Shown here: positions 1 to 64,000 of the stretch, piece after piece
How positions within the stretch are numbered: position 1 is the stretch's first letter
Layout: each line of letters starts with the position of its first letter
Notes under the pieces: generated by a model
What the model was told of the DNA's origin: nothing
What the model saw: only the letters and a program-made list of their open reading frames with translations
Database searches by the model: none
Translations under genes and position numbers: made by a program
Origin: Nitrospira sp.
GTDB taxonomy: Bacteria > Nitrospirota > Nitrospiria > Nitrospirales > Nitrospiraceae
Reading direction: 5' to 3'
DNA length: 64,000 nt
Assembly (NCBI GenBank): GCA_030692565.1
Contig: JAUYAO010000054.1
Location: forward strand, 124,001 to 188,000

Positions 1-419
1 ATGCGTTGGTTCAGGCCAATGAGTTGGATGCGGCTATTGAAGCGTATAAGCGATTTGTTCTGATGTACGGATCGAATGCGTCGCTGCTTGGTTTGGTTCA
101 GCAGCGTTTGGGCTATGCGTATCTCTTGAAGGGGGATCGTGATCAGGCAGCCAAGGCTTATTCGGCGGTGCTGGATATTCCCGGTGCGTTGAATCGGGAT
201 CATGCACTGTTTGAGCTGGCCCGGCTGGAAGAGAGTCTGTCGCGGCCTGAGGGTGCGCTGGCACATTATCAGGACTTGATGAAAAACTACCCGAATTCCC
301 CGCTGGCCAACGAAGCCGCTGTGCGGCTCAAGGTGCTTGAAGTGAAGAAGTCGCCAGATCCCGCCCCTGCTTCTCCTGCGCCGGCTGCTACAGCACCGGC
401 CACACCTAAGAAACCATAA
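1..419 (+). CDS. TPR-repeat protein, C-terminal part (5' end outside window)
   Basis: The reading frame is open from the window edge (first full codon at 3) to TAA at 417-419, so only the last ~138 residues are seen. At least two tetratricopeptide units are visible, with AAIEAYKRFV and AAKAYSAVL helices, then a third ending in a YPNSPLANEA motif typical of YbgF/BamD-like TPRs. The tail is low-complexity Pro/Ala ending in KKP. TPR proteins are scaffolds; the partner cannot be told from this fragment. It converges with the lytic transglycosylase on the other strand, which fits an envelope role, but that is inference. Confidence 0.8.
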   Translation, partial: ALVQANELDAAIEAYKRFVLMYGSNASLLGLVQQRLGYAYLLKGDRDQAAKAYSAVLDIPGALNRDHALFELARLEESLSRPEGALAHYQDLMKNYPNSPLANEAAVRLKVLEVKKSPDPAPASPAPAATAPATPKKP

Positions 420-443
420 CTCGCCCGCTTTTGCGGTACTGTT

Positions 444-464
444 GCTTCAGGCTAAGCCTGAAGC
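444..464. terminator. Perfect hairpin between convergent genes
   Basis: A 9-bp perfect stem (GCTTCAGGC, 444-452, against 456-464) with a TAA loop lies between two convergent genes. There is no clear T tract on either side, so it is a candidate bidirectional terminator or mRNA 3' end stabiliser, not a proven one. Confidence 0.45.
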
Positions 465-477
465 GGGGGTATGGGCA

Positions 478-1776
478 TTAACGTGCGATGATCAAGAACT
501 CCCCGGCCTTGATGACGGGGCTGGTCAGGTTGTTTTTCGCCTTCAGCGTTTTCATGGGGACGCGGAAACGCTTGGAAACTTTCTCGAGTGTGTCCCCTCC
601 GCGTACGCGATACCATCGCCCGCTATCGGCTTTGACGCGTTGTACTTTGACTGCCGGGAGCGGAGGAAATTTATATGAAGGAACACGATCCAGAAGCTGG
701 ACCACTTTCGCGCTGGTTCCCACCGGGACTTTGAGGTGGTACGCCGATTCCCCAGGCGGCGTGGCGTCGCGTCGAAGTTCCGGGTTCAGAAGACGGAGTT
801 CTTCGTACGGGATGCCGGTGGTGTTGGCGATCGCATGGAAATGGAGCGGCCGATTCACCACCACTTCTTCAAACTGATGGGGCGCAACAGGATTCTGCGG
901 GAATCCGTATTGATCTGGATTCCGTGCGATAACGGTGGCGGCCATGATGCGGGGTACGTATTGCTTCGTTTCGGTGCGGATCAATTTAGTTTTCGAGATG
1001 TCAGAGAAGGTTTCCCCTTGAACCTTATGGAGCGCCCGCATGACCTTGCCTTCACCGGCATTGTAGGCCGCCATGGCGAGAGGCCAGGCTCCGAAGAGGT
1101 CGTAGAGGTCGCGGAGGTAGCGAGCAGCTGCGACGGTTGACTTGATCGGGTCGCGGCGTTCATCCACATAATTGTCGATGCGGAGGCCATAGACCTTTCC
1201 CGTGCCTTTCATGAATTGCCACGGCCCGGTCGCTTTCGCGCGCGAGAAAGCGTAGGGATTGAAGCCGCTTTCGACTAGGGACAGATAGACCAGATCGCTG
1301 GGAATATTGAATTCTGAGAAAATCTTTTCAACCAGCGGTTGATAGCGGCTGAGTCGTATGAGCCATTGTTCAAAGCGAGATCGGATCGACGTATTGAAGA
1401 AGCGAATGTGACTCTGCACGGTGGGGTCCATCACGATGGGAATATTGTAGACGGTCCCGCCATTGGCGGATTGGATGGGGCTTGGGAATGGCACCATCGA
1501 GTTTGACGGATCTTGCGATGCAGCTCCGATGGCCGTTCCTGAATCCTGCGCGGGTTCGGTCAGCTCTGGAGGGAGAGTGGTTAATTCAGGTTCGAGAGGA
1601 ACCAGGTTGGCATCCGGTTCGTCGTCTTCTTCCGGGGTATTCACATCGGCCGCCACGTCCGGCGATGGAGCTTCGGCGAAACTGTCCTCGACGGGGACCA
1701 AGAAGGTTCCGATCGTAAGAATGCAGAGTGCGAAAAATGGCATAGAGAGATATCGCAGATTCAAAATGGACCTCAA
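478..1776 (-). CDS. Membrane-bound lytic murein transglycosylase D-like, with LysM
   Basis: About 432 residues. A signal peptide (MRSILNLRYL then a hydrophobic stretch) is followed by an acidic, Pro-rich linker to about residue 100. An SLT/goose-lysozyme-like domain follows, with the catalytic Glu in LSLVESGFNP and the AYNAGEG motif. One C-terminal LysM domain (RWYRVRGGDTLEKV onward) binds peptidoglycan. It should cleave glycan strands in the periplasm with 1,6-anhydro ends. MltD often has two or more LysM repeats; one is seen here. The start used is a TTG at 1776, because it gives a basic n-region; ATG at 1743 is the alternative. Convergent with the TPR gene. Confidence 0.9.
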   Translation of the reverse strand: MRSILNLRYLSMPFFALCILTIGTFLVPVEDSFAEAPSPDVAADVNTPEEDDEPDANLVPLEPELTTLPPELTEPAQDSGTAIGAASQDPSNSMVPFPSPIQSANGGTVYNIPIVMDPTVQSHIRFFNTSIRSRFEQWLIRLSRYQPLVEKIFSEFNIPSDLVYLSLVESGFNPYAFSRAKATGPWQFMKGTGKVYGLRIDNYVDERRDPIKSTVAAARYLRDLYDLFGAWPLAMAAYNAGEGKVMRALHKVQGETFSDISKTKLIRTETKQYVPRIMAATVIARNPDQYGFPQNPVAPHQFEEVVVNRPLHFHAIANTTGIPYEELRLLNPELRRDATPPGESAYHLKVPVGTSAKVVQLLDRVPSYKFPPLPAVKVQRVKADSGRWYRVRGGDTLEKVSKRFRVPMKTLKAKNNLTSPVIKAGEFLIIAR

Positions 1777-2083
1777 GTTCTGGTGAAATACTCTTTTCTT
1801 TGATTAGACTATCGATCAGTCTGTGTGTTGTCAAGAAATTGAATGGGTTAGAGCGCCCTTCTTTTGAGGAGGACTCTTTGTCCATAGCCGCGTTGGCGGC
1901 ACGAGTCTGTACTTCTGTATTGTTGGGATGTGATGAGATATGAGGCAAAACATCCAGCGATTTTGAGCTCTTGTGGCCTCCATTTCTTGACAGTCTTGTG
2001 GCGCTAGTGGTAGCGTACCGCCTCTTTTCTAGTCGCATCCCCATCAGGTGAAATTGCGGGTGATATTGAAGGAGGATCGGTCA
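1777..2083. promoter_or_regulatory. Divergent intergenic region with two candidate sigma-70 promoters
   Basis: No convincing gene. On the minus strand a perfect TTGACA (complement of 1829-1834) is followed after 17 bp by TAGTCT (complement of 1806-1811), reading toward the transglycosylase. On the plus strand TTGACA at 1987-1992 with a weak TAGCGT at 2011-2016 reads toward the aminotransferase. The minus-strand ORF across 1586-2044 has no recognisable domain and was not called. Confidence 0.35.
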
Positions 2084-3226
2084 ATGTTGAAGCGGTATTT
2101 GTTGGCTCCGGGCCCTACGCCTGTACCCCCAGAAGTGTTGTTGGCGATGGCCCGTCCGATGATTCATCATCGGGCTCCTGAGTTCGATCCGATCTTCGCG
2201 GAAGTTCGTGAGGGGCTCAAGTGGCTGTTTCAGACTCGAAATGACGTCCTGATGTTGGCTTCCTCCGGTACAGGGGGGATGGAAGGGTCGATCTCCAATT
2301 TTCTGTCTCCCGGCGACAAGGCGCTGTGTATCAATGGCGGGAAGTTTGGCGAGCGGTGGGGAAAGATCTGCAAAGCATTTGGAGTGCAGGTCACGGAAAT
2401 CAAGGTCGAGTGGGGCGATGCGGTCGATCCGAAAGTGGTCGCCGATGCGTTGAACGCCGATCCCTCGATTAAGGCGGTCTATGTCCAGGCCAGTGAGACG
2501 TCGACCGGAGTGTCGCACGACGTGAAGGCGCTGGGCGAGATTGTCAAAGGGTATGAGAATACGATTTTGGTCGTCGATGCGATTACCGCGTTGGGCGTAT
2601 TCGACATCAAGACGGATGCATGGGGATTGGATGTCGTCATTACCGGTTCGCAGAAGGCCCTTATGCTTCCGCCGGGCATGGCATTCGTGAGCGTCAGCGA
2701 CAAGGCCTGGGCATTTGCGGAAAAAGCCAAGAATGCGTCGTTCTATTTCAACTTCAAGAAAGAACGTGAGAATCAGGCCAAGAATCAGACGTTGTTTACG
2801 CCGACGGTGTCCTTGATTATCGGTCTTCAGGAAGTGTTCAGAATCATGAAGGGCGAGGGGCTCGATAAGATGTTTGCGCGGCAGGGGCAGTTGGCCCACG
2901 CCATGCGTGAAGGGATGAAGGCTGCAGGATTGGCGCTGTTCCCCAAGAATTCACCGAGTGATGCGTTGACGACGGTCTGTGCGCCGGATGGAGTGGATGG
3001 GCAGGCCATCTATAAGAATCTCCGTGTTCAATATGGCATTACCGCAGCCGGCGGGCAGGACCAGTTGAAGGGCAAAGTGTTTCGTCTCTCTCATATGGGC
3101 TATGCCGATCGATTTGACGTGATTACGGCCGTGGCTGCGACAGAGATGGTCCTGAAGGGGCTTGGCCATTCTGTGAAGTTGGGCAGCGGAGTGGGTAAAG
3201 CGCAAGAAATTTTGATGGCGAAATAG
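2084..3226 (+). CDS. Class V aminotransferase (alanine/serine-glyoxylate aminotransferase family)
   Basis: 380 residues from ATG 2084, chosen because AAGGAGG lies at a good distance upstream (about 2069-2075); an in-frame codon at 2048 lacks this. The N-terminal LLAPGPTPVPPEVL and the MIHHRAPEF segment are typical of the AGT/SGAT/PucG group of PLP enzymes. The PLP lysine is in ITGSQKALMLPPG. It probably transfers an amino group to glyoxylate or a related keto acid. It lies 10 bp upstream of serA in the same direction, suggesting a shared transcript for serine/glycine metabolism, possibly as the aminotransferase partner of SerA. The exact donor is not determinable. Confidence 0.9.
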   Translation: MLKRYLLAPGPTPVPPEVLLAMARPMIHHRAPEFDPIFAEVREGLKWLFQTRNDVLMLASSGTGGMEGSISNFLSPGDKALCINGGKFGERWGKICKAFGVQVTEIKVEWGDAVDPKVVADALNADPSIKAVYVQASETSTGVSHDVKALGEIVKGYENTILVVDAITALGVFDIKTDAWGLDVVITGSQKALMLPPGMAFVSVSDKAWAFAEKAKNASFYFNFKKERENQAKNQTLFTPTVSLIIGLQEVFRIMKGEGLDKMFARQGQLAHAMREGMKAAGLALFPKNSPSDALTTVCAPDGVDGQAIYKNLRVQYGITAAGGQDQLKGKVFRLSHMGYADRFDVITAVAATEMVLKGLGHSVKLGSGVGKAQEILMAK

Positions 3227-3236
3227 GCAGGTCTTC

Positions 3237-4820
3237 ATGAAAATCCTGATCAGCGACAGTTTATCGAAGCAGGGCGTCGAACTCCTTGAAAAGGCTGGTT
3301 TCACCGTGGTGGTGAAATCGAAAATGCCGAAAGAGGAATTGTTTAAAGAGATTCAGGACGCGGATGGGTTGATCGTGCGCTCCGGTACCAAGGTCACCGA
3401 TGAGCTGATCGCGGCAGCGCCGAAGTTGAAGATCGTAGGGCGTGCGGGCTCCGGCCTCGACAACGTCGATACGCCGGCGGCCACGAAGCGCGGGATTGTC
3501 GTCATGAATACACCAGGCGGCAATACCGTCACCACGGCCGAACATACGATGTCTATGATCTGCGCGATGAGCCGACGGATTCCACAAGCCACCGCGTCCG
3601 TGAAGGCTGGCAAGTGGGAGAAGGACAAGTTCATGGGGGTCGAGCTCTACAATAAGGTGCTCGGCATCGTTGGCATCGGACAAATCGGCGGCCACTTGAC
3701 GAAAATGGCGCAAGGAATCGGTATGCGAGTGATCGCATACGATCCCTATTTGGCTGCGGATCGAGCGGAGAAAATGGGCGTGACGATGATGGCGTTGCCT
3801 GATTTGTTCAAGAGCGCCGATATTATCTCTGTCCATACGCCGCTCACGCCTGAAACGAAGGGCATCATCAACGCGCAGGCCATTGCCACCATGAAACCCG
3901 GTGTGATGATCGTAAACTGCGCCCGCGGTGGCATCATCAACGAAGTCGACCTCGTCGAGGCATTGAAGAGCAAGAAGGTGGCTGCTGCGGCGTTTGACGT
4001 GTTTGAAGAGGAGCCGGTCAAGGCCGACAATCCTCTCTTAGCCTTAGATAATTTTATCTGCACGCCGCATATCGGCGCTCAGACGACGGAAGCCCAGGAA
4101 AACGTCGCGGTCGGGATCGCCGAGCAGGTGGTCGACTACTTTACGAAGGGTGTGGCCAGGGGGGCGGTGAACATTCCGTCCATTGCACCGGAGCTGTTGC
4201 CGCGGTTGCAGCCCTATCTCACGCTCGTGGAAAAAATGGGATCCCTGCTGTCTCAATTGTGTCAAGGTGGAATTGAACGGGTTACAGTGGAATATAGCGG
4301 GGAAGTCGCGACACTTTCGATCGCGCCGCTGACGATCGGTGTGTTGAAAGGCTTGCTGACGCCGATCATGGAAAACCCGGTGAACTACGTCAATGCTCCG
4401 GTCGTGGCAAAAGAGCGGGGCATCGAAGTGAAAGAGATCAAGAGTACGGACGCCGGCGACTTTACCAGCCTGATCCGCGTCAAGGTTGAAGCGGGAAAGG
4501 CCACGCACCAGGTGGCAGGCACGCTTTATCATAAGAAGGACGCCCGGGTCGTCGAGATCGACAGCTTTAAGGTTGAAGTGGTTCCTGAGGGACACATGCT
4601 GTTCATTCACAATGTCGATCGGCCCGGGGTGATCGGGATGGTGGGACATGTGCTCGGCGAGAACAATATCAATATCGTCCGCATGCAGTGCGCCCTCGAA
4701 AAGCGCGGCGGAAACGCCTTGTTGATCATTGCTTCGGATACCGTGTTCCCGGCGAGCGCGCTGGACAAGATCAAATCCAGCTCCAATATTCTGTCGGTCA
4801 AAGTAGCAAATCTCTCCTAA
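3237..4820 (+). CDS. serA: D-3-phosphoglycerate dehydrogenase
   Basis: 527 residues, the long form of SerA. The Rossmann motif GIVGIGQIGGHL is near residue 145. The catalytic Arg is in NCARGGIINE, the Glu in the FEEEPVKADNP region, and the His in TPHIGAQTTEA. An intervening ASB-type domain (about 320-450) and a C-terminal ACT domain (HNVDRPGVIGMVG) follow, the latter usually giving serine feedback control. It oxidises 3-phosphoglycerate to 3-phosphohydroxypyruvate in the cytoplasm, the first step of serine synthesis. It follows the aminotransferase with a 10-bp gap. Confidence 0.97.
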   Translation: MKILISDSLSKQGVELLEKAGFTVVVKSKMPKEELFKEIQDADGLIVRSGTKVTDELIAAAPKLKIVGRAGSGLDNVDTPAATKRGIVVMNTPGGNTVTTAEHTMSMICAMSRRIPQATASVKAGKWEKDKFMGVELYNKVLGIVGIGQIGGHLTKMAQGIGMRVIAYDPYLAADRAEKMGVTMMALPDLFKSADIISVHTPLTPETKGIINAQAIATMKPGVMIVNCARGGIINEVDLVEALKSKKVAAAAFDVFEEEPVKADNPLLALDNFICTPHIGAQTTEAQENVAVGIAEQVVDYFTKGVARGAVNIPSIAPELLPRLQPYLTLVEKMGSLLSQLCQGGIERVTVEYSGEVATLSIAPLTIGVLKGLLTPIMENPVNYVNAPVVAKERGIEVKEIKSTDAGDFTSLIRVKVEAGKATHQVAGTLYHKKDARVVEIDSFKVEVVPEGHMLFIHNVDRPGVIGMVGHVLGENNINIVRMQCALEKRGGNALLIIASDTVFPASALDKIKSSSNILSVKVANLS

Positions 4821-4845
4821 CGGTCGTAGACGCGCATCGGTTGCT

Positions 4846-5949
4846 ATGCCTCCTGCCTCTTCGAAGACGCGCGTTGATCTTGGTCAGACCCATCCCTTGC
4901 GTGACCGGTCGCTGGTCCCGTCAGGGATGGCGACCATTCTGCCTGCCGCGGCAAAACAAGTCCGAGCGCTCGAGTCCAAACTACTGGGACGTCTGACGCG
5001 TCGGGGTTACGACGAAATCATTCTGCCGACATTTGAATATCTCGATGTGCTCACGCCCGGATTGGAGCCTGAGCTGATTGAGAAATGCTACAAGTTTGCC
5101 GATCGCACCACCGGCCGTATTCTGCTCTTGCGACCGGACGCGACCGCTCAGATCGCACGAACCGTGGCAATGGGCATGATGGGCACTCAGTTGCCGTTAC
5201 GCGTGTCCTATCGCACCTCTGTGTTTCGCTATGAGCCGGAGCATGCCGGGCGCGACCGGGAAATTTTTCAAGTCGGCGCAGAGTATATCGGGGCGGATGA
5301 TGCTGCTGCCGACAGTGAGATGCTCATCCTGATGATCGAGTGCTTGAAGCAGGTCGGCCTCCGCTCCTTCAAGATCTCACTCGGGCATGTCGGGTTTTTT
5401 AAGGGATTGCTGGTCAGGGCAGGGCTATCTCCCAGCGGACAGAAACGAGCGGAGCAGGCTGCGGCTCGCAAAGATCTTCCTCGTCTGCAAGAAATTCTTA
5501 CCGGTGAACAGGTGGCAGCGCGGTATGCCGGCTCCATTTTAGAGGCACCCGAGCTGTGCGGGCAGGCCGAGGTGTTGGACCGAGGTCGAGTGCTTGCGAC
5601 AGGCGACAAGTCTGCCACTCAGGCGCTTATTCGGTTGGCGACGGTCTATCAGCTCTTGTGTCAAGCGGGGCATCAGGACGTCCTCATTCTTGATTTGGGT
5701 GAGTTTCGCGGGTTTGATTACTATGATGGTGTGGTGTTTGACGTCTTTGCTGAAGGAGTCGGGGTTGAATTGGGAGGTGGGGGACGATACGACCATCTCA
5801 TTGGCCGGTTCGGACGGAATATTCCATCCACGGGTTTTGCGTTAAACGTTGATCGTCTGTTTCGTGGGTTGCAAGCGCAGTCATCCGTAAGCGTAGCAGG
5901 GGCGAATGCGTCCAAACAGACCCGAAAGGGATCGAAGAGGACGTCATGA
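4846..5949 (+). CDS. hisZ: ATP phosphoribosyltransferase regulatory subunit
   Basis: 367 residues, a HisRS-like catalytic fold without the anticodon-binding domain. Motif 2-like residues are seen in VSYRTSVFRYEPEHAGRDRE, and a motif 3-like glycine-rich strand in GGGGRYDHLIGRFG. HisZ pairs with the short-form HisG to give an active, histidine-regulated first enzyme of histidine synthesis; no hisG is in the window. Its stop overlaps the dnaB start (ATGA at 5946-5949), implying translational coupling. A HisRS role is excluded by the missing C-terminal domain. The Lys/Arg-rich tail is not part of the family core. Confidence 0.9.
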   Translation: MPPASSKTRVDLGQTHPLRDRSLVPSGMATILPAAAKQVRALESKLLGRLTRRGYDEIILPTFEYLDVLTPGLEPELIEKCYKFADRTTGRILLLRPDATAQIARTVAMGMMGTQLPLRVSYRTSVFRYEPEHAGRDREIFQVGAEYIGADDAAADSEMLILMIECLKQVGLRSFKISLGHVGFFKGLLVRAGLSPSGQKRAEQAAARKDLPRLQEILTGEQVAARYAGSILEAPELCGQAEVLDRGRVLATGDKSATQALIRLATVYQLLCQAGHQDVLILDLGEFRGFDYYDGVVFDVFAEGVGVELGGGGRYDHLIGRFGRNIPSTGFALNVDRLFRGLQAQSSVSVAGANASKQTRKGSKRTS

Positions 5950-7298
5950 AGCCATTCGCGACCGTCGATCTTTCCCAGCCGAAATTGCCGCCGCAGAATC
6001 TTGAGGCGGAGCAGTCCGTATTGGGCGCTATCCTGCTGGACAACCAGGCCATGCCGAAAGCGATGGAACTGCTCGTCGAAGAGAATTTCTACCGCACGGC
6101 CCATCGTAAAGTGTATCGGGCGATGCTCGACTTATCCGATGTCGGGGAAGTCATCGACCAGATCACGCTGACTGAACGGTTGAAAGCGAAGGGGGAGCTG
6201 GAGTCGATCGGAGGCGCGGCCTTTCTTGCTGAGTTGGTCCAGTCGGTATCCAGTTCCGCGAATATCCGGTATCACTGCAAGATTGTGCGCGACAAAGCGG
6301 TGGCACGGGAGCTCATTCACACTTCGACGGAAGTGCTGACAAAAGGCTATGAAGGGACGACTTCCATTGACGATCTACTCGACTTTGCCGAGCGCTCCGT
6401 ATTCAGTATCGCCCAAGGCAAACTGGAACGATCGTTTACTCCGATCAACGACATCATCAAAGAGAGTCTTGATCTCGTCGACAAGCTGTCGAAGCGGAAA
6501 GAGCATGTTACGGGAGTTCCGACGGGATACTACGATCTGGACGATCTTACCGCGGGGCTTCAGCCGTCCGATCTCGTCATCGTGGCAGCTCGTCCCAGTA
6601 TGGGCAAGACCAGTCTGGCCTTGGGGTTTGCGACGCATGCCGCAATCCACGCCAAGGCAGTGGTTGGTATTTTCAGTCTCGAAATGTCCAAGCCGCAAAT
6701 AGTGTTGCGTATGTTGAGCTCGGAAGCGCGGGTCGATTCGCACGGACTCCGGACGGGTAAGCTGCAAAAAGAAGATTGGTGGCGGCTGGCCGAAGCCGCA
6801 GGCAGGCTGGAGCAAGCGCCGATCTATATTGATGATACGGGTGGGATTACCGTCCAGCAGATGCGCGGGAAGGCCCGCCGTCTCAAAGCGGAGAAGGGGC
6901 TGGATCTTCTGATCGTGGACTATCTCCAGCTCATGCAGGGGCGGAGTGATTCCGAGTCGCGGCAGCAGGAGATCTCCGACATCTCCCGGTCGCTGAAGGC
7001 GTTGGCGAAAGAGCTGAATGTGCCGGTGGTGGCGCTCTCGCAGCTCAGCCGCGCCGTGGAGGCGAGGAAGCCGCCGATCCCGATGCTGGCCGACTTGCGT
7101 GAGTCCGGCGCGATCGAGCAGGACGCCGACGTCGTGATGTTTATCTATCGCGAAGAAGTCTATGACCAGAATTCCGAGCGGAAGGGCATTGCCGACATCA
7201 TTGTCAGCAAGCATCGAAACGGTCCGATCGGAAAGCGGGATCTCTTTTTCCATGATCGGTTTGCGAAGTTCGAAAGCCTCGACAATCGCGAATCGTGA
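5946..7298 (+). CDS. dnaB: Replicative DNA helicase
   Basis: 450 residues, standard DnaB length. The N-terminal primase-interacting domain begins with PPQNLEAEQSVLGAIL. The RecA-like C-terminal domain has Walker A ARPSMGKTSLA near residue 215 and Walker B LLIVDYLQLM, followed by a conserved VVALSQLSRAVE and DLRESGAIEQDADVV. It unwinds DNA ahead of the replication fork as a hexamer. The start overlaps the hisZ stop by four bases. No intein is present. Confidence 0.97.
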   Translation: MKPFATVDLSQPKLPPQNLEAEQSVLGAILLDNQAMPKAMELLVEENFYRTAHRKVYRAMLDLSDVGEVIDQITLTERLKAKGELESIGGAAFLAELVQSVSSSANIRYHCKIVRDKAVARELIHTSTEVLTKGYEGTTSIDDLLDFAERSVFSIAQGKLERSFTPINDIIKESLDLVDKLSKRKEHVTGVPTGYYDLDDLTAGLQPSDLVIVAARPSMGKTSLALGFATHAAIHAKAVVGIFSLEMSKPQIVLRMLSSEARVDSHGLRTGKLQKEDWWRLAEAAGRLEQAPIYIDDTGGITVQQMRGKARRLKAEKGLDLLIVDYLQLMQGRSDSESRQQEISDISRSLKALAKELNVPVVALSQLSRAVEARKPPIPMLADLRESGAIEQDADVVMFIYREEVYDQNSERKGIADIIVSKHRNGPIGKRDLFFHDRFAKFESLDNRES

Positions 7299-7436
7299 AG
7301 TCGTTTGACGGGTCTTTTCTCCTGTCGGTATAATTCCTCACAACTGACGATGCACTCCGAGTCCTTTTCCCCCAAGGCTACTGTGAATACACGACTCTGC
7401 TCTTCGGTCGCCTCCTCATTGTTGTCCCCTGGTCAT

Positions 7437-9239
7437 ATGCCGCTGTGCGCGGGGCGTGGACTCTTGGGCATCCTCATTCCTCTCGTGGTGGTGGCCTGCG
7501 CGGCGGCGCCGCATCCGCAGGAAACGGTGTCAGCCGGCGCGGCGCCGAAAAAGCCGGCCGTGGCTCCGGCTGCGGACGCTTCAGCGTCGTATCATTTCAT
7601 GCTGGGGTATCAGGCAGAGCTGGCGCAGGACAATGAGAAGGCGATCCAAGAATATCGCGCCGTGCTCAAGACCGACCCGAACTCGCGCTCGGTCAAAGCG
7701 CGACTGGCCGGGATCTATTTCGGCTTAGGTGACCTGGCCAATGCGGCTCGTTATGCGGAGGAAGTCGGTGAAGGGACCGGTCAGGATGCCCAACAGTTGA
7801 CGCAGATGGCCGGCATTCTCGCCAGCGCCGGCAAGCCGGATCGAGCGCTTCGCCTATTGGATCTGGCGATTGAGCGTGACCCAGGACAGGGCGATGCCTA
7901 TTTCCCCAAAGCGATTATCCTCGTCAATCAGAAGCGGCTGGCAGAGGCCGAGCAGACCGCGAAGCAGGGATTGAAAGTCTCGCCGGAGTCGCCCATCGGG
8001 CACTATTACCTCGGGCGGATCTTCCTCGAATCAGGCAAGCAGGATGAGGCGTTGGCAAGTTTCGAACGGGCCATCGCGGTCAATGCGGCGTTTGAACCAG
8101 CGTACCTTGCTCAGGCCTCCCTGTATGAAACCCGGCAGGAACGGGAAAAAGCGATTGCGGTGCTCAAACGATACCTGGAACGGGTGAATCCCAATAATAA
8201 GGATATCCGTCAACATCTGATCCAGCTCTACGTTAATACCAAGGACTACGCCGGAGGTCTCGCAGAACTCGACAAGATGCTGGCCGAAGAGCCTGGCGAC
8301 CTCGATGCTCAGCTCAGGATGGCACTGATCTACGGAGAGAAAAAGGAATTTCCCAAGGCCATTGAGCTGCTCCAGGCGGTGCTGAAAGCGCGGCCTGCCG
8401 AACTCAAAGTGCGAGACTATCTCGGCTATCTCTATGAGGAGACGAAAGAGTTCCCGAAGGCGGTGGAGGCGTATCAGTTTAATATTCAGCTCGATCCTTC
8501 GTATGCTGACAGCCACATGCATCTTGGAGTGTTGCAGTATCGGCTCAAAGCCTATCCTGCTGCGATCGCCCACTTGACGGAGGCTACGCGGATCAATCCC
8601 AAGCAGCCGGAACCCTTTATTGTGCTGGGGCTTGCGCACCTCCAGGCGGAGCAATTCGAGAGATCCTTGAGTGCCTTTGAAGAAGGCCTTCGCCATCACC
8701 CGAAGAATGCGGATCTGCATTTCAACCTGGGGACTGCCTACGATAAGCTCAATCGCTTTGACGATGTGGTGAAGTCGATGGAGTTGGCCCTGAGTCTGGA
8801 CCCGCACCACGCCGATGCCTTGAATTATCTCGGCTATAGCTATGCAGAGCGGGGCGTCAAGGTGGAGCAGGCCTTGTCGTTGACCAGGCAGGCGGTCGCG
8901 CTCAAGCCCGACAACGGATATTATGTCGATAGCCTTGGGTGGGCGTTCTATAAGGCCGGGCAATTCAATGAGGCGCTGACCGAGATCAAGCGCGCAGTCG
9001 CGCTGGTGGGCGACGATCCGGTTCTCTACGAGCATCTCGGCGAGATTTATGTGAAGCAGCAGAAGCTGTCGGACGCAAAGGAAGCCTGGCTCCATTCACT
9101 GGAGCTTGATCCGTTGAACGAAAAACTGTTGCAGCGATTCCGGGATCACGGCATGGGTGACCCCTCTCAGGAAGTTCGTATCCAGCAAGCCAAACGTCGT
9201 GTCGCAGAGAAGAGACAGCCTCCGCAGGCGGCACCCTAA
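7437..9239 (+). CDS. TPR-repeat lipoprotein
   Basis: About 600 residues. ATG 7437 is preferred because it gives a compact lipoprotein signal with a VVAC lipobox (Cys about residue 21); in-frame starts at 7305 and 7350 would add an unlikely N-terminus. The mature part is at least ten tandem TPR units (for example AIQEYRAVLKTDP, ALASFERAIAVN, VVKSMELALSLDP), ending in a basic tail VRIQQAKRRVAEKRQ. Such proteins scaffold assemblies at the inner face of the outer membrane. The function is otherwise unknown. A degenerate copy of its last ~15 codons recurs at 10,764-10,832. Confidence 0.85.
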   Translation: MPLCAGRGLLGILIPLVVVACAAAPHPQETVSAGAAPKKPAVAPAADASASYHFMLGYQAELAQDNEKAIQEYRAVLKTDPNSRSVKARLAGIYFGLGDLANAARYAEEVGEGTGQDAQQLTQMAGILASAGKPDRALRLLDLAIERDPGQGDAYFPKAIILVNQKRLAEAEQTAKQGLKVSPESPIGHYYLGRIFLESGKQDEALASFERAIAVNAAFEPAYLAQASLYETRQEREKAIAVLKRYLERVNPNNKDIRQHLIQLYVNTKDYAGGLAELDKMLAEEPGDLDAQLRMALIYGEKKEFPKAIELLQAVLKARPAELKVRDYLGYLYEETKEFPKAVEAYQFNIQLDPSYADSHMHLGVLQYRLKAYPAAIAHLTEATRINPKQPEPFIVLGLAHLQAEQFERSLSAFEEGLRHHPKNADLHFNLGTAYDKLNRFDDVVKSMELALSLDPHHADALNYLGYSYAERGVKVEQALSLTRQAVALKPDNGYYVDSLGWAFYKAGQFNEALTEIKRAVALVGDDPVLYEHLGEIYVKQQKLSDAKEAWLHSLELDPLNEKLLQRFRDHGMGDPSQEVRIQQAKRRVAEKRQPPQAAP

Positions 9240-9295
9240 CCCCACGAGTCTAGGATGACGTTGCTGAACTCCAGGTTTATGCAAAGGAGTCTGCT

Positions 9296-9742
9296 ATGCA
9301 CAGGATGACGTTAGAGCAGCTACGTGCTACAGCCAACGCCGGTGGCGTGGTGGGTGTCACTCTCAAAGGGCAGGGGAGTGGCTTCTTCGTTGAAATCGCC
9401 ACCCGCAGCGGGCACGGCGCTTTTTTGGTGAAGACTCGCAGCACTGAGCCGCGCCGTTTTGGTAATCCCGCTTCCGCGCTGATCGTTTTGCGGGCAGTCG
9501 GCATTGCCGTGGCGCAGCTTGACGCCACCAACTGGAACCCTGACCAAAAGGGCATGACCCGTAGCCGGCACAATCGTGCCGAAGCCATGCGCGGCGCGCA
9601 CGAAGCCGCCGCGTATAACCAGTGGCTTGCCGCCGAGATTCAGGCGTCCATCGACGACCCGCGCCCGAGTCTCCCGCACGATGATGTGCTGGCCGATCTG
9701 GACGCCGATCTTGCCGGCTTGCCGAAGCCTCACCGTGCATGA
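9296..9742 (+). CDS. Probable type II antitoxin, partner of ParE/RelE-like toxin
   Basis: 148 residues with AAGGAG about 7 bp upstream of ATG 9296. The sequence (MTLEQLRATA, FFVEIATRSG, RSTEPRRFGNP, then a helical tail with EIQASIDDPRPSLPHDDV) is of a type I know as the gene immediately upstream of plasmid-stabilisation toxins in many Proteobacteria. The short Asp-rich C-terminal segment resembles the toxin-wrapping tail of ParD/RelB-like antitoxins. Its stop TGA overlaps an ATG at 9739 that appears to be the original toxin start. Family assignment is from memory of similar pairs. Confidence 0.7.
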   Translation: MHRMTLEQLRATANAGGVVGVTLKGQGSGFFVEIATRSGHGAFLVKTRSTEPRRFGNPASALIVLRAVGIAVAQLDATNWNPDQKGMTRSRHNRAEAMRGAHEAAAYNQWLAAEIQASIDDPRPSLPHDDVLADLDADLAGLPKPHRA

Positions 9743-9775
9743 CGGCTCAGTCCTACCACATTTGAATGGCGGTCA

Positions 9776-10042
9776 ATGGCCCACAAGGACTTGCGCGCCA
9801 TTGTGCGCTACATCGGCAAGGATGACCCAATCCGTGCGAAGCGCTTCGGTAAAGAGCTCCGCGACAAGACCACGCTACTGGCCCAGCATCCCGAGCTTGG
9901 CCGCCAAGGGAGGCCAGGCTTGCCAGACTGGTTACGCGAGTTGGTCGTGCATCCGCATTACATCGTGTTTTATCGTGTCCTCGTCGAGACCCGCACCGTG
10001 CAGATTGTGCGCGTGAAGCACGCAGCCCAACAGGTGCCGTGA
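9776..10042 (+). CDS. ParE/RelE-family toxin, N-terminus probably frameshifted
   Basis: 88 residues from ATG 9776: AHKDLRAIVRYIGKDDPIRAKRF, then LPDWLRELVVHPHYIVFYRV and VQIVRVKHAAQQ, the usual ParE/RelE strand pattern with a conserved Arg and Tyr. Relatives normally start about 12 residues earlier. From ATG 9739 (overlapping the antitoxin stop) the codons read MTAQSYHI and then hit a stop. Removing one T from the TTT at 9761-9763 joins this to EWRSMAHKDL. The present gene therefore has either a 1-nt insertion that damages the toxin or reinitiation at 9776. Members act on DNA gyrase or ribosome-bound mRNA; which applies here is unknown. Confidence 0.75.
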   Translation: MAHKDLRAIVRYIGKDDPIRAKRFGKELRDKTTLLAQHPELGRQGRPGLPDWLRELVVHPHYIVFYRVLVETRTVQIVRVKHAAQQVP

Positions 10043-10254
10043 TGATTCACATGTGCGGAAACGAGCCCAAGCCTCAAATACGTGCCCCACTCGATTCCCA
10101 GACCGACCGAATAGACCTGCCAGACGGAACAGACCTCCCTCGTGGTATTAGCATGCAAACGCTGATTGCCATGAAGGAAGCGGCGGGCCGGGAACAGGAC
10201 AGGATCGATATCGAACACTTGCGCATGAGGTTGGAAGATGATGCCGGACAATAA
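10039..10254 (+). pseudogene. Remnant: C-terminal piece of a nucleotidyltransferase-like protein
   Basis: A 71-residue frame. Only its second half (RGISMQTLIAMKEAAGREQDRIDIEHL) is recognisable. It matches the end of small nucleotidyltransferase-like proteins (DUF6036/AbiEii-like) in which a conserved LIAMKEAAGRPQD segment closes the domain. The catalytic GS and DxD part is absent, so this looks like a truncated relic. It overlaps the preceding toxin stop by a few bases and the next frame by 17 bases. Confidence 0.45.
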
Positions 10255-10483
10255 AGCGCCCATATCAGAATTCGACTGGCGCGTGACCAGCTTCGAAGGC
10301 GCGCGCCGCGAGCAGCTCCGCCGCTGGGCGCGCTTGCCGCTGGAACACATCCTGCTGGCCATCGAGGAAATGCAGGACATCGCTCAGGCATTTGGGACAG
10401 CGCCGGCCGGTGAGCATGACGCGCCTTCTCCGGGACGAGGGGGCAGAGAAGAAGGCGCTTTGGGGTTTCCTATAGGTAGTTAG
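10238..10483 (+). CDS. Small hypothetical protein with SEFDW motif
   Basis: 81 residues beginning MMPDNKAPISEFDWRVTSFEGARREQLRRWARLPLEHILLAIEEM. This type of short protein (S-E-F-D-W, then a helical Arg-rich core) is often encoded directly after small nucleotidyltransferases, which fits the remnant upstream. The last ~25 residues (Gly/Arg-rich) look unrelated, so the gene may be truncated or run into repeat-flanking DNA. Function unknown; possibly the leftover of a two-gene nucleotidyltransferase module. Confidence 0.5.
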   Translation: MMPDNKAPISEFDWRVTSFEGARREQLRRWARLPLEHILLAIEEMQDIAQAFGTAPAGEHDAPSPGRGGREEGALGFPIGS

Positions 10484-10519
10484 GGAATGAACTCGCTCCC
10501 TCGGATTCACGCGCTCCAC

Positions 10520-10730
10520 GCCCCGTCATCCCCCTCCTTCGTAAGGAGGGGCCAGGGGAGGTCGAGTCTTCCGGCGGCCATCATAGGCGCGCATCCCCAC
10601 AAATAGCACGCCAGCCTGCGGAGCCTCGACCCCACCGTTCCTCCCCTTACCAAGGGGAGGCATCGGGAAGGGGAACGTGACGCAGCATACCAAGCCCCAG
10701 GTTTTTGACCCACTCGACTCACGGAAGCGC
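10520..10730 (+). repeat. Dispersed ~200-bp double-palindrome repeat, copy A
   Basis: Begins with a 21-bp near-perfect palindrome of CCCCTCCTT.. type at 10,531-10,551. A second palindrome, CCTCCCCTTAC.. type, lies at 10,640-10,660. The unit ends with TTGACCCACTCGA at about 10,705-10,718. The order and spacing match copies at 14,730-14,945 (inverted) and 18,975-19,190. Confidence 0.85.
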
Positions 10731-10763
10731 CAAGGAGGATACGGGCGTGCCAAGGTTACAGGA

Positions 10764-10832
10764 GTTATTTCTCGCGAAGAGCGTATCCAGCAAGCCAAAC
10801 GCCGCGTATCAGAGAAGATACAGTCTAAATAA
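10764..10832 (+). pseudogene. Duplicated scrap of the TPR lipoprotein gene 3' end
   Basis: The frame from 10,764 reads VISREERIQQAKRRVSEKIQSK and stop. It closely resembles the last codons of the TPR lipoprotein gene at about 9,172-9,239 (VRIQQAKRRVAEKRQ). Nucleotide identity is high across about 35 bases (cgtatccagcaagccaaac in both). It seems to be a leftover of duplication or recombination bracketing the 9.3-10.7 kb accessory patch. Confidence 0.6.
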
Positions 10833-11345
10833 TCTGCCTCATAGCCGTATTTATTCCGATCGGTTCGTAAGAGACGAAGGGGACGACTTCGCCCCCTATC
10901 CATAAAGAGAGCGATCGGTCAAACCAGGCAGCCAACGATTCTCCTGTGATCATCCGCCAAAGTTCATGAGTAGTTTCAAGGAGATCCTTCTCCATGAAGC
11001 CGCCTCAAGCGCTTATTCTCCAGAGATCACAGATTCCCGAGAAAGATGGATCAGCCATATGAACTCTGTCCTTTTTCTGTGCAGGAAGAAGAGGCGAGAT
11101 GCCAATTCTCGGCAGTTTTGAGCAGATTGCGGAAGGGCTGGTTGCCGCCGAGCATAAACGTCCAGTCGGGTGATTTCTTCTAACTTGTTGATTTCCAGGT
11201 AGATGGTGATACGTTCGTCTTTAACGCTGACCGGCATCAAACCTGCTATAGCCCTGGTAGGCGCCAACACGAGCGCCTCGGGTAGCAAGAAGAAGCAGAG
11301 TGTGAACGAGGGCAGTCAGTGAACCATCAACCAGGAGGCAGTACG
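10833..11345. other. Intergenic stretch upstream of the pilin gene; no supported gene
   Basis: No ORF here has recognisable content. A 91-codon minus-strand frame at 11,013-11,288 starts with TTG and shows no domain. A weak sigma-54-like match (GGCA and TGC with 10 bp between the GG and GC, 11,233-11,246) lies about 100 bp before the pilin start. Pilin genes are often sigma-54 dependent, but the match is poor (no TGG at -24). A ribosome site AGGAGG is present at about 11,331-11,336. Confidence 0.3.
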
Positions 11346-11975
11346 ATGTTTAAGGCATTGCGTAAACAAGAGGGTTTCACCCTCATCGAGTTGATGATCG
11401 TCGTGGCGATCATCGGCATCTTGGCGGCCATCGCCATCCCGAACTTCCTGCAGTATCAGATGAAGTCGCGGCAGTCGGAGGCCAAGACGAACCTGATGGC
11501 GATCAAAACCTCTGAAGTGTCCTGGCAGGGTGAGCGGGGATGTTTCTTGACAGTGGCGCTCTGGCCAATTGCCGGTACTCCCCCAGCAGCAGGTCAAAAA
11601 TCTTCACCGCAGAGCTGGTTGCTTCCTGCTGCGCCTGTTAATACTCCAGCAGCTGCTACTGGTTGGTGTGTTGGTGCTGCGGGAGGACCTGGAATCACAC
11701 AGGGAACGTTTACGAGTCTTGGTTTTCAGCCCACTGGTAACGTGCTTTATCAGTACTCTACGGGGACATATGCAGCCTCAATGACATCGTGTCAGGGCCC
11801 AGCTGCCACCCCTGCGCCAAACATTGCTCAAGAACCTGGGACCACGGATGCCACTCCTACAGCAGCCGGATTTAGAGCAACGGCTATGAGTAATTTGGAT
11901 GGTGATGCCAACCTTTCTGTGTGGGCATCGGCCGATGGTACCGGTGCGCAAGACTGTGTTACTGGTGTGTTCTAG
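11346..11975 (+). CDS. Type IV prepilin (PilA-like)
   Basis: 209 residues from ATG 11,346, with AGGAGG upstream. The short leader MFKALRKQEG ends in Gly before FTLIELMIVVAIIGILAAIA, the class III signal cut and methylated by PilD. Glu5 of the mature protein is present. After the N-terminal helix the globular part is rich in Ala, Gly, Pro and Thr with four Cys, two of them near the C-terminus (TSCQGP and QDCVTGVF), which could form the D-region disulfide. It is the major-pilin type rather than a short Geobacter-type pilin. A strong hairpin terminator follows, so it may be transcribed alone or with read-through. Confidence 0.93.
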   Translation: MFKALRKQEGFTLIELMIVVAIIGILAAIAIPNFLQYQMKSRQSEAKTNLMAIKTSEVSWQGERGCFLTVALWPIAGTPPAAGQKSSPQSWLLPAAPVNTPAAATGWCVGAAGGPGITQGTFTSLGFQPTGNVLYQYSTGTYAASMTSCQGPAATPAPNIAQEPGTTDATPTAAGFRATAMSNLDGDANLSVWASADGTGAQDCVTGVF

Positions 11976-11997
11976 GCCGGTGTGAAGCGTGCAGTTC

Positions 11998-12037
11998 TGG
12001 CCCGCCGGTGTAACAACTGGCGGGCCAGGCTGTTTTC
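11998..12037 (+). terminator. Intrinsic terminator after the pilin gene
   Basis: A perfect 9-bp stem (TGGCCCGCC, 11,998-12,006, with 12,019-12,027) is followed by GGCTGTTTT. It lies just past the pilin stop and before the preferred start of the next gene. Confidence 0.7.
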
Positions 12038-12053
12038 AGGACCTTCTCTTGTG

Positions 12054-12977
12054 ATGACCTCAAGCAAAGTTCCAACAGATTCTCACTTGGCGGACCCACT
12101 ACGTCTCTCGGCTTCGTTGGCGATTTGCTGCGCTCTTGCCGTTCTCGGACTTATTACACTTATTGCCCTTCAGCGGACTCTCGACCAACGACTGGATCGT
12201 GACGTCACCCGTATTGAAGAGTTGGCTCAGTTGCCCCGTGGAGAGTACTTGAAGCCAATGCTTCTTGGCTACCAGCACGTTGGGGCAGATCTCCTTTGGC
12301 TCCAGCTCCTGCAGGTGCTCGGGAAAAAGAAAACCACAGCCGACGAGTATGAATGGATCTATCACGCGTTGGACGTCATTACTACGCTTGATCCGCATTA
12401 TGATTACGCCTACTACGTGGGGGGGGTTGTTCTGGAGAGTTTGGCAAATAGGACGGATCTAAGCAATCGATTGCTTGAGAAAGGGTTTGCTGCGAACCCG
12501 ACTATCTGGAGCCTGCCGTTTCTCCTCGGCTATAACTGTTATTTCATTCTTGGTGATGCGGCCAGAGGGGCGGACTACATGGCGGCCGCTGCAAAGCTAC
12601 CGGGTGGACCAAGTTATTTGCCGGGGCTGGCGAGCCGAATGTATGCGGAGTCAAGCAGCCCGGAGGTAGCGCTCCAACTGCTCAAGGCCCTGTGGCATCA
12701 GACTCAGGATCGAGAAATGCGTGAAGTGTTGGAAAATCGAGTAAAAGAAATCATAATCGAACGCGATATCCAAAAGCTTGAATCGGCGCGAGATGCCTAT
12801 CGTGACAAACATGGGCGTTTACCCAAGGCACTCAACGATCTTGTGATGAGCGGAGAGGTCCGCCAGATCCCGGATGAGCCATTCGGCGGAGCCTACAACG
12901 TAGACGCTCAAACGGGAGAGATCTCAAGCAGCACGCATTCCAAACGGCTTAAAGTCTTCAGGTTGGATAAGAGGTAG
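12054..12977 (+). CDS. Membrane-anchored TPR-like protein of the pilin/ABC cluster
   Basis: About 307 residues. ATG 12,054 is preferred because the earlier in-frame start at 11,982 would place the terminator hairpin inside the gene. One transmembrane helix lies near residues 20-40 (LAICCALAVLGLITLIAL). The rest is helical and TPR-like (YEWIYHALDVITTLDPHYDYAYYVGGVV; LLEKGFAANPTIWSLPFLLGYNCYFI) and ends in a small domain with HGRLPKALNDLV. I know similar proteins next to ABC exporters and pilins in other phyla, but no function. It is followed after 9 bp by an ABC ATPase. Confidence 0.7.
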   Translation: MTSSKVPTDSHLADPLRLSASLAICCALAVLGLITLIALQRTLDQRLDRDVTRIEELAQLPRGEYLKPMLLGYQHVGADLLWLQLLQVLGKKKTTADEYEWIYHALDVITTLDPHYDYAYYVGGVVLESLANRTDLSNRLLEKGFAANPTIWSLPFLLGYNCYFILGDAARGADYMAAAAKLPGGPSYLPGLASRMYAESSSPEVALQLLKALWHQTQDREMREVLENRVKEIIIERDIQKLESARDAYRDKHGRLPKALNDLVMSGEVRQIPDEPFGGAYNVDAQTGEISSSTHSKRLKVFRLDKR

Positions 12978-12986
12978 GTCTCCATC

Positions 12987-13952
12987 ATGCTTCCTGTCAC
13001 GGACCAGGTTGTCCAAATCGTAGATATCCGTAAAGTGTTTCGTGTCGGCTTCTGGGGCCGGCGCGTCACGGCGGTGGATCAGTTGTCATTGGATGTTCGG
13101 CGGGGCGAGGTGTTCGGGTTTCTCGGCCCAAACGGCGCTGGAAAGACGACCACGCTGAAGATGTTGATGGGGCTCATCTATCCCACCAGTGGGCAGGCTA
13201 GGATTTTTGGCCATCCGGTCGGCGATCCGGCCGCGAAAGCCAAACTCGGGTTTCTTCCCGAGTCTCCCTATTTCTATGACTATCTGACAAGTCGGGAATT
13301 TCTCAGCTTCTATGGCCATCTGTTTGGTCTATGGGGAGCGACCCTCGACAAGCGCGTGGATGAGTTACTTGAGCTGGTGGGGATGACCCATGCGCGGGAT
13401 CTTCAGCTGTGCAAATTTTCCAAAGGTATGTTGCAGCGGGTGGGAATTGCACAGGCCTTGATCAATGACCCGGAACTGGTCGTGTTAGATGAGCCAATGT
13501 CCGGGCTTGATCCGATCGGACGGAAGGAAGTGCGCGACCTCATTTTACGCCTCAAGGAATCAGGCAAGACGGTTATGTTCAGCTCGCACATTTTGCACGA
13601 TGCCGAGTTGCTCTGCGATCGAGTCGCGATGATCATGAAGGGCCGATTGGTGGCTTGTGGACAGGTGTCTGAGTTGATCGAACAGGGAGCTACGCAAGAA
13701 GTGGAGATGGTCATCGATCGGCTTTCGCCAGAAGGTCTGGAGCATCTGCGTGTCTTGGCAACGAAGGTGGTGTTGAACGGGGAACGAGTCATGGTCGTGC
13801 TGAGTAACCAGCGTCAGGTCGATGAGTCCCTTGAAGTTATTAGGGCGGCTCATGCCAAGCTGGTCTCGCTGACTCCTCATAAGGCATCGCTGGAGGACCT
13901 GTTCATTCGTAAAGCCAAAGGCGTGCAGTCACCTGTGGAGGCGCGGGTATGA
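12987..13952 (+). CDS. ABC transporter ATP-binding protein
   Basis: 321 residues. Walker A is GPNGAGKTT (about residue 52). The signature is FSKGMLQRVGIAQ (a variant SKGM common in DrrA/CcmA-like exporters). Walker B is ELVVLDEPMSGLDP and the switch His is in SSHILHD. The C-terminal ~90 residues form the accessory domain of the drug/pilin-export type. It forms an exporter with the permease that overlaps its stop by four bases. The substrate is unknown; co-location with a pilin hints at envelope or pilus function. Confidence 0.92.
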   Translation: MLPVTDQVVQIVDIRKVFRVGFWGRRVTAVDQLSLDVRRGEVFGFLGPNGAGKTTTLKMLMGLIYPTSGQARIFGHPVGDPAAKAKLGFLPESPYFYDYLTSREFLSFYGHLFGLWGATLDKRVDELLELVGMTHARDLQLCKFSKGMLQRVGIAQALINDPELVVLDEPMSGLDPIGRKEVRDLILRLKESGKTVMFSSHILHDAELLCDRVAMIMKGRLVACGQVSELIEQGATQEVEMVIDRLSPEGLEHLRVLATKVVLNGERVMVVLSNQRQVDESLEVIRAAHAKLVSLTPHKASLEDLFIRKAKGVQSPVEARV

Positions 13953-14710
13953 AGGTCTTATCGATTGCGCTCAATACGTTCCGGGAGAACTTGCGCGACA
14001 AGTTGCTCTACAATCTGCTGGTGTTTGCGCTGCTGATGATCGGGAGTTCGTTGCTGTTGATGCGGCTGACGCTGGGAGAGTTTCATCGCTTGTTGCTGGA
14101 TGTGGGGCTTGGGAGTATCAATATATTCGGGGTGCTGATCGCGATCTTTGTCGGAATCGGACTTGTCAACAAAGAGATCGAGAAAAAAACGATCTATACC
14201 ATCGTGTCGAAACCAGTCGCGCGCTACCAATTTTTGGTCGGCAAATACCTTGGTTTAACACTGACCCTTTTCGTCAACACGCTGATCATGGCCGGGGGGC
14301 TGCTGCTGGTACTCTCCGCGCAAGGGGTGCCGATTGAGAGTGTGTTGTTCAAGGCGCTGGGGTTGATCTTTATCGAGTTCATGGTCATTACGGCGGTAGC
14401 CCTGTTGTGTTCTACCTTCACGAGCGCGACGCTCAGCGCCATTTTCACGCTGGCCACCTACGTGATCGGCCACCTGACGGCGGATCTCAAGACCTTCGGA
14501 GAGAAGATGGATGAAGGCATGCGCGCGGTGGTCACCGGGCTCTATTATATTTTGCCGAATTTAGAGCGATTCAACCTCAAGGGGAATGTCATTCACCATA
14601 TTGAGGTATCTGGAACGGACCTTGTGCTTATTGTGGTGTACGGGTTGACCTATGTCGCCTTTCTGCTGATATCTGCGAGTATCATCTTCCAGCGGCGTGA
14701 CTTTCGCTAA
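13949..14710 (+). CDS. ABC transporter permease (ABC-2 type)
   Basis: 253 residues, starting in an ATGA overlap with the ATPase gene. About six hydrophobic segments are visible (LLYNLLVFALLMIGSSLLLM; IFGVLIAIFVGIGL; LTLFVNTLIMAGGLLLVL; LGLIFIEFMVITAVALLC; ending with VLIVVYGLTYVAFLLISASI). A conserved NKEIEKKTIYTIVSKPVARYQF loop is typical of the ABC-2/NosY-like family. It forms the membrane channel of the exporter. Repeat copy B begins about 20 bp after its stop. Confidence 0.88.
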   Translation: MKVLSIALNTFRENLRDKLLYNLLVFALLMIGSSLLLMRLTLGEFHRLLLDVGLGSINIFGVLIAIFVGIGLVNKEIEKKTIYTIVSKPVARYQFLVGKYLGLTLTLFVNTLIMAGGLLLVLSAQGVPIESVLFKALGLIFIEFMVITAVALLCSTFTSATLSAIFTLATYVIGHLTADLKTFGEKMDEGMRAVVTGLYYILPNLERFNLKGNVIHHIEVSGTDLVLIVVYGLTYVAFLLISASIIFQRRDFR

Positions 14711-14729
14711 GCCGGCCATCTCTCATTTC

Positions 14730-14945
14730 GGCTCTTCAGGAAATCGAGTGGGTCAAGCGCCTGGAGCTCGGTATATTGCGTCGTCCTCCCCCTTCCGATG
14801 CCTCCCCTTCGCAAGGGGAGGGACGGTGGGGTCGAGTCTCCGCAGGTTGGTGCGCGCGTGTGCGGTGCTTGTCTGCATGGCCCCAAGTCTTCGACCTCCC
14901 CTCGCCCCTCCTTACGAAGGAGGGGATGAAAGAAATAGGAAATGT
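14730..14945 (-). repeat. Dispersed ~200-bp double-palindrome repeat, copy B (inverted)
   Basis: Reverse orientation relative to copies A and C. It opens with GCTCTTCAGGAAATCGAGT (the distal end), has the CCTCCCCTTCG.. palindrome near 14,801-14,821 and the CCCCTCCTTAC.. palindrome at 14,905-14,925. Internal blocks GGTGGGGTCGAGTCTCCGCA and TCGACCTCCCCTCGCCCCT match copies A and C in complement. Confidence 0.85.
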
Positions 14946-14953
14946 ACCGGGAG

Positions 14954-15343
14954 TCATTTCCCCAAGCGTTTCCCCGCGGTAGCGGCTTCGTGCAGGGCTT
15001 CTGTGAGCGTGGGACCAGAAGAGGCATGGAGGTTGTCGCGCATGTGTTTATGGTGTGGGTATGAGGACAGGCGGCGCGCGGCCGGGTCCCTGGCGTTGTC
15101 GTAGCGAAAAATGAGGCTGCCCTCACCTGCCACATACTGATAGGCGTATTTAAGCCGAGTTACGGTGGGACTTAGCTGAAGAAATTCCTTGAAGTGCAGT
15201 ACGGATCCGTCGGCAAACGCCGCTGAGCCTCTCACGATTCCGGCAACCGGTGGGCGGTCTTCATAGGCGAGAGAGTGCGAGACAACGTGCGGAGTTTCTA
15301 GGATTGCGGATCGAATGTGTGTCGCATAGTCCGCTATCGGCAT
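14954..15343 (-). CDS. TumE-like toxin (DUF6516 family)
   Basis: 129 residues. The order of motifs (FADGSVLHFKEFLQLSP, then LKYAYQYVAGEGSLIFRYDNARD, then SSYPHHKHMRDNLHASSGPTL) is characteristic of the DUF6516/TumE toxin family, whose best-known member comes from Pseudomonas plasmid pUM505. The HHKH cluster is likely functional. It overlaps the upstream small antitoxin gene by 10 bp on the same strand, so the two form a module. The mode of action is not established from sequence. Confidence 0.75.
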   Translation of the reverse strand: MPIADYATHIRSAILETPHVVSHSLAYEDRPPVAGIVRGSAAFADGSVLHFKEFLQLSPTVTRLKYAYQYVAGEGSLIFRYDNARDPAARRLSSYPHHKHMRDNLHASSGPTLTEALHEAATAGKRLGK

Positions 15344-15624
15344 ACTTCGAGCTGGTCGAGATGTCCAAGGGTGTTTTGTAAAGTCCGGCGAAGCTCCAGT
15401 TCGCCTTCCAACTCTAGCAGCGCCTGTTCGTTCTCTTCTGTTCTGGTGGCGGTACCCTCCAGCACTTGGGCGGGGGCGACTCCGAGTTCCCTGGCGAGTG
15501 TTGCGATTCGATCTTCCGTCGTCTTCAGGCTGTCACGCGTGAGTTTTTTCTCCATCTCCAGCGCCTCCTTCACTAACGGAAGGCTCTGGTCAGGAGAGGG
15601 CGTTTTGATCTGAATCGTGCTCAT
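15334..15624 (-). CDS. TumA-like antitoxin
   Basis: 96 residues, ATG at 15,624 preceded by AGGAGAG. It is acidic and helical with a coiled-coil-like pattern (LVKEALEMEKKLTRDSLK; EENEQALLELEGELELRRTL). Its position directly before, and overlapping, a TumE-like gene is the main evidence for an antitoxin role. No clear DNA-binding motif is obvious, although the ARELGVAPAQVLEG segment could be part of one. Confidence 0.65.
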   Translation of the reverse strand: MSTIQIKTPSPDQSLPLVKEALEMEKKLTRDSLKTTEDRIATLARELGVAPAQVLEGTATRTEENEQALLELEGELELRRTLQNTLGHLDQLEVCR

Positions 15625-15815
15625 TGTTCTCTCCTGGAGGTGCGAGAGGTGCTGAATCTAAGATGGATAATGGCGCTGGAGCAAACGCTAACAGAGGCGG
15701 GTGGCGCTGTCAATGTTGCTGCGAGAAGGGATGGCCGGCATCGATCCGAGTGTGCACCCTCGTTCATGTCCCTGCACGAAATCCGGAAGCGTCTTATAAA
15801 GGAAGAGGGATCTTC
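15625..15815. other. Gap between toxin-antitoxin modules; eroded toxin tail
   Basis: Where the rest of a DUF5615 toxin would be expected (minus strand), the frames are broken and show no PIN-like motifs. No separate gene is supported. Confidence 0.4.
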
Positions 15816-15983
15816 TTAGCGAAGGGGCAAGTATTCGACCTGGTTGACCCAATCGGCCGACTCGGAATCGGGAAGACGCGCGGCTCCATCCTCCTGCGCG
15901 GTGAGGACATCCACCCCATGGACACGGAGTCCGTCGGTAATCGCTTTGGGAATATGGACGTCCATGTAGAGGGTGAGACTCAA
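15816..15983 (-). pseudogene. Truncated DUF5615 PIN-like toxin
   Basis: The frame starts with TTG overlapping the DUF433 stop (15,981-15,983) and reads MSLTLYMDVHIPKAITDGL, then VHGVDVLTAQEDGAARLPDSE, then 14 unrelated residues to TAA at 15,816. The MDVHIP..G..VLTAQE..RL.D core is the N-terminal half of DUF5615 (VapC-like, Mut7-C-like) toxins, which are normally about 110-120 residues. The later acidic residues of the PIN site are missing, so it is probably inactive. Confidence 0.6.
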
Positions 15984-16291
15984 GGGAGCTGGCCCAGCGC
16001 GCGTAACCGCCTCCGCAAGGTGGATTGGCTGGCTTCCTGCGCCATGCGCTCGACGTCCCGCAGCTCCCGTTCGATCGCTCGATCGATGTCGCGCTGATGG
16101 TCATAGTAGTAGGAGAGAGCCGCGTGAATCTGGGCTAACGACAGATGGGGGTGTTGAACGTGGATTTCTTCAGGATTCCACCCGTGAGCGAGCTTATCCA
16201 TGGCGACTTCGATGACCTTGACGTTCGAGTCATCGATCCAGGCTATACCCGCATTGTCCAGTCGGATATGCGCTGTTGCGAGGGACGACAT
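15980..16291 (-). CDS. DUF433 antitoxin (VapB-like)
   Basis: 103 residues from ATG 16,291, with GGGAGG upstream; the longer frame to 16,390 lacks a ribosome site. The core (HIRLDNAGIAWIDDSNVKVIEVAM, GWNPEEIHVQHPHLSLAQIHAALSYYYDHQRDID) is the DUF433 winged-helix domain that usually regulates and neutralises a DUF5615 PIN-like toxin. That toxin follows directly here but is truncated, leaving an orphan antitoxin. Confidence 0.8.
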   Translation of the reverse strand: MSSLATAHIRLDNAGIAWIDDSNVKVIEVAMDKLAHGWNPEEIHVQHPHLSLAQIHAALSYYYDHQRDIDRAIERELRDVERMAQEASQSTLRRRLRALGQLP

Positions 16292-16409
16292 CTTTTTTAC
16301 CTCCCAGTCCGGTGCTGCGCGACCGGCGATCCTGGTTTTCGTTATGCGTGAACTGATTGTACTCGAAAACCTGGGATAGAGAAAAGACATCTGAAATCGG
16401 AGCGAGGCT

Positions 16410-16484
16410 CAAGAAGAGAATAACTCCAATCCCTCTCCCTCTCCTTTTGAGGACTGGCGGCCGGCGGATCCAATTCTCTTCTTG
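16410..16484. repeat. 12-bp perfect inverted repeat with 51-nt loop
   Basis: CAAGAAGAGAAT at 16,410-16,421 is the exact complement of 16,473-16,484. It lies upstream of the DegT gene and may fold as an RNA hairpin or be a tiny mobile-repeat remnant. Confidence 0.5.
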
Positions 16485-16547
16485 CATTCTGCCGAGGCGC
16501 AAGGTATTGAAGGGCTAGTGCTGCGATGCATACGGGGAGCGGATTCG

Positions 16548-17666
16548 ATGAATGTGCCCTTGCTCGATTTGAAAGCGCAGTTTCAGCCTCTTCGGGCCGA
16601 GATCATGTCCGCGGTCCAAACGGTCTGCGACGAGCAGGGGTTTATCCTCGGTCCGCGCGTGGCGGCCTTTGAGGAGTCTCTGGCTAAGTATGTCGGTGCC
16701 CGCTATGCCATCGGCTGTGCCTCGGGAAGCGACGCGTTGCTGCTGTCACTTATGGCGATGGGAGTGGGGCAAGGCGACGAAGTCATCACGGTTCCGTTTA
16801 CATTTTTCGCCACAGCCGGCGCCGTGTCTCGGTTGGGTGCGAAGCCGGTCTTTATCGATATTCAGCCTGATACGTTCAATCTTGATCCTGCGCAACTCGA
16901 ACGTGCGGTGACTTCTCGCACGAAAGCGATTACCCCAGTCCATCTTTTCGGTCAATGCGCCGATATGCCGGCCATCAACCAGATTGCCAAGGCAAAGAAG
17001 CTGCATGTCATCGAAGATGCCTGTCAGGCCATCGGGGCCGGACAGGGCGGTACGCGCGCCGGGGTGTTGGGAGATACTGCCTGCTTCAGCTTTTTCCCCT
17101 CGAAGAATCTTGGCGGGTTCGGCGATGGCGGGATGATCACGACCAATGATCAGGGGCTTGCGGATGCGCTGGCCATGTTGCGTGTGCATGGGAGCCGGGT
17201 ACGCTATCTTCATGAAGCGGTCGGGATTAATAGCCGGTTGGATGCGTTACAAGCCGTCGTGCTCGATATCAAGCTCAAGTATCTCGATCAATGGGCGGAA
17301 GGCCGCCGGCGCAATGCTGCCCGGTATGACCAGTTATTTCGAGCGGCGGGTTTGCTGGATCGGGTGACATTGCCATCGACGAAGGCGGGCAATTTTCACG
17401 TCTACAATCAGTACACCGTGCGGGTCTCGAAGCGAGACGAGCTTCGGGCTCATCTGAAAGAGAAGGGCGTCGGAACCGAGATCTATTATCCGCTCCCGAT
17501 GCATTTGCAGAACTGTTACCAGGATCTTGGCTATCGGAAGGGAGCCTTTCCCGTATCCGAACGGGCCGCCGAAGAAGTCATGTCCCTTCCCATCTACGCT
17601 GAACTCAGCGACGCCCAACTGACCTACGTAGTTGAGATGGTCGCCGACTTCTTCAAGCGCCAATAG
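16548..17666 (+). CDS. DegT/DnrJ/EryC1/StrS-family aminotransferase
   Basis: 372 residues from ATG 16,548 (MNVPLLDLKAQFQPLRAEI); GGGGAGC precedes it. PLP-fold motifs include CASGSDALLLSLMAMGVGQGDEVI, VIEDACQAIGA and the PLP-lysine segment ACFSFFPSKNLGGFGDGGM. The C-terminus has EKGVGTEIYYPLPMHLQ, typical of nucleotide-sugar aminotransferases (WecE/WbpE type). It probably makes an amino sugar for surface polysaccharide. No sugar-nucleotide partner genes are adjacent, so the exact substrate is unknown. Confidence 0.92.
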   Translation: MNVPLLDLKAQFQPLRAEIMSAVQTVCDEQGFILGPRVAAFEESLAKYVGARYAIGCASGSDALLLSLMAMGVGQGDEVITVPFTFFATAGAVSRLGAKPVFIDIQPDTFNLDPAQLERAVTSRTKAITPVHLFGQCADMPAINQIAKAKKLHVIEDACQAIGAGQGGTRAGVLGDTACFSFFPSKNLGGFGDGGMITTNDQGLADALAMLRVHGSRVRYLHEAVGINSRLDALQAVVLDIKLKYLDQWAEGRRRNAARYDQLFRAAGLLDRVTLPSTKAGNFHVYNQYTVRVSKRDELRAHLKEKGVGTEIYYPLPMHLQNCYQDLGYRKGAFPVSERAAEEVMSLPIYAELSDAQLTYVVEMVADFFKRQ

Positions 17667-17833
17667 GTCACTTCTCAAGTTTCCCCACTCGCTGTCGTAT
17701 TGTCTGTTGGTCAACGCCTGGCGTCTCTGTTCGTTGAGCCATATAATATTGGGCAACGGAGGTCTGCGGTAGATGTAGCGGGCAAGGGGAAGGATCGCTC
17801 TCCGATATGACGACTATTGAAAGATAGGAGAAA

Positions 17834-18856
17834 TTGATGAGATATGCACTGATCTTCCTCGTGGCTCTGATTGGCCAGGGGCAAATGAGAGTTGAAGCGA
17901 AGGAGCTGACCCCACGTGAGGTCTATGAACAGACCTCACCGGCAGTCGTCATGGTCATGGGCCATTCCGACAGTGGAAAGGGCGGCAGCGGGGGAACGGG
18001 CTCGATCATCCAGGCCGACGGCATCGTGCTGACGAATGCGCATGTGGTCATTGAAGAGAAAACGGGAAAGCCCTATCCGCGACTTTCCGTGTTCTTGAAG
18101 CCGGTCCGCGTGAGCGGTGATACCAAAGCCGACCTGGCCCGCATGGTGCGCGCCAAGCTGGTGGCTTATTCTGCCCCGCTGGATTTGGCATTGCTCAAGC
18201 TTGAGGGCATGGCGGCTCCGCTTCCAGTCATCGATCTGAGCGACTCGGATCGGACGAAAATCGGAGACCGCGTGATCGCGATCGGCCACCCTGAACAGGG
18301 AGGGTTGTGGACCCTGACGACGGGAGTGATCAGCGCCGAAGTTGATAATTTCAACGGCGTGAAGGGGAAACATGTCTTCCAAACGGAGACCAGTTTGAAC
18401 CGGGGGAATTCCGGCGGCCCGCTCGTCGACAGTGAAGGACATATGATCGGGGTCAATACGGCGATCGCCCGCGTGGCGCCTGATGGCATGCCGATCACTA
18501 GCATCAGCTTCTCGCTCAAATCTTCAGTAGCCAGACAGTGGTTGCGCGAGCAGGGTACTGCGTCAGGTCCGCTGCCAGCGCTCTCCCCATCAGGGCCAAC
18601 TCGTGCGGCGGCCGAGGTGCCGATGGTCCAGCCCCCGATGCCACAACCCATCCCAGCTCCTCGGCCAGTGCCCAACCAGACTCCAGCACCCAAGTTGGTC
18701 AGCCCGAAAAACCAGAGGGGGCCTGTTCAGCCGCTCACAACTCCTCCCGCACCTCGTACCTATAACTTGGATGAATTGGTCAGTGATCGAAGCAAGGCCG
18801 AGGCCGATCTGGATGGCATGATTTTGGAGATGCGCGGGCGTATGAAGGAGCGGTAG
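17834..18856 (+). CDS. Secreted trypsin-like (S1 family) serine protease
   Basis: 340 residues with a signal peptide (MRYALIFLVALIGQGQMRVEA), ribosome site AGGAG upstream. The catalytic triad is readable: His in LTNAHVV, Asp in LDLALLKLEG, Ser in NRGNSGGPLVDSEG. It resembles the DegP/HtrA protease core but has no PDZ domain. A Pro-rich linker (about residues 245-310) ends in a short helical tail. It is likely a periplasmic protease. Confidence 0.88.
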   Translation: MMRYALIFLVALIGQGQMRVEAKELTPREVYEQTSPAVVMVMGHSDSGKGGSGGTGSIIQADGIVLTNAHVVIEEKTGKPYPRLSVFLKPVRVSGDTKADLARMVRAKLVAYSAPLDLALLKLEGMAAPLPVIDLSDSDRTKIGDRVIAIGHPEQGGLWTLTTGVISAEVDNFNGVKGKHVFQTETSLNRGNSGGPLVDSEGHMIGVNTAIARVAPDGMPITSISFSLKSSVARQWLREQGTASGPLPALSPSGPTRAAAEVPMVQPPMPQPIPAPRPVPNQTPAPKLVSPKNQRGPVQPLTTPPAPRTYNLDELVSDRSKAEADLDGMILEMRGRMKER

Positions 18857-18974
18857 GAGCAGACGCGAGAGCCTATGCCTATCCGGGCCAGCCACCGGCC
18901 TTTCACACGAAGACGCTTCCGGATTTCCTGTGGGTAAGAGCACGAGGTCGCCCGCTCGGATTGCCGCCCGCTAT

Positions 18975-19190
18975 CCTGGATGATTCCCCCTCCTTCGTAA
19001 GGAGGGGCGAGGGGAGGTCGGAGCCGGGGGGCGGCCACGCGAACAAGCACGGCTGACACGAGCGCGCATCCGCCTGCGGAAACTCGACCCCACCTCTCCT
19101 CCCCTTACGAAGGGGAGGCCTTGGAAAGGGGAACGCGACGCGATAGGTCGAAAACCCAGGCTCTTGACCTACTCGATTTCCTGAAGAGCT
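18975..19190 (+). repeat. Dispersed ~200-bp double-palindrome repeat, copy C
   Basis: The first palindrome (CCCCTCCTTCG.. type) is at 18,987-19,007. The second (CCTCCCCTTACG.. type) is at about 19,098-19,118. The unit ends TTGACCTACTCGATTTCCTG and AAGAGCT near 19,190. It aligns in the same order with copy A and inverted with copy B. Confidence 0.85.
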
Positions 19191-19199
19191 GAAACAGAC

Positions 19200-19228
19200 G
19201 GGGCGGAACACGTTAGGTGTTCCGCCCC
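19200..19228 (-). terminator. Hairpin terminator after ilvD
   Basis: A perfect 12-bp stem (GGGGCGGAACAC at 19,200-19,211 with 19,217-19,228) and a 5-nt loop. Read on the minus strand, downstream of ilvD, it is followed by GTCTGTTT. Confidence 0.65.
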
Positions 19229-19255
19229 GACATCACACGCACAAATCCTGATTTG

Positions 19256-20929
19256 CTAGCTGGTCACTGCTCCCTCTGACGCTGAGGACACGTGTCGCGA
19301 GTATTTGCCCATGACGCCCGTGGTGTATCGCGGCTTGGGATGTGTGACTGTCTTGAGGCGCGCTTTGATTTCTTTATCCGTGAGCGCCACATCCAGCCGT
19401 CGTTTGGCGATATCGAACGTAATCGTATCGCCGTTCTTGACTGCGCCGATCGGGCCACCCTTGATCGCTTCCGGCGCCACGTGTCCGGCCATCAGGCCGT
19501 GCGTTGCGCCGGAGAAGCGTCCGTCGGTGAGCAGGGCGACGGAGTCTCCGAGCCCGGCTCCCACGATCGCGGCCGTCACGCCCAACATTTCGCGCATGCC
19601 CGGTCCGCCTGACGGGCCTTCATAGCGGATCACGACCACATCACCGGCTTTGATTTTTCCTGCTTTGACGGAGGCGAAGGCATCCTCTTCGCGCTCAAAC
19701 ACTTTTGCCGGACCTTGGAACTTCATGATCGAGTGGCCGGCGACTTTCACCACGCAGCCTTCCGGCGCCAAATTGCCCTTCAGAATAACCAGGCCGCCTG
19801 TGGGCTTGATCGGATTCGAGAGCGGCCGCAACACCTGCTGTCCGGCTGTTTCCTTCGCATCGGCGGCTTCTTCGCCGATGGTGCGGCCGGACACGGTCGG
19901 CTGATTCGGATGCAAGATGCCGGCATCCAGCAACCGTTTGGCGACGAGCGTAGTCCCGCCTGCGGCAAACAGATCTGTCGCGGTGAATCGGCCTCCCGGC
20001 TTGAGGTCCGCGAGGAGCGGGACTTTCCGGTTCAGCTTGTCGAAATCGTCGATGGTCAACTTCACGCCCATCTCTCGGGCCACCGCCAGCAAGTGGAGCA
20101 CGGCATTGGTCGATCCGCCGGTTGTCGCCACAGCGGCGATCGCATTCTCCAGCGACTTGCGGGTGATGATCTGCTTGGGGCGCAGATCTTTCTTGAGGAG
20201 TTCCATCACCATCTTGCCGCTTTCGAAGGCGACATCGTCTTTGTGCTGATCCATGGCCGGTACGCCGTTGCGGCCCATGGCCGACATGCCCATGAACTCA
20301 AATGCGATCGCCATGGTGTTGGCAGTGAACTGGCCGCCGCAGGCCCCTGGTCCAGGACAGGCGTGGTCTTCGAGATCTTTCAGCTCGGCGTTCGTCATGG
20401 TCCCGCAGGCGTGTTTGCCGACTGCCTCAAACACGTCTTGAATGGTCACATCGTGCCCTTGAAAACGACCCGGCATGATCGATCCGCCGTACAACATCAA
20501 CGAGGGGACGTTCAATCGTGCGAGCGCCATCACGGTGCCGGGGATGGTCTTGTCGCAACCGGACAGAGCGACGACCGCATCGAACAGGTGGCCACGGGCC
20601 ACCAGTTCAATCGAGTCCGCGATGACTTCGCGGCTGATCAGCGAAGCTTTCATCCCTTCGGTGCCCATCGAAATACCGTCGGAGACGGCAATCGTGTTGT
20701 ATTCAATCGGCGTCCCGCCGGCGGCGCGGATGCCGGCCTTGACCCGCTCCGACAACCGCCGGAGGTGAAAATTGCAAGGCATGACCTCGATCCAGGTATT
20801 GGCCACTCCGACGATCGGCTTGGACAGATCCTCGTCGGTGAATCCGACGGCTTTGAGCATGGCCCGTGCCGGCGCCCGGCCTGGACCAACGAGGAGGTCG
20901 TGACTTTTCAGCTTCAATTCCTTGGGCAT
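19256..20929 (-). CDS. ilvD: Dihydroxy-acid dehydratase
   Basis: 557 residues. Iron-sulfur cysteines are in [17 protein letters not shown] and [14 protein letters not shown]. Other signatures are [10 protein letters not shown] and, near the C-terminus, [11 protein letters not shown]. It dehydrates dihydroxy-isovalerate and -methylvalerate in valine and isoleucine synthesis. It is on the minus strand just downstream of a PepSY gene (7-bp gap), an unusual neighbour; the short spacing suggests co-transcription. Confidence 0.96.
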
Positions 20930-20936
20930 GGTGCGC

Positions 20937-21290
20937 TTACTTTCCTTTCTTGCCGTCTTTCTTCTTCTCGTCCTTCTTGTCTTTGGCTTCCGTGTCGATC
21001 ACGGCTCCGGTGATGGCATCGATATGCACTTCCGTCACTTTCCCGTCCGCGCCGAGGACTTCCACTTCCCAGATCGTCTTGTCGTGTTTCTTTTCAAGCT
21101 CCGCTTCGACGACCATGCCGGGCACTTTCTCCACGGCGGTTTTCACCGCTTGCTCGATCGTAATCTTGGCTTCTTTGGCCAGGGTGGCGACATCGCCTTC
21201 CTCGCTCTTCTTCTTGTCACTCCAGGCAGGGGTCCCGAGTGCCAACACTGTTCCAACGGCGAGCGTGAGGATGAGTGTGAGAGATTTCAT
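20937..21290 (-). CDS. Secreted PepSY-domain protein
   Basis: 117 residues with a signal peptide ([24 protein letters not shown]). A PepSY fold follows: [29 protein letters not shown], then [25 protein letters not shown]. The tail is very Lys/Asp-rich. PepSY domains are often protease-inhibitory or metal/stress-related periplasmic modules. It sits between a Spy-like gene and ilvD on the same strand, suggesting an envelope-stress operon. Confidence 0.85.
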
Positions 21291-21314
21291 GGGCCACCTC
21301 CTTCAGAAAACAGG

Positions 21315-21911
21315 TTATTGCGCTGACATACTGCCTGGAGCCGACGGGGTTCCGGTGCCTTTGTGGGGATTGGCTCCGCCGTGCGGGTTTGCCTTGCCGC
21401 TGCTTTTGTGCTCTTGCATCACCTTATCGTGCTCAGCCTTTTCCTTGGCGCGTTGCTCCGGCGTCAGGAGGCCCAAGACCTCGCGTTTGGTCTTAATGGA
21501 GGTCATGCGCAGGCCGACTTGCATATCTTCGCTCTGTTTCAGCTTGGTTTCGATGGCGCCGAGATCGGACTTCTCGTCGTCGGTCAGAGCCTTCAACTCA
21601 CGTTCCGCGATCTGGATGTCCGCTTCCGACTTAATCCGGGTCTTATCTAGATTCAACTGGATGTCTTTCAGCTTGGCGACTTGTTCAGCCGTGAGGCCGA
21701 TGTCTTTTTCATGCTTGAGGAGATGGCGGATGAGGTGGCCGGCGCTGCTGTGCATCATGCCGCCCATACCGTGTCTACCCATGGCGCTGTGTCCGCCGCC
21801 GGCATGTCCTTCCTTGCCGTACCCTTCGGCCCAGACGCCGGACGTGCCTACTGTCAGACTCACCGCGGCTGCGAGAGTCAGAGTCATGATTGCTGTACGG
21901 GATCGTTGCAT
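21315..21911 (-). CDS. Spy/CpxP-like periplasmic protein
   Basis: 198 residues with a signal peptide ending near GVWAEG. A His/Gly/Met-rich segment (KEGHAGGGHSAMGRHGMGGM) could bind metal. The helical core has two LTxxQ motifs (GLTAEQVAKLKDI and LLTPEQRAK) typical of Spy/CpxP chaperone-like proteins. The C-terminal tail is Gly/His/Pro-rich (NPHGGANPHKG). It is followed on the same strand by the PepSY gene. Confidence 0.8.
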   Translation of the reverse strand: MQRSRTAIMTLTLAAAVSLTVGTSGVWAEGYGKEGHAGGGHSAMGRHGMGGMMHSSAGHLIRHLLKHEKDIGLTAEQVAKLKDIQLNLDKTRIKSEADIQIAERELKALTDDEKSDLGAIETKLKQSEDMQVGLRMTSIKTKREVLGLLTPEQRAKEKAEHDKVMQEHKSSGKANPHGGANPHKGTGTPSAPGSMSAQ

Positions 21912-21958
21912 GTGTCCTCCTTCGGTTAAACTCGCGAGTAATGACGATGAAGATTGCG

Positions 21959-22594
21959 CTATTGCTGTAACAGCCCGCCTTCTCCCTTGAGTCCGTTAAA
22001 CAAGAATTGCACGGCGAGGGCGGCGAGCAACAGCCCCATGAGCCGCGTCATAATTTTCTCAGCCATCGGGGTCAGCCATTTGGCCCCCTTCGCTCCGAGC
22101 GCCAGGATAATGTAGCTTGCCAGACCGACTACCGCAAGGCAAGCGAGCAAGATGCCGCGCTGAGCCCACCCGGCCGCTTGGGCGTCCAGCAGGATGACGG
22201 TCGAAATGGCCGCAGGGCCCGCCAGCATGGGGATCGCCAGGGGGGTGATGGCGATATCGTCCTTTGCGCTGGCTTCCGCGGTTTCTGCGGCGGTTTCCAT
22301 GACCGGTGAACGCTGAGCGCGGAGCATGTCCAATGCCACCAGGAGCAACACCAGCGCCCCGGCGACCTGTATCGCAGGCAGTGTAATGCCCAGCAAGTGA
22401 AACAGCGATTTGCCGATCAGCGCAAACCCGGCCAGCACGGCGACCATCACCAGGCAGGCGACGCGGGCCATGCGCAGGCGCTGCTGCACCGTATTGCGCG
22501 GCGTCATGGCGAGAAAGGCCGGGACCGTCGCGATCGGATCGACGATGACGAACAGAGAGCTGAAGGCCAGCAGAGCGTATTCGGCGAGGGGCAT
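21959..22594 (-). CDS. MarC-family inner-membrane protein
   Basis: 211 residues from ATG 22,594; the upstream in-frame extension to 22,909 overlaps the DnaJ-like gene and is not MarC-like. Six hydrophobic helices are visible (LLAFSSLFVIVDPIATVPAFL; IQVAGALVLLLVALDML; ITPLAIPMLAGPAAISTVIL; ILLACLAVVGLASYIILALG; LMGLLLAALAVQFLFNGL). The DPIATVPAFL and PLAIPMLAGPAAI motifs mark the UPF0056/MarC family. Transport substrate unknown. Confidence 0.9.
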   Translation of the reverse strand: MPLAEYALLAFSSLFVIVDPIATVPAFLAMTPRNTVQQRLRMARVACLVMVAVLAGFALIGKSLFHLLGITLPAIQVAGALVLLLVALDMLRAQRSPVMETAAETAEASAKDDIAITPLAIPMLAGPAAISTVILLDAQAAGWAQRGILLACLAVVGLASYIILALGAKGAKWLTPMAEKIMTRLMGLLLAALAVQFLFNGLKGEGGLLQQ

Positions 22595-22626
22595 GCAGAG
22601 TCCTGTATCAGGAACAGTGGAGGAGG

Positions 22627-23646
22627 CTAGCTTCGTTGGGCGGCGGCCAGTAGCTCCGCGCGTGGATCGCCCGTCCGCAAGTGACTCAGTTGTTCGTACA
22701 GCTTTTGTTCTCCCTCGGTCAAAGGGGACGGCAGGACAATCTGTAGCGTGAGGAACAGGTCGCCATGGCCTCCGGCCGCGGTCGGGAGCCCTTTCCCCTT
22801 CAAGCGTAGCTTGCCCTCGGCACGGCTGCCGGCGGGAATTTTCACGCGGACCGGCTCGGTCAATGTGGGCGCCATGACTTCGGCGCCGAGGGCGGCTTCC
22901 CATGGCCACACCGGCAGGTTGGCATGCAGATCACTGCCTTGCTGCCGAAAGACCTTGTCCGGCATGAGCGTGACGTGCAGGTAGAGATCGCCGCGACGGC
23001 CGCCGTTCATGCCGAGCTGGCCTTTCCCTGGCACGCGGACTCTCGTCCCGTTCTGGACGCCCGCAGGAATCTTGACCTCGATGGAATGGGACTCCATCCG
23101 ATGGCCTGATCCTAGACAAGCCTGGCAGGGCCGGTTTTTTACCGCGCCGCTTCCGCGGCACGTGGAGCAGGGGGTCGGCTCCATGAGGTTGATTCGTTTG
23201 GTGACACCGCTCAGGACTTCCCGAAGAGACAGATCGACTTCCGTTTCAAGATCTTCCCCGGATGCCGAAAATTCGTGCTGGCCGGCGGCTCGCCCGCGGC
23301 CTCCGAAGAGATTCTCAAAGATATCGGAAAATCCCTCGCCGCTGAACGAGTGAGCCTGGCCACGGTTCTGGGCTCCGGCGGCCTGGCGGGCTCGCTCATA
23401 GGCTTCGGCCTGCTCCCATTGGGCGCCGTGCTGATCGTATTTTTTGCGCTTGTCCGGGTCGGAGAGGACTTCGTGCGCCTCGTTCATTTCTTTGAATTTT
23501 TTCTCCATCTCGGCCTTCTTGGCGCCACTGTGCATGTCGGGATGGAACTGGCGGGCGAGACGGCGATAGGCCTTCTTGATCTCATCGGCCGAAGCCGTGC
23601 GCGGGATGCCGAGAACTTGATAGTAGTCGCGACCAGAATTTGCCAT
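22627..23646 (-). CDS. DnaJ-like co-chaperone with a half zinc finger
   Basis: 339 residues. A J-domain with the HPD motif ([10 protein letters not shown]) and a G/F-type linker precede a client-binding region with only two CxxCxGxG units (CSTCRGSG and CQACLGSG) instead of the four in DnaJ. CTD1 and CTD2 follow ([31 protein letters not shown]). It is intermediate between DnaJ and CbpA. It would stimulate DnaK ATPase in the cytoplasm. The IS1-like element inserted about 90 bp upstream of its start. Confidence 0.88.
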
Positions 23647-23760
23647 GGTCCAGTGCTTTCGTGTCGAGTGTTCTGGAGGGGAAGATAATTCTGCAGCTTA
23701 CGGGGTCAATCCCCTCTTTGCAAGAGAGGACCCGTCTGAGGTAGTGGGCTACTTTCAGTT

Positions 23761-24590
23761 TCACGCGACTAATTCCTTCAGTTCCCAAATCCTGCCCGTT
23801 ACGCCAGCGGCCATCGCTGGTGTCATGCGAAGCGATCCGTGAATCAGGCAGAAATTATACGTCCAGAAGTACAAGGCCACAGCCGCTTTCAAGTTGACCA
23901 ACTTCTTCGAGAAGGCCAAGGACAACCGATGAAATCGCGCTATCTTCATTCTGAGCGTCAAGTTCTGTCGTTCAATATAGGACGTACAAACCTTACTGTA
24001 ATCAGGGATGCCGAGCACTTCAGTAATCTGACTTCCTGACACGCGAGGCGGCGCATATCGACCAGCCCCAGGATTCTCGGCAGCATAGAATTTGGTGATC
24101 GTGGCATAGGTGGCCCGATTGCCAAAATACCGCGCAATGGCTGGACTGTACGGCCCCCAAGCATCAGTACTCACTTGCGTTGAGCCGTCAATGCGTCGGC
24201 TTAGATCCTCGATGAAGTGGTGCGTGTTCACTGAATCACGCTTACCGACGTGGAAAGCCGGAATCATCTTGCTGACGGGATCAAGCGCAATGTAGGTGTA
24301 ATGTAGGTGTATTGGTCGCCCAATTCAGGATTCGCCTTCCGCTCATCTGCTTTCATGACACCTTCTTTTTTCTGTACGAAGGTCCAGATTTCGTCACACT
24401 CGACGGCCTCAAAATGCAGCCCTCGCATAGTTTTATCCATCATCCGTTGACAGCGAGAACCAACTTCAACCAAGAGCTTCATGATAGTTTTCTTGTGTAC
24501 GCCAGTCATGCGGGATACTGAGCGGATAGAGCATCCCTCAGTGAGGGCAGCAATAACGGCGAGCTTCTTTTCTGGTTTAAGCGTATTCAC
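23761..24590 (-). pseudogene. IS1-family transposase, frameshifted by an 11-bp tandem duplication
   Basis: The first part (24,590 GTG start, AAGGAGG upstream) has an HTH (GCSIRSVSRMTGVHKKTIMKLL) and the first catalytic Asp in VECDEIWTFV. The second part (from 24,267 down) has DAWGPYSPAI, SYIERQNLTLRM and LRMTPAMAAGV of the ISMhu11-like branch of IS1. The break coincides with AATGTAGGTGT occurring twice in tandem at 24,289-24,310. Deleting one 11-bp unit joins GDQYTYI to ALDPVSKMIPAF in one frame. This differs from the programmed slippage of classical IS1, so the gene is probably inactive. Confidence 0.88.
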
Positions 24591-24600
24591 GGGACCTCCT

Positions 24601-24628
24601 TTGACAGAAGTCCGTGAAAGCGTATAAT
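24601..24628 (+). promoter_or_regulatory. Perfect sigma-70 consensus promoter inside the element
   Basis: TTGACA at 24,601-24,606 and TATAAT at 24,623-24,628 with a 16-bp spacer, pointing away from the transposase and toward the passenger genes. It runs antisense to the tRNA-like gene and is about 460 bp before the first passenger ORF, with three hairpins in between. Confidence 0.6.
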
Positions 24629-24682
24629 GTCGATTACCTTCTAGGGTGTAATCGGCTCAGCCTTCACGGGTCTGCCGGTTAC

Positions 24683-24712
24683 GGCTACTCAGTGTTAGCG
24701 CACTGAGTAGCC
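24683..24712. terminator. 12-bp hairpin beside the tRNA-like gene
   Basis: GGCTACTCAGTG (24,683-24,694) pairs perfectly with 24,701-24,712 around a 6-nt loop. On the minus strand it lies 12 bp past the CCA end of the tRNA-like gene and could act as its terminator or processing hairpin. No T tract follows it. Confidence 0.45.
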
Positions 24713-24724
24713 ATGAAATTAAAT

Positions 24725-24802
24725 TGGTGGCGGGGAGTGGGCTTGAACCACCGACCTGGCGATTAGCAATCGCACGCTCTCTCCAGGCTGAGCTACCCCG
24801 CC
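24725..24802 (-). tRNA. tRNA-like gene, anticodon GCU (Ser) on a class I body
   Basis: 75-nt body plus encoded CCA. Acceptor GGCGGGG pairs with CCCCGCC, discriminator A. The D arm is GCTC/GAGC with A14 and G18G19. The anticodon loop is TTGCTAA (anticodon GCT). The variable region is only 5 nt (AGGTC). The T arm is GGTGG with loop TTCAAGC. U8-A14, G15-C48, G18-U55 and G19-C56 partners are all present. One flaw is the T-C mismatch at 27-43. Bacterial serine tRNAs have a long variable arm that SerRS needs, so this is not an ordinary tRNA-Ser. It is carried inside the mobile element. Confidence 0.8.
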
Positions 24803-24818
24803 ATAATTGGTGCCCACC

Positions 24819-24906
24819 AAGGGCCGTCTCTCTGCTTTCCACGGCGTGAGGAGACGGCCCTTGTCGTTATAGCCCCTCGCGTCGGTGAGCATGATCGCGG
24901 GGGCTA
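24819..24906. other. Two further strong hairpins between tRNA-like gene and cargo ORF
   Basis: AAGGGCCGTCTC (24,819-24,830) is the exact complement of 24,851-24,862. Next, TAGCCCC.CGCG (24,870-24,881) pairs with 24,896-24,906 with one bulged T. Neither has a U tract. They could be part of a structured leader of the passenger transcript, of the tRNA precursor on the other strand, or of a small RNA. Confidence 0.45.
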
Positions 24907-25038
24907 AGGCTCTTCTTCGCATTTCTATACCCTCCAAGCAGTTCGTCCTGAAGAGCGCAATGGCATGCTATCTCATGCAAGTCAAGATAAAATTGATATA
25001 TGTAAAAAGATAAATTTGATAAATGTGCTCGTTAAGGC

Positions 25039-25067
25039 TTGATCCTTTCTCTGAAACAGTCTATAGT
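25039..25067 (+). promoter_or_regulatory. Candidate promoter of the first passenger gene
   Basis: TTGATC (25,039-25,044), 17 bp, TATAGT (25,062-25,067). The start point would fall at about 25,074, right at the AGGAGG ribosome site, which is unusually close, so this may be coincidental. Confidence 0.3.
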
Positions 25068-25088
25068 CTCCGCAGGAGGAGTAAGAAC

Positions 25089-26048
25089 ATGGCTGAACCC
25101 AAAGAAAAGAATGGGGCGATTGTTGACGCGAAGGAATCAGTGCAGCAGACGGCGAGGACGCGTAGCCCTGCTTATCCTGGCATCGGGCTAGAAACTGCAA
25201 TTAGGCGAGCACGGGAACTTTATGCCCAGGAGAAGTTGAATCCTGTTCCGTTAACCATTGCGGTGAAGCGGTGGGGGTTCAAAGAGAAAAGTAGCGGTGG
25301 CCTTGTAGCTATTGCGGCATTGAAAAGCTTCGGGCTTTTGAAAGATTCTGGATCTGGAAAAGATCGTAAGCTTCAGCTCACTGATGAAGCCCGTAGGATT
25401 TTGCTAGATACACGCCAAGAATCTCCTGAACGGGACCAGCTTATTAAAGAAGCGGCTCTAAGGCCAAAGATACACAACACCTTATGGAAGAGGTGGGGCA
25501 CTGATCTTCCCTCGGACGAGAACGTGCAACATGCTCTTATATTCGAGTGGTCTTTCAATGAGAACATTGTCAGGGACTTCCTGAGGGAATATAAGGACAC
25601 AATTCTCTTTTCAAAGCTGACCGATTCTGATACTATATCGACAAATAGTGGAGATAAAGAAGAGATCGTAGTCGGTGATTATGTTCAATGGGAATCAAGC
25701 GGAGGAATTCAGTTTGAAGCAAAGCGTGTTACTGGATTTTCAGGTGATGGTGCCTTTGCCTTTGTTGAAGGCACTAATACAGGGTTTCCACTTGATGAAC
25801 TTTCAAAGGTTCAAGCACTTAATCCAGGATCTGAGAAGGGTAAATTTGTTCAACCCATTAAATCTCTCCCTCCAAAGGTCGGTATGAATAGCGATACGTT
25901 TACGTTAGATGAAGGCCAGGTCATTCTACAGTGGCCTGCTAAGATGAGCCATGAAAGCTATGAGGACTTCAAGTCGTGGCTTGATTTGGTTGCCCGTAAA
26001 GCGAAACGTGCAGTAGATAAGCCGAGTGCAGACACAAATCAATCATGA
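25089..26048 (+). CDS. Unknown protein with N-terminal winged-helix-like domain (transposon cargo)
   Basis: 319 residues from ATG 25,089, with AGGAGG upstream. I do not recognise the family. Residues about 26-115 (YPGIGLETAIRRARELYAQE, WGFKEKSSGGLVAIAALKSFGLL, LQLTDEARRIL) look like a winged-helix or DUF5343-like fold. A middle acidic part and a C-terminal region (VVGDYVQWESSGGIQFEAKRVTGF, with an SH3-like beta pattern) follow, ending in a helical MSHESYEDFKSWLDLVARKAKR. No signal peptide or membrane segment. AT-rich codon use differs from the host. It lies 161 bp before the NYN gene, same strand. Confidence 0.75.
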   Translation: MAEPKEKNGAIVDAKESVQQTARTRSPAYPGIGLETAIRRARELYAQEKLNPVPLTIAVKRWGFKEKSSGGLVAIAALKSFGLLKDSGSGKDRKLQLTDEARRILLDTRQESPERDQLIKEAALRPKIHNTLWKRWGTDLPSDENVQHALIFEWSFNENIVRDFLREYKDTILFSKLTDSDTISTNSGDKEEIVVGDYVQWESSGGIQFEAKRVTGFSGDGAFAFVEGTNTGFPLDELSKVQALNPGSEKGKFVQPIKSLPPKVGMNSDTFTLDEGQVILQWPAKMSHESYEDFKSWLDLVARKAKRAVDKPSADTNQS

Positions 26049-26094
26049 TATAAGTTTATGAAATAATGATCATGATGGTCATTTATTAAAAAAC

Positions 26095-26123
26095 TTGACG
26101 TGACGATAATCACTAGCGATAAT
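26095..26123 (+). promoter_or_regulatory. Promoter of the NYN gene
   Basis: TTGACG (26,095-26,100), exactly 17 bp, GATAAT (26,118-26,123): five of six matches to each consensus hexamer. It predicts a transcript start near 26,130 and an ~80-nt leader. Confidence 0.6.
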
Positions 26124-26135
26124 TGCATTATTATA

Positions 26136-26200
26136 GGTCCTGCCGCGGTAGGACCGGTCGATACCACCGCGAGGGGCTGCGTGCCCCTCGCATTTTTTTT
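26136..26200 (+). promoter_or_regulatory. Attenuator-like leader: two hairpins ending in an intrinsic terminator
   Basis: Hairpin 1: GGTCCT (26,136-26,141) with AGGACC (26,150-26,155). Terminator: GCGAGGGGC (26,169-26,177) with 26,183-26,191, then A and eight T. The NYN start codon is at 26,210, only 10 nt on, and the promoter is upstream, so the terminator is inside the NYN leader. CGCGGT (26,144-26,149) can instead pair with ACCGCG (26,166-26,171), which would take three bases of the terminator arm. That is the arrangement expected of an attenuator. It could also end the upstream gene. Confidence 0.6.
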
Positions 26201-26209
26201 GGGTAAATC

Positions 26210-26944
26210 ATGCGCTCCTGTATATTTGTAGACGGAGAGAATCTTCGTCATTCGCTCATTGATCTATTTGCCGGTGAATTTGACCCGCAAGATTATCTCC
26301 CTAAGACAGCTCGATGGCATGAATTCTTCGACTTCTTAGCTGCGAATTGCTATTCATCAGAAAAGCTTCGAGCCTATTGGTATGTTGTAGGCAAGGTAGA
26401 TTTTTGGCCATGGAATCTACCGCACAGTATTAACGATCATCAGAAGCTCGTAAATATTCTTCGTAAGCACGATCCATTTGCCAAGGCACTTAATGCAGCC
26501 GCAAACGAACGAACTTGTGCTGAGAATATTCTGCACGATCTAGAGGATGAACAGCGTAAAATCGAGAAGCGCTTTCATGGATGGCTCACACTCCAAAATG
26601 GAATAGTTGGTCAGCATGATGAAGTCGAATTTCGTCGGGCAGGGACCATTCACTATAATCTCTGCACTAGACGGTTTGGATCAGAGAAGGCTGTAGATGT
26701 GAAGCTCTCTATCGATATGCTTCACCTGAAGGACATTTATGATGTAGCCGTAATTGTTTCTGGTGATGGGGATTATGTTCCGGCAGTCCAGGTTATTAAA
26801 GATTGCGGGAAGAAAGTTGTTAATGTTTCCTTTGAGACCAGAAGTGGGGATTTATTGCCTGGTGGGGCACGGACACTTAATCAGATCACTGATAAAGTCT
26901 TGACCGTTAAATATAATCAAATAAAGCCGCTCTTGCTTCCATAG
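26210..26944 (+). CDS. NYN-domain protein (PIN-like nuclease, LabA/DUF88 type), transposon cargo
   Basis: 244 residues. The PIN-like acidic residues are visible: FVDGENLRHSL at the very N-terminus, KAVDVKLSIDMLH near 160, and VIVSGDGDYVPAVQ near 180, followed by GKKVVNVSFE. NYN proteins are metal-dependent ribonucleases; some act in tRNA/rRNA processing or in anti-phage or toxin systems. The target here is unknown. Only a weak GGG precedes the start. It ends 25 bp from the right inverted repeat of the element, so it belongs to the mobile unit. AT-rich like its partner at 25,089. Confidence 0.88.
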   Translation: MRSCIFVDGENLRHSLIDLFAGEFDPQDYLPKTARWHEFFDFLAANCYSSEKLRAYWYVVGKVDFWPWNLPHSINDHQKLVNILRKHDPFAKALNAAANERTCAENILHDLEDEQRKIEKRFHGWLTLQNGIVGQHDEVEFRRAGTIHYNLCTRRFGSEKAVDVKLSIDMLHLKDIYDVAVIVSGDGDYVPAVQVIKDCGKKVVNVSFETRSGDLLPGGARTLNQITDKVLTVKYNQIKPLLLP

Positions 26945-27137
26945 TTTTCCTCTATTTCTATTTTCATAATAGCCCACTACCCCCGTCTGATGGGGCTCTG
27001 GCCGGCAACAATCGTGATCAGATCCGGGCTCCTTTGGGGGGATCGAATTCAGGACAGTGTTACTAGAGGAGGACTCAGGGAAGAACTCAGGGCCGTGTCG
27101 CCGTGCAGGACGAGTCAACGTTGCATGAATCGAGACG

Positions 27138-28112
27138 CTAAGGGACTTCATTAAGCAAAGGCGTGATCACGATATTGCGGAATGACACACGGCCATGGTC
27201 TCCCTGCAGCATGATGGGGCCCGGCCGTGCTTCATCACTGTCGAGGGCGGCACCCGTGGGCCCTGGAATTTGTTCATGGGCAATCACGACGTGATCGTTC
27301 AGCCGCACGGTCACCTCTCTCCCGATGAGAGTGACATCAAGTGTTTGCCACTCGCCTTGGTTTTTCCCGGCCGACAGGGTCGGAGCGATATGCCCAAAGA
27401 TCGCGCCGGTCGAGCGAACGCTAAGCTGCCTGTCCGCATCGTTGGCGATTTGTACTTCGTATCGGCCTCGAAGGTACACTCCGCTCCCGCCCTCGTCGTC
27501 CAGCCGAAATTCTAGATGGAGATGAAAATTCATGAAATCGGTATTCGATTTCAGGTCTGTGCAGGATGGGTCGTTGAATAAGACACCCTCTTCGGTATGC
27601 CAACAATAGGGTGAGGATCCGTTACGCAAGGTCCACCCAGGGAGATTGTTGCCAGAAAAAATGGCAACAGGCGTTCCTTGCCGCAGCGTGGTAGGTGTTT
27701 GTAGCTCCGGCGCACGAACTCCAGTCCATCTAATGGTGGAACTGTGGTCCGTTGTCGTTCCAGATAGAGCATCTCCTGTATATCTGGCGGTGAAGTGTAG
27801 TCGCTTCCCCATAAATATGTGAGAGAAGGTCAGAACGTCTTCCGTGATTGCAACATCTTCAATGGGCTCAGCTCCGCCAAAGATCCACACCAGCTGACCG
27901 CCCTTGACCTTGTTGCCAATGGGTTTAATCTCTAACCAGGCAGAAGAATAGCCAGGTGTTTCGAGAAGAGTGATGTTCCAACGCCCAACGAAATCAGGCT
28001 CGGCAGCGAACGTGGGATGACGAGAAGTAACGATAGTTGCAAGGAGTAATAGGGGAAACACAACAGTAAACAGAAAGGGCGGACGTTCTCTCACGATCGG
28101 GGTAGCAGGCAT
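27138..28112 (-). CDS. Secreted DUF1080-domain protein (concanavalin-like, glycosidase-related)
   Basis: 324 residues with an N-terminal signal/anchor segment (LFTVVFPLLLLATIVTS). The first half (FVGRWNITLLETPGYSSAWLEI) is a lipocalin-like beta region. The second half is the DUF1080/3-keto-disaccharide hydrolase-like fold (FSGNNLPGWTLRNG, DFHLHLEFRLDDEGGSGVYLRGRYEVQI, EWQTLDVTLIGREVTVRLND). Such proteins bind or cleave sugars outside the cell. It is last in a minus-strand set of four genes; substrate unknown. Confidence 0.85.
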   Translation of the reverse strand: MPATPIVRERPPFLFTVVFPLLLLATIVTSRHPTFAAEPDFVGRWNITLLETPGYSSAWLEIKPIGNKVKGGQLVWIFGGAEPIEDVAITEDVLTFSHIFMGKRLHFTARYTGDALSGTTTDHSSTIRWTGVRAPELQTPTTLRQGTPVAIFSGNNLPGWTLRNGSSPYCWHTEEGVLFNDPSCTDLKSNTDFMNFHLHLEFRLDDEGGSGVYLRGRYEVQIANDADRQLSVRSTGAIFGHIAPTLSAGKNQGEWQTLDVTLIGREVTVRLNDHVVIAHEQIPGPTGAALDSDEARPGPIMLQGDHGRVSFRNIVITPLLNEVP

Positions 28113-28172
28113 GGAATCATATCAAGGGATTAGGCTTTCCGTGGTGTTGCCTCTATTGGTTCCCTCTCACTT

Positions 28173-29261
28173 CTAGGGCCGTGAGTCTCCGGAGTCTGGG
28201 CGAACGGCCCGGATTGCTTCTCGTGCGGCGGGAAGGAGTGCTGTCGCTTGAATCAGATACCCCATCTTATTCGCGTGCCCATCGTACGGCAAATGGTAGA
28301 GCTCTTCTTTGGTCAGTCCGGTTTCTCGGAAGGAAGGAAGGAGCGACACCGTGGTCACTCCCATACTCCTCGCCAAGGCTTCAGCCCGGCTGAGTTGAAC
28401 GCGACTCCGATCGTCCGTAAACGTGTCGGCTCCGATCCGTTGATGTGTCGGATAGCCATTGAAGATAAAGCGGATATTTCTGCCGGATAGAGACTGAATC
28501 ATTGTCTCCATCTGGCGTGAGTAATTTGCCCATAGCTGTTCATGCCGGGGTTCCGAGTCCTCAGGATTTGAAATGAATGCCGCGGTTGATGCATGGGGCG
28601 CCGAGTAGGTTTTCCATGTCGCTCTGACTTTTAGGAAGTAATTGAAGAGGGCTGTGTCGCGAACGAGTTCATAGACGGCTCTCAGCCCTGTCTGTCCCTT
28701 CACTTTCCGGTTTTCCGCAAGCGCCGCAAATTGAGAGGGCTCCGCGTCCAAGTCAGTAATATCATTTTCGCTGAATGTGAGAATGACAATGTCCGGGGCG
28801 AGGCTCATGCTCCGTTTAAGGATCTCTACTTGATCCACAATAGTTGTGCCTGGTACGCCCCCATTGATGACTTCGACAGAATGCCCTTCTTGTCGCAGCA
28901 TCCGCTCAAGATTTGCGGAGAGCGTCTCCTCATCGTTCACAAACTGACCGAATGTGCCGGAATCCCCGAGGCAGAGGATTCGAATAACGTGAGGAGGCTT
29001 GATTTGTTGAAATTCAGGCCCTCGATAGCCGAGCGAGTTGATCGTCGCATGGTAATGAAGCTTGGGATGAGGCGTTTCCTCCACCGATTGGTTCGGTTCG
29101 AACATGCCCGGCACCCGCACAAAGTCCCTATTTGAGATGGCGTGGATGCTGGCAGTGGAGATGTGGCCTGAAGCTCTCAGTGCCAGCTCAGACGCTAACG
29201 CAGTGACGCCGAGCAGGAGACCTGAAAAGGAAACCAATAGGAATATTCGTCTAGCGCGCAT
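28173..29261 (-). CDS. SGNH/GDSL-family hydrolase, membrane-anchored
   Basis: About 362 residues from ATG 29,261 (MRARRIFLLVSFSGLLLG, an N-terminal anchor; GGAAGG upstream). The longer frame to 29,330 is less likely. SGNH blocks: CLGDSGTFGQ (catalytic Ser), GGVPGTT (Gly), SENDITD (Asn), and YDGHANKMGY (Asp and His). Esterases or acyl-transfer enzymes of this type often modify polysaccharide or lipids in the periplasm. Located beside a GT4 glycosyltransferase and a PhyH protein, it may decorate a surface glycan. Confidence 0.85.
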   Translation of the reverse strand: MRARRIFLLVSFSGLLLGVTALASELALRASGHISTASIHAISNRDFVRVPGMFEPNQSVEETPHPKLHYHATINSLGYRGPEFQQIKPPHVIRILCLGDSGTFGQFVNDEETLSANLERMLRQEGHSVEVINGGVPGTTIVDQVEILKRSMSLAPDIVILTFSENDITDLDAEPSQFAALAENRKVKGQTGLRAVYELVRDTALFNYFLKVRATWKTYSAPHASTAAFISNPEDSEPRHEQLWANYSRQMETMIQSLSGRNIRFIFNGYPTHQRIGADTFTDDRSRVQLSRAEALARSMGVTTVSLLPSFRETGLTKEELYHLPYDGHANKMGYLIQATALLPAAREAIRAVRPDSGDSRP

Positions 29262-29368
29262 TGGGACCTTCCGAAACTGTAGGGAGGAGGGTGAGCTCTT
29301 TCCGATAGAGTGGACAGCGCAGTTCGACATATGGGTGTCTACGCCGGAGAGCCATACCCATAGTCCTC

Positions 29369-30265
29369 CTACTGACTCAAGAGATTTCGGGCCTTGGCCA
29401 GAGCCCTCCGAGGATAATAGAGGGCTTGGTTGATCTGCAGGGAGGTTTCTAGAAGGGATCGGCTGATTCCCTCTAAAAATACATGGCGACGTCGGCGTTC
29501 GAAGCAGTGCTGATAGTTTCTCTTGTCGCCAAATCCCAAGACCCGTTGTGCTTCCGGTGTGAGGTTTCCCAGAAAAGCCGCATTGAGGAGCAGAGGGTGG
29601 TACCGATAATACTCAATGTCCTCTTGCTGGAGCGGGATACTGGGGTCATGATAATTCAGGAATACCGCTTGTCGGGGCTCCAAGACGGGCGTGGCCTGCC
29701 GGTGAATCCCGGAGGTGTCAAACAGGACAGCCGACCCCGCAGTCCCCGGAACTTCAATAATCTGCTCCCTGGGAACTTGTGAGACTTCATGGCTCTGAAC
29801 AAGCCGGGGGTGTTGTTTGCGGTGGCTCCCCTTGATGTAGGTGAAAGCGCCTGAGCGAACGTCGGTCAGGTAAATGGCAAGCTTGACTTCTCGCGGAATC
29901 GTGGAAACAGTGGTTTGGTCGTACCAGGCATCGCCGTGCCACCCGTGAAAGTTTTTCTTGGTCGGAAGAGATAACCACCCCTTTGCTTCGACAAGCTGGA
30001 ACTGAGGGCCGATATATTCCTTGAGAATTTGGAGGACAAGTGGGTGCAGGCCGGCGTCGAGGAACCCCTGGTCCAGAATAAGTACATCCTGGACCATGTG
30101 GCGATACATCTCGGTACGTTCATACCCTACGGTGTCGTTCCATGCCATGTTTCGCAAACGAGCTTCAAAGGCTTGTTGCATTCCTCGCAGTTGAGGCCCC
30201 GTGACAAATTCCGGGAGTATCACAATGCCGTCACGGTCGAGCTGATTCGTTAGATCATGTGCCAT
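29369..30265 (-). CDS. Phytanoyl-CoA dioxygenase (PhyH) family protein
   Basis: 298 residues from ATG 30,265; this start overlaps the stop of the upstream glycosyltransferase (TGATG). The Fe(II)-binding HxD is in FHGWHGDAWYDQT and the distal His in SGIHRQATPVLEPRQAV; the Arg for 2-oxoglutarate is probably in EPRQ. It would hydroxylate or otherwise oxidise a small molecule with 2-oxoglutarate and oxygen. Translational coupling to a GT4 enzyme suggests action on the same glycan or lipid product. Confidence 0.85.
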   Translation of the reverse strand: MAHDLTNQLDRDGIVILPEFVTGPQLRGMQQAFEARLRNMAWNDTVGYERTEMYRHMVQDVLILDQGFLDAGLHPLVLQILKEYIGPQFQLVEAKGWLSLPTKKNFHGWHGDAWYDQTTVSTIPREVKLAIYLTDVRSGAFTYIKGSHRKQHPRLVQSHEVSQVPREQIIEVPGTAGSAVLFDTSGIHRQATPVLEPRQAVFLNYHDPSIPLQQEDIEYYRYHPLLLNAAFLGNLTPEAQRVLGFGDKRNYQHCFERRRRHVFLEGISRSLLETSLQINQALYYPRRALAKARNLLSQ

Positions 30266-31395
30266 CACCGCACCTCAAGGCATGTTGTATTGTAAATGGC
30301 GACAGCGTCGGAGACTCGTGATTCATGGGAAAACTGTGAGACAGCCAGGGCTCTGGCCTTCACTCGCATCTCTTCCCGTTCCGTCTCTGATGCATAGAGC
30401 CGGAAAATATGGGCTGCGAGAGCCCCAGGATCTCCAGCTGGAACCAGCGATCCGGTTTGGCCAGGCTTAATAAATTCAGGGATGCCTCCGACAGCACTTC
30501 CGATCACAGGCAGACCGCAAGCCATCGCTTCAAGAATAACAAGGCCTGCCGCCTCTTTCCATAAGGAGGGGCAAACGAAACAGTCAGCAGCCTGCATGAA
30601 TGGACTCACTTCAGCTTGCAGGCCGCAGAACCTGATTCGCTCACGGAGACCGAGAGATTCGGCGATGCGTTCAAGGGGCAGTCGTTCAGGCCCGTCTCCG
30701 ACAATCCAGAGTACAACATTGGATGGAAGATCGCTGAGCGCCTGGATAGCAACATGCACACCTTTCTCCCGAATGAGGTGCGCCACGACCAGGACTATAA
30801 ACACTTTCTCCGCCCCTTGGGAACATCGTATCGTTGAACGTGTTGTTTTGTCAGGCTGGAAGCGGCCTGTATTTACGAAGTGGTGATATCTGCCAAGGTT
30901 AGGCCAAATGGCTTGTCGCTCTAACTCCTCTAAGACATAGTCGCTGACAGCAAGAACTTTTGAGTAGCCTCCAAGCATCAGCTTCTTGCATGCGCTTGAG
31001 AGCGCATGACGGGTGGGACGAAAAGAGGTTGGTCTGGAGTTGTGGTCGGTAAGGTAATGCCGCAACTTGGGTCGTAGGACACGCAAGACTGCCGCGTATC
31101 CGCTGAGGGGGTGGTAGAGATTCCAATGGACTACGTCAATGCGATGCCGGTCGATCAAGCGTAACAGCTTGCGAAGAGTGGGGATGTTGAATCGTCCGAG
31201 TGGCAACGATGTAACTGTCAGTCCTGCAACTCGGTATCGCTGTTCCTCCTTCTCTGGAAGCGTTGCGGCAAAAACAGGGATGAAGGCCCCCCCCTCTTTA
31301 GCGATGGCTTGGCTTGTAAGGTAGATCTGTTCTTCCAGCGATCCATACTTGCTTGAAGGATCGAGGTTCACTGCATATAGGACGCGCTCGAACAT
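30265..31395 (-). CDS. Group 1 (GT4) glycosyltransferase
   Basis: About 376 residues from ATG 31,395 (MFERVLYAVNLDPSSKYGS); ATG 31,455 would add 20 residues. The GT-B fold shows VFIVLVVAHLIREKGVHVAI, VLWIVGDGPERLPLERIAESLGL and the E-x7-E motif in LWKEAAGLVILEAMACGLPVIGSAVGGIPE. It transfers a sugar from a nucleotide donor, on the cytoplasmic side, probably to a lipid-linked or extracellular glycan precursor. It starts the four-gene minus-strand set. Confidence 0.92.
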   Translation of the reverse strand: MFERVLYAVNLDPSSKYGSLEEQIYLTSQAIAKEGGAFIPVFAATLPEKEEQRYRVAGLTVTSLPLGRFNIPTLRKLLRLIDRHRIDVVHWNLYHPLSGYAAVLRVLRPKLRHYLTDHNSRPTSFRPTRHALSSACKKLMLGGYSKVLAVSDYVLEELERQAIWPNLGRYHHFVNTGRFQPDKTTRSTIRCSQGAEKVFIVLVVAHLIREKGVHVAIQALSDLPSNVVLWIVGDGPERLPLERIAESLGLRERIRFCGLQAEVSPFMQAADCFVCPSLWKEAAGLVILEAMACGLPVIGSAVGGIPEFIKPGQTGSLVPAGDPGALAAHIFRLYASETEREEMRVKARALAVSQFSHESRVSDAVAIYNTTCLEVR

Positions 31396-32186
31396 AACCA
31401 GACCTGCCTTGTAGTGCCAGTGGGTGATGTAAGTGCCTCTGCCACGCAGGTCCATATCATCATAATTCCTGAAGAGTTACCACACATCAAAAGAGGGGGG
31501 CTCCACAGAATGCTCACGATTCATTCGTGACAAGTGTTCAATTTTGTATAGGCTTGGTCAGCTGGTCTGAAGGCGGAGGAATCAGAATAATTGATAGGTG
31601 AGGCCAAGATAGGGGAGGCTAAAATTTAGCCCAGAATTGGGCGATCGAGTCCCTGCGTTAGAGATGTGCCTGACGCGGTAGCCGGTCGTCAGCGCCCATG
31701 CGGGAGTCATCTGGTAGGCACAGCCAACTCCACCCCATCCCAGAAAATTGAATTGTCCTGGTTGTTCTGGGACTCGCCCTCCCAAGTCCGTCCACGCCGG
31801 GCCCTCCGCCTCCCTCGATGAAGGGGCGCACCCGTCCAAACGCCGTGGAGGTATAGGCCATTTTCGGAGTCAGTCCGATCCCATAGGCTGTAATCGGACT
31901 ATGAGTATGGACGGCGACGAGTTCTGCGCCGAGCGCCAGTTGGCCTTGGTACCAGCCTGAGCCGATCGGTTCCGTAAGGGTCATCATCCACGACGGGATG
32001 AAGGCTTCCCCGAAGAGTTTTGAGGATTGGCTGGTCCCAACACGCAGGGGAAAGAATGGCCCGGTCGTGAGTCCTATGGTTTGGGTGCCGATGGGAGAGG
32101 GGGATCCGGAAATTCGGACAGTGTGCTAAGTGGTAGCCTGGCTTCACCGAAGCCACCAGGTGGTGGCGAACCAGAGGAGCGAGGCA

Positions 32187-32486
32187 ATGAAGCGAACACG
32201 ACGGAATCACGGAGCGACGTTTAAGGCCCAAGTGGCGTTGGCCGCGGTCAAAGGCGACAAGACGCTGGCCGAATTGGCCGAGCAGTTTCAGGTCCATCCC
32301 ACGCAGATCACGGAATGGAAGCAGCAATTACTGGCGCGGGCCGCGGATGTGTTTGGCGGGGCCACACCGACGGCGGACACGCCGGATCTCAAGACCCTCC
32401 ACGCCAAGATTGGCCAACTGGCCCTGGAAAATGATTTTTTAGCCGGGGCGCTCACCAAGGCGGGCTTGCGGAGCGCAAAGCCATGA
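32187..32486 (+). CDS. IS3-family OrfA (transposase DNA-binding part)
   Basis: 99 residues from ATG 32,187. The N-terminal HTH is RNHGATFKAQVALAAVKGDK and LAEQFQVHPTQITEWKQQLL. A leucine-zipper-like segment follows (LKTLHAKIGQLALENDFLAGALTKAG). In the family OrfA is fused to OrfB by ribosomal slippage. The stop overlaps the orfB start (32,483). It is intact by itself. Confidence 0.88.
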   Translation: MKRTRRNHGATFKAQVALAAVKGDKTLAELAEQFQVHPTQITEWKQQLLARAADVFGGATPTADTPDLKTLHAKIGQLALENDFLAGALTKAGLRSAKP

Positions 32487-33313
32487 TCGATCGGACCCAT
32501 TCACTGCCGGTGCAGCGGCAATGCCAGCTGCTGAAACTGGCCCGATCCACGGCGTACTACTCCCCGACGCCGGTATCGGCAGCGGAGCTGGCCCTGGTAC
32601 GTCGGATCGACGAACTCCATCTGCACCATCCGTTTGCCGGCGCTCGCATGTTGCGCGATCTCTTACGGCAAGAGGGGCAGGCCATTGGGCGGCGGCATGT
32701 GGCGACACTGATGCGCCGCATGGGGATTGAGGCCCTGTATCGCAAGCCGCGCCTCAGCCAGCGGCATCCGGCCCACACCATCTATCCGTATCTCCTCCGC
32801 AATCTCACGATCCGTCGTCCCAATCACGTCTGGGCGGCGGATATCACCTACATTCCGATGGCGTGAGGCTTTGTGTACTTGTTTGCGGTCCTCGACTGGG
32901 CCAGTCGCCGGGTGTTGGCCTGGCGGCTGTCCAACACGCTGACGACCGATTTCTGTCTCGATGCGGTGCAGGACGCCGTGAGCCGCTATGGCCCGCCAGA
33001 AATCTTCAATACCGATCAAGGGTGCCAGTTCACGAGCCAGGAATTCACCGGGCTGCTCACCCACCACGGCATCCAGATCAGCATGGACGGGAAAGGGTGC
33101 TGGCGAGACAACGTGTTTGTCGAACGGCTGTGGAAAAGCATTAAATACGAGGAGGTCTATTTGCACGCGTACGAGACCATCGAGGCTGCCCACCAGGGCG
33201 TGGCGCGCTATCTGACGTTCTACAATCAGACCAGGCCACATCAGGCGCTTGACGGCCAGACGCCTGACCAGGTGTATTATGACCATCTGACGACACGGCA
33301 GACCGCCGCGTAA
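32483..33313 (+). pseudogene. IS3-family OrfB transposase with an in-frame TGA
   Basis: The frame reads MIDRTHSLPVQRQCQLLKLA through the first catalytic Asp (WAADITYIPMA), then TGA at 32,864-32,866, then continues in the same frame GFVYLFAVLDWASRRVL, NTDQGCQFTS (second Asp) and the Glu in CWRDNVFVERLWKSIK. Relatives read IPMARGF here, so a CGA-to-TGA change is the simplest explanation. The DDE triad is otherwise complete. Probably inactive. Confidence 0.88.
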
Positions 33314-33513
33314 TCAGCACTACGCCAGGCGCCACTTAAGGAATGCGCGAAACTGTCCAACCAACCGGAGCCACCTCTGGGGGTTGATATTGGCCCATCA
33401 GATGCGGCTGCTGAGCAGGGAAGAAGGTGCGCTGTCAGGAACAGTAGTAGGACAAGGCTAAGAATGCGAGTCAACTGAGAACGGCAGGCCATGAGTAATA
33501 AGTGGTGGAGGGC

Positions 33514-34455
33514 TTATGAATTAGAATGGACTTTGGCTCGTGCCATCATCTTACAGTAGGAGCAGACGTCGGCGGTGGTCGGTTGCTGACAGACGGAGCA
33601 GGGGTGCAGCATAGCCTGATCTTTCTCGGCCATTGTAGCCTGAGGGGAGGCTTCCGGCTTCCGCTGTTTGTCGAGGAACCCGCAATAGAAGGCTTGCTTG
33701 GTGCCGGGCGATTCCGTTTCGAGCCGATTCAACACTTCCTTGTAGAGCAACGTCCTGGCGCCTTTCGCCATCGGGCATTCTTCGACGATGTAGTCGATCC
33801 GGTTCAAGACCGAGTAGGCCGCCAATTCGCGCTCGGACAGGCGAAAGAGCGGTTTCACTTTCTTGGCGAATCCGTCAAGGGATGCCGGCAGGTTGGGGGA
33901 CTGCTTATCCAAATACTCTTCCTGCCAGCGGAGCACGTTGCCCAGCAGGCGGGCCGCTTCATCGTCGAGATTGTGCCCCGTGGCCATCACATCGTATTTA
34001 TGTTCCAGCGCCACGCGATTGAACTGGTAGCGTTTGATGGTTCCACATGTACTACAGGTCGGACGGTGAATCAGCATGGCCAGTTCCTTGATACCGGCTC
34101 CGGCTTCCTGCTCCACGGTGTGGACGTGCAGGACTGCGCCATGCGGAGCGGCCACGGTTTCGGAAAGCTTGATTGCTTTGGCATGGGACACTTCCGAATA
34201 GCCGCCGATGCCGAGGTTCACATACAGTGCGTCCGCCTTGTAACCCATCTTGAGGAGGACATCCCAGAGTGCCAGGCTGTCTTTGCCGCCTGACACGGCC
34301 ACGAGGATGCGATCATCCTTCCCGAACATTTTTTCAGACTTGATGGCCCTGCCGACCTGGTCATGCACATAGTAGTTGAAACAGTCTTTGCAGAAGGCGG
34401 CATTGTGGCGCGGCAGATCGATCACCGCGCGGGTTTTGCATTTGGTGCAGTTCAC
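33514..34455 (-). CDS. TtuA/TtcA-like tRNA 2-thiolation enzyme
   Basis: 313 residues. An N-terminal zinc-ribbon (CTKC and CKDC) precedes a PP-loop ATP-binding motif VAVSGGKDSLALWD near residue 54. The Cys pair in HRPTCSTCGTIKRY is likely catalytic or cluster-binding. A C-terminal second ribbon has CSVCQQ and CSYCKM. This layout matches TtuA (2-thiolation of tRNA or a base) rather than TtcA. It starts with GTG that overlaps the stop of the sulfur-carrier gene (GTGA), which fits a carrier-enzyme pair. Confidence 0.88.
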   Translation of the reverse strand: MNCTKCKTRAVIDLPRHNAAFCKDCFNYYVHDQVGRAIKSEKMFGKDDRILVAVSGGKDSLALWDVLLKMGYKADALYVNLGIGGYSEVSHAKAIKLSETVAAPHGAVLHVHTVEQEAGAGIKELAMLIHRPTCSTCGTIKRYQFNRVALEHKYDVMATGHNLDDEAARLLGNVLRWQEEYLDKQSPNLPASLDGFAKKVKPLFRLSERELAAYSVLNRIDYIVEECPMAKGARTLLYKEVLNRLETESPGTKQAFYCGFLDKQRKPEASPQATMAEKDQAMLHPCSVCQQPTTADVCSYCKMMARAKVHSNS

Positions 34456-34760
34456 TTTTTCACCGAGGCGTCAATCGTCAAGCGCCAATCGTCATTTGTG
34501 GAGTCGAGATCAGCCGTTATCTCATCGGTTGACGAGTGACCAATGACGGATGACGTTTCTTCAGGAGAGCCGCCGGAAATCACCGGTCGGATTTCGATCT
34601 GGTCCTGGTCGTAGAGCATCTCGTCTTCGGTCACGAGTTCGTCCCCACGGATGACCAGGTGCGCTTCCACGACGAGGTTGAGCTCTTTCAGGAGGTCTTT
34701 GGCCTTCTTCGGACCTTTGATTTCGACGGTTCTGGCCGGATGGCTGAGTTGAATGTGCAT
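34452..34760 (-). CDS. MoaD/ThiS-like sulfur carrier with extra C-terminal tail
   Basis: 102 residues from ATG 34,760 (MHIQLSHPARTVEIKG); a longer frame exists but has no homology. It is a ubiquitin-like beta-grasp carrier (LVIRGDELVTEDEMLYDQDQIEI) with the diglycine in RPVISGG near residue 65. Unlike normal carriers, which end at GG, about 38 residues follow (SPEETSSVIGHSS.. to DASVKK). That tail is encoded by a TGACG-heptad repeat also found elsewhere. It would have to be cut off before the GG can be activated. Coupled to the thiolase downstream. Confidence 0.82.
   Translation of the reverse strand: MHIQLSHPARTVEIKGPKKAKDLLKELNLVVEAHLVIRGDELVTEDEMLYDQDQIEIRPVISGGSPEETSSVIGHSSTDEITADLDSTNDDWRLTIDASVKK
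34456..34560. repeat. TGACG-heptad repeat inside the sulfur-carrier gene
   Basis: On the plus strand: runs of CGTCAATCGTCAAGCG at 34,470-34,485 and CCAATCGTCATT near 34,486, and at the other end GACGAGTGACCAATGACGGA (34,527-34,546) then TGACG. The two arms are complementary in type (CGTCA steps against TGACG steps), as in the copies at 44,954-45,060 and 49,080-49,170. It forms the codons after the diglycine. Confidence 0.6.
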
Positions 34761-34830
34761 GGGGCGATCATATGATGCCGATGTGTGAGGGAGCAAGGGG
34801 CGAGAGCGATGTGTGAAACGTCGGATGTGG

Positions 34831-36213
34831 TCAATGAGACGTGGAGAGAATCCGGCGGGCGTAGGCCAGGCCTTCGTCGAGCGTGGTGAACAAGCCATCC
34901 AACTGGGCTTCGTAGCAGTCATCGAGGTGTTTGCCCATCTCAGGGCCAGGAGAAACTCCCATCGCAAGCAGATGCCGGCCCATTACGATTGGGGGCGGGG
35001 CCTGCGCTTCAACGTCCAGTTCCCGTGCTTTCTTGAGCAACCACTCGCCGGCAGGAAAGTCATCGAAGGGTTTCGGGGGCCGGCCGGCATGATCGGCGCG
35101 CGCCACGCGCACGAGGCGATCGATGCGGCCTACCTGCCTAGCTAGACGGCGAACCGCACTGTCGGACGCCTTCCCATCGTAGAGCGCACGGGGGCGTAGG
35201 TGGCACAGCACGAGGGCCACGATCTCGTCGGCAAGGCCGGTTTGATTGGTGAGCCGGGCAAGAAATTGCCTGGTCGGGGCCTCCCCTTCCGGTTCATGGC
35301 CGCGCGAAGTGATGCGCCCGAACTCTTCCTTTGTCGTGGCGGGTTTGCCGAAGTCATGACAGAGCACGCCAAGGCCGACTGTCAGATCGTCCTCCGCCTG
35401 TCCGGTGCGTTCCCCGGCGAACCAGTTCAGGCAGTGGAGTGTGTGAACCCAGACATCGCCCTCCGGATGCCACACCGGATCTTGCGGGCAACCGGGCAAC
35501 GCGGCAAGCTCCGGATAGAACCGCAGCCAGCCGCAATCGTGGAGCCACTGTAGTCCCTTCGAGAGGGTAACCCCCTGGAGCAGGAATTTTTTCCACTCCT
35601 CCCAGATCCGTTCGCTCGGGAGATGCTCTTGTGTGAGCGAGCGGCAGAGTGCAATCGTCTCCGGTGCCGCCGTCAGGTTGAAGCGCGCAGCCAGTTGCAT
35701 CCCGCGCAGCACGCGCAACGGATCTTCGGCAAATCGTTCGGAGACATGGCGCAACGTGCCGGCCTTGAGATCGTCGCGGCCGTGAAAGGGATCATGAAAA
35801 TCCAGCGTATCGGGGTCCCAGGCCATGGCGTTGATGGTGAAATCTCGCCGTGAGAGGGCTTCGTCGATGTCCATCTCAGGGTCGGCCAGGTGGAGCAGCC
35901 CGGGGATCGTGGCTTCATCCAGAGGGCGTCGCATGGGTAGCGAGACGTCGATCGGCAGACCGTCGAGCTTGAACACGCCGAAGGCCCGACCGACGAACTG
36001 GACGGAAAAGTGTTCGGTGAGAATGCTGTGCAGCTGGCCGGGAGGAAGACCGGATACTTCAAGATCTAGGTCGCGCGGTTGCCGTTCCAGGATCAAATCG
36101 CGCACGCAGCCTCCGACCAACCAGAGCCGGCCTCCGGCGCGTCGAATCAATTGCTCAATTTGGCGCAGTGGGCCTGCGAGAGTGGGGTCTTCAATGCGGA
36201 AGCGAACGGGCAC
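34831..36213 (-). CDS. CCA tRNA nucleotidyltransferase/poly(A) polymerase family, with HD domain
   Basis: 460 residues. The nucleotidyltransferase head has LVGGCVRDLILERQPRDLDLEVSG (DxD carboxylates) and RRDFTINAMAWDPDTLDFHDPF, typical class II. A neck region with EDPLRVLRGMQLAARF follows, then an HD domain (VLCHDFGKPATT). It adds or repairs the tRNA 3' CCA, or adds A residues; both subfamilies look alike and no test motif decides. It ends near galT with no gap (36,213/36,214), so they are probably co-transcribed. Confidence 0.9.
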   Translation of the reverse strand: MPVRFRIEDPTLAGPLRQIEQLIRRAGGRLWLVGGCVRDLILERQPRDLDLEVSGLPPGQLHSILTEHFSVQFVGRAFGVFKLDGLPIDVSLPMRRPLDEATIPGLLHLADPEMDIDEALSRRDFTINAMAWDPDTLDFHDPFHGRDDLKAGTLRHVSERFAEDPLRVLRGMQLAARFNLTAAPETIALCRSLTQEHLPSERIWEEWKKFLLQGVTLSKGLQWLHDCGWLRFYPELAALPGCPQDPVWHPEGDVWVHTLHCLNWFAGERTGQAEDDLTVGLGVLCHDFGKPATTKEEFGRITSRGHEPEGEAPTRQFLARLTNQTGLADEIVALVLCHLRPRALYDGKASDSAVRRLARQVGRIDRLVRVARADHAGRPPKPFDDFPAGEWLLKKARELDVEAQAPPPIVMGRHLLAMGVSPGPEMGKHLDDCYEAQLDGLFTTLDEGLAYARRILSTSH

Positions 36214-37218
36214 CTACAGCTCCGCTTCCCTCAGGAACTTGGCTGATTCTTCGGGAGCGACAGGATTGATATAGAAGCCGGTGCCCCATTCGAAGCCGGC
36301 AACCTGGGTGAGTTTGGGGATGATTTCCAGATGCCAGTGGTAGTAGTCGCCGGTTTTTTCGTGCAGCGGGGAGCTGTGGAGGATGAAATTGTACGAGGGA
36401 CGTCCCAGCGCTTTGTCCATGCGGCGCAGGGATTCTGAGAGAATCGGGGCCAGAAATTCGAATTGCGATTTCTGGCTCTCTTCGAAGTAGGCGGCGTGGC
36501 GCTTGGGGAGAATCCACATTTCAAACGGGAAGCGCGGGGCATAGGGGGTGACGCAGAGGAATTCCTGATTCTCCGCCACGATTCGATCGCCGCTGGCAAG
36601 GTCCTGCCGGAGGATGTCGCAGTAGATACAGCGTTCCTTCTGCTCGTAGTGGGCGCGGCAGCCGTCGAGTTCCTCCGTCACGCTGGTCGGAACGATGGGC
36701 AGGGCGATGAGTTGGGAGTGGCTGTGTTCCAGCGTGGCGCCGGCCGAGGCGCCGTGGTTTTTGAAGATCAGGATGTAGCGGAAGCGCAGATCTTTTCGGA
36801 GATCGATCATACGGTCGCGATAGGCCCAGAGCACATCCTCTATTTTTTTCGTCGGTAGATCGGCGAGGCCTTCCTTGTGGCCGGGCGATTCGATGATGAC
36901 TTCATGCGCGCCCACGCCGTTCATCCGGTCGTACAAACCGATGCCTTCCCGGCCCATGTCGCCTTCAACCTGCAATGCGGGAAACTTGTTCGGGATGACG
37001 CGGACGCTCCAGTTCGGCGAATTCGGTTCGCCGGGTTGCGGCCGATAGGCCATGATTTCTTTCGGCGTGAGTCGTTCCTGGCCCGGGCAAAATGGGCAGA
37101 TCGCAGTGGAGATCGGTTTCGCCGGTTGCATCTGGGCAAAGTCATGCGGTCGGCCGTTCCGTTCGGTCGAAATGATCACCCAGCGACCGACGATCGGATC
37201 ACGTCTTAAGTCCGGCAT
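36214..37218 (-). CDS. galT: Galactose-1-phosphate uridylyltransferase
   Basis: 334 residues. Zinc ligands CPFCPGQE (near residue 40) and the histidine pairs LEHSHSQLIALP and YYHWHLEIIPK are visible. The N-terminal RRDPIVGRWVIISTERNGRP is typical of the bacterial GalT. It swaps UMP between UDP-glucose and galactose-1-phosphate in the cytoplasm. Adjacent to a GH57 enzyme, it may serve glycogen or storage-sugar handling rather than galactose use; no galK or galE is present. Confidence 0.92.
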   Translation of the reverse strand: MPDLRRDPIVGRWVIISTERNGRPHDFAQMQPAKPISTAICPFCPGQERLTPKEIMAYRPQPGEPNSPNWSVRVIPNKFPALQVEGDMGREGIGLYDRMNGVGAHEVIIESPGHKEGLADLPTKKIEDVLWAYRDRMIDLRKDLRFRYILIFKNHGASAGATLEHSHSQLIALPIVPTSVTEELDGCRAHYEQKERCIYCDILRQDLASGDRIVAENQEFLCVTPYAPRFPFEMWILPKRHAAYFEESQKSQFEFLAPILSESLRRMDKALGRPSYNFILHSSPLHEKTGDYYHWHLEIIPKLTQVAGFEWGTGFYINPVAPEESAKFLREAEL

Positions 37219-37225
37219 CTCTTTT

Positions 37226-37320
37226 CTCCAATGCAGGCTAGGGGCGAGAGGCTTGAGGCTATGGGTGCGAAAGGTCTGATTCGACCTCTAGCCACGTGCC
37301 TCTTACCCCTCGCCCATGGG
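37226..37320. repeat. GGCTAGGGG-type inverted heptad repeat, copy 1
   Basis: Left arm GCAGGCTAGGGGCGAGAGGC at about 37,232-37,251 then TTGAGGCTATGGG. The right arm, after a short loop, is CCTCTAGCCACGTGCCTCTTACCCCTCGCCC at about 37,284-37,315, mostly complementary. It lies between galT and the GH57 gene. A second copy is at 46,494-46,592. Confidence 0.6.
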
Positions 37321-39525
37321 TCACACTCTCCACAGCCCCGCTTCAAACTCCGGCCCCGGTACGGTCAGGATGGCCGGCGTATGATGCGGATAGCGGGCCA
37401 CTTCCAATCCATGTTCGAGAATCACGAGACTCAGACCCACCTCTTGTTCCGCTTCAAGCTGGAGGTCCTTCATCGGGATCGCCAGTTCTAAAATGGTGCG
37501 GCGACAAATCGAACGATAGGGACCGATCTCCTGCCAGGTTTCTGCCTCACCTTGTTGGAAGAGCGTGAAGGACTCCGGTCCTGACGGGGCCAGAGAACAG
37601 GAGAGACGGAAGCTGTGCTGAGGCCCGTGGAGCGTGATCTCCATCCCCAATCCGTTGAGCCGGGGCTGCGCGGCGTCATCCGGGTCGAGCCGTAAGAGCA
37701 GATGGTCTTGGCTCCAGCCGAAGTAGATGGCCGTGAACAACCCCTCGGCTTTCCACATCGCTCCCAGCGGCGGTTGCGTCGTGATAGTTCCGGCCCCGCG
37801 CCATTCGAAAAAGTCCGTCACCAGGCCGTCGATGGTGGGGGTGAGGATCGAGACCGGCTGGGTGATGCGATCTGCCGCAGCCTGCTGGGTCATGGCACAG
37901 ATCGGCTGGTTCAATCGATCGGGCGGTGTGAGGCCCATGAAGAGCCAGACGTTGCGCAAGTGGGTGCGAAAGAGGCGATCGAACTCCTGCTTGTAGTCGG
38001 TGTCGAAATCGTCGCCGTACCACCAGAACCAGTCGCTGCCCTCGGCGGCATAGAGCTCCTGCCAGGCCGCCTCTGCACGGTCCACCGGCAAGGTCGGGGC
38101 GACTTCCACGAGACGGGTGCGGGTATGGCCGAGGAGGTCCCAGCCGCGGTTGTCTTCCTGATGCCCGATCCAGATTTTGTAGTCCTGATTGATCCAGGAT
38201 CCTGAATGGAGTGCGGGCAACTGTTGGGTAGGCGGGACCGCGGTGAGGCCTTCCGACATGGTGGAAGCCGTCAGATGGACGGCCTGTTCTTGATCCAATT
38301 CATGCGCGGTGAACGCGCGATAGAGCCGCGAGAGGAAGTGTTCGCCGCCGTCATGATAATGCTCCCAGGGATTTTCGCCGTCGAGGATAATGGGAATGAG
38401 GATCTGTTCCTGGGGTGCGTTGTGAATAATGTTTCGGAGACGGCGGAGCACGTCATCGGCGGCGGAGTCCGGATTGGTTTTGTGGTACACGAAACCGAAG
38501 GCATCGGAAATATCGCGATCGCGAAAGACCATCGTGAGGTCTCGTCCGGACTCTCCTGCACGATAGGGCTGGTAGAGGTCGGTGTGCCGATACCAAGGTC
38601 GATTGCTCAATTCGAATGAGCGGGCGAGTACGCCCTCGTCGGTCGCCAGCCAGCGGAGCCCGGCGTGATGGACCAGCGGGAGCAGCTCGGGGCAGACGGA
38701 TCCTTCTGACGGCCAGAGTCCGACCGGCGGCTGGCCAAAGGTCTTGCGGTGAAAGCCGACGGCCCGCTGGAGTTGCGTCTCCGCATCTTCCGGCGCGCGA
38801 AACCGGGAGGGCAGGGGCAGGTCGGGACGCGCGCGGCGATTGATATCCGTATCGATGACGAGCGGCAGGATCGGGTGAAAAAACGGTGTGGTGGTGAGTT
38901 CGATCTGACCCCGGTCGAGGAGCTGACGGTAGAGGGGGACAATCTCTTGAATCGCGATCCGCTGCAGCGCGAGGACTTCGTGTTTGTCGTCCTCGGTGAA
39001 ATTGCGGTTTTTGTTGCGGAGCGCACCCAGGCGGGGGTAGCGCTGGAGCGGCCCATACCCGAACCAGGCCAGGTTGTGCCAGACCTGCAGGTCCAGAAAA
39101 TCCTGTGTCGAAAACTGACGGGCGACCTTGGCGAGATCCGGTCCCGAGACCTCGGTGCCGCGTTTGACCAGCAGTTCGTGATAGCGGGCGAACGGGCGCA
39201 CCATCGTGGCCCAGTTGGCTGAGAAGAAATGGCGGATGAGGAAGGCCTGTTCCTCCGGCGTCAACTCTGCGGCAGGACGTTGAGCGCGTTCAAGAAACAA
39301 ATCGCGCACGGTGCCGTTGCCGATCTCCTGAAGCTGGAGTAACAACGACGGCGTAAAGTTAAACGTGGCCTTCACCGCCGGGAACTTCTCCAGCAGGTAC
39401 GCCATATCGAAATACGCTTTGGTGGCATGGAGGCGCACCCAGGGCATACTCGCCGTTCCCGCAATCGGGTCGGTGTAGTAGGGCTGGTGCATGTGCCAGA
39501 CAAAGCAGACGTGGACGTTTTTCAT
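37321..39525 (-). CDS. Glycoside hydrolase family 57 (amylase/glucanotransferase)
   Basis: 734 residues. GH57 blocks: WHMHQPYYTD at the N-terminus, HPILPLVIDTDIN, GLWPSEGSVCPELLPL (with the Glu likely the nucleophile) and LDGENPWEHYHDGGEHFL. The C-terminal ~200 residues are a beta-rich region. Enzymes of this type cut or rearrange alpha-1,4-glucans such as glycogen, usually in the cytoplasm (no signal peptide seen). Neighbouring galT supports a carbohydrate role. Confidence 0.93.
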   Translation of the reverse strand: MKNVHVCFVWHMHQPYYTDPIAGTASMPWVRLHATKAYFDMAYLLEKFPAVKATFNFTPSLLLQLQEIGNGTVRDLFLERAQRPAAELTPEEQAFLIRHFFSANWATMVRPFARYHELLVKRGTEVSGPDLAKVARQFSTQDFLDLQVWHNLAWFGYGPLQRYPRLGALRNKNRNFTEDDKHEVLALQRIAIQEIVPLYRQLLDRGQIELTTTPFFHPILPLVIDTDINRRARPDLPLPSRFRAPEDAETQLQRAVGFHRKTFGQPPVGLWPSEGSVCPELLPLVHHAGLRWLATDEGVLARSFELSNRPWYRHTDLYQPYRAGESGRDLTMVFRDRDISDAFGFVYHKTNPDSAADDVLRRLRNIIHNAPQEQILIPIILDGENPWEHYHDGGEHFLSRLYRAFTAHELDQEQAVHLTASTMSEGLTAVPPTQQLPALHSGSWINQDYKIWIGHQEDNRGWDLLGHTRTRLVEVAPTLPVDRAEAAWQELYAAEGSDWFWWYGDDFDTDYKQEFDRLFRTHLRNVWLFMGLTPPDRLNQPICAMTQQAAADRITQPVSILTPTIDGLVTDFFEWRGAGTITTQPPLGAMWKAEGLFTAIYFGWSQDHLLLRLDPDDAAQPRLNGLGMEITLHGPQHSFRLSCSLAPSGPESFTLFQQGEAETWQEIGPYRSICRRTILELAIPMKDLQLEAEQEVGLSLVILEHGLEVARYPHHTPAILTVPGPEFEAGLWRV

Positions 39526-39601
39526 TGGAGCGTGATTTCTCTCATTTTTTGAAGTATGTCATAGGGGTCCGAGACGCGCAACGAACAGAGGAGTTTGTAT
39601 C

Positions 39602-40024
39602 GTGACTGGTCAGGCCGGAGAGACGGGATGGAGGCGCTTCGTCGTGTATTGGGGGCCGGTGGTCGGCTACGCCGGATTGATTTTCTACCTGTCGGCGCAA
39701 TCGCATCCGGACGACAATCTGCCGTCTCTGTTCGTGGCGGTGAACGACAAGGTGCGGCATGCGCTGGAGTATGCAGGACTCGGCGGGTTGTGCTATCGGG
39801 CGTTTCGCTGGGGCGCGACGGGGGCAGTAGCGGCCCGTGCGTTGCTCTTCTCGATTCTGACGGCGTCGCTGTATGGGGCGACCGACGAAGTCCATCAATT
39901 ATTCGTGCCGCTCCGTGAGTCAAGCTGGCAGGATTGGCTGGCTGACGTGACGGGCTCGGTGCTGGGAGCGGTTTGGTGCAGTCGTATTTCACGCCCTTAT
40001 TTCTTCTTAAGTGCCAAGGGATAA
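39602..40024 (+). CDS. VanZ-family membrane protein
   Basis: 140 residues. Hydrophobic helices include VVYWGPVVGYAGLIFYLSAQ and LLFSILTASLYGATDEVHQLFVPLRESSWQDWLADVTG, the typical VanZ signature (DEVHQ..P.R..S..D..A). In glycopeptide resistance VanZ gives teicoplanin tolerance; chromosomal relatives have unknown roles. Divergent from the GH57 gene. Confidence 0.88.
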   Translation: MTGQAGETGWRRFVVYWGPVVGYAGLIFYLSAQSHPDDNLPSLFVAVNDKVRHALEYAGLGGLCYRAFRWGATGAVAARALLFSILTASLYGATDEVHQLFVPLRESSWQDWLADVTGSVLGAVWCSRISRPYFFLSAKG

Positions 40025-40091
40025 CGCGCTTGTAAAGGGTTCTCTGAACGGCGAGTCTTCTCGCCTCCTTGAGATCGAAAAGGGCGCTGTT

Positions 40092-40835
40092 TTATGTCGG
40101 AGGAGGCAAGGCTGGGCAGCCGAGATCGGCAATGCTGAGGCCGCAAGTCTCGCGCGTTTGTTGAATAAAGGACGAAGTGGCTTGTGCCCGGCGGGTGACC
40201 TGAAGTTTTTCGTAGACGTTGCTGAGATAATTCTTGACGGTCTTATCGCTCAGGCCGAGTGCGGCGGCGACTTCCTTATTGGTCTTTCCTTGCGCGACAA
40301 GATCCATGACCCGCTTTTCTTGCGCCGAGAGCTCGGGCTGTATCTCCCCGGAGGTTGAGACGGATAGGCTGCAGAGGTGCGTCATAATCCGCTGCGCCAC
40401 CGCGCCATCCAGAATGACCTGTCCGTCGGCGACGGTTTCGATGGCCCTGGCTAAGTCTGGCCCGATGACGGTTTTGAGCAAAAACCCAGTGGCGCCGGCG
40501 CGCAAAGCCGAGACGATGGACCCGTCATCGGCGCCGTGCGTCAGTACGAGCAGACGGGTGTTGGGAGAGGCTTCGCGGATGCGGCGGCAGGCGTCGATGC
40601 CGCTTCCGTCCGGCAAGCGCAGTTCCACAAGTGCGACATCGGGCGTGAGCCGACGCCCGGCTTCTATGGCCGCGGCCATTGTGGCCGCTTCGCCGACGAC
40701 CCGGATGCGCCCCGTTTGATTCAGGACCGCTCGTATACCCGTTCGCGCAATCTCGTGAGCATCGACGATCAGCAGCCTGATGCCGGTAGCACGCCCGGCC
40801 TGATCGAGAACGGAACGAGCGATCTGGCGGCTCAT
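40092..40835 (-). CDS. NarL-type response regulator with altered receiver
   Basis: 247 residues from ATG 40,835, with GAAGGAGG upstream; longer frames overlap the neighbour. The receiver begins RLLIVDAHEIARTGI, where the usual second Asp of the acidic pair is Ala. The phospho-acceptor site reads DVALVELRLPDG: Glu stands where Asp is normal. The Lys in GFLLKT is kept. A C-terminal LuxR/NarL HTH follows (LSAQEKRVMDLVAQGKTNKEVAAALGL). It may be phosphorylation-independent (a pseudo-receiver). It follows another LuxR-type gene by 26 bp. Confidence 0.9.
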   Translation of the reverse strand: MSRQIARSVLDQAGRATGIRLLIVDAHEIARTGIRAVLNQTGRIRVVGEAATMAAAIEAGRRLTPDVALVELRLPDGSGIDACRRIREASPNTRLLVLTHGADDGSIVSALRAGATGFLLKTVIGPDLARAIETVADGQVILDGAVAQRIMTHLCSLSVSTSGEIQPELSAQEKRVMDLVAQGKTNKEVAAALGLSDKTVKNYLSNVYEKLQVTRRAQATSSFIQQTRETCGLSIADLGCPALPPPT

Positions 40836-40861
40836 GATCCCTCCTTCGGCGGGTTCCTCCG

Positions 40862-41593
40862 TCATTGCGCGCTGGCCCGCAGGGCGAACCGAATCAGCGC
40901 GCTGCGCGAATGGAGTCCCGTTTTTCCCCGGATTCTGGCCAAATGGCCTTCGACTGTTCGGACACTGAGGCGCAGCGCCTTGGCGATTTGTTTGTCCGGC
41001 AACCCCTCGGCAAGGAGCGCGACGAGTTGCCGTTCGCGGGGAGTGAGCTGCGTGAGCACACGCGCGGCGGCGGTCGTATCGGCCTTGCGCTTGTCCCCAT
41101 TCTGCGTGGACACAAAGGTGAGCCCCTCTGCGGCCAGGTTGTCCGCGGTCCGCTCCGCATAGACGGTAAAGCGGCAATCGCGCGGCGGGTGTCCTGCGCC
41201 GCGGTACACGGCCACCTTGCCGTATCCAAACGACTCTCTCGCGAGTTCACCCAGCAGGCTCGCTTCGATCCGGCAGATCAGAGAATCTTCTTTCGCCAGT
41301 GTTTCAAAGGGGCAGGTGTGACAGTGAACCTCGATCCGATGCTCCGTGCCCTTCGTCATGGTGTGATCCCATCCCCAAAGGGCTTTCATCCATTCCCCGA
41401 AACGGAGATAGTCGGTCAGAGCCGATGAGGACGCCGTATTGGGAGATCGGGGAACCTGGCTGGTGACAGCACGGGCAAGACTTGCTCCGATCTCTTGAAG
41501 CGTGCGTTCGTACACGGATGGATGGAGAAGCGCCTTGATGGTTTCTGCGAACCGTTCAAGGACTTCCTCGGAGAATGGTTTCATCTCTGCCAC
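40862..41593 (-). CDS. LuxR-type regulator with Cys-rich sensor domain
   Basis: 243 residues. The C-terminal HTH is LTPRERQLVALLAEGLPDKQIAKAL. The N-terminal sensor has cysteines spaced as CHTCPF, then LICRIE, then DCRFTVY after a GAGHPP stretch. This layout recalls the metal- or Fe-S-binding half of SufR-like regulators (CPF..C..CRF), though here fused to a LuxR HTH; that link is inference. It forms a two-gene unit with the NarL-type gene and sits divergent from a large hybrid kinase, so the three probably form a signalling set. Confidence 0.75.
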   Translation of the reverse strand: MAEMKPFSEEVLERFAETIKALLHPSVYERTLQEIGASLARAVTSQVPRSPNTASSSALTDYLRFGEWMKALWGWDHTMTKGTEHRIEVHCHTCPFETLAKEDSLICRIEASLLGELARESFGYGKVAVYRGAGHPPRDCRFTVYAERTADNLAAEGLTFVSTQNGDKRKADTTAAARVLTQLTPRERQLVALLAEGLPDKQIAKALRLSVRTVEGHLARIRGKTGLHSRSALIRFALRASAQ

Positions 41594-42001
41594 CTGTCAA
41601 TCAGGCCTTGAGGGGGGATGGGTTATCAAAATAAAAGAAACTCGGTCATTTGCATCGAACGCGGGAAGGGCAGTGAAGACGGCATCAGATAGCATCCATT
41701 TCAAATCCAGTCTAGGAACCACTGTACAACAGTCGGCCCTATTCACATAGAGGCATTAGGCCTTGCTGTGACGTCAACGGTCTGAATGGAGGGACATTCT
41801 ACAGAATTCTTTTGATCGGGAGGTAGCGTAGGAGTTCGCGATGCGACCGCGTAGAGTCACGTGCCGGCATACAGGTTTCGGCAGTTCCACCGAAAGAGCA
41901 GTGAGAATGAAGAGGCAGCGGGACTTTCTTTCTGGTCGGTCCGAGCGGAACGAGATGAATGAAAAACCAACGTTACTGTTGCATGACGATGAAATGGGCC
42001 G
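41594..42001. other. Divergent regulatory region upstream of the hybrid kinase
   Basis: About 400 bp between the LuxR-type regulator and the kinase. No gene is supported, and no consensus promoter or strong terminator stands out. Confidence 0.3.
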
Positions 42002-45000
42002 ATGAACGGCGGAGTTGCTGAGAACACCGTGTCGAGACCTGCGATGAATCCACTGTCGGTATCCCCGGAGCAAGAGGCTCGAGAAGCTGTCACGACAGAT
42101 CGGCAGTCAGTCCGCCTTCCGTCTGTGCGCTTGTCGAGCCTGGTCCTGATGTGCCTGCTGGTCACTGTGACGGTCGGATGGATCACGTTGCGGTATCTCG
42201 AAAATCGAATGGTGGCGCAGGCCGGCCAGAGTCTTGCGCTCGCGGCCGTCGATATTGCGGGCAAGCTGGATGTGTTGATGGCTGAACGGTACGGCGATAT
42301 TCAAATGATGGCTCGTTCCAAAAGTTTTCAACAACGGGATCCGTTGGTGATGACCAGATATCTGCAATGGATGGCGACCGCCTATCCTGTCTACGAGTGG
42401 ATCGGCGTCACCGATCCGGCTGGTCGAGTCATCGCCGCGACGGATGCTGTGAGCGTCGGCGCCGACCGGCGTGAGCAGGAATGGTTTCAGGCGGTACGGG
42501 ATAATGGAAAAATCCATATCGGAGAACCGCAGGTGTCTGAAGCTTCGCACGGCACTGGTGTAGTTTTTTTCGCCGCGCCGATCCATGGAGCCCACGGAGA
42601 ATTTCTCGGGTCCATCAGTTCACGAGTCGCACTGGCCGTCGTTGAAGACGCGTTTGAGCGCACCGTGAATGCGCTACAGGCGCAATGGGGAACCTCGACG
42701 CAGATCGAATACCAGTTCTTGAATCGCGCAGGAGAGATGATCGTGGATTCGCAATTGCGCGGAGAAGGTCTGGTGAACCTCAAACGTGAGGGATTGCCAT
42801 CGGCGCAGTTGTTCGACTCTGCTCCCTCCGGGTTCGTCGAAGAGCGGCATCTGCGCCGGCAAGTGGAGGTGGTGACGGGCTATGCGATGACGCGAGGCGT
42901 TCAAGACCGGGACGAGCTGCGTTGGGGGGTGTTGGTGCGTGTGGATCGAGAGCATATTCTGGCTCCCGTCCAGGGGGTCGTCAGCAACATCGGTCTGGCG
43001 GGCGCCGGCCTGTTGCTGCCGTTGAGCGTTGTACTCCTGTGGAGTGTCGGCCGTCTGGAATACGAGCGGAAGACGGCGATCAAAGAGCGGACGCGGGCGC
43101 AGGCAGCGGAAAACACATTCCAGCAATTGGTAGCAGCGGCTCCCGATGCCTTGGTCATCACCGATATGGCCGGCCGCATCCTGTTGGTCAATCGACAGGC
43201 GGAGCAGCTCTTCGGGTATCGGGCGGATGAATTGATCGGGCAGGCGGTCGAGATTCTGCTCCCCGAGCGTTTCCGGGACGCGCACCCTGTCCAGCGCGCA
43301 CGGTACTGTGAAGCGCCCACGATGAGGTCCATGGGCGCGGCCCGCGACTTGTTCGCGCGCCGGCGGGATGACCGTGAAGTCCCTGTCCACATCAGCCTCA
43401 GCTGCGTCGATACCGCCGACGGCCGGGTTATTCTTGCGGCGATTCGTGACATGACTGCGCAACAGCAGCGCCATGTGGAATTGCTCGCCGCGAAAGAGGC
43501 GGCGGAAGCCAGCACCAAAGCCAAGAGCGAATTTCTGGCGACCATGAGCCACGAAATCAGGACGCCGATGAACGGGGTCATCGGCACAACGGGCCTGTTG
43601 CTCGATACCGAGTTAACGGCAGAACAGCGAGAGTACGCCGAGATGATTCGCCGCTCAGGAGAATCGTTGCTCGACATCATCAATGAGATTCTCGATTTTT
43701 CCAAAATAGACGCCCGTAAGCTCGATTTGGAGATGCTCGATTTCGATCTGCGCGCGACGGTCGAGGATGCGGTTTCGATGCAGGCCGAACGCGCGCACAG
43801 CAAAGGGTTGGAACTCGCCTGTCTGATCAACGGGACGGTTCCGACGGCGGTCTGCGGGGACCCCGGCCGTCTGCGGCAGATTTTGACGAATCTGATCGGA
43901 AACGCGATCAAGTTTACCGAACGCGGCGAGGTCGTTGTCACGGTCAGCGTCGCCGGGCCAGTCGATCCCCCGGGGCAATCAAGCGTCGAACTTCGATTTG
44001 ACGTCGCCGACACGGGAATCGGCATGACGGCGGAGCAGTGCGCCAAAATCTTTCAGCCCTTTGTGCAAGCCGACGGATCGATGACCCGTAAGTATGGCGG
44101 CACCGGACTTGGGCTCGCCATCTGCAAGCAATTGACGGAACTGATGCAAGGACACGTTGGGGTAGAGAGTGTGCCAGGAGCGGGCAGCCGGTTCTGGTTC
44201 ACGGTGCGATTAGACCGGCAGCCGGAGGGTCGTCATGCGCCGGAGCCCTCTGGCCGCTTTCCCATCCCGCTTCGGGGTCGCAAGGCGTTGATTGTGGACG
44301 ACCACGCGATCAATCGGAAAGTTCTCGAACATCAATTCAACACCCAAGGTCTCCGGTATGAAAGCGTAGAGAACGGTTTGCTGGCGCTTGATGCGCTTCT
44401 GCGGGCGTTCAGCGAGGGCCAGCCATTCGATTTTGCCGTTCTCGATCTGCATATGCCCGGGATGGACGGCCTCGAGTTGGCCCGCAGGATCAAGGCCGAT
44501 CCGGCGACCAGTTCGGTTCGATTGGTCTTGCTGGCCTCGCTCGGCCGCCGCGGGGACGCCAAGGCTGCGCGGGAGGCGGGCATTGCCGCCTATCTCACCA
44601 AGCCGATTCGTCAGGCACAATTGCTCGATTGTCTGAGCCTCGTGTTGAAGACGAAGGAGGCTCCCGCAGACGCGTTGCCGGGTCAGGGGCCGGCGATTAT
44701 TACCCGGCACAGTCTGGGCGAGGCTCAGGCCGATGTCCGCAATCGGGTGCTGGTGGCGGAAGATAACCCCGTCAATCAGAAGGTCGCCGCCAAGATGTTG
44801 GGAAAGCTTGGATGCCGGGTGGATGTGGTAGCCAATGGCCGCGAAGCCGTGGAAGCGCTAGCCCTACTTCCCTACGACGTCGTGTTCATGGATTGCCAGA
44901 TGCCGGAGATGGACGGATTTGACGCGGCGCGCCTGATTCGCGAACGCGAAAAACGTCAATCGTCAACCGTCAAGCATCAAGCGGATGACGAGGAACATGA

Positions 45001-45241
45001 GACTGGTTCAGGCGGGAGCTATTCTTCACGATCGACGAATGACGAATCACGAATGACGTCTTCTCGCCGTATCCCCATCGTGGCCATGACCGCCAATGCC
45101 ATGGCAGGTGACCGGGAGCGCTGTCTGGCAGCCGGCATGGACGATTTTGTCAGCAAACCGGTTCAATCACAGATCTTACAGGCGGTGCTTCAGCGATGGC
45201 TGGGGACACCGCGCTCACCGGAGGATCAGGGGGGGAACTGA
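42002..45241 (+). CDS. Hybrid sensor histidine kinase with Cache-like, PAS and two receivers
   Basis: About 1079 residues. TM1 is [20 protein letters not shown], followed by a ~250-residue periplasmic Cache-like sensor ([20 protein letters not shown]) and TM2 ([20 protein letters not shown]). Then come a PAS domain ([20 protein letters not shown]), HisKA with His in [13 protein letters not shown], HATPase ([25 protein letters not shown]), receiver 1 with Asp in [12 protein letters not shown], and receiver 2 with Asp in [12 protein letters not shown]. Receiver 2 carries a ~36-residue in-frame insertion made of the TGACG repeat. It divergently faces the two LuxR-type genes. Confidence 0.93.
44954..45060. 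repeat. TGACG-heptad repeat inside the kinase receiver 2
   Basis: CGTCAATCGTCAACCGTCAA at 44,954-44,973, then at the other end CGACGAATGACGAATCACGA and ATGACG up to about 45,058. The arms are complementary in type. It encodes [20 protein letters not shown] and then [16 protein letters not shown] between LIRERE and [12 protein letters not shown], interrupting a normal receiver sequence without breaking the frame. Confidence 0.7.
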
Positions 45242-45385
45242 TCGGCTGGCAGCGTGGCGCTGCGTCAGTTGAGTACAGCAAGTCATCAGCCCCCTCTTGA
45301 AATGATTCCGTTCCGGGCGTTCTCGCTGTGCTGTTTCTGCTGTGTTCGTGACAAGCCGTAGGCCTCTCGGTATAATCCGCCGCGT

Positions 45386-46489
45386 ATGACTACTGCGAAC
45401 CCGGCCCCACCGAAGGGGCCTCTCACACCTCCTGATCAAGCCCTCGTCGCCCGCACCATTGAATCGCGGCTGAGTCCCGGTCTGGTCTTGCGCGAACTCC
45501 AGCCCTTGCCGGGGGATGCGTCGAATCGGCGCTACTTCCGCGCCGTCCTGGCCGGCGGTCCGCCCCACTCCGTGATCCTCATGCAACTCGCAGAGCCGGA
45601 GGGGTTTAAGCAATCGGAAGAAGCGGTCAGCGGAGCGATGCATCAGATCACCGAGTTGCCCTTTCTGAATATTCTGTCGCATCTCGGGAAGGCCGGCGTG
45701 TCGGTCCCGACGCTGCATCACTATGACCATGTCGCCGGGTTGCTGTATCTCGAAGATTTCGGCGATCTGACGCTGGCCGAAGCGGTGCGTGATGCCGATG
45801 CGCCGAGTCTGGAGTCGCGATACAAACAAGCGATTAATGTGCTGGTTCAGATGCAGGTGAAGGCGACCTCGCCGGCCGATCCCGGCTGTCTGGCGTTCCA
45901 CCGGAGTTTCGATGTGCCGTTGCTCATGTGGGAGTTCGATCATTTCCTGGAGTACGGGATCGTGGCGCGCCAGGGTAAGCCGATGTGCTCGGAGGACTGG
46001 ACGGCGATCCGCGGGGAGTTCGAAAAGATTTCCGAACATTTGGCCGGGCAGCCCAGGGTGTTCACCCATCGAGATTATCATTCGCGCAATCTGATGGTCG
46101 ACGGCCTGCGCCTTGGCGTCATCGATTTTCAAGATGCGCTGATGGGTCCGGCGACCTATGACTTGGCCTCTCTCTTGCGCGATGCCTACATCGCCCTCGA
46201 TGAGCCGCTGGTGGATCAGTTGGTGAATTACTATCTCGATCAGATGGCTGAGCATCGGCATGTCTGGACCAACCGCGACGCCTTCCGGCGCTTGTTCGAT
46301 CTCACCAGCATTCAACGGAATATGAAAGCCGCCGGACGGTTTGTCTACATCGACCGGGTGAAGGGCAACCCCAAATTTCTGGCCGACATCCCGCGCGTCT
46401 TGGGGTATGTGAAACGGAATCTCCAGCGGTATCCGGAGCTCGCGCCGCTCCGCAAGCACCTCACGCCATATGTTCCGGAATTGCAGTGA
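45386..46489 (+). CDS. amgK: AmgK-like N-acetylmuramate/N-acetylglucosamine kinase
   Basis: 367 residues of the aminoglycoside-phosphotransferase fold. LQPLPGDASNRRYFR is the nucleotide loop. The catalytic motif is VFTHRDYHSRNLMV, and the metal motif is GVIDFQDALMGP. The downstream neighbour is a MurU-like nucleotidyltransferase, the classic pair by which Pseudomonas recycles MurNAc through MurNAc-1-phosphate to UDP-MurNAc. The call rests on that pairing and motifs. The spacing to the next gene is 108 bp and contains a repeat. Confidence 0.82.
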   Translation: MTTANPAPPKGPLTPPDQALVARTIESRLSPGLVLRELQPLPGDASNRRYFRAVLAGGPPHSVILMQLAEPEGFKQSEEAVSGAMHQITELPFLNILSHLGKAGVSVPTLHHYDHVAGLLYLEDFGDLTLAEAVRDADAPSLESRYKQAINVLVQMQVKATSPADPGCLAFHRSFDVPLLMWEFDHFLEYGIVARQGKPMCSEDWTAIRGEFEKISEHLAGQPRVFTHRDYHSRNLMVDGLRLGVIDFQDALMGPATYDLASLLRDAYIALDEPLVDQLVNYYLDQMAEHRHVWTNRDAFRRLFDLTSIQRNMKAAGRFVYIDRVKGNPKFLADIPRVLGYVKRNLQRYPELAPLRKHLTPYVPELQ

Positions 46490-46493
46490 GAAT

Positions 46494-46592
46494 TAGGCTA
46501 GGGGTGCGAGGCTAGGGGCGAGGGGTGGGTTTCTCATGAGAAGAATAATGTGGCCCCTTGCCCTTTGCCCTGCGTCTCTTGCCTGCGCCGGA
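46494..46592. repeat. GGCTAGGGG-type inverted heptad repeat, copy 2
   Basis: GGCTAGGGGTGCGAGGCTAG and GGGCGAGGGG lie at about 46,496-46,526; CCCCTTGCCCTTTGCCC and GCGTCTCTTGCCTGCGCC at about 46,555-46,590 form the opposite arm. Found between amgK and murU, with the same form as the copy at 37,226-37,320. Confidence 0.55.
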
Positions 46593-46597
46593 ATCAT

Positions 46598-47344
46598 ATG
46601 AAGGCGATGATCCTCGCGGCGGGTTTCGGTACCCGCCTCCGGCCGCTGACGAACACGATTCCCAAACCCCTGCTTCCGGTTGCCGGCGCTCCGCTCATCG
46701 TGTGGAATCTTCTGCTGCTCAAGCAGCACGGATTCCGCGATGTGGTGATCAATCTGCATCACCTCGGCCCGATGATCGAGCAGGCGCTGGGGACTGGTGC
46801 GCAGTTCGGGTTGCGGCTTCTCTATTCGCACGAGCCTATCATTTTAGGGACGGGCGGGGGGATCAAGCAGGCCGAGCGGTACTTCTCCAACGAGGCGGTG
46901 TTGATCCTGAATGGCGATACGCTGTTTGATCTGGATCTCGCGGCGCTGTGCGCGTTCCACCATGAACGCAAGGCCCTGGCGACGCTGGTGCTGCGGGAGG
47001 ATCCCGATGCGGTGAAATGGGGACTCGTCGAAGTGGGGGCGGACGATCGCATCGTCCGGATCAATGGGAAAGGCCTGGCGGAGACCGCCATGCCGACAAG
47101 GCCGCGCATGTTTGCCGGCATCCATATTCTGCACTCCAGGCTCTTGCGGGATATTCCACGAGAAGTGGCGTCGTCGATCATCGATCCCTATGTGGCCGCG
47201 ATCGGGCGGGGCGAACCGCTGTTGGGCTATGACCTGAAAGGGTACTGGTCCGATGTGGGGACGCCGGAACGCTATGGGCAGGCCGAACGGGATGTGAAGG
47301 CCGGTTTGCTGCGGCTGGAGGATAGGAAGCTTCCTTCGGGATGA
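46598..47344 (+). CDS. murU: MurU-like N-acetylmuramate-1-phosphate uridylyltransferase
   Basis: 248 residues from ATG 46,598 (the earlier in-frame start overlaps the repeat). The nucleotidyltransferase signature is MILAAGFGTRLRPLTNTIPKPLLPVAGAPL, with ILNGDTLFDLD (metal Asp), YWSDVGTPERY near the C-terminus. At about 250 residues it is the size of MurU, shorter than GlmU or mannose-1-phosphate enzymes. Together with the AmgK-like kinase it gives a GlcNAc/MurNAc salvage route for cell-wall building. Confidence 0.83.
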   Translation: MKAMILAAGFGTRLRPLTNTIPKPLLPVAGAPLIVWNLLLLKQHGFRDVVINLHHLGPMIEQALGTGAQFGLRLLYSHEPIILGTGGGIKQAERYFSNEAVLILNGDTLFDLDLAALCAFHHERKALATLVLREDPDAVKWGLVEVGADDRIVRINGKGLAETAMPTRPRMFAGIHILHSRLLRDIPREVASSIIDPYVAAIGRGEPLLGYDLKGYWSDVGTPERYGQAERDVKAGLLRLEDRKLPSG

Positions 47345-47580
47345 CAGGATGCTGAAAATGTCCGCCAGCGGCGTTCTCGCATCGTTCAGACCCTCAACGT
47401 ACCAAGCCTACTGGAGGAAAGGTACCTCTCCGCTCGCATGGGATCGAAGCGAGCGGCTCAAGCGAAGCTTGGTATGTACCTCCTCGGTCCGTCACTCGCT
47501 GCGGCCTTACCCCGCGGAACGGCGCGTCTCGGCGCGCCGGGGTTGGGTGGGTGAGAACAGTGGCCATTTTGAGCATCCTG
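47345..47580. repeat. MITE-like 236-bp unit with 16-bp terminal inverted repeats
   Basis: Ends CAGGATGCTGAAAATG (47,345-47,360) and the complement of CAGGATGCTCAAAATG (47,565-47,580): 15 of 16 match. Inside are secondary inverted blocks (GTACCAAGC at about 47,398 against GCTTGGTA at 47,466). It contains no gene, and starts right after the murU stop codon. Possibly an IS-derived non-autonomous element. Confidence 0.65.
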
Positions 47581-47655
47581 TAGAAAGAGCTATTTATCAT
47601 CTAGCATCGTTAGGCGCTGATTGCGCCGGCTGTAATGTCGCTTTCTCGCAACCCG

Positions 47656-49065
47656 CTAGTTTTCCTGTAGCTCTCCACCGCTCTCCCCTCGTCCTTCCTG
47701 CCGGTCACGTTGCTGCTTAATCAGCCGCGCCAGATAGGTGCGCTGCAAGTGCAGATGTTCGGCTGCGCGCGTCTGATTCCCCTCGGCCTTTTCAATCGCT
47801 CGCGTAATGATGTGGCGGCTGTGCGCGTCCATCGACTCGTGATAGGGCAGATCGAGGTACGAGAGCTCCGGTCCTTCCTCCCTACAGAGACGGGCATCCT
47901 CCGGAAGCAACGCGATCATGTCCGGTTCAATCGTATCGGTCGGGCTGAGCACGACCGCCCGCGCAATGACATTGTCCAATTCACGAATATTTCCCGGCCA
48001 GGGATACCGTGTGAGGGCTTCAATCGAGGAGGAACTGAGTGTCGCCGCCGGACGTTTGGCTTCCCGCGCATGCCGTTCGAGGAAAAATTGCGCCAGCGCG
48101 GGAATGTCCCCGCGGCGTTCCCTCAACGGCGGCAGGGTGAGGGTGATGACGTTGAGGCGGAAGTAGAGATCCTCGCGGAACTGCCCGGTCTTGACCGCTT
48201 GTCGCAGGTCCTTATTGGTCGCGGCGATGATCCGGATATTGACGGAGACCGTTCGGGTGCCGCCCACCCGCTGGAATTCGCGGTCCTGCAAGACGCGTAA
48301 GAGTTTTGCCTGGAGCGGCAGCGGCATGTCTCCGATTTCATCGAGAAAGACCGTCCCACCGTCCGCCATTTCCAGCTTGCCCTTCTGCAGCCGGTCGGCG
48401 CCGGTAAAGGCCCCGCGCTCGTGGCCGAAGAGTTCATTTTCCAGCAGAGTCTCTGTCAAGGCGACGCAGTTGATCACCACCAGCGGCATGGCGTGCCGAT
48501 GGCTCCATTGATGGATGGAGCGGGCGAAGAGTTCCTTGCCGGTGCCGCTTTCCCCGAGCAGTAGAACGCTGGCGTCGGAGCGTGCGGCCCGTTGCGCGGC
48601 TTCGACGACCGTGCGGACGGTCGGGCTGGCGCCGATGATGTTGGCATAGCGGCCGTCGACTTCCGAGCGCAGGTAGGCGACTTGCCGCTTGAGCGAGTCG
48701 CGCTCAAGGGCTTTGCGGATGACGATGAGGAGGTGGTCTTTGTCGAGCGGCTTGGTGAGAAAGTCGTAGGCCCCTTCTTTCATGGCCTCGACGGCGGCGT
48801 TCACCGATCCGTGCGCCGTCATGACGATGACGGGCAGGTCTTCGACGTGTTTGATCTGAGAGAGCCGCTTGAGGACTTGAATGCCGGTCAGTTTCGGCAG
48901 GTCGAGATCGAGCAGGATCAGGTTGGGGGATTCCTGCTCGATCTGGTCCAGGGCCTGTTGTCCGTCCCGGGCGATGACCGTCGTGTAGCCCGAGGCTTGC
49001 AGCCGGTCCTCCAGCACTGTGACGATGTCCGCGTCGTCGTCGACAATGAGGATCTTAGCCTTCAT
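47656..49065 (-). CDS. Sigma-54-dependent response regulator (NtrC family)
   Basis: About 469 residues from ATG 49,065 (MKAKILIVDDDADIVTVLED); an upstream in-frame extension into repeat DNA is not credible. The receiver phospho-Asp is in LILLDLDLPKL. The AAA+ domain has GESGTGKELFARSIH, GAFTGA (sigma-54 contact), DGGTVFLDEIGDMP and PWPGNIRELDN. A Fis-type HTH closes the protein (NQTRAAEHLHLQRTYLARL). It should drive sigma-54 promoters. No partner kinase is adjacent. Confidence 0.95.
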   Translation of the reverse strand: MKAKILIVDDDADIVTVLEDRLQASGYTTVIARDGQQALDQIEQESPNLILLDLDLPKLTGIQVLKRLSQIKHVEDLPVIVMTAHGSVNAAVEAMKEGAYDFLTKPLDKDHLLIVIRKALERDSLKRQVAYLRSEVDGRYANIIGASPTVRTVVEAAQRAARSDASVLLLGESGTGKELFARSIHQWSHRHAMPLVVINCVALTETLLENELFGHERGAFTGADRLQKGKLEMADGGTVFLDEIGDMPLPLQAKLLRVLQDREFQRVGGTRTVSVNIRIIAATNKDLRQAVKTGQFREDLYFRLNVITLTLPPLRERRGDIPALAQFFLERHAREAKRPAATLSSSSIEALTRYPWPGNIRELDNVIARAVVLSPTDTIEPDMIALLPEDARLCREEGPELSYLDLPYHESMDAHSRHIITRAIEKAEGNQTRAAEHLHLQRTYLARLIKQQRDRQEGRGESGGELQEN

Positions 49066-49079
49066 AACTCCCGTGAAGG

Positions 49080-49170
49080 GTGATGGGTGACGAGTGACGG
49101 GTTGGCTTCGGATGCAATCATTCCCGGCCGCCGCTCCCACTCATCACAGATCACACATCCCTCATCACTG
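49080..49170. repeat. TGACG/TCATC heptad-type repeat in intergenic DNA
   Basis: GTGATGGGTGACGAGTGACG near 49,079-49,098 faces CACTCATCACAGATCACACA and TCCCTCATCAC near 49,137-49,168. The arms are complementary in type, and similar in step length to the copies in the sulfur-carrier gene and the kinase. Confidence 0.55.
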
Positions 49171-49173
49171 AAT

Positions 49174-50502
49174 TTACTCCATGACATTCATGACCAGTCC
49201 GGTCAGCGGTTTCGGGAAGAAGTAGGTGGACTTGTGCGGCATCCGCTCGCCCGCGGTGGCCACGTCCTTGACCTCGCTCACTTTGGTGGCGTTCAAGAGC
49301 AACGCCCCGGTGCCGGTGCCGTTTGCCGCCCAGTCCAGGGCTTCGTGGTCGTCTTTCGTATAGAGAATGGCTTCCTGTTCCTGTTGCGTCGGACAGAGCT
49401 TGGCGACGACCAGCTGTTGCAGGAGCGAGACGTCCAGCTTGGTCCGGGGAGAGGCGCTGGCCGGCGGACGATGCGCGGCCTTGAGGGCCAGGGTCAGGTA
49501 GGCCTCGCGGCCTTTGATCGCTAACCCGAACATCGGCGTCGTCCGCCCTTGTGTCCGCATCGCGTCGATGAACTCTGTGCGAACCGTGGCTTTGGTCTGG
49601 CTGGTATACGGATATTCCTTCAGATCGAAGGTGTCGGCGAACAGCGCCTTCACCTGATCGAACGACGGCAACGGCGTCGTTGTCACGCGGTGCGTGGGCA
49701 GTACGGTCAGTCCCGGATCTTCGATCGGCGTGAGGAGCATGAGGACCGTGTCGTAGGGCTGCAGGCCCTGGAGATTCCCCGTTTGGCCGGCCTGCTGGCG
49801 GCGCAGCTTTTGATAATTCAACGCCGTTTCGTACCGATGGTGGCCGTCGGCGATGAAGATGGGCTTGCTGGCCATGGTCGTCACGACTTTCTGGGTGATG
49901 GCCGGGCCGGAGATGGCCCAGAGGCGTTGCTCGAACCCGACATCGTCGCGGAATTCCACGCAGGGGGCAGTCGATTTTGCCGCCTGGGCCAAGGCCGACA
50001 GGATGGTGTCCTGGGGATCGGAATAGAGCGACCAGATCGGACTGAAATTCGCGCGGCAGGCTTCCATCAGATTCAGGCGATCGGTCTTGGCGGCGGCGCG
50101 GGTGTTCTCGTGCGGATAGATTGCTCCGGTGCCGAACTCTTCCAGCTTGAACGTGGCAATGAAGCCTCGCAGCGTTTTTCTCGGGCCCTTCGGATCGGCT
50201 CCCGGCGGAACATATTCAATGGTGTGGTAGTAAATCGTCGGTTGTGGGTCCCGTTTCAGCGCGCCCGATTGCATCCACTGCGAGAGCGTGGCGCCGGCCC
50301 GGGTATAGCGATTGTTGGTCGGTCCGTCGCCGGGCTGGTCCATGCCCAGTTCCAGGCGAATGACATTGTGCGGGTTCCGGTCGTAGAGGGCTTTCTGGCC
50401 GGCTGCGTCGATGATGTCATAAGGAGGCGCGGCGACATCGCGTGCCGCACCGGCAATCGTGGCATCGTAGCGCGCACCGCGAAAGGGAAGGATCTGGGCC
50501 AT
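49174..50502 (-). CDS. DUF1015-family protein
   Basis: 442 residues from ATG 50,502 (MAQILPFRGARYDATIAGAA); a longer frame to 50,565 is less likely. It matches the DUF1015 pattern: VAAPPYDIIDAAGQKALYDRNPHNVIRLELG, GAIYPHENTRAAAKTDRLNLMEAC, IFIADGHHRYETALNYQ. The HHRYETAL motif is diagnostic. These proteins are widespread and their function is not established. Neighbours (polyprenyl synthase, regulator) give no clear hint. Confidence 0.9.
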   Translation of the reverse strand: MAQILPFRGARYDATIAGAARDVAAPPYDIIDAAGQKALYDRNPHNVIRLELGMDQPGDGPTNNRYTRAGATLSQWMQSGALKRDPQPTIYYHTIEYVPPGADPKGPRKTLRGFIATFKLEEFGTGAIYPHENTRAAAKTDRLNLMEACRANFSPIWSLYSDPQDTILSALAQAAKSTAPCVEFRDDVGFEQRLWAISGPAITQKVVTTMASKPIFIADGHHRYETALNYQKLRRQQAGQTGNLQGLQPYDTVLMLLTPIEDPGLTVLPTHRVTTTPLPSFDQVKALFADTFDLKEYPYTSQTKATVRTEFIDAMRTQGRTTPMFGLAIKGREAYLTLALKAAHRPPASASPRTKLDVSLLQQLVVAKLCPTQQEQEAILYTKDDHEALDWAANGTGTGALLLNATKVSEVKDVATAGERMPHKSTYFFPKPLTGLVMNVME

Positions 50503-50635
50503 GATGGTTTCGTGCTCCTGTGAAAAGTGGTCGGCGTGAACGTGTGAGACCGAAAAGGCATCCACCCGGCGTCCGGCTCAGTGCCCGTCTTCTCGCCGAC
50601 ACCATGGTGGGGAAAAGAGGGAACGGGAGGAAAGG

Positions 50636-51640
50636 TTACCGATCGCGGGTAATCATGTAGTCAGCGGCGACGGCCAGAGCCCGGCGTGCCGACGAGTCCT
50701 CAAAGGCTTCAAGTTCGTGTTGTGCGGCGGCGATATAGGTTTTCGCCCGTTCCATCGCGTAGGCCAGCGATCCGGCATCCTGCATCAAGCCCAGGATCCG
50801 CTCAAGATCTTCACGGCTCAGAGTGCGGGTTTCCATCCGGTCCTTGATCATACTGCGGTCCGGTTCGCTGCAATGGTCGAGCAGATGGAGCAGGGGCAGC
50901 GTCGCTTTGCCCTGTCGCAAGTCTTGGCCGAGGGTCTTCCCTAATCGTTCGCCGTCGGCATTGTAATCGAGCGTGTCGTCGGCGACCTGGAAGGCGATGC
51001 CCAGATACTGGCCGAAGCGGAAGAGCGCGGACTGCTTTTCTTCTGAGGCCTCGGCAAGGATGGCGCCCATGCGGCAGGCGGCGGCGATCAGGCCCGCGGT
51101 CTTGTGTTCGACGATCTTGATGTAATCGGATTCCGGCATTGAGGGATTGCCGTTGTAATAGAGCTGAAGGACTTCCCCTTCCGCCATTTTGGTGCAGGCT
51201 TCGGCGAGGACCTCATTCATGCCGTGGCTGCGAAACTCCACGATCTGCGCCATGGCTTTTGAATAGAGGTAGTCGCCGACGAGGATGCTGATTTGGTTGC
51301 CCCAGACTTTTCTGGCGGTGCGGCGGCCCCGGCGGATGTCGGCTTCGTCCACCACGTCGTCATGCAGCAGCGTGGCCGTATGAATAAATTCAATCAGGCT
51401 GCCGAGCTGATAATGCTCGCGACCGGTATAGCCGCAGAGGCGGGCTGACAACAACAGTAGCAACGGGCGGACGCGCTTGCCCCCGCTGTTGAGGATGTGG
51501 GCGGCGACGGTATTGACGAGGGTGACGCTGGAATCGAGATTCTGACGGACCTGATGTTCGACGCCGTCGAGTTCGGCGCGATACGCCTCCCAGACGTCTG
51601 CCATGCTGTTAATGGTCGAGGTACTGGGGCCGTTCGACAT
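50636..51640 (-). CDS. ispB: Polyprenyl diphosphate synthase
   Basis: 334 residues. Two Asp-rich motifs, LLHDDVVDEADIRRG and QVADDTLDYNAD, bind Mg-diphosphate. GGKRVRPLLLLLSARL is the isopentenyl-diphosphate-binding region. It extends farnesyl-type precursors to C35-C40 chains for the quinone side chain or lipid carrier. Exact chain length cannot be read, so the gene symbol is a family guess. Confidence 0.9.
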   Translation of the reverse strand: MSNGPSTSTINSMADVWEAYRAELDGVEHQVRQNLDSSVTLVNTVAAHILNSGGKRVRPLLLLLSARLCGYTGREHYQLGSLIEFIHTATLLHDDVVDEADIRRGRRTARKVWGNQISILVGDYLYSKAMAQIVEFRSHGMNEVLAEACTKMAEGEVLQLYYNGNPSMPESDYIKIVEHKTAGLIAAACRMGAILAEASEEKQSALFRFGQYLGIAFQVADDTLDYNADGERLGKTLGQDLRQGKATLPLLHLLDHCSEPDRSMIKDRMETRTLSREDLERILGLMQDAGSLAYAMERAKTYIAAAQHELEAFEDSSARRALAVAADYMITRDR

Positions 51641-51866
51641 GCCGCGGATGGTAGGGCAGCGGGGTAAACAAAGTCAAGCAAACCGGGCCCGGATCGGCCT
51701 GCACAATCTTGACAGCGCGGGAGCCCATCCAGTAAGGTGCGGTGCAGAAAAGAACAAGCGAGAGACTGCCCATAAAACGACACGATATCGCGTGCTTGCC
51801 TCTGCATGTTATGAGTGGCCGCTGACCGCGAAGTCATCACCTTCTTCCTAGCGACACGAGATTGCC

Positions 51867-56387
<4,521 letters not shown>

Positions 56388-56400
56388 AAGGACTACGGGA

Positions 56401-57837
56401 ATGGGCGATCCAAAGGGTTTCATGAAATATGCCCGCGAGGGCCCCAAGCGGAAACCGATCGAGCTGCGCGTGCTCGATTGGAAGGAAATGTACGAGCCCA
56501 TCACCGAGGACAAGCTCAAGGTCCAGGGCGCGCGTTGCATGGATTGCGGAGTGCCGTTTTGCCAGGGCACGACCGGCTGCCCCGTCGTCAACCTGATCCC
56601 CGAGTGGAACGACCTCGTCTACCGCGGCCGTTGGAAAGACGCGCTCAAGGCGCTGCACACCACGAATAATTTCCCCGAGTTCACCGGCCGTCTTTGCCCG
56701 GCTCCCTGCGAAGGCGCCTGCGTGCTCGGCATCAACGAGGATCCGGTCTCCATCCGCGTGCTGGAGTGGAACATCATTGACCGGGGTTTCAACGAAGGCT
56801 ATGTCGAGCCGGTGTTGCCGGTCGTGAAGACGGGCAAGACTGTGGCCATTGTGGGTTCCGGTCCATCCGGCTTAGCCGCCGCGCAGCAACTCGCGCGCGC
56901 CGGCCATAGCGTCACCCTGTTCGAAAAGTCCGACCGCATCGGCGGCTTGCTGCGCTACGGTATCCCGGATTTTAAAATGGAAAAGTGGGTCATTGACCGG
57001 CGGCTGGAGCAGATGAAGGCCGAAGGCGTCGAATTCAAGACCGGCGTGGCCATCGGAAAAGATATCACCGGCGAGCAGCTGCGTAAGCAGTTCGATGCCG
57101 TGGGATTGACCATGGGCGCGGAGCAGGCCCGCGAGCTGCCGATTCCCGGCCGCGAGCTGAAGGGCGTGCACCTCGCCATGGAATATCTCACTCAGCAGAA
57201 CAAGCGGACGGCGGGCATCGCCGTCACGGATGAGCCCATCACCGCCAAGGGCAAGCGGGTCATCGTTATCGGCGGCGGCGATACCGGGTCCGACTGCGTC
57301 GGCACGGCGCATCGCCAGGGCTGCGCGGAAGTGCATCAGTTTGAATTGTTGCCGGAGCCGCCTCCCTCCCGGTCGAGTTCGACCCCCTGGCCCCTCTGGC
57401 CGATGCAGCTGCGGACGTCGCATGCGCACGAAGAGGGTTGCGACCGGCAGTGGAGCATCTCGACGACGAAGTTTACCGGCCACAACGGCCAGGTCACGAA
57501 GCTCCATGCGAACAAAGTGAAGTTTGAAGCAGGAAAGTTTGTGCCCATCCCCAACAGTGACTTCGATATGGACGCGGATCTCGTCCTGCTCGCCATGGGC
57601 TTCACCGGTCCGGTGAAGAACGGCCTGCTCGACAGCCTCGGTGTGAAGTACGATCAACGCGGGGCCGTGTCGGTCGATGACGGCTTCATGACCAACCTCG
57701 ACGGCGTCTTTGCCGGCGGCGACACCAAGCGCGGCGCCTCCCTCATCGTCTGGGCGATCGCCGAAGGCCGCAAAATGGCGGCGGGGATCAACCAGTATCT
57801 GCAAGCCGGGAAATCTGCAAAGCAGTCAGCGAAGTAA
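56401..57837 (+). CDS. gltD: Glutamate synthase small subunit
   Basis: 478 residues from ATG 56,401 (the first in-frame start lies inside gltB). N-terminal 4Fe-4S cysteines are in CMDCGVPFCQGTTGC and CPAPCEGAC. The FAD motif is VAIVGSGPSGLAAAQQL and the NADPH motif VIGGGDTGSDCVG. It passes electrons from NADPH to GltB. The LPEPPPSRSSSTPWPLWPM segment is a normal GltD loop and not a frameshift. It ends the gltBD operon. Confidence 0.95.
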   Translation: MGDPKGFMKYAREGPKRKPIELRVLDWKEMYEPITEDKLKVQGARCMDCGVPFCQGTTGCPVVNLIPEWNDLVYRGRWKDALKALHTTNNFPEFTGRLCPAPCEGACVLGINEDPVSIRVLEWNIIDRGFNEGYVEPVLPVVKTGKTVAIVGSGPSGLAAAQQLARAGHSVTLFEKSDRIGGLLRYGIPDFKMEKWVIDRRLEQMKAEGVEFKTGVAIGKDITGEQLRKQFDAVGLTMGAEQARELPIPGRELKGVHLAMEYLTQQNKRTAGIAVTDEPITAKGKRVIVIGGGDTGSDCVGTAHRQGCAEVHQFELLPEPPPSRSSSTPWPLWPMQLRTSHAHEEGCDRQWSISTTKFTGHNGQVTKLHANKVKFEAGKFVPIPNSDFDMDADLVLLAMGFTGPVKNGLLDSLGVKYDQRGAVSVDDGFMTNLDGVFAGGDTKRGASLIVWAIAEGRKMAAGINQYLQAGKSAKQSAK

Positions 57838-58038
57838 CGGGGACTGGCTCCGGCCTCGCCGGTGCCTGTCCCTGTTCCAGCTTCTTGAGGCTGCGGGTCC
57901 TGTCACGGCAAACAGCCCCGCCGTGCTCACTCCACCCATCCCCCAGTGGGGCCCTTTCGTTGCGCGCGGCGGGGCGCCCAGTTCGCCGTGCCACCCGCCA
58001 AATCCGTAGTTGCTGCCTCTTGTCCGTGTGTGGGTATT

Positions 58039-59483
58039 TGTCTATCTCCTCTGGTGTAATCCCAACATGAGAATGTCCGCTTTGACCAAAGTAGAAATGT
58101 CCTCTTGTGTAGACTCACTGCTCTCACTGGGAGGGCAGCATGGTCAGAGAGGAGACGGTGCGGATGAGTGTGCAGGAGTTGAAGCGGGTCCATGTGATCC
58201 GGCAAGCGATGAACAAAGCCCTGCGGCAGCGGGAGGCTGGCGAGGTATTGGGGTTGACGGCACGTCAGATACGGCGGCTGATCCAGCGGGTCCGGGCCGA
58301 AGGCGATGCGGGTCTCGTGCATCGGAGTCGAGGCACGCCCTCGAACCGACGGTACCGGCCCGCACTGAAGGCCCGGGTGCTCCGACTGTATGCGAAGCAC
58401 TATCGCGACTTTGGGCCAACCCTCGCGGCGGAGCAGCTGGCCGAGCGGCATGGGATTATGCTCAGTGCCGAGACCTTGCGGCAGTGGTTGCGGGCGCGCG
58501 GGATCGCACATTTCACGCGGCGGAAGCGGCCCCATCGGGCGTGGCGGGCCCGGAAAGCTCACGTGGGCGAGTTGGTGCAGCTGGACGGCTCGCATCATGA
58601 CTGGTTCGAGGGGCGTGGACTCCGGTGTGTGCTGATGGCCTACATCGACGATGCCAGCAGTCGGGTGTGTGCCCGGTTCTATGAGTATGAAGGCACGATC
58701 CCCGCGATGGACAGCTTCGAACGGTAGGTGCGGCGCCATGGAGTTCCGCACAGCGTCTACACGGACAAACATACGACGTATCGCGCCCTGGGTGAGCCGA
58801 CCGTGGCTCAGCAGTTGGCTGGCGAGAAGCCCCAGAGTCAATTTGAGCGGGCGCTCGCGGAGCTGGGGGTGACGGTGATCCATGCCCATTCTCCGCAGGC
58901 CAAGGGGCGAGTGGAGCGGCTGTTCAAGACGCTGCAGGATCGCCTCGTGAAAGAGCTGCGCCTGGCGGGCATCGCCACGATCGAGGCCGCGAATCGGTTC
59001 GTGGAGGCGTGGCTGCCGAGCTACAATCGGCGCTTCTCGGTTCCGCCTGCGCAGCCCGCTGATCTGCATCGGCCCCGGCCTGCGAGCCGTGATCTGGACC
59101 GGAGCCTGTGCATCAAGACCACTCGGTGCCTGCGCCGTGACTGGACGGTGGCGCACCACGGGCAGCTCTGTCAGGTGCGGAACACTGTCCGAGCGACCCA
59201 CGTCATGGTCGAAGAGCGGGTGGATGGGACGATGCGGATCACCCACAATGGCCAACCACTGGCCTATCACGCCATCCCCGCTCGCCCCGAGAGAGTGGCT
59301 GCGCCTCCCAAGGCCCAAGTCCCTCGGCGTCCGGTCAAGCCGACCCCGGCTCATCCGTGGCGCAAACGGCTGCAGCCGACACGAGACACACACGCGGCGG
59401 CGGCCATCACCTAACCCGGACATTTCTACTATGGGAGAAAGAGGACATTTCTACTGTGGCTTGACATGTCTATCTCCTCTGGT
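58039..59483 (+). mobile_element. ISNCY-family element with 17-bp flanking direct repeats
   Basis: TGTCTATCTCCTCTGGT is at 58,039-58,055 and again at 59,467-59,483, an exact 17-bp direct repeat; IS1202-like elements make unusually long duplications. Just inside, the ends (AGTAGAAATGTCC blocks at about 58,092 and at 59,427-59,460 in complement) form imperfect inverted repeats. The element (58,056-59,466) holds one transposase gene. Confidence 0.75.
58140..59414 (+). pseudogene. ISNCY-family transposase with in-frame amber stop
   Basis: One continuous frame except for TAG at 58,725-58,727. N-part: HTH (VHVIRQAMNKALRQREAGEV, LTARQIRRLIQRV), then the catalytic Asp in VQLDGSHHDWFEGRG and AYIDDASS. 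After the stop: HGVPHSVYTDKHTTYRAL, HSPQAKGRVERLFKTLQDRL. Relatives have Tyr or another residue after SFKR at the stop position, so TAT/TAC-to-TAG is the simplest change. About 424 codons in all. Confidence 0.85.
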
Positions 59484-59591
59484 TGACACGCTTCCCCACA
59501 AAAAGTAGCCTGTCCCTATTTCCGGTATCCAGCTGATCCGCGGGGCCGGTATATGGCATCGTCCGCACGCTATGCCGTGCATTGAAAAGCA

Positions 59592-60182
59592 ATGAAAACA
59601 GCGTTCGTCATTTTTGATCGGTTGACAGCGATGGACTTCATAGGTGTCTACGATCCGCTCACGCGCCTTAAGTCGATGCAACTCATACCTGGGTTCGAAT
59701 GGGACGTCTGCGCCTTTGCTGCGGGCATAGAGGATGACAAGGGGCTCCGCATTACACCTAGCGTCGTGGGTGAGCCACTGTCCAAATATGACCTCATCGT
59801 TGTGCCGGGCGGATTCGGTACGCGGATTCTTCAGCATGACAAGGCATTTATTGCCTGGCTCCGCACCTCGGAGCCGGTTAAGCTCAAAGCGTCCGTCTGC
59901 ACCGGCTCACTCTTACTTGGTGCGGCGGGCTTCTTGAAGGACAAACGTGCCACAACGCACCCGAGCGCCTTCGAGGAGTTGAAGCCGTACTGTGCTCAAG
60001 TTGTTGATGAACGTGTGGTGGACGAAGGCGGGATTATCACGGCTCGCGGCGTTACATCGGCAATTGATCTTGGGCTCTACTTGGTCGAACGGCTCGCTGG
60101 TGCGGAAGCGCGGACACGTGTAGCAAAGCAAATGGACTACCCCTACGTTTGGCAAGCAACGGGCGAAAGAAATGCCATATAA
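59592..60182 (+). CDS. DJ-1/PfpI-family protein
   Basis: 196 residues. LIVVPGGFGTRI, the nucleophile elbow SVCTGSLLLGAAG with Cys, and an acidic residue near IDLGLYLVERL are the family pattern (isonitrile hydratase-like branch, GATase1-like fold). It could act as a hydratase, glyoxalase-like or stress-response enzyme. It lies right after the ISNCY element, and a truncated alcohol dehydrogenase follows, so the neighbourhood is disturbed. Confidence 0.88.
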   Translation: MKTAFVIFDRLTAMDFIGVYDPLTRLKSMQLIPGFEWDVCAFAAGIEDDKGLRITPSVVGEPLSKYDLIVVPGGFGTRILQHDKAFIAWLRTSEPVKLKASVCTGSLLLGAAGFLKDKRATTHPSAFEELKPYCAQVVDERVVDEGGIITARGVTSAIDLGLYLVERLAGAEARTRVAKQMDYPYVWQATGERNAI

Positions 60183-60304
60183 CCGCGCGATCGACAGTGA
60201 CACTTTGCAAGCACCGCTACGCGTGCTCGCTCGTGCGCGTCATCGCGAACGTTGAGTCAACGCGAAAGACCGCAGATCAAAGCAACCTCCGAGGGCGATA
60301 ACGT

Positions 60305-60478
60305 ATGAAAGCAATCGTGTATGAAAGATATGGGTCACCCGACGCTCTTCAATTGCAGGAAGTCGAAAAGCCCACGCCCAAGAGCAATGAAGTCTTGATG
60401 AGGGAAAAGGTTCCAGGGGCCATTGGTCGTCGTTGCTCGGTTTCCTCAGTCGTTCCAGTAGGCGGAGAGTATCAGTGA
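60305..60478 (+). pseudogene. N-terminal fragment of a zinc-type alcohol dehydrogenase/quinone reductase
   Basis: From ATG 60,305 the frame reads [20 protein letters not shown] then [15 protein letters not shown], the first ~33 residues of medium-chain dehydrogenases of the quinone-oxidoreductase type. Homology then stops and the frame runs into unrelated sequence to a stop at 60,476-60,478. A truncated relic. Confidence 0.6.
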
Positions 60479-60583
60479 TAGGCCAGTAGTTGTTGTAAAG
60501 CGGTTATACTGTGATCCCGTTGCACCGGCCAGATAAACCTTGTAGAGTTCCCACCAGAAACGTTTTGTTCCAGGAGGAAAGCG

Positions 60584-60817
60584 ATGACTGCACGAGCGGT
60601 GGCCCTCGAAAAACAGGCTCGGAAGTTGCCGGCCACGGAACGCGAGCGGTTGGCTGAACGACTGCTTGTGCAGATGAAGCACGAACCGCTCACCGCCGTA
60701 GACGAAGCGTGGATTGCAGAGGCCGAGAAGCGATTCGCCGCGTGGAAGCGAAAGGCGACCAAGGCGGTCGTTGCCCGTACGGCGCTCTGTGAAATCCGCG
60801 AGGAACTTCGTCGTTGA
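60584..60817 (+). CDS. Antitoxin of a ParE module (addiction-module component family)
   Basis: 77 residues; upstream CAGGAGG. The sequence (ALEKQARKLPATERERLAERLL, then EAWIAEAEKRFAAWKRK) is typical of the small antitoxins of ParE/RelE modules (TIGR02574-like). The toxin start overlaps its stop (60,814). It should bind its own promoter and the toxin. Confidence 0.8.
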   Translation: MTARAVALEKQARKLPATERERLAERLLVQMKHEPLTAVDEAWIAEAEKRFAAWKRKATKAVVARTALCEIREELRR

Positions 60818-61110
60818 GAGTTCGCCTCGATCCTGCCGCGAAGTCGGAAATCCGCCAAGCCGCATTGTTTTATGAAGATTGCCGTGAGGGGCTCGGGCGA
60901 GAGTTTTTGGACTCGGTTGAATCAGCCTTCGAGCAGATTCATCGACATCCCGCCGTGTGGCGCATCCTCAAGGGCCGGTTCCGTCGTTACCTCCTCCAGC
61001 GTTTTCCCTATGGCGTCATCTATGCTGTGGATGAGGATGTGATCTATATTGCGGCTGTCATGCACCTGAAGCGGAAGCCTGGTTATTGGGTGTCGCGAGG
61101 CAAGACTTAA
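60814..61110 (+). CDS. ParE/RelE-family toxin
   Basis: 98 residues from a TTG overlapping the antitoxin stop. VRLDPAAKSEIRQAALFYEDCREGLGREFLDSVESAF, then RRYLLQRFPYGVIYAVDEDVIYIAAVMHLKRKPGYW, is the standard ParE fold with conserved Arg and Tyr residues. It is intact, unlike the one at 9.8 kb. Confidence 0.85.
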   Translation: MRVRLDPAAKSEIRQAALFYEDCREGLGREFLDSVESAFEQIHRHPAVWRILKGRFRRYLLQRFPYGVIYAVDEDVIYIAAVMHLKRKPGYWVSRGKT

Positions 61111-61145
61111 CTTTTAAGCAAGACCATCGACTGGAGAACACTACG

Positions 61146-61577
61146 ATGACGAACTATCCCCGCAGTCCCAAAGCCCTGCTCGGTGGCATCGCTCACCTGG
61201 GGCGGTTTATCGACAAGATTCGGCTCCGCAATGCCGGTCAGATTCAGGACTACAACTACATCACGGCCGGGTTCGACAAGTATCTGGTCGATTTTCTGGG
61301 GATCGATCCGAAGGCGTTTGAGCAAAAAGTATTAGCCGGTGGAACGGATGAGCAATTGCTCGCCTGGGTGGTGGCGAATGGGAAGCCGCACTCACACGAG
61401 GAGATTGCCCAGTGGTCGCAGGGGCTTCTCTCTTCCGGCCCCAAAGAGGATGCGACGCGCCAACGGTTTCAGGGCCGTCTTGATGAGATTGCGAAGAAGC
61501 GCGGCGTGCCGGTCAGCTCGCTTCCTCCAGCTTCCACATGGGTCGATGCGATCGAGTTGGACGAAGGACGTATGTAG
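61146..61577 (+). CDS. DUF5069-domain protein
   Basis: 143 residues from ATG 61,146. PRSPKALLGGIAHLGRFIDKIRLRNAG and YNYITAGFDKYLVDFLGIDPKAFEQKV are the DUF5069 pattern. Function unknown. A small PII-like gene follows 9 bp later on the same strand. Confidence 0.8.
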   Translation: MTNYPRSPKALLGGIAHLGRFIDKIRLRNAGQIQDYNYITAGFDKYLVDFLGIDPKAFEQKVLAGGTDEQLLAWVVANGKPHSHEEIAQWSQGLLSSGPKEDATRQRFQGRLDEIAKKRGVPVSSLPPASTWVDAIELDEGRM

Positions 61578-61586
61578 GAGGTTCCT

Positions 61587-61892
61587 ATGCAGATGATGAT
61601 GCTGGTCTTCCGCTCCTCGCTGAAGGAGCAGGTCCATGCGTTGCTTCACCGGTGTGACGTGAAGGCGTTCACGGAAGTGAATGAGTCGGTGGGCTATGGG
61701 CAGACCGGTCCTGCCGAGGGGCTGGCCTTCTATCCCGGCACGAACTCGGTGATTCTGGTTGCGCTCGATGACGATCATCAGGCGCGCGTGAGGACGGCGG
61801 TAACAGGCTGGTGTGAGGAGTCGGCAAAACATCCCGGTTGGAAGAAACCCTCCATTCGTGTATTTGCCTGGCCCTGCACGCAGATCGTCTAG
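61587..61892 (+). CDS. Small PII-like protein
   Basis: 101 residues, AGGAGG upstream. The fold looks like PII/PG0541: FRSSLKEQVHALLHRCDVKAFTEVNESVG, ending in a beta strand. It lacks the standard T-loop tyrosine region. Possibly a ligand or ion sensor; the call is from secondary-structure pattern only. Probably co-transcribed with the DUF5069 gene. Confidence 0.45.
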   Translation: MQMMMLVFRSSLKEQVHALLHRCDVKAFTEVNESVGYGQTGPAEGLAFYPGTNSVILVALDDDHQARVRTAVTGWCEESAKHPGWKKPSIRVFAWPCTQIV

Positions 61893-61919
61893 TAGTCTGT
61901 TGCTTGCAGGGGGGAGAAT

Positions 61920-62351
61920 CTATGCCGCAGGAAGCGTCAGGAGCTTTTTCATCTCGCAGTGCGCCATGACGACGTCAGGGGCGCGCTGCAGGGCTTCGTA
62001 GTAGCTTCGTTCAAATCCATCACCCAGTTCAGAGGGGCGGATCATGCCCCGGACTTCCGTCAGGATCTGCGCCACATCCTCTGTGGTCAGATTGCACTCT
62101 TCATCCAGCATCTCATCGATACGGACCACCACATTGGATAGCGGATGCAGCCAGGTAAACCAGGGATCGTTCATGACCAGTTGCAGCAGCTGCCCGGTCG
62201 AATCCACGCGGCCATAGATCCGCTCGAACGTGAGCTGCTCCGCCACGATCAGGGCCTTGTGGAGCCCCAACAGCCCATGCCGCACATCGGTCAGGGTTTG
62301 GCGAAGCGGATTGGTTTTTTGTATCGTGGATTGTTGGGATGAAGTAGCCAT
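61920..62351 (-). CDS. Hypothetical helical protein
   Basis: 143 residues, mostly helical (LTDVRHGLLGLHKALIVAEQLTFERIYGRV; ECNLTTEDVAQILTEVRGMIRPSE). No signal peptide or known domain was recognised. Conserved hypothetical proteins of this kind are common, but I cannot name a family. Convergent with the PII-like gene, 27 bp apart. Confidence 0.6.
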   Translation of the reverse strand: MATSSQQSTIQKTNPLRQTLTDVRHGLLGLHKALIVAEQLTFERIYGRVDSTGQLLQLVMNDPWFTWLHPLSNVVVRIDEMLDEECNLTTEDVAQILTEVRGMIRPSELGDGFERSYYEALQRAPDVVMAHCEMKKLLTLPAA

Positions 62352-62469
62352 AGATAAATTCTAGCAGGGTTTTTAAATTTTGCAGGCCGTCGATTCCCGG
62401 CGATGCACGTTTGGGTCTGGCTACGTTATCGGCAGGTGGCTTTCTACACTGTAGAGTTCCAGGATCTTG

Positions 62470-62853
62470 TTATCGGCCGATTCGGCCGCCTCCACTGGAA
62501 GGGGTGTGGTTGTTTGGAGAAGGGGCTGGGGGTAAGGCGCGATTTGGATGAAACGGGAGGATCGGGGCCGGTGTCAGGTTGTTCGGTGGCAGGGGAGTGC
62601 CGAACGAGGAACGGTTCCCGCTCTCGATGTCGCCATGTGGACGTAAGCCTAGCGGGCTTTCAGTCCCTGGTTTGGTGACGATGGTCTGATTGCCATGCGG
62701 GTCTGAATAGATGCCGATGTCGTCGCCCAGATGAGAGAGCCGGCCGCTGGTGCCGTCCCGATTCTGGATATGTTGACTTTCGGCCAGACCGATTCCGAGA
62801 AAGCACACCAGGCTACTCACCATCATGGTGAGCGATGTCAGTAGCCGTTGCAT
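62470..62853 (-). CDS. Secreted hypothetical Pro-rich protein
   Basis: About 127 residues from ATG 62,853; a GTG start at 62,874 is possible. A signal peptide (MQRLLTSLTMMVSSLVCFLGIGLAES) is followed by a low-complexity part with SHLGDDIGIYSDPHGNQTIV and a Pro/Asn-rich tail. No domain recognised. Role unknown. Confidence 0.55.
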   Translation of the reverse strand: MQRLLTSLTMMVSSLVCFLGIGLAESQHIQNRDGTSGRLSHLGDDIGIYSDPHGNQTIVTKPGTESPLGLRPHGDIESGNRSSFGTPLPPNNLTPAPILPFHPNRALPPAPSPNNHTPSSGGGRIGR

Positions 62854-62994
62854 GGGCCTTCGCGCATGACTCACAATGATTCACTGTACTCCCCGGTCGA
62901 GTATTCTTCCAGAGATCTCGTCCTGTTTACATTTCGCTTTCGAGCGCGTCATAACAGCACCTACTCACGTTGCCACTGACGGCGAGTGTTTCTC

Positions 62995-63432
62995 ATGGGC
63001 AATCTCATGCGCGTCTTCATCGTCATATCTGTCGCACTCGCTGCGAGTGTGATGCTTCTTGGTCATCGTTTCTGGGGGAATGTGTTGGCTGGGAATGCCG
63101 GTGCGCGCGAATGGCTGGAGATCGCGGGGCCGCTCAATTTCCCGTCCGAACGGCTGGAGCGCCCGCGCCCTGAACAGGATCGCTTGTCACAGCCCCAGGT
63201 CGGTCCAGCGCTGAGTCAGGCTGAGGTCATCAAATTGGCCAAAGGGGAAGCGAAGAAAGAGTTGGGTAAGCGATTCCATGACTACGAGATCACGAGCGTG
63301 ATCTTTGAATCAACGACCGGCCTCTGGTCAGTGACTTTTAATCACAACCCGCCTCGTCGAGCGTCTGACAGTTGTGTCGTCGTGTTCGTTCACGACAAGG
63401 ACAAGACCGCAGAGTTTCAGCACTGCGTGTGA
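62995..63432 (+). CDS. Membrane-anchored or secreted hypothetical protein
   Basis: About 145 residues from ATG 62,995 (GTG 62,986 and ATG 63,007 are alternatives). An N-terminal hydrophobic segment (VFIVISVALAASVMLLG) is followed by a soluble part. From ALSQAEVIKLAKGEAKKELG to WSVTFNH and DSCVVVFVHDKDKTAEFQHCV it resembles small PepSY- or NTF2-like secreted domains. Two late Cys residues could form a disulfide. Not assigned. Confidence 0.6.
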   Translation: MGNLMRVFIVISVALAASVMLLGHRFWGNVLAGNAGAREWLEIAGPLNFPSERLERPRPEQDRLSQPQVGPALSQAEVIKLAKGEAKKELGKRFHDYEITSVIFESTTGLWSVTFNHNPPRRASDSCVVVFVHDKDKTAEFQHCV

Positions 63433-63468
63433 TGGACGCTCCGTCCCGGTCCTGGCTGAACCGGTGGG

Positions 63469-64000
63469 TTATTGCGCGATGCGGGTTCCGTAGAAGGTGA
63501 AGAGCTCGCCGGCCAGATGGCCCATCTCTTCCGGATCGGTCTGCCGTTTGCGGCGGATGTAGTCGTTCAGGATGCGTCCGTCTGCCGTCTTATGGACGTG
63601 GGGGAGCGCTAGATTCATGCGGTAGCGTTCGACGGCTTCCGCGACGCGGCTGATAAACACCACAGTGCCGTCTGGTTCGATCCGTTCGACCACGCCGACG
63701 TGGGTCAGCGGATCGTTCAACATGCCGTCGCCATTGAAGTCCCAGGTGTTGTCGAAGAAGACGAGATCGCCGGGTTGCACGATCGGTCCCTGGTGGAGCC
63801 GTCCGTGCTGCCGCATGTGGTTGTAAATCAGTCGAACGCCGTTCGCCCGCCGATCCGTCGTGCTGCTGTTATACAGATCGATGCCATGTTCGAGGTAGAT
63901 GGCGCGGGTGACACCGGCGCAGTCATAGGCCACGCGTCTCCCGTTACTCTCGATCAGTCTGGCGCCGAGGAGCTTGGTGGCGGTATGGACGATTCCGGTT
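63469..64000 (-). CDS. NlpC/P60- or CHAP-like peptidoglycan hydrolase, partial
   Basis: The minus-strand frame stays open to the window edge, so the N-terminus is missing. The catalytic Cys is in YDCAGVTRAIYLEHGIDLY and the His in DPLTHVGVVERIEPDG. QPGDLVFFDNTWDFNGDGM is the usual segment before the His. It is a Cys-His type cell-wall peptidase or amidase fold. The 67 bases beyond the in-frame GTG at 63,933 continue the frame (TATKLLGARLIESNGRR). Confidence 0.75.
   Translation of the reverse strand, partial: TGIVHTATKLLGARLIESNGRRVAYDCAGVTRAIYLEHGIDLYNSSTTDRRANGVRLIYNHMRQHGRLHQGPIVQPGDLVFFDNTWDFNGDGMLNDPLTHVGVVERIEPDGTVVFISRVAEAVERYRMNLALPHVHKTADGRILNDYIRRKRQTDPEEMGHLAGELFTFYGTRIAQ

What the first reader, a model, noticed from the sequence alone, without database searches (positions are those of the whole stretch)
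24725..24802. Class I tRNA body with a serine GCU anticodon inside a mobile element
Seen: all stems and tertiary partners of a type I tRNA are present with a 5-nt variable region and encoded CCA, yet the anticodon is GCU. Known: bacterial tRNA-Ser has a long variable arm needed by SerRS. Inference: it may be charged with another amino acid and misread AGC/AGU, serve as a decoy or target of the NYN nuclease, or be a primer or regulatory RNA.
Basis: partly seen in the sequence, partly recalled or inferred. Interest (0 to 1): 0.75.

Follow-up and report, generated by a model that had tools for sequence, protein, structure and literature searches.

The report
Transposon-carried arginine-type tRNA reading serine codons
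A jumping gene in this Nitrospira-like bacterium carries an intact tRNA gene whose body looks like an arginine tRNA but whose anticodon reads two serine codons, and related jumping genes in other bacteria carry similarly mismatched tRNAs, which suggests that some transposons carry tRNAs that misread the genetic code.

Summary
Window 24725-24802 (-) is a well-formed 7/5 class I tRNA with encoded CCA, a 5-nt variable loop and a GCU anticodon. The host also has a complete tRNA set, including a normal long-arm tRNA-Ser(GCU).

The gene lies inside a discrete 3,242-bp IS1-family transposon (23740-26981). It has 12-bp perfect terminal inverted repeats, a 9-bp target duplication and an empty site in close relatives.

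All four ArgRS determinants (A20, C35, U36, A73) are present; in this host A20 occurs only in tRNA-Arg. The best reading is therefore an arginine-charged tRNA that reads Ser AGC/AGU, a missense suppressor. Charging was not tested.

The arrangement recurs. Of 102 IS1-family transposase loci from Nitrospirota and Acidobacteriota, 13 have a tRNA 92-216 bp upstream on the same strand (0.35 expected). Nearly all show a body/anticodon mismatch: Arg-type bodies with GCU or ACU, and long-arm bodies with Ile, Tyr, Thr, Ala or Ser(UCU) anticodons; an ochre-reading one lies elsewhere in another element. This links the "allo-tRNAs" of Mukai et al. to transposons and adds a class I arginine-type branch. 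What the transposon gains is unknown. The NYN nuclease is not shared by the other tRNA-bearing elements examined.

The parts
23740..26981 (.). complete IS1-family transposon, 3,242 bp, 47% GC against 60% (left flank) and 54% (right flank)
   Evidence: synteny break exactly here against L160 (G030, 96-97% identical flanks), L162 and others; TIR and TSD; GC
23740..23751 (+). terminal inverted repeat GGTAGTGGGCTA
   Evidence: inverted-repeat pair I7, 12/12
26970..26981 (-). terminal inverted repeat, other end
   Evidence: inverted-repeat pair I7
23731..23739 (.). target-site duplication CCCGTCTGA, left copy
   Evidence: identical to 26982-26990; about one copy at the empty site
26982..26990 (.). 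target-site duplication CCCGTCTGA, right copy
24725..24802 (-). class I tRNA, anticodon GCU, A20/C35/U36/A73, CCA encoded
24818..24863 (-). hairpin with 13-bp perfect stem, 15 nt upstream of the tRNA; near-identical in L224/L177 and similar in L225/L197
   Evidence: I5
24871..24905 (-). second hairpin further upstream (AGCCCCTCGCG / CGCGGGGGCT)
   Evidence: read from the sequence
24683..24712 (-). hairpin with 12-bp perfect stem just downstream of the tRNA
   Evidence: I9; fold
24264..24590 (-). IS1-family transposase, N-terminal part (HTH)
   Evidence: weak HTH_Tnp_ISL3 match; homology to L141 transposase
23761..24267 (-). IS1-family transposase, C-terminal part (DDE_Tnp_IS1), out of frame with the first part
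   Evidence: PF03400 E=4.6e-6
24289..24310 (-). 11-bp tandem duplication AATGTAGGTGT lying where the transposase frame is lost
24601..24628 (+). perfect sigma-70-like promoter (TTGACA-16-TATAAT, 12/12) pointing antisense through the tRNA
   Evidence: consensus match only
25089..26048 (+). passenger gene of unknown family (319 aa from the ATG that follows a ribosome-binding site; the ORF opens at 25023)
   Evidence: no Pfam/PADLOC/PHROGs match; absent from the 78 same-genus genomes searched
26210..26944 (+). passenger gene, NYN-domain nuclease-like protein (244 aa)
   Evidence: PF01936 E=2.6e-14; PADLOC HEC-09/NYN

Best explanation
The feature is a functional-looking tRNA gene carried by an IS1-family transposon. 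Its body is of the arginine type, so host ArgRS should charge it with arginine, while its GCU anticodon pairs with the serine codons AGC and AGU. It would act as a missense suppressor that puts some arginine at AGY codons in competition with the host's own tRNA-Ser(GCU). It belongs to a recurrent kind of transposon tRNA: a gene just upstream of an IS1-family transposase whose body and anticodon disagree. Bodies that can be assigned are those whose synthetases tolerate the change: ArgRS, which reads A20, C35 and U36 but not position 34, so that only GCU and ACU misread while keeping arginine identity; and SerRS and LeuRS, which ignore the anticodon. Shown: the tRNA, the transposon, the recurrence, the mismatch, the conserved stems. 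Inferred: charging, decoding, expression. Unknown: how the transposon benefits (candidates: low-level mistranslation affecting host or invaders, or control of the element's own genes).
For: Element: TIR + TSD + empty site. Identity: A20 in 5/5 host tRNA-Arg and 0/41 other host tRNAs; window tRNA has A20, C35, U36, A73. Host has a class II tRNA-Ser(GCU), so this gene is not needed for AGY, and its best identity to any host tRNA is 59/78. Recurrence: 13 of 102 IS1-family tnp loci have a tRNA within 400 bp upstream, same strand; 0.35 expected, Poisson P about 1e-16. Thirteen complete elements with TIR and 8-9 bp TSD enclose a tRNA: window, L142, L211, L223-L225, L227, L228, L266, L270, L282, L283, L292. 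Selection: 301/315 stem pairs formed in 15 class I GCU/ACU tRNAs, with many pair types per position. Anticodon restriction: every Arg-type element tRNA found through the transposase reads AGY (L227, L228 GCU; L223, L291-L293 ACU). Same Arg-type AGY class in viral contigs: 9/9 GCU and 13/14 ACU with a readable D-arm have A20; L349, L350 and L352 have an acceptor stem identical to a host tRNA-Arg; L357 and L359 adjoin an IS1 transposase.
Against: No expression, charging or decoding data. U27-C43 mismatch in the anticodon stem. The transposase of this copy is frameshifted, so the copy may be inactive. AGY codons in its own transposase are not at conserved arginines, and AGY share of Ser codons is no different in bearing elements (70/200 against 723/1859). 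Most IS1-family elements carry no tRNA, so it is dispensable for transposition. Steady Ser-to-Arg substitution should be costly. L283 (Gly-type, UUC or an 8-nt loop) and three U73 class II tRNAs (L224, L225, L266) do not fit the simple Arg/Ser/Leu scheme. L141, L142 and L145 were found through the GCU pattern and are not independent evidence for the anticodon; one of the 13 upstream cases (L234 = L142) is among them, and without it P is still about 5e-15.
Confidence: 0.6

Rival explanations
1. A non-translational RNA: hairpin plus tRNA-like fold in the leader of the transposase transcript, used as an insulator, processing signal (RNase P/Z) or regulator of transposase expression. The anticodon would be irrelevant.
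For: Fixed place and strand 92-216 bp upstream of tnp; strong hairpin directly upstream of the tRNA in most elements, z down to -4.8; the transposon tRNA(UAU) group was reported not to work in translation in E. coli (review PMC7609411).
Against: Arg-type bodies carry only GCU/ACU, and identity sets are kept; random anticodons and bodies would be expected. Many elements have what looks like a separate tnp promoter downstream of the tRNA (TTGACA..palindrome..CATAAT).
Confidence: 0.25
2. A captured host tRNA that hitch-hikes and is decaying.
For: U27-C43 mismatch; frameshifted transposase in this copy; L136 and a tRNA in L135 look damaged.
Against: It matches no host tRNA (best 59/78); 95.6% of pairs kept with covariation across elements; a captured tRNA should usually have matching body and anticodon, yet almost none does.
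Confidence: 0.09
3. A decoy or target for the NYN nuclease carried by the same element (toxin-antitoxin or defence logic).
For: NYN gene in the same element; NYN/PIN nucleases often cut RNA.
Against: Other tRNA-bearing elements carry other passengers (Bro-N, HATPase-DUF4325, Gp49/HTH).
Confidence: 0.04
4. A genuine serine tRNA charged by SerRS in spite of the short variable loop.
For: The anticodon loop TTGCTAA is identical to that of the host tRNA-Ser(GCU).
Against: Bacterial SerRS depends on the long arm (established knowledge); the host already has a normal tRNA-Ser(GCU); A20/A73 are the arginine set.
Confidence: 0.02

Closest known systems
Allo-tRNAs (Mukai et al. 2017, NAR gkw898; read through review PMC7609411)
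   Same: Natural bacterial tRNAs whose anticodon disagrees with the body; Ser, Ala or Leu-codon misreading shown in E. coli for some; [quoted passage not shown] A UAU-anticodon Ser-type tRNA lies upstream of an IS1-family transposase here (L263).
   Different: Allo-tRNAs are long-arm tRNAs with 8/4 or 9/3 acceptor branches and mainly Ser identity. The window tRNA is class I, 7/5, Arg-type. The link to complete IS1-family transposons is shown here by TIR, TSD and empty site.
IS1-family insertion sequences with passenger genes
   Same: DDE_Tnp_IS1 transposase, GGTAGTG-type ends, 8-9 bp duplications, passenger genes.
   Different: I found no held paper describing a tRNA gene as a regular component; ISfinder itself could not be searched.
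Missense suppressor tRNAs of classical genetics
   Same: Anticodon change in a tRNA whose synthetase tolerates it.
   Different: Those are laboratory mutants of host genes; this is carried by a mobile element.
Phage- and plasmid-borne tRNAs
   Same: tRNA gene on a mobile element; viral contigs also hold Arg-type ACU/GCU tRNAs.
   Different: Phage tRNAs are usually seen as matching, codon-supplementing isoacceptors.

Membership tests
IS1-family transposon | IS1-type DDE transposase | tested here: met
   PF03400 E=4.6e-6 for the C-terminal ORF; frameshifted in this copy
IS1-family transposon | terminal inverted repeats at both ends | tested here: met
   12/12 GGTAGTGGGCTA
IS1-family transposon | 8-9 bp target duplication and empty site | tested here: met
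   CCCGTCTGA twice; empty site in L160, L162
bacterial tRNA-Ser | long variable arm | tested here: not met
   5-nt variable loop AGGTC
bacterial tRNA-Ser | anticodon for a serine codon | tested here: met
   GCU
tRNA-Arg (identity by ArgRS) | A20, C35, U36 (or G36), A/G73 | tested here: met
   A20 specific to tRNA-Arg in this host
tRNA-Arg (identity by ArgRS) | anticodon pairing with an arginine codon | tested here: not met
   GCU pairs with AGC/AGU
tRNA-Arg (identity by ArgRS) | charging with arginine | not testable with these tools
   needs an aminoacylation assay; the host has one PF00750 ArgRS-type locus
allo-tRNA | 8/4 or 9/3 acceptor branch and long variable arm | tested here: not met
   7/5 with 5-nt variable loop
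allo-tRNA | anticodon not matching the identity elements | tested here: met
   Arg set with Ser anticodon

The most novel reading that the evidence does not exclude
IS1-family transposons across several bacterial phyla maintain, by selection, tRNAs that misread the genetic code (Arg at Ser AGY codons; long-arm bodies at Ile, Tyr, Thr, Ala, Ser or stop codons). The element uses this mistranslation for its own benefit, for example to control expression of its genes, to disturb invaders, or to diversify the host proteome under stress.
Probability: 0.4. Interest if true: 0.9.

Novelty: new variant of a known kind. Interest (0 to 1): 0.75.

Why it matters
Allo-tRNAs were left with an open question: why do bacteria carry tRNAs that break the code? 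Placing such tRNAs inside bounded IS1-family transposons, at a fixed site and with a consistent logic of which synthetases can be fooled, turns that into a testable question about transposon biology and natural codon ambiguity. It also gives a simple rule for finding them: tRNA genes upstream of IS1-family transposases with body/anticodon mismatch. And it is a warning for annotation, since these genes are called plain tRNA-Ser, tRNA-Ile and so on.

Tried and rejected
(1) Host tRNA with an IS inserted beside it: rejected, the tRNA lies between the TIRs and is missing at the empty site. (2) NYN target as the general explanation: rejected, other tRNA-bearing elements lack NYN. (3) The transposase needs the tRNA: AGY codons at positions where the family has Arg. 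None in the window copy; 3/67 in bearing elements against 3/646 in others (Fisher P 0.013), but two of the three are damaged or partial transposases, so inconclusive. No such signal for the UAU, GUA, GGU, CGC, AGA or UGC elements; no in-frame TAA found in the transposase of the ochre element L270. (4) Relatives of NYN and the 341-aa protein in viral contigs and phages: nothing; one weak plasmid match to the 341-aa protein (27%). (5) Six IS1-family loci on plasmids: no tRNA, so the tRNA is not universal. (6) IS1595-family transposases as an equal carrier: only occasional (L120, L127, L132, L135, L330, L331, L336), no enrichment upstream in 30 acidobacterial loci. (7) Direct reading of Mukai et al. 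2017: not held; the review was used.

Full report
OBSERVATION. ARAGORN and Rfam (59.7 bits) both call a tRNA at 24725-24802 on the minus strand. The anticodon is GCU, the variable loop has 5 nt, CCA is encoded, and 20 of 21 stem pairs form; the exception is U27-C43. The host genome (4.17 Mb) has a full tRNA set that includes a normal long-arm tRNA-Ser(GCU), and the window tRNA is at most 59/78 identical to any of them. No copy was found in the other same-genus genomes examined.

THE ELEMENT. Alignment with close relatives shows that window 23740-26982 is missing from G030 (flanks 96-97% identical) and, over the same break, from G026. The break falls exactly on a perfect 12-bp inverted repeat, GGTAGTGGGCTA...TAGCCCACTACC, flanked by the 9-bp direct repeat CCCGTCTGA. 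Inside are an IS1-family transposase split by a frameshift at an 11-bp tandem duplication (24289-24310), the tRNA between two strong hairpins, and a divergent pair of passenger genes: an unknown 319-aa protein and an NYN-domain protein. So the tRNA is cargo of a discrete transposon.

RECURRENCE. A sequence pattern for class I GCU tRNAs, scanned over 85,000 genomes and 2.9 million viral contigs, gave 45 and 9 loci. All-against-all comparison of their neighbours showed IS1-family transposases beside L141, L142 and L145 and IS1595-family transposases beside L120, L127, L132 and L135. I then searched in the unbiased direction, with an IS1-family transposase, in Nitrospirota and Acidobacteriota. 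Of 102 distinct loci (including a few from the genomes of L142 and L132), 13 have an ARAGORN tRNA 92-216 bp upstream on the same strand, where 0.35 are expected from the rest of the same DNA. Twelve further complete elements with TIRs and 8-9 bp duplications enclose a tRNA (L142, L211, L223-L225, L227, L228, L266, L270, L282, L283, L292). Passengers differ from element to element (Bro-N, HATPase/DUF4325, HARE-HTH, Gp49/HTH), so the tRNA travels with the transposase, not with NYN. A hairpin lies just before the tRNA in most elements, and the window's hairpin is nearly letter-identical in L224, where the tRNA is of another kind.

THE MISMATCH. The class I element tRNAs with GCU or ACU anticodons have Arg-type bodies: A20 in 14 of 15 examined (L292 has an altered loop). 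In the host, A20 occurs in 5/5 tRNA-Arg and 0/41 others. Established knowledge of ArgRS (A20, C35, U36/G36, A/G73; position 34 free) predicts that GCU and ACU are the only anticodons that misread while keeping arginine identity, and these are exactly what is found. The long-arm element tRNAs carry UAU (L263, Ser-type, G73), GUA (L282, G73), AGA (L211, Leu-type) and UUA (L270, Leu-type, ochre-reading), and GGU, CGC and UGC on bodies with U73 (L224, L225, L266); SerRS and LeuRS ignore the anticodon. L283 is Gly-type and ambiguous. In viral contigs 22 of 23 class I AGY tRNAs with a readable D-arm also have A20, and L349, L350 and L352 have an acceptor stem identical to a host tRNA-Arg. Assignment of bodies is by inspection, not by isotype models.

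SELECTION. Across 15 class I GCU/ACU tRNAs 301 of 315 stem pairs are standard, with several pair types at most positions of the acceptor, anticodon and T stems. The two copies in G401 differ by a compensatory change (G2-C71 to C2-G71; L228 against L227).

MECHANISM. Shown: an intact tRNA gene in a transposon, recurrent, with mismatched identity and a conserved fold. Inferred: charging with Arg, decoding of AGC/AGU, some Ser-to-Arg substitution. Not shown: expression or benefit. A requirement for decoding the transposase itself is not supported for the window copy and only weakly hinted at elsewhere.

KNOWN. The nearest described class is the allo-tRNA; the review PMC7609411 reports wrong anticodons, Ser insertion in E. 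[quoted passage not shown] The window tRNA fails the allo-tRNA definition (8/4 or 9/3 branch, long arm) but works by the same inferred logic. Hence 'new variant of a known kind'.

Noticed in passing
window 32095-33378: A second insertion missing from the relatives: an IS3-like transposase pair (32130-32486, 32483-33313).
   Followed up: partly
L103, L115, L138, L101 (genome contigs): Class I GCU tRNAs that look like ordinary tRNA-Gly(GCC) with one anticodon base changed (GCC to GCU), in unrelated genomes; predicted Gly at AGY codons or sequencing variants.
   Followed up: no
L092, L104, L122, L124, L125: Class I GCU tRNA-like sequences with A20, a broken acceptor stem and often a TTGAA-containing 3' side, in Bacteroidota, Firmicutes and a viral contig; perhaps tRNA-like att sites or non-coding RNAs.
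   Followed up: no
L344, L348-L354, L356, L357, L359-L361 (viral contigs): Class I tRNAs with ACU anticodon and Arg-type D-loops; L357 and L359 lie next to an IS1-family transposase, the others do not.
   Followed up: partly
L270 2900-2989 in element 1448-3431: Leu-type tRNA with UUA anticodon (ochre suppressor) inside an IS1-family transposon of an acidobacterium.
   Followed up: partly
L283 4155-4230 in element 3216-7408: Gly-type tRNA with either a UUC anticodon or an 8-nt anticodon loop (possible frameshift suppressor) inside an IS1-family transposon.
   Followed up: no
L330 3100-3285, L331 3002-3089, L336 2995-3083, L334 2005-2093, L135 3354-3560: IS1595-family loci with tRNAs, several long and with Ile, Pro, Ala or Asp anticodons; L135 holds an Arg-type GCU tRNA with a long D-loop insertion beside a Leu-type GUC tRNA.
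   Followed up: partly
L223-L226 and L270 elements: A conserved small basic passenger protein (about 80-100 aa, motif like KGGKARAxxLSAKxRxxIAKKAAKARW) in several IS1-family elements.
   Followed up: no
window 24601-24628 (+): Perfect sigma-70 consensus promoter pointing antisense through the tRNA and hairpins; might yield an antisense RNA.
   Followed up: no
L145 1311-1513: Tandem class I GCU and ACU tRNAs with hairpins between them in a planctomycete, near an IS1-family transposase on the other strand; no element ends found.
   Followed up: partly
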